DNA of 24,064 nucleotides, taken from positions 1-24,064 of the IMG/VR virus record IMGVR_UViG_3300037963_000082; one strand, 5' to 3'. Origin of the DNA: a virus. The notes beneath the pieces are model-generated. The model searched no databases. It had not been told where the DNA came from and worked only from the letters and a program-made list of their open reading frames with translations. The position numbers were made by a program, and so were the translations under genes. The stretch's first letter is position 1, and the number at the start of each line of letters is the position of its first letter. Shown here one piece after another: positions 1-24,064 of the stretch.

Positions 1-254
1 TGCGCGAACATCATATTATTACCGTAGCAATCATCCCAGTGATAGCATTCGCGGGGACACGTTGCCCGTTCTTCTAAAGTCAAAGTGTAAATTACATAAC
101 CTTTGAATTTACCCTTTTTAATTACGGGCAAACGGTCTTTTGATAGTTTACTGTTTTTAGATTGCTTCAAGACTGAATGCGAATAATCAGATAATAGCTT
201 AACTGATTTAGGATACATTGTCGAAGCGGATTTGTTTATATCTGCCTTTTTCAT
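1..254 (-). CDS. Gp88-like phage protein, N-terminal part (runs off left edge)
   Basis: This gene enters the window at its start codon and continues past the left edge; 84 codons are visible. The ATG at 254-252 follows a GAAGGA ribosome binding site. The first 50 residues are Lys/Ser-rich and polar. After that the protein reads LTLEERATCPRECYHWDDC followed by YGNNM. The Cys-x3-Cys-x5-Cys plus CYGNxM pattern resembles the N-terminal signature of the phage Gp88 family (first named in mycobacteriophages), whose function is unknown to me. The match is from memory of the motif only. It is the last visible gene of the left minus-strand operon, 37 nt downstream of the zinc-ribbon gene. The three cysteines could bind metal, but this cannot be judged from a fragment. 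Confidence 0.7.
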   Translation of the reverse strand, partial: MKKADINKSASTMYPKSVKLLSDYSHSVLKQSKNSKLSKDRLPVIKKGKFKGYVIYTLTLEERATCPRECYHWDDCYGNNMMFA

Positions 255-291
255 TGGTTCGGTTCCTTCGTTGGTTTAGGTTGGTTTTCTT

Positions 292-477
292 TTAGTGATA
301 GTTTCCGGCGCGGTCAAGCACTTTTAATTTATCGCGCAATCTTTCTATATAACATTCTGGACAGAAAAAGAACCTGTCCATCTCAACCACCATCGCAGGT
401 TCCCCGCAAGTATCACATTTATACTTGGGGTTTAGCGTGGTTGGTTTGTCAAAATTTTGGTGTGTACAATTTGCCAT
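292..477 (-). CDS. small zinc-ribbon protein (61 aa)
   Basis: A 61-residue protein with two CxxC knuckles, C21-x2-C24 and C39-x2-C42, spaced as in a small zinc ribbon. The C-terminal third is charged and helical. The ATG at 477 lies inside the 3' end of the upstream gene (29-bp overlap), with AAGGAAC about nine bases before it. Phage proteins of this type often contact nucleic acid or host proteins, but nothing here points to a specific target. The start at 477 keeps all four cysteines, as would a shorter start; I kept the longer one because of the upstream purine-rich site. Confidence 0.65.
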   Translation of the reverse strand: MANCTHQNFDKPTTLNPKYKCDTCGEPAMVVEMDRFFFCPECYIERLRDKLKVLDRAGNYH

Positions 478-646
478 CGTTCATCTGTTCCTTTAGCGTA
501 AGAAATTTGTCACGTTGTGAATTTGTCACGTTCTTGCCGTGCCATTCAGCGTCACTGATTTGTCTTCTCAGTTTACGAACCTCACTTGCAACACATGTTA
601 AGCGTGGGTCGTTTGCCACATTGGGATAGCGTGGTTGGATTGTCAT
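449..646 (-). CDS. hypothetical protein (65 aa)
   Basis: An unrecognised 65-residue basic protein. The middle part (about residues 20-55) is predicted helical, rich in Arg, Lys, Glu and Gln, and could form a helical hairpin. The start codon overlaps the stop of the upstream gene as ATGA (643-646) and is preceded by GGAG nine bases away, so it is translationally coupled to its neighbour. The 3' end overlaps the zinc-ribbon gene by 29 bp. Function unknown. Confidence 0.6.
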   Translation of the reverse strand: MTIQPRYPNVANDPRLTCVASEVRKLRRQISDAEWHGKNVTNSQRDKFLTLKEQMNDGKLYTPKF

Positions 647-846
647 TGTTTGTCACTCCAGTAGTTGTCCCACGCTTCCCGTAACATGTCGGCATATTCC
701 TGATTGCTGTGTGTACCCAGCCAGTCGCGGTGGGGTTCCATCTCTTGCATGAACTGCCCCAAGTATTCGCAGCCACCGATTACCTTGTTTGCTACGTCCC
801 AAAAGTCTTCCTCTAGCTGGATTGACCAATCGCTCATCTTACTCAT
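643..846 (-). CDS. hypothetical acidic protein (67 aa)
   Basis: An unrecognised acidic, tryptophan-rich protein (five Trp in 67 residues). I start it at ATG 846, which overlaps the upstream stop as ATGAGTAA and has a GGGGGTGA site just before it. An in-frame ATG at 858 and another at 837 are alternatives. The stop overlaps the next gene's ATG. Small acidic proteins in early phage clusters often act on host proteins, but that is only context; no domain is visible. Confidence 0.6.
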   Translation of the reverse strand: MSKMSDWSIQLEEDFWDVANKVIGGCEYLGQFMQEMEPHRDWLGTHSNQEYADMLREAWDNYWSDKQ

Positions 847-1087
847 GTTCACCCCCATAGATATCTTTGTGCTTAAACTGTGAGTGATACCATGTCTTGA
901 ACTTGTGAAATGCTTTTAATTTGTATGCAACCAAGTCTAGGTTTTCCCAATCATCTAGACATATAGCACGGTCATCAAACTCAAAAGTAGCTTCCATCTC
1001 ACTATCCAACATCACCATCAAGGCGTTGGCTTCGGTTGCCGTTAGCATTGGGGGTTCATACATCTTTAGCGTCTTTTCATTTGTCAT
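839..1087 (-). CDS. hypothetical protein (82 aa)
   Basis: An unrecognised 82-residue protein. The first half is acidic (a run rich in Glu/Asp around residues 28-48) and the second half is Lys/His-rich and aromatic. Two helices are likely. The ATG at 1087 overlaps the upstream stop by 11 bp. It ends in GGEHE and overlaps the following gene by 8 bp. No domain recognised. Confidence 0.6.
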   Translation of the reverse strand: MTNEKTLKMYEPPMLTATEANALMVMLDSEMEATFEFDDRAICLDDWENLDLVAYKLKAFHKFKTWYHSQFKHKDIYGGEHE

Positions 1088-1274
1088 CGGTTATCTCCCA
1101 CAGGTCATCTACATTGATGCCATCACAAAGGTATGAATAATCGTAGTTAGGTACATTAAACAGTTTTACAGTTCCATCCTCATTACGGATGTAATCTTCT
1201 GTTTCGTCATCCACTACACATATAGGCATATCCCATACATGCACAGTGTAAGTTTTATTTGGGTCAAACGTCAT
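1077..1274 (-). CDS. hypothetical protein (65 aa)
   Basis: An unrecognised acidic protein with alternating hydrophobic and polar residues, suggesting mostly beta structure (segment YTVHVWDMPICVV near the N-terminus). The open frame extends upstream to 1334, but I start at ATG 1274. That position gives an 11-bp overlap with the preceding gene and a GGAG site eight bases upstream, matching the overlap style of the operon. Confidence 0.6.
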   Translation of the reverse strand: MTFDPNKTYTVHVWDMPICVVDDETEDYIRNEDGTVKLFNVPNYDYSYLCDGINVDDLWEITDDK

Positions 1275-1434
1275 CGACTTGCTCCACTGTAATGTCGGGT
1301 AAGTATTCGCCATCATATTCTTTCCAGAATCCATCCCAGTTCATAGCTATTATTCTAGCTTGATTGGCGTTCTCAGCTTCAAGAACAGCCACTTGAGACA
1401 CTAGATAACTTCGGGTTACTTCAAATTTTGGCAT
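1264..1434 (-). CDS. hypothetical protein, first gene of the second early unit (56 aa)
   Basis: A 56-residue protein starting MPKFEVTRSYLVSQVAV. Its pattern is a beta strand, then a helix with ENANQARIIA, then a short acidic C-terminus, like small phage proteins of a beta-alpha-beta type. The frame is open to 1482, but ATG 1434 is preceded by a very good AAGGAG site seven bases away, so this start is preferred. It is the first gene after the promoter at 1467-1495. No function recognised. Confidence 0.65.
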   Translation of the reverse strand: MPKFEVTRSYLVSQVAVLEAENANQARIIAMNWDGFWKEYDGEYLPDITVEQVDDV

Positions 1435-1466
1435 TGGTTGTCTCCTTTTTGCCAGTTGATAAGTAA

Positions 1467-1495
1467 CCGATATAGGAAACAAACTACCCTGTCAA
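1467..1495 (-). promoter_or_regulatory. sigma-70-like promoter for the 1434-to-left unit
   Basis: On the minus strand, TTGACA (1495-1490) is followed after 17 bases by TATCGG (1472-1467), then about 32 bases to the start codon of the first gene, with AAGGAG between. A perfect -35 box with consensus spacing supports a promoter. The -10 is imperfect; TATATC two bases nearer is an alternative. The TTGACAGGGT stretch recurs in the divergent region at 2196-2211, so it may also be an operator. Confidence 0.55.
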
Positions 1496-1497
1496 CA

Positions 1498-1533
1498 CAA
1501 AAAGAAACGGGACTAGAAATTAATCCAGCCCCG
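1498..1533 (-). terminator. Rho-independent terminator of the 2158-to-1593 unit
   Basis: Minus-strand reading gives the stem CGGGGCT (1533-1527) and AGTCCCG (1514-1508). This is seven pairs including one G-U, with a 12-base loop, followed by TTTCTTTTT. It sits directly upstream of the next promoter and ends transcription of the RHH-containing unit before the next unit begins. Confidence 0.6.
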
Positions 1534-1556
1534 CTCTTCAACCAACCAACGAAAGT

Positions 1557-1580
1557 ACAAGGGGTAACCACTCCCCTTGT
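1557..1580. repeat. perfect inverted repeat ACAAGGGG / CCCCTTGT
   Basis: Eight-base perfect arms (1557-1564 and 1573-1580) with an eight-base loop lie 13 bases beyond the stop of the gene ending at 1593. There is no U-tract on either side, so it is not a classical terminator. It could stabilise the 3' end of the mRNA, aid termination together with the hairpin at 1508-1533, or be a protein-binding site. Confidence 0.5.
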
Positions 1581-1592
1581 TCAACCTTACTA

Positions 1593-1850
1593 CTAAGCTA
1601 CTTCGTAAGGTGTCCTCAGTTTTACCAAAGCCTGTTTGTGTCTGTCAACCCACAAACGACATTCATTTTCACTTTTTCCGATATAGATTGTAACAAGTCG
1701 TAAGTAATCTACGCAGTCTTTTTTCTTTACCGTATCCCTGTTTGTCTCACCAATGCGAACAGATGATGCTGGTGTATTGACAGTCCACCTATCATCATAA
1801 TCACGTCTGACAATTTCCAATTCAAGTTTTGGGGTTTTCAATGATTCCAT
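1593..1850 (-). CDS. hypothetical protein (85 aa)
   Basis: An unrecognised basic protein with mixed beta and helical character. The ATG at 1850 has a GAGGA site and overlaps the end of the RHH gene by 29 bp. It is the last gene before the palindrome and terminator at 1498-1580. No motif that I recognise. Confidence 0.6.
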   Translation of the reverse strand: MESLKTPKLELEIVRRDYDDRWTVNTPASSVRIGETNRDTVKKKDCVDYLRLVTIYIGKSENECRLWVDRHKQALVKLRTPYEVA

Positions 1851-2034
1851 GTTCTTCCTCGTAAGCTTCGATATATATGTCCAGTGCTTCTCTAATTAGA
1901 TCGGCTACTGCAACTTGTTCGAGTGCTTTCTTTTGCATTTGATGTGCAAGGTAAGCAAGTTTGTCAAACTGCTCTTCCTTCATTAACAAATTGTAAGTCT
2001 TGGTGGGTTCAAGTATCTTGTTTGGTCTTGGCAT
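1822..2034 (-). CDS. probable ribbon-helix-helix DNA-binding protein (70 aa)
   Basis: A 70-residue protein with the shape of a ribbon-helix-helix (CopG/Arc-like) repressor. There is a short basic N-terminus, a candidate beta strand (TYNLLM), a first helix starting EEQFDKLAYLAHQ and a second helix VADLIREALDIYIE. The Leu-Ile-Arg-Glu-Ala-Leu pattern in the second helix is typical of the family. The frame opens at 2043, but ATG 2034 has AAGGA eight bases upstream and is preferred. Its position one gene away from the divergent control region suggests it may regulate that region. The fold is inferred by eye; no structure check was possible. Confidence 0.55.
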   Translation of the reverse strand: MPRPNKILEPTKTYNLLMKEEQFDKLAYLAHQMQKKALEQVAVADLIREALDIYIEAYEEEHGIIENPKT

Positions 2035-2158
2035 CCCGCGCATCCTTCTTTGATAGTTTATCTAGGTTATCTTTTTTCCTATTGGGGATAACTTGTTTTT
2101 GGTATTTCTTATCCCTTAATAGTTTTGCTATGGGGTTGATTTTATTATGTACTTTCAT
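2009..2158 (-). CDS. small basic protein (49 aa), first gene of leftward unit
   Basis: A 49-residue, strongly Lys/Arg/Asp-rich protein with no hydrophobic core, likely helical or disordered and possibly nucleic-acid binding. The frame extends to 2221, but ATG 2158 follows an AAAGGG site, and the longer version would cover the promoter region. It overlaps the RHH gene by 26 bp. Function unknown. Confidence 0.5.
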   Translation of the reverse strand: MKVHNKINPIAKLLRDKKYQKQVIPNRKKDNLDKLSKKDARDAKTKQDT

Positions 2159-2265
2159 AGTGGGGTTTCCCTTTAGGGTTAGGTTACGTAATAGGTAACA
2201 CACCCTGTCAATAGCCGTCAACTAAAAAACGTGGTTGACAGGATTTTATTTGGTGTGTTATCGAT
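2159..2265. promoter_or_regulatory. divergent control region between leftward early genes and rightward replication genes
   Basis: This 107-bp gap separates the two divergent operons. It holds TAACACACCCTGTCAA (2196-2211) and its inverted counterpart split in two, TTGACAG (2235-2241) and GGTGTGTTA (2252-2260), with ten extra bases in between. A second minus-strand TTGACGG lies at 2221-2215, exactly ten bases from the minus-strand TTGACAG. There is an 8-bp palindrome TTACGTAA (2184-2191) and the inverted repeat GTTAC/GTAAC (2183-2187, 2195-2199). Together they look like overlapping promoters and operators for both directions. Confidence 0.55.
2235..2264 (+). promoter_or_regulatory. sigma-70-like promoter of the replication operon
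   Basis: TTGACA (2235-2240) is followed after 18 bases by TATCGA (2259-2264). The expected start of transcription, six to eight bases further, falls on or next to the primase start codons at 2266 and 2272, so the message would have essentially no leader. The same TTGACAGG...TATCG arrangement is found on the minus strand at 1467-1495. Confidence 0.5.
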
Positions 2266-3078
2266 ATGGGCATGAAATCACCAACTTGGCTACAAAGTTA
2301 CGTAGAATCATTGGACATTCAGCCGTTAGGTCGTTACCGATCTGACTGTCCTGTCTGTGCCAGAAAGAATACGTTTAGCGTAAGTGATGACGGACTGCAA
2401 AGACTGTGGTATTGTTTTCACGCTGACTGTAACGTATCTGGACGGACAGGTGTCACACTGACTAAAGAGTTTGCAAAACATGCTCTTTCTAGGTCACAGG
2501 CTAATGCGCCTGTTCCCCGTACTAGTAACACTTACGAATTGCCGGACACTTTTGTTAGTCTTTCCCGTAACTTAGATGCAGAACTTTATGTTCGATCTGT
2601 ACATGCGTACGATGCGTACTTGTCAGGTCGTGCAGACATTCGTTATGATTTCAAAAGAAACCGTGTCGTCTTTATTGTCAAGGATGGCAATAAGGTCGTT
2701 GATGCGGTAGGTAGAGCAATGGATGGAAGGAGTCCAAAATGGTATCGATATGGAAATAGTAGACATCCTTTTGTTTCTGGCAATGGAGAACGTGGTGCCT
2801 GTGTTGTCGAAGATGCTGCTAGTGCTTGCAGTGTTAGCGGTGTTGTCGCGGGGGTGGGAATCTTAGGCACGAATTTGCTAGAAGAACACATACAACATCT
2901 ATCTAAATACAACAGGGTATTTGTTGCACTTGACAAGGATGCAACTGACAAGGCAATTGACATGGTAAAAACCCTGTGTAGAATAGTTCCAACCAAACTC
3001 ATGGTATTATCCCGTGACTTTAAGAACATGACAAAGGACGAAAGAGATGACTACCTACGAAACTACATCGATAGATAA
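2266..3078 (+). CDS. DNA primase (zinc-binding + TOPRIM), separate from helicase
   Basis: Makes RNA primers for lagging-strand synthesis. The N-terminal zinc-binding part has C28-x2-C31 and C50/C55 with a nearby His, as in the T7 gp4 primase zinc motif. A TOPRIM domain follows at roughly residues 175-250, with the catalytic acid E182 (VVEDAASA) and the metal-binding pair D223/D225 (ALDKDATDK). At 270 aa it corresponds to the primase half of T7 gp4. The helicase is a separate gene that overlaps its end by 32 bp, so the two are probably translated together and act as a complex. Starts at 2266 or 2272 are possible; neither has a Shine-Dalgarno site. Confidence 0.88.
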   Translation: MGMKSPTWLQSYVESLDIQPLGRYRSDCPVCARKNTFSVSDDGLQRLWYCFHADCNVSGRTGVTLTKEFAKHALSRSQANAPVPRTSNTYELPDTFVSLSRNLDAELYVRSVHAYDAYLSGRADIRYDFKRNRVVFIVKDGNKVVDAVGRAMDGRSPKWYRYGNSRHPFVSGNGERGACVVEDAASACSVSGVVAGVGILGTNLLEEHIQHLSKYNRVFVALDKDATDKAIDMVKTLCRIVPTKLMVLSRDFKNMTKDERDDYLRNYIDR

Positions 3079-4276
3079 ACAGATATTAGGTTTCTGTCTC
3101 AATGCCGACTTCTTTGGTCGGGTAAAGAACATCATTGACAGGTCTATGTTTGACAGAGAGATGCGTGACATATTTGACACGTTGACATTCTCTCACACAA
3201 AGTATGCAAAGGACTTAACAAAGTCAGAGCTTAGTAGTTTGTTTAATGATCGCAACCCTGCTATGCCAGAAGCAACCCGTAACAAGGTGCATGAAACAAT
3301 AGCCAGTCTGGATGTTGGTAATGCTGACAACTTCGAGTTACATCTTGATCTTGTGCATAACTTCTGGCTGCGTGATCGCGCTCGTCTGATTGGTGAAAAG
3401 GCAATTGACATCTTTACGGGTGACAGTGAGGAGTTTGGTGAGTTACGCAGACTGATTGACACAGTAGAGGATGGACGCATCAGTGACAAGACTACCTACA
3501 CTAAGGTAGAAGATGACTTGGAGTCCCTGTTAGACAACGAGGCTGGTGATCCCGACTTCCCTTTTGACTATGACCTGATTGCGGAGAACGTGTCAGGTCT
3601 GGACAGGGGTAACTTAGGTATATTGTTTGCAAGACCAGAATCCGGTAAGACAACCTTTTGTTGTTTTCTTGCAGCATCTTACATCAAACAAGGTTTTAAA
3701 GTTGTGTATTGGGCAAACGAAGAACCCGCACCAAAGATTAAGCTTCGTTTGATACAGTCTTATTTTGGCCTAACACGTCAAGAGATGGAGCGTGACCGTG
3801 TTGCTTTATGTGCAAAATATGCAGATGAAATTGAACCTTTGCTCACAATTATGGACTCTGTTGGTACCTCTGTCGAGGAGGTAGATGAATACGCTAAGCT
3901 AAACAAACCGGATATTATGTTCTGTGATCAGCTTGACAAGTTTCGTATATCCGGTGAGTTTAATCGTGGTGATGAGCGTTTGAAAGAAACCTATGTATAT
4001 GCTCGTGAGATAGCAAAACGAAACAAAGTGTTAGTATGGGCTGTCAGTCAGGCAAACTATGAGGCACACGATAGACAATGGATTGATTACTCAATGATGG
4101 ACAACTCACGTACTGGTAAGGCTGGCGAGGCTGACATCATTATTGGTATAGGTAAAACAGGCTCAAGTGAAACAGAGAACACTGTGCGTCATATTTGTAT
4201 ATCCAAAAACAAACTTAACGGGTATCATGGTATGATACATGGACAGATTGATATTGAACGTGGAGTGTACTATTGA
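3047..4276 (+). CDS. replicative DnaB-type helicase
   Basis: Hexameric 5'-3' helicase that unwinds the fork and recruits primase. Residues 1 to about 150 form a helical N-terminal domain. A RecA-like ATPase core follows, with Walker A ARPESGKTT (195-203, K201), an acidic catalytic segment NEEP near 224-227, Walker B IMFCDQLDK (D294) and a sensor SQAN at 334-337. The 409-aa size is like DnaB-type phage helicases. The start at 3047 has AAGGA eight bases upstream and lies inside the primase gene. Its stop touches the HNH gene start (TGATG). Confidence 0.9.
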   Translation: MTTYETTSIDKQILGFCLNADFFGRVKNIIDRSMFDREMRDIFDTLTFSHTKYAKDLTKSELSSLFNDRNPAMPEATRNKVHETIASLDVGNADNFELHLDLVHNFWLRDRARLIGEKAIDIFTGDSEEFGELRRLIDTVEDGRISDKTTYTKVEDDLESLLDNEAGDPDFPFDYDLIAENVSGLDRGNLGILFARPESGKTTFCCFLAASYIKQGFKVVYWANEEPAPKIKLRLIQSYFGLTRQEMERDRVALCAKYADEIEPLLTIMDSVGTSVEEVDEYAKLNKPDIMFCDQLDKFRISGEFNRGDERLKETYVYAREIAKRNKVLVWAVSQANYEAHDRQWIDYSMMDNSRTGKAGEADIIIGIGKTGSSETENTVRHICISKNKLNGYHGMIHGQIDIERGVYY

Positions 4277-4644
4277 TGGCAAAGCACGGTGATGTCAGAG
4301 AGGATGGGATGGTCTTCTGGGGCATGTCTGGTAAGCATGAAGACTGGAGAAGCCCAGATAAATTCTATGCCGCCAAAAAAAGAAACCATGATCATAAAAC
4401 ACGTTTGAAAAAAATACGACGACGATGGCTCAACATGTACAAGGTGCGTAAGGGGTGTAGTCTATGTGGTTACAGCGAAAACTCTGCCGCTCTTCAGTTT
4501 GATCACCTAGACCCATCTACTAAAGTTCGTGACGTATCTAATATGATAACTTTGAAATTGAAACGTTTGATGGATGAGGTTAGAAAGTGTAGGGTTCTTT
4601 GTGCAAACTGTCACATGATACACACGTTTGGAGAGGACAAATGA
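4276..4644 (+). CDS. HNH endonuclease
   Basis: A 122-residue zinc-type HNH nuclease. C61-x2-C64 and C109-x2-C112 form the zinc site. The HNH core is D76-H77 (QFDHLD), N111 and H113/H116 (CANCHMIHT). The N-terminal 55 residues are very basic and suited to DNA binding. Such genes in phage replication modules are often free-standing homing endonucleases; nicking in recombination is another possibility. TTG at 4273 is in frame, but ATG 4276 is preferred and overlaps the helicase stop by one base. The end overlaps the exonuclease start as ATGA, so it is well integrated in the operon and not a fresh insertion. Confidence 0.85.
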   Translation: MAKHGDVREDGMVFWGMSGKHEDWRSPDKFYAAKKRNHDHKTRLKKIRRRWLNMYKVRKGCSLCGYSENSAALQFDHLDPSTKVRDVSNMITLKLKRLMDEVRKCRVLCANCHMIHTFGEDK

Positions 4645-5225
4645 ACGTACTGACCTTCGATGTGGAAACAACCCACATACAGAAAGAAACGGGTGGGACA
4701 ACAGCACTGCCATACTTTGGCAATCGTCTTGTATCTATTGGGTACAAGCGTTTGTTATCCCCTCACGTACACTATCACTGCTACTATCATGCAGACAGGC
4801 AACCCCACGACTTTGCACCTGAGTTGTTTCAGGAAGCCCTTGACGAGGCTGACATGATTGTGGGACATAACATCAAGTTTGATCTATCGTGGATAAGAGA
4901 ATGTGGTTTCGTTTTTGATGGAGAAGTGTATGATACAATGGTTGCGGAATATGTTTTGGCAAAGGCCCAGCGTTGGCCTCTTGGACTTGCTGCTGTTGCA
5001 GAAAAGTATGACGTTACCCAAAAGGAGAAAGACCTTGTGGCACCGTATCTTAAAGAGGGCAAGACCTTCTACGACATACCGTGGGAGATAGTAGAGGAGT
5101 ACGGTAAGGCTGACGTACTTGCTACAGAAGAAATAGCACTAAAACAGCTTGATGCCTTTGGCACTACATTTGAGGAATTATACAATGCAACGGACTTTAC
5201 TACCGACACTACGGCTGTCGCTTGA
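4641..5225 (+). CDS. DnaQ-type 3'-5' proofreading exonuclease
   Basis: This is the proofreading domain normally fused to phage family A polymerases, here a separate 194-residue gene. ExoI is FDVETT (D7, E9), ExoII is GHNIKFD (N77, D81) and ExoIII is EYGKAD (Y154, D158), so all four metal-binding acids are present. ATG 4641 overlaps the HNH stop and follows GAGAGGA. The 3' end overlaps the polymerase gene by 41 bp in another frame, and the last 15 or so residues are not domain-like. It presumably assembles with the polymerase encoded next. Confidence 0.87.
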   Translation: MNVLTFDVETTHIQKETGGTTALPYFGNRLVSIGYKRLLSPHVHYHCYYHADRQPHDFAPELFQEALDEADMIVGHNIKFDLSWIRECGFVFDGEVYDTMVAEYVLAKAQRWPLGLAAVAEKYDVTQKEKDLVAPYLKEGKTFYDIPWEIVEEYGKADVLATEEIALKQLDAFGTTFEELYNATDFTTDTTAVA

Positions 5226-6726
5226 AATGACAGAGACGCTCACGGAGATAGAGCGTAACGGTTTAAAAATAAACCTAGATACACTAAAACAAATTGAGAC
5301 AGAGTTTCAAACAGAACTGGATGAACTAGAGATACGTCTGAATGAAATGGCGCGGGAAGCAATGGGGGATACTCCCATCAATCTTGCCAGCCCAGATGAC
5401 CGTAGTATTCTCCTTTACTCCCGTAAGGTGAAGGACAAGAAAGAATGGTCACGCATGTTCAATCTGGGTCACGAGATGCGTGGTGCCACCATGAAACCAA
5501 AGCAGCGTGTGCGGATGAAAAGAAGCGTGTTTGCTTCCACAGTTCGCCGCATGACTGATGTAGTTAAAAAGACTGTTGGTAGTAGATGTGCAGGATGTCT
5601 TGGTCATGGTAGAGTTCGCCCTGTAAATAAGAATGGACAACCAAGTAAAGTTTTACGTGTTTGTAAATTTTGTAAAGGTGTTGGTGTAATCTACACACCC
5701 ACACGAGAGGTTGCCGGATTCAAACTGGTGCCTCGTGACACGTTTGATACTGCCGCTGCTGGATTTAAGACTGATAAAACTACGTTAGAAGATAGGTCAA
5801 TAGAACTATCCGGGCAAGCAAAGGAGTTTGCCACCGCATACATACGTTACAATGCCTTACGTACTTACCTAAATACTTTTGTAGAGGGAATGAAAAACAA
5901 TGTTGATGCAAATGGTATCATCCATCCAGAGTTTATGCAGTGTGTTACAGCGACGGGTCGCCTTTCGAGCCGCAATCCTAACTTTCAGAATATGCCACGA
6001 GGTAATACCTTTGCAATACGAAAGGTTGTTGAGAGTCGGTTCGATGGTGGCTACATACTTGAAGGGGATTATTCGCAATTAGAATTTAGGGTAGCTGGTT
6101 TCCTTGCAAAGGATAGTCAAGCATACATAGACGTAAAGGATGGCACAGATGTTCACCAATATACTGCAGATATTATCGGATGCAGCCGACAAGAAGCAAA
6201 GGCACATACCTTCAAGCCTCTATACGGCGGCACCACCGGAACAGAAGCCCAACAACGCTACTACAGAGCCTTTAAGGAAAAGTATGAAGGGGTATCCATC
6301 TGGCACGACAAACTCCAGCGAGAAGCCGTTAAAACGAAGCAGATCACCCTTCCAAGTGGTAGGCAGTATGCTTTTCCCTCTGCGCGGTGGACAGAGTGGG
6401 GTACAGCCACAAACCGCACGGCGATATGTAATTACCCTGTTCAGGGTTTTGCTACTGCTGACCTTCTTCCTACTGCTCTTGTTCGTTTGAGCAAGATGAT
6501 GAGAGTAAGAAAATTAAATTCTGTTATTTGCAATACTGTACACGATTCAATAGTGTTGGATGTACACCCTGATGAAAAAGACGTTTGTATCAAGCTGTTA
6601 GAATACGCAATGTTATCATTACCTACAGAGAGCGTGAACCGATATGGAATTGAATATGACATGCCTGTCGGAATAGAATTAAAGATAGGAAAGAATTGGC
6701 TTGACACTGAGGTCGTTAATCTGTAA
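5185..6726 (+). CDS. family A DNA polymerase with DnaJ-like zinc insertion
   Basis: Replicative polymerase of 513 aa lacking its own exonuclease domain. The N-terminal helices cover about residues 1-120. A DnaJ-type double motif follows, C135-x2-C138-x-G-x-G and C160-x2-C163-x-G-x-G. Then come the thumb and palm with motif A GDYSQLEFRV (D295), motif B Rx3Kx7YG (R335, K339, Y347) and motif C VHDSIVL (H453, D454). All catalytic residues are intact. The frame is open from 5149, but ATG 5185 has AGGA eight bases before it and starts at the expected helix, so I choose it. The zinc insertion is the known mark of HMO-2011-type phages. Confidence 0.9.
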   Translation: MQRTLLPTLRLSLEMTETLTEIERNGLKINLDTLKQIETEFQTELDELEIRLNEMAREAMGDTPINLASPDDRSILLYSRKVKDKKEWSRMFNLGHEMRGATMKPKQRVRMKRSVFASTVRRMTDVVKKTVGSRCAGCLGHGRVRPVNKNGQPSKVLRVCKFCKGVGVIYTPTREVAGFKLVPRDTFDTAAAGFKTDKTTLEDRSIELSGQAKEFATAYIRYNALRTYLNTFVEGMKNNVDANGIIHPEFMQCVTATGRLSSRNPNFQNMPRGNTFAIRKVVESRFDGGYILEGDYSQLEFRVAGFLAKDSQAYIDVKDGTDVHQYTADIIGCSRQEAKAHTFKPLYGGTTGTEAQQRYYRAFKEKYEGVSIWHDKLQREAVKTKQITLPSGRQYAFPSARWTEWGTATNRTAICNYPVQGFATADLLPTALVRLSKMMRVRKLNSVICNTVHDSIVLDVHPDEKDVCIKLLEYAMLSLPTESVNRYGIEYDMPVGIELKIGKNWLDTEVVNL

Positions 6727-6729
6727 GAT
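6701..6729 (+). promoter_or_regulatory. strong sigma-70-like promoter before the ssDNA-binding protein gene
   Basis: TTGACA (6701-6706, perfect -35) is followed after exactly 17 bases by TAAGAT (6724-6729, four of six). It spans the last codons and stop of the polymerase gene. The predicted start near 6736 gives a leader of about 30 bases containing AAGGAG. This is the only wide gap in the plus operon, which fits an added promoter for a protein needed in large amounts. Confidence 0.65.
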
Positions 6730-6766
6730 CGTTTTACACCCCTGATTTTAAGGAGAATGAAAAGTC

Positions 6767-7627
6767 ATGGAAACAGGAACAGAAGTAATGGAAATTGATA
6801 ATATCGATGCAATTGTTGCAGCATTCAACGATGATAACGCTGAGGCACTAATGGAAGCAAGCGGTCAGGGCGGTAATAATAATCGTCAAGTCGGTTTGCC
6901 TCGCATAAATATAAATTACGATGCAGAGACAGAGGATGGTATACCTCTAACTCGTGGCACGTGGAAGATGTATTTGGATGGTAGGTTTGTTTACGCCGAT
7001 AAGGTAAACATCCGTCCCATTTTGCGTACCTTTGAGTACAGCGTTTGGGATCAGGAGAGTGGCACATTCTCTTCTAAGTCAGTGCAAAAGACAAGCCTGT
7101 CTGGTATGTTTCCAGACACGACTGGCGGTAACAAATGTGGTAGACTTACACGAGATGAAGAGGATCGTTTGTCAAAGGATGATCTAGCGTATCTACATTC
7201 CCGTTCAGTCGTATGTAATCAAGTTATCTACGCTAAGATAAGCGGCAGTTTTACCACTGCTGAAGGCACTGCCGTAGATGTTGTAGATCAACCAGTGGTT
7301 GCATATTTCAAACGATCTGGATTCAAACCCATCTCTGACTTTATTGACAGCTTGTCCAAGCAGAAGAAGCTGATGCAGAAGTGCATTGTTTCTTTGACTA
7401 CTCACAAGCACAAAAAGGGTAGTGTAACTTATTGGACTCCAGTCCCCGCCCTTGTGGGCGAAGCAGACATAACAGATGAGGATAAGCAACTCATGTCTAT
7501 GTTTGCTGAAACTGTAAAGGGTCATAACGATAATGTTATGAATCAACACCGTGAAGCGGCAAAGCTCGTTGCTGACGATGACGACATCGATTTGGCTTCG
7601 GACTTTGAAAATGCTAACGCTGCTTAA
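6767..7627 (+). CDS. probable single-stranded DNA-binding protein
   Basis: A 286-residue protein I assign by context and composition, not by a firm motif. It lies between polymerase and nuclease genes, has its own promoter and good ribosome site (AAGGAG, 6750-6755), and contains a beta-rich body (about 45-245). It ends in an acidic tail (VADDDDIDLASDF, then ENANAA), like the C-terminal tails of T7 gp2.5 and bacterial SSB that contact partner proteins. The first 40 residues are also acidic and Gly/Asn-rich. An alternative start is ATG 6788, with AGGA nine bases upstream. It could instead be another abundant replication factor. Confidence 0.55.
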   Translation: METGTEVMEIDNIDAIVAAFNDDNAEALMEASGQGGNNNRQVGLPRININYDAETEDGIPLTRGTWKMYLDGRFVYADKVNIRPILRTFEYSVWDQESGTFSSKSVQKTSLSGMFPDTTGGNKCGRLTRDEEDRLSKDDLAYLHSRSVVCNQVIYAKISGSFTTAEGTAVDVVDQPVVAYFKRSGFKPISDFIDSLSKQKKLMQKCIVSLTTHKHKKGSVTYWTPVPALVGEADITDEDKQLMSMFAETVKGHNDNVMNQHREAAKLVADDDDIDLASDFENANAA

Positions 7628-8507
7628 AATACAAGACCACATGGTCAATGCTTTGCGGGGGGAAACTGATGTCTCCCCGCAATCAGTTAAGGACTTTGCC
7701 CAAGAGTGTTCAGAAGCGGCAGAGCGACAACTTGTGCGTAAACGGGGGGATTTTCGTATTCGCATGTCAGGACTTGGTCGTCCTCTTTGCCAACAGGTGT
7801 TGGAGAAGAATGGCATCAAAGAAGATATGGAATACAACACCCTGTTTAGATTCATGTTTGGTGATCTCACAGAATCTATACTGATGCTGATTATGAAAGA
7901 AGCGGGTGTAGAGATAGTGGACTATCAACGAGCCGTTGAATTAAAAATAAATGACACGATTGTAACTGGTACGCTTGATGTCATCATACGAGATGAACTT
8001 GGTGTTGAAAAAGTATGGGATGTCAAGTCGGCTAGTGATTGGGCTTTTAATTATAAATTCACTGGTATAAATGGTGGATACGAAAAGCTAAAGGAAGATG
8101 ATCCCTTTGGTTATGTTATGCAAGGGTTTCTTTACGGAGAGGCCACAGGGTTGCCCTTTGGTGGGTGGATTGTAGTAAACAAATCCAACGGCATGGTTGC
8201 AATTGTAGAGGTGCCGGACTGGGTTCAGGACGATAAAGAAGCCTATTTAAAGGATGCGGAAGAGCGTGTAAAGTTTCTTACGAATCCTGACGTAAAGCCG
8301 TTTGTTCCTTTCAAGTCAGAGCCGGAAACTTATCGTCGTGATGGCGAAACAATAAAGACAGGAAACAAACTCCTTCCAAGAGAATGTAATCTGTGTGGTT
8401 ACCGTTATCACTGTTGGCCTAACGCTGTTCTTCACGGTAAGGTTACATCAAAAGCAAAGAACCCCCCTGTTGTATGGTACGATAAACTTAAAAAGAAAGA
8501 ATTGTAG
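7611..8507 (+). CDS. Cas4/RecB-like PD-(D/E)XK exonuclease, probable Fe-S protein
   Basis: A 298-residue nuclease. Core residues seen are E88 (GDLTESIL), D123 (TGTLDVII), D137-x-K139 (WDVKSAS) and a QxxxY motif (Q171, Y175), the full RecB-family set. Four cysteines match the Cas4/AddB iron-sulphur pattern: C60 near the N-terminus and C259-x2-C262-x5-C268 near the C-terminus. It sits where T7-like phages encode their exonuclease (gp6), suggesting DNA end processing, recombination or host DNA breakdown. ATG 7611 overlaps the preceding gene by 17 bp; the ribosome site is weak. The longer frame to 7551 would overlap far into that gene. Confidence 0.8.
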   Translation: MLTLLKIQDHMVNALRGETDVSPQSVKDFAQECSEAAERQLVRKRGDFRIRMSGLGRPLCQQVLEKNGIKEDMEYNTLFRFMFGDLTESILMLIMKEAGVEIVDYQRAVELKINDTIVTGTLDVIIRDELGVEKVWDVKSASDWAFNYKFTGINGGYEKLKEDDPFGYVMQGFLYGEATGLPFGGWIVVNKSNGMVAIVEVPDWVQDDKEAYLKDAEERVKFLTNPDVKPFVPFKSEPETYRRDGETIKTGNKLLPRECNLCGYRYHCWPNAVLHGKVTSKAKNPPVVWYDKLKKKEL

Positions 8508-8508
8508 G

Positions 8509-8889
8509 ATGCCGTACTTATTTGTGAAAGATTATGAGGTGGAACTCATGGAGTTAAACAGCGACCTCAGTCATGTGTACATAGAGTCTAGTTCTGGTAC
8601 AGGTGGGGAACGCAGGGTTACTCGTTTGCGTTTACATGAAAAAGGTTTACCTCTTACTCTTGTGAATCATTATGGTAAGGACGGTCATTTGACTTCTGAT
8701 ACGGATGCAAGAGACATTAAAAAGGTAGAAACGGATTTGCAACATATCAGTAGACGTTCATTTTCAGGAGCTTATGTATGTGTGCCGATGCACCCTTTGA
8801 CAAAAGAACTTACCAACATAGAAAAGTATTCCCCCAAACTGGCAGGGTACCTAGAAAAAAGATTAATATCGATAGGGGTAACCTTTTGA
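8509..8889 (+). CDS. hypothetical protein between two nuclease genes (126 aa)
   Basis: Unrecognised. The N-terminal half looks beta-rich (PYLFVKDYEVELMEL), the middle carries many Arg, Lys and His, and the C-terminal part is helical. I start at ATG 8509, immediately after the preceding stop (TAGGATG), although the frame is open to 8395. It ends in a four-base overlap with the endonuclease I start (TTGA). Its location suggests a role in DNA processing, perhaps as a nuclease partner, but nothing in the sequence proves that. Confidence 0.6.
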   Translation: MPYLFVKDYEVELMELNSDLSHVYIESSSGTGGERRVTRLRLHEKGLPLTLVNHYGKDGHLTSDTDARDIKKVETDLQHISRRSFSGAYVCVPMHPLTKELTNIEKYSPKLAGYLEKRLISIGVTF

Positions 8890-9257
8890 GTAATAAAATA
8901 AAATACAGGTCTAAGTTTGAACTTAATCTGGCAAAGACTTTAACAGCAAACAACATTGAGTTTCAATACGAAGAAGAACGGTTTGAATACATACCTGCTC
9001 CCCGTCATTATACTCCCGACTTTTACTTTCCCGAAACAAACATTTACGTTGAAGCAAAGGGACACTTGGATAAAGGGGATCGTGTTAAGATGATACTGAT
9101 GAAACAACAACATCCTGAACTTGATATTCGTTTTGTTTTTATGAATGCAAAGAATAAGATTTACAAGGGTAGCAAAACAACATACGCTGCTTGGTGTACA
9201 CGATATAACTTTGAATGGGCCGAAGGGTCTATTCCTATGGAGTGGGTAAAAAAATGA
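8886..9257 (+). CDS. endonuclease I (T7 gp3-like Holliday junction resolvase)
   Basis: Resolves branched DNA and, in T7, helps degrade host DNA. The 123-residue protein aligns by eye along its length with T7 gp3. The catalytic set is E12 (SKFELN), D45 (YTPDFYF), E56 and K58 (VEAKG), matching T7 E20, D55, E65 and K67. The shared segments QHPELDIR and YKGS and the closing P-x-E-W-x-K are also present. No ATG lies in a suitable place. TTG 8886 overlaps the previous stop (TTGA) with an AGGGG site about eight bases upstream, so this start is preferred to the far upstream ATG at 8778. Confidence 0.9.
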   Translation: MSNKIKYRSKFELNLAKTLTANNIEFQYEEERFEYIPAPRHYTPDFYFPETNIYVEAKGHLDKGDRVKMILMKQQHPELDIRFVFMNAKNKIYKGSKTTYAAWCTRYNFEWAEGSIPMEWVKK

Positions 9258-9601
9258 CTATCGACGAAACAGAACTAAACAAACAAGTAGAGATTATGTC
9301 TTTATTACCCGATAGATATTACATCATACTCAAACCTCTTGATGGTGAAAACTTTACTTTGACAGCGTATGATACGACAAGTAAGACCTATGAAAATGAA
9401 GAAGACTTCAACCCTGCTATGATTATACAAGAGGGTCTTATGGAAACCCTAAGAGAAAAACTTGATGATGTATATGATAGAGGTGCAGCCTCAATAAAAT
9501 TCAAACAAACTGCAGAGTCTATGATAGAAGAAGCTGAAGAAGAATTTAAACATCAATTTGATGATAATGTAATTAAAGTTGATTTTGGAAAGAAACAATG
9601 A
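9254..9601 (+). CDS. hypothetical acidic protein (115 aa)
   Basis: An unrecognised 115-residue acidic protein. A beta-rich part (RYYIILKPL to TLTAYDTT) is followed by long Glu-rich helices (about 55-105). ATG 9254 overlaps the endonuclease stop (ATGA) and has GGAG upstream; its own stop overlaps the next ATG in the same way. It is strictly coupled to both neighbours. No function can be assigned. Confidence 0.65.
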   Translation: MTIDETELNKQVEIMSLLPDRYYIILKPLDGENFTLTAYDTTSKTYENEEDFNPAMIIQEGLMETLREKLDDVYDRGAASIKFKQTAESMIEEAEEEFKHQFDDNVIKVDFGKKQ

Positions 9602-9852
9602 AACACGAAGAGTACATGGTAAAAAGATTGAGAGAAGAACAAGATGCTGTTAACAAACCGCCACACTACAATCAAGCAGGTGTCGAGTGCATTGAGGCAA
9701 TCGAAGCGGCGACAGACAATGGGTTTGAATATTACCTGCAAGGAAACATCATCAAATACCTCTGGAGATACCGATACAAAAACGGAATCGAAGACCTTAA
9801 AAAAGCACAGTGGTACCTAAACAAACTGATCAAAATAAAAGAGGAACAATAG
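9598..9852 (+). CDS. DUF3310 / SaV-like protein (84 aa)
   Basis: The segment VNKPPHYN, then ECIEAIE, then QGNIIKYLWRYRYKNG and a helix with DLKKAQWYLNKLI is the DUF3310 signature. The same domain is found in T7 gp1.7, described as a nucleotide kinase acting on dGMP and dTMP. At 84 aa this is the bare domain. Placed directly before the ribonucleotide reductase it fits nucleotide metabolism, but kinase activity of the short form is an inference. ATG 9598 overlaps the preceding stop (ATGA), with GGAAAG upstream. Confidence 0.8.
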   Translation: MKHEEYMVKRLREEQDAVNKPPHYNQAGVECIEAIEAATDNGFEYYLQGNIIKYLWRYRYKNGIEDLKKAQWYLNKLIKIKEEQ

Positions 9853-9854
9853 AT

Positions 9855-11783
9855 ATGAACAACATGCTGCCCACACCATATCAGCAATTTATTCACAAAT
9901 CACGTTATGCTCGTTGGATTGACGACGAAGAAAGGCGAGAGGATTGGGATGAAACTGTATCCAGATATATTAGCTTTATGGATAATCATGTGCGTAATAA
10001 ACACAATTATATCATACCAAGTAAATTGAGGTCTGAAATTGAAGATGCTATTTTAAGTCTCAAGGTTATGCCATCAATGAGAGCAATGATGACTGCAGGT
10101 CAGGCTCTTAGTCGTGACAACGTATGTGGATACAATTGTAGTTACATTCCTGTTGATAGTCCTCGTTCTTTTGATGAGTGCATGTATATATTGATGTGTG
10201 GGACTGGTGTTGGGTTTAGTGTGGAGAGAGAAAATGTTGATAGACTACCTGTGGTATCTGATAATTTTAGTGATTCTAGTACCGTAATTACTGTAGCTGA
10301 TAGCAAGCCGGGATGGGCTAAAGCTTACCGTGAGTTAATTGCACTACTGTACGCAGGACAAGTTCCCTCTTGGGATACATCTGGTATTCGCCCTGCAGGT
10401 GCGCGGCTAAAGATAATGGGGGGTAGAGCAAGTGGTCCCCAGCCTTTGATTGACCTGTTTAATTTTACGGTGGAAATATTCAAGAAGGCTGCTGGACGTA
10501 GATTGTTTCCTATTGAGTGCCACGATCTCATGTGTAAGGTGGGAGAGGTAGTTGTTGTGGGGGGTGTTCGCAGATCAGCCCTGATTAGTTTATCTAATCT
10601 TAACGACGATCAAATGCGCCACGCCAAAGCCGGATCGTGGTGGGAGACAGAGGGTCAACGTGCGTTGGCAAACAACTCTGTTGCGTACAAATCAAAGCCG
10701 GAGATGGGTACGTTTATGCGTGAGTGGCTTGCCCTGTACGATAGCAAGTCGGGTGAGCGTGGCATGTTTAACAGGGAGTCTGCCGACAAGCAAGTGGCTC
10801 GTAACGGTAGGCGTGAGACAGGACATATGTGGGGTACGAACCCCTGCAGTGAGATCATCTTACGCCCGTACAGTTTTTGTAATTTGTCAGAGGTGGTAGT
10901 CCGTGAAAACGACACGTTAGAGTCTTTGAAAGAAAAGGTACGGATAGCAACTATCTTAGGTACTTTACAATCAACCCTTGTAGACTTTAAGTATTTGAGG
11001 AAAGCATGGAAAGACAACGCAGAAGAAGAACGCTTGTTAGGTGTATCCTTGACTGGTATAATGGATCATCCCGTTTTATCAAAGAACGTAGACAGCAAGC
11101 GTTGGCTAGACGAAATGCGGGAACACGCGATAGAGGTCAACAAGAACTTTGCCCAGATGCTTGGAATCCCACAGAGTACTGCAATCACCTGTGTCAAACC
11201 GTCGGGTACTGTGTCTCAACTGGTGGACGCAGCAAGCGGGATACATGCACGACACAACGACCACTTTATAAGGACAGTACGTGGGGATAACAAAGACCCA
11301 CTCACTCAGTTCCTTATCGATAGTGGTGTGCCTGCAGAACGGGATGTGATGAAGCCCGACAACGTTACAGTGTTTAGCTTCCCCATGCAGTCTCCTAAAG
11401 GGGCCGTGACCCGCACACAAACCACAGCCATAGAGCAGCTAGAGTTGTGGAAAACTTACGCTATACATTGGTGTGAACACAAACCATCCATCACTGTCAC
11501 TGTAAAGGAACATGAGTGGATGGAAGTAGGTGCGTGGGTGTATGAAAACTTTGATGTGGCATCAGGAGTTTCTTTCCTTCCCCACAGTGATCATACCTAT
11601 CAACAGGCTCCGTACCAAGATATAGAACCTGATGATTATCTTGAATGGAAAAAACGCATGGAAGTGGTTCACATTGACTGGGGTAAACTCACAGACTTTG
11701 AAAAGGAAGACAACACTAACGGCTCCCGTGAGCTTGCTTGCACTGCAGGTGTGTGTGAAGTTGTTGACTTGACAGCAGCGTGA
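9855..11783 (+). CDS. nrdJ: class II (adenosylcobalamin-dependent) ribonucleoside-triphosphate reductase
   Basis: Converts ribonucleotides to deoxyribonucleotides through a B12-generated thiyl radical. Residues correspond to the monomeric Lactobacillus leichmannii type: the redox pair C95 (YNCSY) and C342 (FCNL), the radical site C331 with N329 and E333 (NPCSEI), and the C-terminal shuttle pair C629-x4-C634. A CGTGVGFSVE segment lies at 115-124. At 642 aa it is shorter than the roughly 740-aa bacterial enzyme but has every key residue. ATG 9855 has GAGGA nine bases before it. Being oxygen-independent and single-chain, it is the common RNR type in marine phages; it requires host B12. Confidence 0.93.
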   Translation: MNNMLPTPYQQFIHKSRYARWIDDEERREDWDETVSRYISFMDNHVRNKHNYIIPSKLRSEIEDAILSLKVMPSMRAMMTAGQALSRDNVCGYNCSYIPVDSPRSFDECMYILMCGTGVGFSVERENVDRLPVVSDNFSDSSTVITVADSKPGWAKAYRELIALLYAGQVPSWDTSGIRPAGARLKIMGGRASGPQPLIDLFNFTVEIFKKAAGRRLFPIECHDLMCKVGEVVVVGGVRRSALISLSNLNDDQMRHAKAGSWWETEGQRALANNSVAYKSKPEMGTFMREWLALYDSKSGERGMFNRESADKQVARNGRRETGHMWGTNPCSEIILRPYSFCNLSEVVVRENDTLESLKEKVRIATILGTLQSTLVDFKYLRKAWKDNAEEERLLGVSLTGIMDHPVLSKNVDSKRWLDEMREHAIEVNKNFAQMLGIPQSTAITCVKPSGTVSQLVDAASGIHARHNDHFIRTVRGDNKDPLTQFLIDSGVPAERDVMKPDNVTVFSFPMQSPKGAVTRTQTTAIEQLELWKTYAIHWCEHKPSITVTVKEHEWMEVGAWVYENFDVASGVSFLPHSDHTYQQAPYQDIEPDDYLEWKKRMEVVHIDWGKLTDFEKEDNTNGSRELACTAGVCEVVDLTAA

Positions 11784-11790
11784 ACTGCTG
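11773..11790 (+). promoter_or_regulatory. hairpin enclosing the RNR stop / zinc-ribbon start
   Basis: CAGCAG (11773-11778) and CTGCTG (11785-11790) form a perfect six-pair stem. The six-base loop CGTGAA contains the overlapping stop and start (GTGA, 11780-11783). There is no Shine-Dalgarno site upstream of the GTG. A terminating ribosome would open the stem, so reinitiation coupled to RNR translation is likely. Confidence 0.4.
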
Positions 11791-11956
11791 GCACTGTAAA
11801 ACAAAGTTGAGGTGGGTTGGTGATCACGATGTGGATGAACTGACAGAAGATAAGTATAGTATACTAACTTGTTTAGAGTGTCCCGAATGTAAATCGTGGG
11901 TTGAGGTGTACTACCCAAAGGACAGTAACGATGATACAGATAAAGATAACACCTGA
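11780..11956 (+). CDS. small zinc-ribbon protein (58 aa)
   Basis: A 58-residue protein starting with GTG inside the RNR stop (GTGA overlap). C3-x2-C6 and C34-x2-C37, with an extra C31, make a zinc ribbon. The opening MNCWHCKTKL and the GDHD segment look like a small zinc-ribbon family I have seen in many phages, always without a known function. The last 15 residues are very acidic. The end overlaps the next gene by 26 bp. Confidence 0.7.
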   Translation: MNCWHCKTKLRWVGDHDVDELTEDKYSILTCLECPECKSWVEVYYPKDSNDDTDKDNT

Positions 11957-12407
11957 TATTATTAGTCGAGCCAAAAAGAAAGCTGCCTCTGTAGGTAATC
12001 TACAGGGCAGCATAACTGGCAGTCTTAGTAATGTCGTTGGTGCTATAGGAGAGGTAATCGTAAAGGACTACGTTGGGGGCAGTGACGCTAACAACAAGGA
12101 CTACGATTTGATCGTCGGAAACAAACGGGTGGATGTCAAGACCAAGCGTTGTAACACCACACCGTCACCTAACTACGATTGTTCTGTATCAGCACACGGA
12201 ACCAAACAGGACTGTGATAGTTACGTCTTTGTGCGTATCCTTACGGATCATAGCAAGGCGTGGATTCTTGGTGAGATACCAAAACAAACCTTCTACACAA
12301 AAGCAACCCGTTATAAGGTGGGTGACGTAGACCCAAGCAACGGCTTTGTTTTCAAGGCTGATTGTTACAATCTAGCAATACAGGAATTAGAACAGATAAA
12401 TGTCTAA
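11931..12407 (+). CDS. PD-(D/E)XK nuclease-like protein (158 aa)
   Basis: A helix with GAIGEVIV (E41), then DYDLIV (D59), then RVDVKTKR (D68-x-K70) gives the E...D...DxK arrangement of PD-(D/E)XK nucleases. The C-terminal part (about 95-158) is beta-rich. Four cysteines (74, 84, 95, 145) are scattered and their role is unclear. ATG 11931 has AAAGGA upstream and lies in the end of the zinc-ribbon gene; the frame extends to 11901 without a better start. The protein may act on host or branched DNA. Substrate unknown. Confidence 0.72.
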   Translation: MIQIKITPDIISRAKKKAASVGNLQGSITGSLSNVVGAIGEVIVKDYVGGSDANNKDYDLIVGNKRVDVKTKRCNTTPSPNYDCSVSAHGTKQDCDSYVFVRILTDHSKAWILGEIPKQTFYTKATRYKVGDVDPSNGFVFKADCYNLAIQELEQINV

Positions 12408-12624
12408 CAATAATAAGGTGGCTAACCTGTTTACATTTCAGGCTAATCTAAAACAAAATGGCACCATAGAGTTGACGTGGGAAGGAGTCAAACCCGAAGA
12501 GTTTGAATCTACGATGTCAAGTGGACTTCCTGAGTGGGAAGGAGCGCACTCAACAGCATCCCTTCTACGGTACCTTCGATCTATGGGAGATGAAATTATG
12601 GAGAAATCCAGAAAATACGTTTAG
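12400..12624 (+). CDS. small hypothetical protein, last gene of plus operon (74 aa)
   Basis: An unrecognised acidic protein: a short beta part (NLFTFQANLKQNGTIELTW) and a C-terminal helix ending EIMEKSRKYV. ATG 12400 overlaps the preceding stop by eight bases. Its stop (TAG, 12622-12624) overlaps the stop of the opposing gene. Function unknown. Confidence 0.6.
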   Translation: MSNNNKVANLFTFQANLKQNGTIELTWEGVKPEEFESTMSSGLPEWEGAHSTASLLRYLRSMGDEIMEKSRKYV

Positions 12625-12968
12625 CGTTTCTTTTTCATCTTAGCCCCAGCGATTCTGTCTGCTTGGGTTGGTTTAGGATTTTTGTCTATCCCCGCTTTCA
12701 CACTTAACATACCAAACGCAGAACCACCATTTGCCATACGCAACTTAGGAGTCTGCATCATCTGAGTCTGCATCTGATTCATGTCACGCCCTGTCATGGT
12801 GTTGTTTTGCATCATGTTCTGTTGTGGCTGACTTGCTGACATCATACCACCCCCGTAAGCTTTCTTGCGGGGTTTTTTCTTTGCTACGCCGCCATACATC
12901 ATGGGCTTACGTTGTGGCATACCGCCATACATCATTCCCTTACGAGGGCCGTTGTTGTAGGTCTTCAT
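12621..12968 (-). CDS. Lys/Met/Gly-rich YGG-repeat protein (115 aa)
   Basis: A low-complexity basic protein. The first half repeats a unit like MMYGG followed by a Lys/Arg/Pro cluster (GMMYGGMPQRKP, MMYGGVAKKKPRKK, AYGGGMM). A Gln/Met/Asn-rich stretch follows (about 45-75) and the protein ends in AGAKMKKKR. It has no hydrophobic core and is probably disordered and DNA- or membrane-binding. It is the last gene of the virion operon, overlapping the 1606-aa gene by one base (TAATG), with GAGGA upstream. I recall similar YGG/KKK proteins in marine phages, of unknown function. Packaging in the virion with the ejection proteins is a reasonable guess. Confidence 0.7.
   Translation of the reverse strand: MKTYNNGPRKGMMYGGMPQRKPMMYGGVAKKKPRKKAYGGGMMSASQPQQNMMQNNTMTGRDMNQMQTQMMQTPKLRMANGGSAFGMLSVKAGIDKNPKPTQADRIAGAKMKKKR
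12851..12878 (+). terminator. Rho-independent terminator of the plus-strand replication operon
   Basis: CCCCGTAAG (12851-12859), loop CTTT, CTTGCGGGG (12864-12872), then TTTTTT. The stem has nine pairs including one U-G, with a four-base loop. It faces the plus strand and lies about 230 bases past the last plus gene, inside the opposing YGG gene. On the minus strand the hairpin is preceded, not followed, by a run of A, so it should not stop the virion transcript. Confidence 0.75.
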
Positions 12969-15900
12969 TAGTCTCTGTCCTCACTCATATCAAGTTGCAT
13001 TTCTTCTAGGGCTACTCTACCCGCTTCTCCCAACGCTCCCAGTTCTGATATTAGGAAATCTTGAACTAGATTGTCAAAGGTATCTAAGTCTGCTTTCGTC
13101 ATTTTCTTAGGAAACTTTATCATTTGTAGCATTAAGTCTGCAGCTTCTTTGTTTCCTGCTGCTAGTTTCATCAAATCCAATCCTGCTTGTTGTGCTAAAG
13201 AAACACCAAATTCAGCAGCGACATACTGTGGGCTAACCATACCACGAGCAAGGTTGAATGAACGAGCTATAAGTTGATTCGTACCCATAGCGTTAACTAT
13301 GTTGTCAATCTTTACGGTGGTGTCCAAAGCTCCTACAGCTTCAATTGCTTTTTGATCAGACAAGTAGTCAGTTATATTTACAAGAAAGTCTATGTGTTCA
13401 TCATCTAAGTATAAAGACATCACATCTCTAACTCTATCTGAATCTAACGCACCCGATATATTTTCAGGGTTTCTAAGCACTTTCTTTGTATACTCTTTAC
13501 CATTAGCAGCTATGAATTTTCTACCCTCTACGTACTGTAATCCCCCGTGATTCAACAGTCCGTTTACGATTTGATTTCTCATGCCTGTGTCAAAGACTTC
13601 TTCCGTATCAAAAGTTTGACCACCGACTGTGAATTTGTTTCCTAACTTAGCTACAACAGTCTGTCTCAATTCTTCTATGTCTTGTCTGTTTCCTGATAAG
13701 ACAACATCTTCAAAGAACCTGTCTACATTCTTAACACCTAACGCATCGTTCACCATGTCTTGTGCGGCTGTTCGTATTTGTGAGTCAGAATCAAGTTTTC
13801 TAGCTAAAGTTTCAATACCATCTGATATTCTCTTTTGATACTTCTGCATACCTGAAGCTAATTCGTTACTGTTCTGTATTAACTTCTCAATGCCTCTTTC
13901 TTGCTCTATCATTATATCAAAGTCTATTAGTTTAATTTTTCTAAATGCTACTTTTCCTGTTTCATCAACACTCTTGACCGTCACAGTCATAAGGTCTTGG
14001 AGTTCAGATACGTTTTCAATTTTAGAAAAATCGTAACCACCACCCTGAATTGCTTTCAAATCTAAATCGGCACGTTCGCCAAGTTGTTTAGCCAACTGTT
14101 TACCCCACTTGGCATATACTACTTCTGTCAAAGTGCTGCGTATTAAATTAAAGTGTGTAAGAGATTGTTCGTTAGTGAGGTCAAATACTCCACCCTCTGG
14201 TATGTCACTAAGCTCTCTTATTAATTTATCACGTTGTAGTATAATTTTACCAATTGCGTCGTCATCTCCACGTAAAGCTTTGTTCAAGTTATCTGTTATA
14301 GGATCAAACATTTCAAAGGGAGTTTTACCCCTGTAGTTCATTTGAAACAAACCGTCTTTCATAGCTTGAGTTTCAGCAACTTCTTCGCCTACACTTACAT
14401 CGTCAAAAAGAAACGTGTCAGCATTATTAGAGTCAACTTTTGATTGGCTAGTTGCTAAAGGGTGGCCCCTTGACTTATGAACATCAGATAGAGGTCCACC
14501 GCCCCTTATCTTATCGAACCACTCTGCTTGGTATATATTACGAGCTTTCTTCCACTGCTTAGAAAATTCAGGTATGGTGTCATCTATAAGCTTTTCCACC
14601 TTGCCAGAATAGTCTGTATATCTTGCAGCCAAAGCCTCATCTCGTGTTCGTATGCCAAAGTCCCTGAATGCGGAGTACACATCCATAACTTCTCCGGGAG
14701 TTGCAAGGAAGTCTGGTGCTTCACCCTTATCCATGTAGTGGAGCATGATATCTAGGGGTCTGATGTTTTCTCCTAAAAACAAGTCTCCAGCATTTGGATT
14801 TGTATGTAAAGCATATAGCTTATCATAACTAGTTCCTTCTATAGATGCCAACGATCTCTGCGCCATCTTGTTAGCCACAGTGTACATGCGTCGCCCCAGA
14901 GGTCCAGCAAAAAATCTTGATCCTTTTGAGAAGAAGTCTTTTAAATTAGCCCCTTCAGGTGCGAAGCTCATAAGCTCTGTTATCATGCTGTTTATGGGTA
15001 CAGTCTTTCCTATTCTCCTTGCTTCTTTATCAAGCTTTACAAAGGGTGCTTTAGCTTTTTTACGCATACGTTCAAAACGTTGCTCTGTCATCATCTCAAG
15101 ATTTCTAGCTACTTGTTTTAAATGAGATGGTTTATTATTTCTAAGAAGTTCTAGTCCTTCTGCACGAGAAGCCAAAGCTTGCATGTTTTCTAAATATTGT
15201 CTATCGGCTATTTCAAGTAAATCGATGTCACCTGCAGAACCATCAGGTTTTCTTCTTACTTGTAACTCAAGTTCAACTTCTAGCTCATCAAGACTTTGCA
15301 GCACTCTTGGGGGCAACTCTGCGTTTGGATCAATAAGTATTTCCTGCTTGTACGTCCGTATGTCAGCCATAAGCTTTTGACGTTCAGTGCCTAAATCCGA
15401 CATTATCTTGTTGTTTGTTGCCTTTAAAGACTTTACGTAATTTTTAATTTCGGATGTATCATCCAAGTCTGTTCTACCAGATATTAATTCTTCTAGCCGC
15501 ATGATCATACGATCCGTTGCGTAAGTTCTTTCCTGTATTAGATTTTGAGCTTTTAGCTGTTCGTTAATTGTATTTAAACTTCCTGCCTCTCTTGCATCGA
15601 TCTTAAACGTAGCTAACTTTTTTGCTGACTGTAGCCAGCCAATGCCGCTCATTGTTGCTATGTCTTCTTGCAGTATCCTACGAACTTCAGGACGTTGTTC
15701 AGCAGGAAACTCATCAAGTATTTCAGTTAAACGTCGTTGATGCTTTTCCATGCTTGTGACTACTTGATCTATGCCGTCTTCATCCAGTTTGCCAGCAAGC
15801 TTTGCAACAAACCCAAGTGAGCGTCGGGTATCACCATCAAGAGTAATTCCTGTTGCCCTTTCAAAGTTGTTTATACTTCCATCTGTAAGAAATCCTCTAA

Positions 15901-17788
15901 AAGCATCTCTGTTCCCTGTAATTAACGAAAGAGGTATTCCAGCTATACCTTCTATAGCTTCCAGACTTTTACCGTAAACATCTCCCATCTGTTGGTTTAA
16001 CCAAGCCGCACTTTTACCAGCAAACACTGTTGTGGGTTTTCCAATAGCCATGTATGCAATGGCTGCTATTCCCTCTCCAGCAAAACGATCCCCCTGAAAG
16101 AAACTGCCCTCTCCACCTTCAGCGGTCATGCTTCCACCGTAATACATAGCTAAAGACACAGGAAGTGCCTCAACAAAGTTGTCTTTTACATTAGATATAA
16201 ACCTACCTGACAGGTACCTTCGTACCATCATTCCGCGCAATCGCTGTTGTTCTGCTTGAAGCTTTCTGTATTCACTAGACTGCTTGACTACTTTTAACTT
16301 GTCGCCTGTGTTTCCTTTTCTCAAAGAGAATAATTCATCGCTTACTTCTTCCAGTCTGCTAAATATTTTTTCACTGTTTGCGTCTACCCTGTCCATTTCC
16401 ATAGCGTATGCCATGTTATTAAGGTTGACCTTCCTGATCATCTTTCTATTTTCTAAGAACTTAGCTTGAGCCATTATGTTACCGCTCAAATTATTCAATT
16501 CTGCAGCTAAATCTATTTCGGCTTTAGATGCGCCTTTCGCTTTTGCTTTTGTATTGATCTCAAGTATCTTACGACTTGTTTCACTTATGAGTGATTGACC
16601 TCGTGCTTGTTTTGCTTTACCCACTCCCCCCATAGTAAGGACTGCCTCTGCTAATACGGAACCGTATTGTGCTAAAGGAGTGAGTTGATTCACAGACTCG
16701 TTTAACAAAGTTTGAGCCATGTTTTCATCTACAAATACTGTGTCTAGTTCTACGTTTTCACCGCTTGCTGTTTGTGTTTTAGACTTTGTAATTCTTTTAA
16801 AATCTTCTTCAGTTATTTCTCCAGAGTCTACCTGCTGTTGTAGGGTGGATACAATTGAATCGTTTATAACTTCTGATAGTTCGCGTATGCCCGTAGCGTC
16901 CCCTATAAAGCTCTTCCACCATTCTGATGCTCTTGCTCTATCTTGTGCGCTCCCCTCCCACGATTCTACAAAGGGTGCGCTATTATCTGTAAGATTAAAA
17001 AACTTACCTACGTTATACGCTGTAGCTTTTGTCGCTGCTTTTATAGCATCAATGCCGTAGTTAACTGCATAGTCAGGCAGGTAAATCGCAGTTCCTCTAA
17101 GAACTCCTTCCTTGACTCTTTCAACAGTGGTATCCCAAAAACTACCTGTTGACAGTTGCCGTATGATTATATTCTCAACACGTTTTTTATCTTTAGCCTC
17201 TAAGCCAGTGAGTGGTTCAAATGCACCGGAGACAACCCTTGCAATAGCAGCCTTACCCTCAAAGATGTTTTCCTGTATGCTTTTGAGTTTCGCATTTTGT
17301 GTTGCTTCAGGGGTGGGAACAAATGTAAACTCTCCCGGAGCAGTCTCTTGTCCGAAAGCTACTTCAGTGGTGGGTTGATTTGCTATTCTCTCCGAATAAA
17401 AAGTAAAAGCATTGTTTAATCTGTCAGTCGCTTTGGCACGGACTTCATCACTTACCCCTGAATCAGGACTTGATGCAATTACCATATTATTTAACTGATT
17501 AGAATTATATGGCCCAACACCACCAATTCTACCGCTTTGAATTGCGCTAAAAAATTCATCCCTGTTTAAGATAGGAGATTTCTGTGCCTCAATACTTTGT
17601 TCAGCCATTTCTCCTGTTCTAAAAGCTTTCAGGGTGTTATCCTGAATATCACCTGTAACTTTGTATATCTCATCTTCACCAGTGACTTCATCTTTTACGA
17701 TACCGCCGCCAGTTATGACATCCAAAGACTCTGGGATTACCTCTCCGGGATCAGGAAGTACTTGTAAGTTTTGTGCTTCTAGTGCCAT
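12968..17788 (-). CDS. very large probable ejection (internal virion) protein, 1606 aa
   Basis: The largest gene of the window. Size, position in a podovirus virion cassette and composition suggest the counterpart of T7 gp16, which leaves the capsid and helps form the DNA conduit through the cell envelope. I see no lysozyme or transglycosylase motif. Long charged helices and coiled coil lie around residues 755-900. Less polar stretches occur near 380-390 and 535-600 (including AGEGIAAIAYMAIG) and could touch membrane. ATG 17788 overlaps the preceding stop by one base. Sequence similarity to gp16 is not visible by eye, so the role rests on context. Confidence 0.7.
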   Translation of the reverse strand: MALEAQNLQVLPDPGEVIPESLDVITGGGIVKDEVTGEDEIYKVTGDIQDNTLKAFRTGEMAEQSIEAQKSPILNRDEFFSAIQSGRIGGVGPYNSNQLNNMVIASSPDSGVSDEVRAKATDRLNNAFTFYSERIANQPTTEVAFGQETAPGEFTFVPTPEATQNAKLKSIQENIFEGKAAIARVVSGAFEPLTGLEAKDKKRVENIIIRQLSTGSFWDTTVERVKEGVLRGTAIYLPDYAVNYGIDAIKAATKATAYNVGKFFNLTDNSAPFVESWEGSAQDRARASEWWKSFIGDATGIRELSEVINDSIVSTLQQQVDSGEITEEDFKRITKSKTQTASGENVELDTVFVDENMAQTLLNESVNQLTPLAQYGSVLAEAVLTMGGVGKAKQARGQSLISETSRKILEINTKAKAKGASKAEIDLAAELNNLSGNIMAQAKFLENRKMIRKVNLNNMAYAMEMDRVDANSEKIFSRLEEVSDELFSLRKGNTGDKLKVVKQSSEYRKLQAEQQRLRGMMVRRYLSGRFISNVKDNFVEALPVSLAMYYGGSMTAEGGEGSFFQGDRFAGEGIAAIAYMAIGKPTTVFAGKSAAWLNQQMGDVYGKSLEAIEGIAGIPLSLITGNRDAFRGFLTDGSINNFERATGITLDGDTRRSLGFVAKLAGKLDEDGIDQVVTSMEKHQRRLTEILDEFPAEQRPEVRRILQEDIATMSGIGWLQSAKKLATFKIDAREAGSLNTINEQLKAQNLIQERTYATDRMIMRLEELISGRTDLDDTSEIKNYVKSLKATNNKIMSDLGTERQKLMADIRTYKQEILIDPNAELPPRVLQSLDELEVELELQVRRKPDGSAGDIDLLEIADRQYLENMQALASRAEGLELLRNNKPSHLKQVARNLEMMTEQRFERMRKKAKAPFVKLDKEARRIGKTVPINSMITELMSFAPEGANLKDFFSKGSRFFAGPLGRRMYTVANKMAQRSLASIEGTSYDKLYALHTNPNAGDLFLGENIRPLDIMLHYMDKGEAPDFLATPGEVMDVYSAFRDFGIRTRDEALAARYTDYSGKVEKLIDDTIPEFSKQWKKARNIYQAEWFDKIRGGGPLSDVHKSRGHPLATSQSKVDSNNADTFLFDDVSVGEEVAETQAMKDGLFQMNYRGKTPFEMFDPITDNLNKALRGDDDAIGKIILQRDKLIRELSDIPEGGVFDLTNEQSLTHFNLIRSTLTEVVYAKWGKQLAKQLGERADLDLKAIQGGGYDFSKIENVSELQDLMTVTVKSVDETGKVAFRKIKLIDFDIMIEQERGIEKLIQNSNELASGMQKYQKRISDGIETLARKLDSDSQIRTAAQDMVNDALGVKNVDRFFEDVVLSGNRQDIEELRQTVVAKLGNKFTVGGQTFDTEEVFDTGMRNQIVNGLLNHGGLQYVEGRKFIAANGKEYTKKVLRNPENISGALDSDRVRDVMSLYLDDEHIDFLVNITDYLSDQKAIEAVGALDTTVKIDNIVNAMGTNQLIARSFNLARGMVSPQYVAAEFGVSLAQQAGLDLMKLAAGNKEAADLMLQMIKFPKKMTKADLDTFDNLVQDFLISELGALGEAGRVALEEMQLDMSEDRD

Positions 17789-19869
17789 TACGTTCCAACT
17801 TTCGGTGCTTTAGCTTTTTTAATTGACTCAATTAACGCAGGGTCATCAACTGTATTAAAGTCTTTATCCATAACAGAACCGTTGTTATTTATTATATAAT
17901 CGTCTGCGTTAAGAGGTTTGCTTCCGTCACCCCCTGTTTTTGCAGATTGATTCAAAGCATTTGCCCTGTTTCTTACGTAGTCCACTGCAAAAGCCGCATC
18001 AATAATCTTTGCTTCGTTAGCAGTTAGTACAGCGTTGCCCTTACCATACGTTTCAAAGACCTTCAATTTTTGTATGTCCCTGTCTAATTCGTCTATAACA
18101 ACCTGTATTTTTAAAAGAGCTTGTTTCTTAGTGTTAAATCCCGCACCCAACCTGTCAAGCTGTTGTTGAACATCTTGGTTAGACAATCTTCCAGATGGGT
18201 CTGCTGCACGAGCAAGCTGGAAGGCTAGAGATATACGCATGGCTTCTAACTCTGCCAACGCATCACCACCTTCTGATTTCTTGTCCTCAATACCCTTTTC
18301 CAAACTTGCTATAAAATCGTCAGACAAGTCTGCTGTTTGTTCTTCTACGACTCCCAAACCAAGAAGGTCTTTTGAAATTGCTTCTCTGATACTACCCTCT
18401 CCCCCAAACAAAATACCCATTGTCTTTTTGAATTGAGCGTATGCTTCTGGATCGTCAATATCTGCTCTCTTTTGTTGTAACGCTTTCAAGGCAACCATAG
18501 CTGTTTCTTTATTTTTAAGTTCCTTACTCAAAAAGCCCATAGTAAGTTTTTCTGTGGTTCCAGCCAAATTACCGTACCGTTTTCTTAATACATAATTTGC
18601 TCTAGTTAAACCCTTGTCTTGCGTCTGATACCCAAATATTTTTACTTCATTTTTTTCTTTATTAAAAGTCATGTAAGGGGCAATAGCCATGACAAATTGT
18701 GTGAACGTAGTGGCTTTTGTGCTGTTTAACATGTTGTTAAAATCCAATATAGCTTTATCACCTTCTTCATTGTATCCAAGTTTGTACAAACCTATTTCTG
18801 GGTCAAGGGAAGATACTCCCGGATAAGAAGCTAACTGTATACTTGCAGATAGTGCATCTCTTTTTTGAGATGGTTCCATCCCAAGAAAATCAAAGTATTG
18901 TCTGTCGCCACTTAAAGGAATACCATTACCATCTGTTCCTACCCAGTAATTATACAGTGGCAATGCTCCTCCTACTACGGATTTTACAGGTACGCCCAGC
19001 TTCTTTGCTAGTCCCATATAAATAGGCATATCTTCGGGTCTTACCTGCAAACTTCCAACTTGATACCCTACAATTTGTTCTCCATCGTCTCCACCCTTTC
19101 GGGGTTCTATAACTGTGGCTATAGTCAAATCACCAGTATCACTGCCATCGCCACTACCGTCGCTCTGACCCAATTCAGATTTAGCACTGTCCACTGTGTC
19201 TGTTACAGACGGTACGGGTATTCCTAAATCTTTCATTATTTTGTTGTGTATTGCTAAAGCTTGATATGGTGAAGTGGGACTGAGGCCAAATAGTTCTGGA
19301 GTCATATACCCAGATAAGTCACCCTTTCCTGAAGCTAAAATTTTACCCATATCATTATTTATAATTCTCATTCGCATTCCAGACAGCATATTCTGTACAT
19401 TTTGGGCTAACACGGGGTCTTTTCTTAACTTCTCTTGTATTTCAGGACGGGTTATCATGTTAGAGTATTCGTTAAGAAAAGCAAAACTATCATTAGGACT
19501 GCCTTTACCATCCGCAATACTAAATCCTAAGAAACTATTTTTTGTTGATCCCGGTATTTTAAAGTTGTAATCTGTCGCATCACCCAACGCTCCCTGAATA
19601 GATGCCATATCCAAAGCAATATCTCTTCCCCTTTTACCAAAGGGTCCGATAGGTTCCATGCTATCTATCTGTGTATTTGCCTTTTTAACAAGATCCCTTA
19701 CAGCGTTCACTCCAGCTTCCGTCGCATCACCTTTAATCATTGCTTGTATAGCGTAATCCTGATAAGAATTAATACGATCCCTTTGCTTGTCACGACGAGC
19801 CTGTTCTTTGTCTATGTTTTCCGAAAAGCCTTGTACAAGACCTGTAGCAAATGCTGCAGCAATACCCAT
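17788..19869 (-). CDS. probable ejection (internal virion) protein, 693 aa
   Basis: Comparable in size and place to T7 gp15. A small apolar N-terminus (MGIAAAFATGLVQGF) is followed by charged helices. An acidic Gly/Ser/Asp linker lies near residue 240, then a globular middle (about 260-440) and a long helical C-terminal half rich in Lys, Glu, Asp and Ala. The start at 19869 lies two bases after the preceding stop with GAGG nine bases upstream. No enzyme motif is visible. Role inferred from order and composition. Confidence 0.65.
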   Translation of the reverse strand: MGIAAAFATGLVQGFSENIDKEQARRDKQRDRINSYQDYAIQAMIKGDATEAGVNAVRDLVKKANTQIDSMEPIGPFGKRGRDIALDMASIQGALGDATDYNFKIPGSTKNSFLGFSIADGKGSPNDSFAFLNEYSNMITRPEIQEKLRKDPVLAQNVQNMLSGMRMRIINNDMGKILASGKGDLSGYMTPELFGLSPTSPYQALAIHNKIMKDLGIPVPSVTDTVDSAKSELGQSDGSGDGSDTGDLTIATVIEPRKGGDDGEQIVGYQVGSLQVRPEDMPIYMGLAKKLGVPVKSVVGGALPLYNYWVGTDGNGIPLSGDRQYFDFLGMEPSQKRDALSASIQLASYPGVSSLDPEIGLYKLGYNEEGDKAILDFNNMLNSTKATTFTQFVMAIAPYMTFNKEKNEVKIFGYQTQDKGLTRANYVLRKRYGNLAGTTEKLTMGFLSKELKNKETAMVALKALQQKRADIDDPEAYAQFKKTMGILFGGEGSIREAISKDLLGLGVVEEQTADLSDDFIASLEKGIEDKKSEGGDALAELEAMRISLAFQLARAADPSGRLSNQDVQQQLDRLGAGFNTKKQALLKIQVVIDELDRDIQKLKVFETYGKGNAVLTANEAKIIDAAFAVDYVRNRANALNQSAKTGGDGSKPLNADDYIINNNGSVMDKDFNTVDDPALIESIKKAKAPKVGT

Positions 19870-19871
19870 GT

Positions 19872-20435
19872 TTAACTAGCCTCTTCCGTTTGTTTCTTCA
19901 TTGTCATAAAGTTTTCTTCCTCTGGCTCTTGTGGAGCGTACCCTTGACGAAGACCTTCGTTTATCTGCTCACTTACATAAGCAAACATTTTTGGATTGTT
20001 TTGTTTCATCATTCTGAAGAATGTTTCGTCACTCATCTCATTACGTTCTAGTTCATCATCGTTTTCAAAAAAACGGTATGGTATGTTCTCCTTGTCAGCC
20101 ATACCAGCTATAGCGATAGCTAACGGTCCCTTGATTAACAAACCAATATCGGGTGAGAATTTACCGTCAGAGAATCCTTGAAAGATGTAACCCTCGACAA
20201 TAACTTCTACAGATACACCTACTGTAAGAAGTTTAAACATCTCACGTTTTGCTGCTGTTTCAGACACGGCAGCGATTGCTCTGTCTAACACTACACTTGG
20301 GTCAGAGTCTCTTGGCGGTTGTCCCCACGGCCACCGTTGATTGTCTGAAGTTAAACCATATCCCGGTGGTGCCATAGCAAAATCATCTTTTGCCTCAACT
20401 GATCCGACGGGAGCCATGTTTGCATCTAGTTTCAT
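19872..20435 (-). CDS. virion-module protein (187 aa)
   Basis: Unrecognised. The Pro/Gly-rich N-terminus (about 1-45) is followed by a helical region and two apolar segments (LLTVGVSVEVIVEGYIF and LLIKGPLAIAIAGMA). The C-terminus is charged and ends in a Glu-rich tail. Size and place recall T7 gp14 (196 aa, outer-membrane ejection protein), but that is only a comparison. ATG 20435 overlaps the previous stop (ATGA). Possible role in DNA ejection. Confidence 0.55.
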   Translation of the reverse strand: MKLDANMAPVGSVEAKDDFAMAPPGYGLTSDNQRWPWGQPPRDSDPSVVLDRAIAAVSETAAKREMFKLLTVGVSVEVIVEGYIFQGFSDGKFSPDIGLLIKGPLAIAIAGMADKENIPYRFFENDDELERNEMSDETFFRMMKQNNPKMFAYVSEQINEGLRQGYAPQEPEEENFMTMKKQTEEAS

Positions 20436-20884
20436 ACTACATTAATCTCCGATAATTCAGGCCGTTCTGTTACCACTGTTTTCTTTCCTTGAGGAGTAGT
20501 CGGGCGAACATACCCCAAATCGTTCATCATGGATTGTATATTTAAATCTCTGGAACCGTTTTCTCTAAAATGTCTTGCAGCTTCCATAACAGCAGCCTGT
20601 TGAAACAACTGTTGCATAGGGGAACTAAGTCCCCCCGGTGCTGTTTGTCCTCGTGTAAGTTCTTTAATAGTTCGTGGTTGAGGCATTTCTGTAGTGCCAA
20701 AAACTGGTTTACCCTCTCTGGAATCAGAAAGGGCTTTTGCTCCGCTCTTCAAAAAACCAAGAAAACCACCACCTCTGACTGCTTTGTTATATTCAGGGTG
20801 ACCGGGGGGTGGTCCCTCTGGATCACTACCCCCACCTAATAAAAGGGGTAATCCTACAGCCACTATTGTTTTTAAATCAAACAT
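20432..20884 (-). CDS. virion-module protein with apolar N-terminus (150 aa)
   Basis: Starts MFDLKTIVAVGLPLLLGG, a short apolar stretch that could be a membrane-active segment. A Gly/Pro-rich linker follows, then a helical region with SSPMQQLFQQAAVMEAARHF and a basic C-terminus. It has a strong AAGGAAGG ribosome site. No family recognised. Together with the 187-aa protein it lies between the coiled-coil protein and the large ejection proteins, so a small ejection or tail-connector role is plausible. Confidence 0.55.
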   Translation of the reverse strand: MFDLKTIVAVGLPLLLGGGSDPEGPPPGHPEYNKAVRGGGFLGFLKSGAKALSDSREGKPVFGTTEMPQPRTIKELTRGQTAPGGLSSPMQQLFQQAAVMEAARHFRENGSRDLNIQSMMNDLGYVRPTTPQGKKTVVTERPELSEINVV

Positions 20885-20896
20885 CTCGTACCTTCC

Positions 20897-22228
20897 TTAC
20901 TGTGCAATCCACTTAGCAAGCCAATTTCCTACACCTGCAGCAAGATCATCTTTTTGTTTCTTATCGTACAGCTTTTCTGTATTAGCAAATTCCATAGCCA
21001 TAATGCCAACTTCGTGTTGTCGTTGTAATTCAGATTCACCCTTTTGAAAATTCCACGCTGCATTGTCTCTGTACTTTTGCCACAAATTATTCAAAGCGTT
21101 TTGTGTAGCGTTGAATGAGTTTTGCACGTTTATGCGGTTTGATTCGTTCTGTGTTGCAGTGTTTGCAGTGTTGATTTGTCTTCGCCAATTGACGTTTGAT
21201 TGATCAATAGCGTATTGCATGTTGGCGTTAAATTTGTCCCGTGCATCTCTCATGCTGGCGTTGAACTGTGTCATGGCGTTTGTTTCGCCAGCGTTGAACT
21301 GTTCCATAGCAGCGACACGGTTAGCATTAGCTGTTTCAACTTGGGAGCCTAACTCTGCAAAAAACTCTTCAACTTGCAATTCGTTTTTAGCGTTGAATTG
21401 TTTACGGGCGTTATCCTCCGCAGCGTCTTTGAACATTGCCTGTGTTAGTGCGTTGAAACTGAGAGTATTAGCTTGTTGTCGCGCATCAAGGTTCTTTGTT
21501 TCAGTAGCAAGAAGCGACTGAGCGTTAGTCACTGCAGAGGTAAGTCTGGCATTTAAGTTTGCTTTGTCCATTGCAGCGTAAGTCGCAGCGTTAGACAGTG
21601 CCATTTGTTGTTGATTGTTTAAATTTGCAAGCTGTATGGTGGCATACTTCTTTGCATCGTCGGCAGCGATAACTACGCCAGATTCTAACACAGCCTGTGT
21701 CATGGCTGCAGCCGCCATAGAACTTGCACCCAAGCCACGTGCTTGCATTACACCACTTATTTTACGAACAGCCGGAGCAGCCCACGGGGGAAGAGGTTGA
21801 CCTTGTTGAATGCTTTGCATCAACTGACCAAGTTGATATTGAGTAGTGGCCTGTGGATCAAGCGTTTGGGTAGCAGCCGTTCCGATTGCACCTGCAGATG
21901 GACCTGCTTGAACTCCTGTCATGTCAACTTGTACAGGCTGAGTGATTTGGGAAGCAGTCGCGGTACCCACTTGAGGAGTTACCTGCGTTGTGCTTGCTAC
22001 TTGTCCTACTCCAGAAGCGGGTGCAGTAGGAGTGGCAGGGGTTAAGCCTGTTAAATTAGCTGTCGTTGCCGCCGGAGTGGTTGCAGGAGTAGGTATTTGA
22101 GTGCCTGTAGTGCTTTGTAACTCACCTGTTTGTACGGTTTGAAGAACGGGAGTTACAGCCGGGACACCCGCACCTGCAAGTTTTCCTACTTCAGCATCTA
22201 ATTGTGCATCTGTTGTTATCGTTGCCAT
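20897..22228 (-). CDS. coiled-coil virion protein with 11-residue repeats (443 aa)
   Basis: Residues 1 to about 130 are low-complexity Thr/Ala/Pro/Val/Gln. A short apolar-helical part (about 150-200) includes PLPPWAAPAV. Then comes a long helix with no proline. From Q277 on, units of exactly 11 residues can be laid end to end (277, 288, 299, 310, 321, 332, 343 and so on), several opening with [Q/K]FNA: QFNAKNELQVE, QFNAGETNAMT, QFNASMRDARD, KFNANMQYAID. Such hendecads form right-handed or straight coiled coils. ATG 22228 follows AGGAA. It is probably an internal virion or tail protein; family not recognised. Confidence 0.65.
   Translation of the reverse strand: MATITTDAQLDAEVGKLAGAGVPAVTPVLQTVQTGELQSTTGTQIPTPATTPAATTANLTGLTPATPTAPASGVGQVASTTQVTPQVGTATASQITQPVQVDMTGVQAGPSAGAIGTAATQTLDPQATTQYQLGQLMQSIQQGQPLPPWAAPAVRKISGVMQARGLGASSMAAAAMTQAVLESGVVIAADDAKKYATIQLANLNNQQQMALSNAATYAAMDKANLNARLTSAVTNAQSLLATETKNLDARQQANTLSFNALTQAMFKDAAEDNARKQFNAKNELQVEEFFAELGSQVETANANRVAAMEQFNAGETNAMTQFNASMRDARDKFNANMQYAIDQSNVNWRRQINTANTATQNESNRINVQNSFNATQNALNNLWQKYRDNAAWNFQKGESELQRQHEVGIMAMEFANTEKLYDKKQKDDLAAGVGNWLAKWIAQ
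21060..21401 (-). repeat. hendecad (33-bp) repeat tract inside the 443-aa gene
   Basis: The DNA reflects the protein repeat: the plus-strand string GCGTTGAA or a near copy recurs at about 21107, 21224, 21258, 21291, 21391 and 21450. The copies at 21224, 21258 and 21291 are 33-34 bases apart, and the step from 21291 to 21391 is about three such periods. The repeat is diverged at most codons, so it is an old protein repeat and not a recent DNA duplication. Confidence 0.55.
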
Positions 22229-22243
22229 AGCTATTCCTAGTTA

Positions 22244-22272
22244 ATTTTACTGTATTTATAATAAAAAAGCAA
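22244..22272 (-). promoter_or_regulatory. possible internal promoter before the ejection-protein genes
   Basis: On the minus strand, TTGCTT (22272-22267) and TAAAAT (22249-22244) are separated by 17 bases. The -10 box matches five of six consensus positions; the -35 is weak (three of six). It lies in the 49-base AT-rich gap, the widest in the virion operon, 16 bases before the start codon of the 443-aa gene. No terminator stem is visible in the gap. Confidence 0.35.
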
Positions 22273-22277
22273 GTATT

Positions 22278-22841
22278 TTATATTGGATCAGGCCAGTCAT
22301 TGATCGGAGCATTACCAGTTGGCTTGCCATCGCTATCAACAGGCGTGTCGTAGAGTGCCATAAAAGCGGTAAGATCAGCGGCATTAGTTATAGATGTTTC
22401 AATATTATTACTAGCTGTACGAACAGCAGCCCTGTAAGTTGTTATGTTTGACGGAACAGAGTAAGACTCAACTTCTGTTGCTTTGATAACTTGCCAGTCA
22501 TAGGGTGCAAGTAAACCTGCTGCTTGGGTTTTGACTGTCTCAATGGCAACAGTCTTTAGTCCTTTGGTGACAATCTGATTACCGTCAATATCTAGTCTTG
22601 GCTCTCCATCCTCGTCAACCTCATTTATGTCTGTCAGTGAGCGAGGGATTAACTCGCCATCAGCATCACGACCCCAGTAAAAGCGGTTGTCGTGTGCCGC
22701 AACTTCATCTTCCCAAGTAAGACCAATAGCAGCTTTTTCATCTGCGCTAAGGTTGTTCCACACGGCAGGATATTGTGTGCCGTCATTATCGACCCACGCC
22801 TTGCCTACTCGTATGATTCGACCTGAATATTTCCACGGCAT
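22278..22841 (-). CDS. tail-fibre-associated protein, possibly assembly chaperone (187 aa)
   Basis: Begins MPWKYSGRIIRVGKAWVD. The first half is Trp/Asp/Gly-rich. The second half has LLAPYDWQVIKATE, then YRAAVRTASNNIE and a terminal DWPDPI. The pattern of a Trp within LxxTDW-like context followed by a YRxAxR helix resembles phage tail-fibre assembly proteins. I recall close relatives directly after DUF7483 fibre genes in marine phages. It follows the fibre gene by 11 bases with AGGAG upstream. It could be a chaperone or a small fibre component. Confidence 0.6.
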   Translation of the reverse strand: MPWKYSGRIIRVGKAWVDNDGTQYPAVWNNLSADEKAAIGLTWEDEVAAHDNRFYWGRDADGELIPRSLTDINEVDEDGEPRLDIDGNQIVTKGLKTVAIETVKTQAAGLLAPYDWQVIKATEVESYSVPSNITTYRAAVRTASNNIETSITNAADLTAFMALYDTPVDSDGKPTGNAPINDWPDPI

Positions 22842-22852
22842 TTTATATTCTC

Positions 22853-24064
22853 CTATCGGGCATTAGCAAATTTAAAGGGTTGATCGGCAAAGGCGGTGTA
22901 GACATAGGTGTCGCCAGACGCATTTAAACCAGTGCCAGTTTTTCTGGGCTTGAATCCGTTTGATAAAATATCAAGGCCACCGTCTGTGTATTCAGCATTG
23001 TTTTCGTTTGCGAGAAGATACCTACTTACCTCGTTTGATGTATTTCTGGTGCTATCCCACATATGCCAATGACCTGTGTTGTTGACCTTTTTTTGCATAA
23101 TCCAAGCTGGTCTAAACCCTGTGTAAATAAACGGCCCATCTGCATTTCCGTTTCCAACGTAGCTGCCACTTTTAGAAAATCCCTCAACATCAGCAAAAAG
23201 AAAACTTATATGAACTTCATTGCTTGCACTGTTAAGACTAGCAACCCCCACTGTCCAGAGACTAGAAGTTGGTGCAGTGTCATTCCACATAGTATAATCA
23301 GCAACAGCATTATTTCGGCTTAATGCAAGATAGTCTGTTTCAGCATCACTTGCAGCACCTACATGATAAACATAAAACCAGTTATCTTCGTTTGGCTTTG
23401 TCCAAATGGCTGTTGGTACTTTACCCATGCCGTGTGCAATATTTTTAACACTGTTATCCGCTTGCCATGTAGTAAAACTAAACCCTGCTGTAGTATTTAC
23501 AAGACCCGAACTATCTACATTACCAACACCTGTCGCACTCGTATCATTACTAAATGATTCCGTTGCTTTCCAAGCCCACGCAACATAAGTATCGCTGCTG
23601 TTATTGACTGTACCATGATCCGTTAAAGTAATCCCATCTGAGGTAAATGCTGATGTAACACCAGTGAACTCTAACGTGGACTCACTATCAGAGTGTATTC
23701 CTTTATCTGCGCCTCTACCGCCATTGACCAAAATATGATTGTTTACAGCACCTCGTTCTTTCAGCCAAACGAATCCGGGCTGAAAACCAAACCCCTCTAA
23801 ATCTCTGCCAGAGGTGCCATTGCCAGTATAAGTAACCGTGTTAAAATGCTCAGTACCATCAATAATATCGACATCAGGTAAGTTCTGAGAACATAACGCG
23901 AGGAACCCGCTTGGTGGTGCGTACTGAAATGAACCGTGACCTTCTCCATCTGCGTTACTGTTAGCTGTAGCTTTTGCACCAGAAAAAGAACTGTCTTGTC
24001 CAAAATTAATTCTTACATCCCCTGATGTGCCAGTATACACCCCAATAAAAGGGACTACCCCACC
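22853..24064 (-). CDS. DUF7483-type tail fibre protein, C-terminal part (runs off right edge)
   Basis: The frame is open to the window edge (403 residues visible), so the true start lies outside; a GTG at 24040 is not a convincing start. Repeated beta modules each hold a segment like GFQPGFVWLKERG or GFRPAWIMQKK, a variable loop rich in Asp, Asn and Trp, and a closing strand (DTYVAWAWKA, DTYVYTAFADQPFKFANAR). This is the layout I know from DUF7483 tail proteins of marine phages, with PPSGFLALC in the N-terminal visible part. Probably a host-recognition fibre or adhesin. Confidence 0.75.
   Translation of the reverse strand, partial: GGVVPFIGVYTGTSGDVRINFGQDSSFSGAKATANSNADGEGHGSFQYAPPSGFLALCSQNLPDVDIIDGTEHFNTVTYTGNGTSGRDLEGFGFQPGFVWLKERGAVNNHILVNGGRGADKGIHSDSESTLEFTGVTSAFTSDGITLTDHGTVNNSSDTYVAWAWKATESFSNDTSATGVGNVDSSGLVNTTAGFSFTTWQADNSVKNIAHGMGKVPTAIWTKPNEDNWFYVYHVGAASDAETDYLALSRNNAVADYTMWNDTAPTSSLWTVGVASLNSASNEVHISFLFADVEGFSKSGSYVGNGNADGPFIYTGFRPAWIMQKKVNNTGHWHMWDSTRNTSNEVSRYLLANENNAEYTDGGLDILSNGFKPRKTGTGLNASGDTYVYTAFADQPFKFANAR

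Follow-up and report, generated by a model that had tools for sequence, protein, structure and literature searches.

Conserved putative divergent promoters and a candidate regulator site in a predicted control region of uncultured marine phages

Divergent early promoters and small RHH repressors (Arc/Mnt) are found in the immI region of phage P22. The RelB-relO system likewise has an RHH autorepressor, and here TG-type hexad repeats lie on one face of the helix by the repressor's own promoter; its half-sites measure 12 bp and cannot be moved apart, not even by a full turn (PMC2812701). In the alphaproteobacterium Caulobacter, leaderless mRNAs are common: 375 mRNAs start at the A of the ATG and are translated as well as leadered ones (PMC4117421). 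HMO-2011-type phages carry a primase, helicase and polymerase module related to that of the DNA studied here (PMC9038755).

Here we report the analysis of a 24,064-nt stretch of viral DNA (positions 1 to 24,064 of IMG/VR record IMGVR_UViG_3300037963_000082), referred to as the window. We propose, with a probability of about 80%, that a compact control region with divergent, back-to-back promoters and candidate regulator sites occupies positions ~2166-2272 (Table 1). Comparison of related sequences provides the box positions, the fixed spacings and the gene arrangement. The locus resembles P22 immI in that a small RHH-like gene lies by divergent promoters and a putative repressor site falls between -35 and -10; it differs in that the window has no identified antirepressor or immunity gene and that the RHH class is predicted from sequence. 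An integrase was not found in the window. With RelB-relO it shares the one-face arrangement of repeats beside the candidate repressor's own promoter, but its boxes double as predicted -35 elements and sit 10 or 11 bp apart. The predicted transcription start at the A of an ATG recalls Caulobacter; unlike the Caulobacter leaderless genes, the gene concerned is a phage primase gene that is leadered in sister phages.

The label 'HMO-2011-type', which an earlier note on this DNA had applied to its relatives, proved to be loose. Primases of the isolates are only about 30-38% identical, their genes follow other plus-strand genes, and both the divergent promoter array and the RHH-like gene are absent from the isolates examined. 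In the window and its relatives the polymerase is spread over two overlapping frames, compared with one frame in HMO-2011 and HTVC033P; the window therefore does not carry the isolate-like replication module with its single-frame polymerase. In every relative checked, as at window positions 4641-5225 and 5149-6726, the exonuclease and polymerase parts lie in overlapping frames, which may represent either separate genes or a programmed frameshift. A promoter analysis of HMO-2011-type phages was not found in the literature searched, and the RHH-like protein had no match in any phage record.

Table 1. Features of the predicted control region and its neighbouring genes (window coordinates).
Feature	Position	Strand	Remarks
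RHH-like 70-aa protein, candidate autoregulator	1822-2034	-	synteny and weak profile matches
49-aa basic protein (INPIAK...), first gene of leftward operon	2009-2158	-	conserved in 77 loci
CCC-N4-GGG dyad	2169-2178	.	just downstream of predicted leftward start
-10 box TACCTA, predicted leftward promoter	2192-2197	-	spacer 18, TG upstream
GGTGTGTTA, left arm: left spacer end and -10 box start	2196-2204	-	varies among close relatives
O box, TTGACA	2206-2211	-	one helical turn inside left spacer; putative regulator site
Predicted -35 box M, TTGACG	2216-2221	-	TA at spacer 17 or 18 in 41/41
Predicted -35 box R, TTGACA	2235-2240	+	TA at spacer 17/18 in relatives
GGTGTGTTA, right arm: right spacer end and -10 box start	2252-2260	+	only in window's close clade
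-10 box TATCGA, predicted rightward promoter	2259-2264	+	spacer 18; TA positions conserved
DNA primase, TOPRIM type	2272-3078	+	PHROG 47, E 3e-21

Geometry of the divergent array

Relatives were drawn from IMG/VR using the primase as query; a second, alignment-based scan returned mostly the same contigs. Dereplication left 56 upstream regions, 41 of which have a divergent pair of TTGAC boxes, with primase identities from 100% down to 51%. On the minus strand, the left arm of the array (TTGACGGCTATTGACAGGGTGTGTTACC) contains two TTGAC boxes 10 bp apart: O, which adjoins the left GGTGTGTTA, and M, which lies farther away; the box of the right arm is R. Because M and R were both required for the selection of loci, their conservation is partly by construction, and because the loci are homologous, the counts are not independent. 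The spacing between box and TA was not a selection criterion.

The spacer between R and the next TA is 17 in 40/41 loci and 18 in one (window clade); for M it is 17 in 24 loci and 18 in the other 17. A separate dereplication (n=33) gave 31 loci with spacer 17 and 2 with spacer 18 for R, 16 and 17 loci, respectively, for M, and none with TA at 17 or 18 after O; the frequency of TA at other spacers is about 5%. Where a relative has just one leftward box, its spacer is 17 (L077, L203, L205, L209, L217, L219), and in four others O is degenerate and M is a perfect TTGACA (L175, L252, L253, L178). The fixed distance of the -10 TA from M and the position of the lone leftward boxes argue for M as the left -35 box. 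On both strands of all 41 loci, a TTGACA-like -35 is combined with a TA-starting -10 at a distance within the 16-18 bp expected of sigma70-type promoters, and M and R are accordingly predicted to be the -35 boxes of a divergent pair of such promoters. In the rightward promoter a TG precedes the -10 by one base, an arrangement known from extended -10 promoters. An E. coli-style promoter scan listed neither promoter, because both -10 boxes (TATCGA, TACCTA) are weak. As judged from sequence comparison, many uncultured marine phages share this conserved divergent layout.

Three TTGAC repeats adjoining replication genes, and a GC skew that changes sign at the array, might also be expected of a replication origin, with iterons by the primase gene and the promoters secondary. 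This is very unlikely: the skew flips wherever the gene strand flips, also near 12.5 kb, the spacing of the boxes is governed by promoter rules, and the gap between M and R is not constant (13 bp in the window, 13-16 among the relatives).

The earlier note had described the array as an inverted pair of bipartite elements, TTGACAG plus GGTGTGTTA, in which one copy is split by ten additional bases. The blocks were correctly placed (TAACACACCCTGTCAA at 2196-2211, TTGACAG at 2235-2241, GGTGTGTTA at 2252-2260), and a perfect 8-bp inverted repeat (CCTGTCAA/TTGACAGG) is present. The note had, however, paired the left GGTGTGTTA with O and missed the TTGACG on the minus strand at 2221-2216, which is M. 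Once M is used, the arms are equally spaced, with 17 bases from the first base of the box to GGTGTGTTA on the left (2221 to 2204) and on the right (2235 to 2252), and the single pattern TTGAC-N18/19-TA matches both arms as 26-mers (TTGACGGCTATTGACAGGGTGTGTTA and TTGACAGGATTTTATTTGGTGTGTTA). The ten 'additional' bases are explained by the distance of 10 bp between O and M.

The match between the GGTGTGTTA copies is by itself weak evidence, because similar inverted pairs arise by chance; a few 9-bp inverted pairs at such closeness are expected in the window from a rough calculation by hand (24,000 x ~45 x 4^-9). With up to one mismatch, GGTGTGTTA occurs 10 times in the window (7.4 expected), and TTGACAG occurs 13 times (5.1 expected), mostly within genes; the 16-base joined form has no second window copy with fewer than three mismatches. 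Each GGTGTGTTA block comprises the end of the spacer and the start of the -10 box of one predicted promoter (TGTTATCGA and TGTTACCTA); the likeness of the two promoters in these parts is limited to the window's clade. In the upstream regions of relatives outside L001-L009, the arms are dissimilar at the GGTGTGTTA positions; within this group, the left and right copies vary mostly independently (e.g. L003, L004, L008), and the sole parallel change of both is that in L007. Facing bipartite operators, one of them stretched by a helical turn to suit a flexible dimeric regulator, would account for the presence of both blocks in both window arms, but the equal arm spacing via M and the separate variation of GGTGTGTTA copies that are common to the arms in the nearest relatives only make this reading highly improbable. 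In the alignment of relatives that the earlier note had called for, the TTGAC blocks were conserved and are thereby strongly supported at the sequence level, whereas neither the ten-base difference nor the GGTGTGTTA block was conserved.

The O box, the dyad and the RHH-like protein

The importance that the earlier note attached to one helical turn was confirmed in another form: the two left TTGAC boxes are 10 bp apart in 24/41 loci and 11 bp apart in 6/41, with no other spacing among these 30, and O is absent from the remaining 11. The bases between O and M vary freely among the relatives, and the one-turn offset places both boxes on one face of the helix. The combination TTGAC-N5-TTGACA is carried by 5/10 large relative records, exactly once per genome. 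From its position and spacing, O is interpreted as a site at which a regulator binds, the conserved RHH-like protein being the probable candidate.

Alternatively, O could serve as the -35 box of another leftward promoter (TTGACA-15/16-TAnnTA) that overlaps the first, in which case tandem promoters would lie 10 bp apart. About half of the relatives (17/28) do have a TA 15 or 16 bases past O, and the window has TACGTA at a suitable place, but spacers of 15-16 are suboptimal and O is retained without any such -10 in ten loci (L011, L029, L035, L036, L039, L045, L051, L069, L071, L076). We consider tandem promoters unlikely and, on account of these ten loci, prefer a regulator site.

Direct repeats of CTGTCA resemble Pho boxes, in which two CTGTCAT repeats have an 11-bp period. 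Such repeats are present in the region, where CTGTCAA-N3-CCGTCAA on the plus strand could be read as a PhoB site that senses phosphate starvation. Their period is, however, not 11 bp but 10 bp, both in the window and across 24/30 loci, M coincides with a -35 box at a fixed distance from its -10, and the rightward -10 lies too far downstream of the site, all of which makes a Pho box scarcely credible.

The candidate ligand of O is encoded by a gene that adjoins the region in every relative with enough upstream sequence and is present in one copy per genome in 11/11 records. Seven of the 21 members of this RHH-like family match Pfam RHH_3, below the cut-off, and 11/21 match PHROG 876 ('transcriptional repressor'; best E 0.0012). 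The best PDB match, which is weak (E 0.71), is to ORF56, an RHH protein. The AlphaFold2 monomer consists of one long helix (mean pLDDT 73) and gave no match in a PDB fold search. On the basis of these weak profile matches, the 70-aa protein is taken as a likely, though putative, member of the RHH class. Its strand residues and the presence or absence of O showed no consistent pattern across relatives.

The 49-aa basic protein encoded by the first gene of the leftward operon had no Pfam or PHROG match; it may resemble the ribosome-rescue factor ArfA. Just past the predicted leftward start, a CCC-N4-GGG dyad occurs at a constant distance from M (37-43 nt) in 35/42 relatives (0.1 expected by composition); it is possibly an operator, a leader hairpin or a Shine-Dalgarno element. 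In L231, other sequence lies between the array and the primase gene, and the array remains with the RHH operon. The same is observed in L216, where the extra sequence contains a small gene that has a Shine-Dalgarno-like sequence of its own. A further promoter-like element, TTGACA-17-TA (TTGACAGGGTAGTTTGTTTCCTATA), is located at window positions 1471-1495 (-), upstream of the ORF at 1264-1431.

A predicted leaderless primase mRNA

The primase gene starts at ATG 2272 (MKSP...) and not at ATG 2266, because the relatives have an MKSP-like start at this place and the upstream ATG of L008 and L009 is out of frame. In 15/41 loci, including the window, the -10 is separated from the primase ATG by exactly 7 nt, and in all 15 a pyrimidine precedes the A of the ATG, so that transcription should start at this A. 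In the other 26 loci this distance is 20-39 nt, and most of the intervening stretches contain a Shine-Dalgarno-like sequence; distances of 8-19 nt do not occur among the 41. The primase mRNA is therefore predicted to be leaderless in the 15 loci (window positions 2259-2272), where the start codon lies at the predicted transcription start without a Shine-Dalgarno sequence. The leaders of many leadered relatives (L267, L260, L255 and similar) contain an extra TTGACA by the Shine-Dalgarno region.

A tree of the relatives requires four changes between the leaderless and the leadered state, with deep branches that are poorly supported, and the leaderless state may have had a single origin. We regard it as an even bet that the primase gene has switched repeatedly, under one conserved divergent promoter, between leadered initiation and leaderless initiation, the latter with the transcription start locked on the A of the AUG.

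Proposed mode of control and its significance

The suggestion of the earlier note that a control region with two promoters separates the replication operon from the oppositely directed early operon agrees with the fixed -10 spacings and the conserved gene arrangement. Both sigma70-type promoters are presumably read by host RNA polymerase. A search for a single-subunit RNA polymerase gave no match, which is not evidence of absence, as the control was also without a match. The rightward promoter (TTGACA-18-TATCGA) would serve the primase-helicase-polymerase operon, with a predicted start at the A of ATG 2272, and the leftward promoter (TTGACG-18-TACCTA) would serve the small-gene operon that includes the RHH-like protein, with a predicted start at ~2184-2185 (-). 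RNA polymerase covers about -55 to +20 of a promoter. With -35 boxes only 13 bp apart, both promoters should therefore not be occupied at once, and such mutually exclusive occupancy would allow the region to act as a choice point. O, and perhaps also the CCC-N4-GGG dyad, would be regulator sites, most likely for the RHH-like protein, which may repress its own operon and thereby tilt the balance between early and replication genes.

For a group of uncultured marine phages, this study yields a map of the early control region that is precise and open to testing; it comprises two predicted promoters, an extra box one turn away, a dyad and a candidate regulator. The primase gene offers a clean comparative case of leaderless versus leadered translation of one gene and, if the predicted switching is true, a natural experiment on the manner of, and the reasons for, leaderless translation of a replication gene in phages.

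Follow-up and report, generated by a model that had tools for sequence, protein, structure and literature searches.

The family A DNA polymerase encoded by the window (the whole virus record analysed here, 24,064 bases) carries a large insert in its thumb, and a hairpin at the tip of this insert bears two DnaJ-like CXXCXGXG motifs around a conserved basic loop. The module is present whether or not the 3′-5′ exonuclease is part of the same polypeptide. We propose, with a probability of roughly 0.45, that this zinc-stapled, basic extension of the thumb grips duplex DNA behind the active site. If so, it would serve a phage group that ranks among the most abundant in the sea, with the exonuclease covalently attached or not; in single ocean virome datasets, HMO-2011-type polymerases account for up to 19.7% of those of family A (PMC9038755). 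Once placed in the thumb, what had been a vague "DnaJ domain" becomes a module whose part in DNA grip or processivity can be tested.

Table 1. Features of the window that are discussed in the text.
Feature	Positions	Strand	Evidence
Separate 3′-5′ exonuclease gene, likely ATG at 4641	4599..5225	+	PF01612, E = 6.4e-10
Polymerase translation start: Shine-Dalgarno GAGGAA, spacer and ATG, within the end of the exonuclease gene	5168..5187	+	Recurs in relatives
Family A DNA polymerase gene, 513 aa	5185..6726	+	PF00476, E = 2.1e-49; start ATG at 5185
Thumb insert, small α/β subdomain with zinc hairpin, residues ~79–190	5419..5754	+	Alignment gap; AlphaFold2
Zinc hairpin C2C-x21-C2C, two CXXCXGXG motifs, residues 135–167	5587..5685	+	Conservation
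Conserved basic hairpin tip, VNKNG region (family consensus IRKxKKDGT)	5617..5643	+	Charge conservation
Conserved downstream gene, acidic C-terminal tail	6767..7627	+	Tail in five genomes

A DnaJ-like zinc hairpin in an HMO-2011-type polymerase

Judged by its sequence, the window polymerase is of the HMO-2011 type and comes from a marine phage. Like the polymerases of Puniceispirillum phage HMO-2011, pelagiphage HTVC033P and the Roseobacter phages CRP-1, CRP-2 and CRP-3, it is a family A enzyme with two CXXCXGXG motifs, and the gene order primase-helicase-polymerase is common to the window and the HMO-2011-type phages. The closest named relatives are HTVC033P (51% identity), CRP-3 (43%) and HMO-2011 (41%). 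In the HMO-2011-type isolates the exonuclease lies in the same polypeptide (678–705 aa), whereas in the clade of the window it has its own gene; we call the window polymerase a variant because the exonuclease domain is absent from its polypeptide. HMO-2011-type capsid, portal and terminase genes were not identified within the 24 kb fragment, and the structural genes of the window have almost no PHROG match. Six genes on the minus strand (12968–22841), one of them encoding 1606 aa, are without any PHROG match, and a recognisable tail fibre or virion protein (22853–24064) adjoins them.

A "partial DnaJ domain" has already been published, in three papers, as a hallmark of HMO-2011-type polymerases, with two CXXCXGXG motifs as the criterion for it (PMC9038755), and the GenBank record of HMO-2011 annotates PF00684 within the polymerase. 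An earlier note, made from the sequence of the window, knew of no demonstrated function for the motif pair. This still holds, although the domain itself was already described; in the sections of the published accounts covered here, function is only hinted at, through the role of DnaJ in phage lambda replication (PMC9038755). New here are the placement in the thumb, which is finer than that published, the conservation counts, the variant with a split exonuclease and the independence of the module from exonuclease fusion.

The motif pair pointed out in the earlier note is real. CAGCLGHG begins at 5587, the first base of Cys135 (polymerase numbered from its ATG), and CKFCKGVG ends at 5685. Of the 270 full-length polymerase frames, which came from fetched loci and named phages and were not selected on cysteines, 269 keep the pattern C2C-x21-C2C, and this rules out a chance motif. 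The lone frame without it is that of Vibrio phage ICP2, which falls outside the HMO-2011-type group.

To call the pair half of a DnaJ central zinc domain, as that note did, was also apt. The Pfam model of the DnaJ central domain matched in the record with E = 1.5e-5 and 20.3 bits, under the curated cut-off of 32.7. The match covers profile positions 15–55 of 65, that is, motifs II and III of four, and an alignment of the insert profile with the cysteine-rich domain of E. coli DnaJ (1EXK) pairs motifs II–III here too. When the insert alone was searched by fold against the whole PDB, nothing was found below E = 0.001. The best matches were the zinc modules of DnaJA2, BSD2 and UvrA, led in Foldseek by DnaJA2 (probability 1.00 but E = 0.31), and VIA gave Z = 2.5 against both 7ZHS and 1EXK. 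A relative is thus suggested for the zinc hairpin only and not for the insert as a whole. The hairpin weakly resembles DnaJ zinc centre II, antiterminator Q, anti-TRAP, BSD2 and the UvrA zinc module. The best match, itself weak, is DnaJ zinc centre II (1EXK; DnaJA2, 7ZHS), in which two CXXCXGXG motifs sit on a zinc-stapled hairpin. Phage antitermination protein Q has the same motif pair (PHROGs 6060 and 127; PDB 4MO1 and 7UBJ), but it is a transcription factor that acts on RNA polymerase and has no polymerase domain of its own.

In contrast to DnaJ, the window polymerase has half the motifs, a basic hairpin tip and a site inside a polymerase thumb, and it has no J domain; a Pfam scan gave only DNA_pol_A and a weak DnaJ_CXXCXGXG match. 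DnaJ/Hsp40 proteins are recognised by four motifs forming two zinc sites, and only two motifs are present here. "DnaJ-like zinc hairpin" is therefore the appropriate name, since two of four motifs are found, the Pfam score lies below the cut-off and a J domain is lacking. The earlier note had also raised a host chaperone as a docking partner; the hairpin would then bring in Hsp70 (DnaK) of the host, a task in which the zinc domain assists DnaJ. The sequence and the predicted fold do resemble DnaJ zinc centre II, and the authors who described the domain themselves brought up DnaJ in lambda replication (PMC9038755). With no J domain detected, two of the four motifs and a basic tip, we find the proposal unsupported and recruitment of DnaK extremely improbable.

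The four cysteines and G140, G142, G151 and G167 are invariant across an alignment of 41 sequences. Among 165 distinct modules, the inner 21 aa have a mean net charge of +5.3 and a minimum of +3, and the consensus of the tip is (R/K)KxKK(D/N)GxP, with Lys at position 15 in 163 modules and Gly17 in all 165. Median dN/dS, computed on the subset of pairs with dS of 0.2 to 1.5, was 0.08 for the insert, 0.21 for the zinc hairpin alone and 0.09 for the palm and fingers; by this measure of sequence change the insert is under purifying selection. These numbers bear on a purely structural role, in which the zinc site would merely hold the enlarged thumb together and contact neither DNA nor protein directly. 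Such a staple would fit the invariance of Cys and Gly amid hairpin positions that mostly vary, and the higher dN/dS of the hairpin than of the rest of the insert. It is nevertheless unlikely, as the tip is conserved beyond what a staple needs, both in Lys15 and in a charge that never falls below +3.

A scan of genome contigs detected the module in close relatives alone, on contigs from metagenomes or single cells that probably belong to phages, and the module was absent from the distant matches L290, L294 and L295. The related, cultured phages MEP401 and MEP402 are without this domain structure (PMC10580990), so the module is not required by every related phage. In the ICP2-like polymerases without the module (L086, 3440–5533; L294/L295), the polymerase domain is interrupted and lies in two open frames; this break does not coincide with the exonuclease split of the window.

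The insert lies in the thumb, apparently in the slot of insertion loop 1 of Pol theta

By sequence alignment, the insert of ~104 aa lies between thumb helix H1 (INLxSPEQLSxxIYS) and helix I (GFxTxKxxLE), that is, in the thumb and not between the exonuclease and polymerase domains. The alignment to the Klenow fragment ends at chain residue 271 (E. coli ~594) and restarts at 304 (~627), with the insert in between, and the corresponding segment of the alignment is short in sister polymerases that lack the module (L290, from a Myxococcota bin, ICP2, L294 and L295). Both the model and the alignments put helix H1 at residues 70–78, ahead of the insert. The AlphaFold2 pLDDT was 88 for the polymerase and 89 for the insert folded alone, in which the hairpin exceeded 90. 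When the whole polymerase was searched by fold against the PDB, only other family A polymerases were among the best matches listed, and the best structural match listed was Pol theta (Z = 33).

The insert appears to occupy the same thumb slot as insertion loop 1 of Pol theta, residues 2288–2317 of the Lates enzyme (PMC9841435). VIA-align pairs Lates residue 2212 with model residue 4, and counting from there puts the start of loop 1 at about model residue 80, the start of the insert; the match is thus one of residue counting through a structural alignment, not of superposed coordinates. Loop 1 is basic and needed for DNA binding: its deletion raised the Kd from 29 to 138 nM and lowered activity, and its conserved lysines and arginines contribute to binding (PMC9841435). 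Basic residues are likewise conserved in the insert family of the window. Unlike the window insert, loop 1 is shorter and disordered, and no zinc has been described in it. Plant organellar polymerases carry lysine-rich thumb insertions that are poised to meet duplex DNA (PMC7699545). We found no family A polymerase with a zinc-bearing thumb insertion in the literature searched. Minnick and colleagues reportedly found that deletion of the thumb tip of Klenow (residues ~590–613) cost DNA affinity and processivity; this deletion covers the insert site.

From the thumb slot, the basic charge and the precedents of Pol theta and the plant enzymes, we infer contact with DNA and favor a grip. A single C4 zinc site would staple the β-hairpin at the tip of the insert, where the zinc would most likely fix the position of the basic loop. 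Behind the active site, the thumb would then bring this loop up against the backbone phosphates of the primer-template duplex, and the contact could raise DNA affinity and processivity, much as loop 1 does in Pol theta. Such a grip would be independent of exonuclease fusion. We count three points against it: the basic surface might just as well take up the acidic tail of a partner protein, as in T7 (PMC7699545); DnaJ-like zinc hairpins elsewhere, such as those of anti-TRAP and DnaJ, often mediate protein contacts; and evolution is faster in the hairpin, taken as a whole, than in the remainder of the insert.

The exonuclease is split from the polymerase in one clade

As the earlier note had concluded, the polymerase of the window has no covalent exonuclease domain; the exonuclease is encoded by a gene of its own in a different frame, and translation of the polymerase has a separate start codon and Shine-Dalgarno sequence. 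The exonuclease frame is +1 relative to that of the polymerase and overlaps the polymerase start, and the same relation holds in close relatives. In all 78 split sequences checked, the core of the Shine-Dalgarno sequence lies 9 nt upstream of the polymerase start, and the homologous start codon in relatives is ATG, TTG or GTG. Because the +1 relation, the Shine-Dalgarno sequence and the start codon recur in relatives, a frameshift or an assembly error is ruled out as the cause of the split, and programmed frameshifting is not needed to explain it. The exonuclease is apparently intact, as judged by an alignment-based check in which the catalytic D, E, D, Y and D were kept in every relative covering them. 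Directly 5′ of the exonuclease gene, the replication module also holds an HNH endonuclease gene (4273–4644).

The exonuclease is separate in the window and 80 relatives, and it is fused in all other lineages seen. The module occurs in 188 fused and 81 split enzymes, equally conserved and with the same spacing. The split polymerases fall into a single clade (SH-aLRT 100) that stands among fused lineages, and they group with the HTVC033P lineage (SH-aLRT 91) in a tree whose root is weak because the outgroups without the module sit on very long branches. This position of the split enzymes is most simply explained if the module is older than the split, and the presence of the module in both kinds of enzyme means that it was most simply not acquired to hold the freed exonuclease. 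Exonuclease docking is thus ruled out as the origin of the module. As a present role of the hairpin, such docking, first suggested in the earlier note, gains from an exonuclease that is truly separate and apparently intact in this clade, but it is very unlikely given the same module in the 188 fused polymerases and the position of the split clade among them. The clade offers a natural experiment that separates the module from proofreading.

We found no mention of the split in the published accounts of HMO-2011-type phages considered here. The published census was limited to sequences of at least 540 aa and at least 80% alignment length (PMC9038755), so the 513-aa polymerases of this clade would, going by these stated thresholds, drop from the published tree. 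One contig, IMGVR_UViG_3300005611_000097 (L037/L296; 35,409 bases), holds two HMO-2011-type polymerases, one of the split type at ~15.9–17.4 kb and a fused one at 3,444–5,501 on the opposite strand; it may be a chimeric assembly.

Possible docking of a processivity partner, and the downstream gene

The main rival to a DNA grip is that the hairpin docks a processivity factor or another replisome partner, for example the acidic tail of the downstream protein or a host protein. A processivity factor was among the partners named in the earlier note. The idea can be kept in altered form, given the site of the insert: in family A polymerases, the thumb is where insertions for processivity and DNA grip are found. 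In the T7 and mitochondrial family A polymerases, thumb insertions serve as binding sites for processivity factors, and the tail of the T7 SSB meets the thioredoxin-binding domain (PMC7699545), itself a thumb insertion of a phage family A polymerase that is tied to processivity. The hairpin of the window is basic, and the product of the next gene has an acidic tail in all five genomes examined. Against docking, no partner was identified, the downstream protein has no recognised fold, and the insert lies in another thumb loop than the T7 domain. The latter binds the thioredoxin of the host, sits between thumb helices H and H1 and is not known to carry zinc, whereas the window insert follows H1. 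On balance we hold partner docking to be possible but doubtful.

Returning to the favored grip on duplex DNA, a stronger form of it is that the zinc-stapled thumb acts as a clamp and gives processivity without an accessory factor, as a metal-based alternative to the thioredoxin-binding domain. We put this forward only tentatively.

The downstream protein had no sequence match in the PDB. Its acidic tail is found in the window, HTVC033P, CRP-3, HMO-2011 and CRP-345, and the protein is a possible ssDNA-binding protein and a candidate partner of the polymerase.
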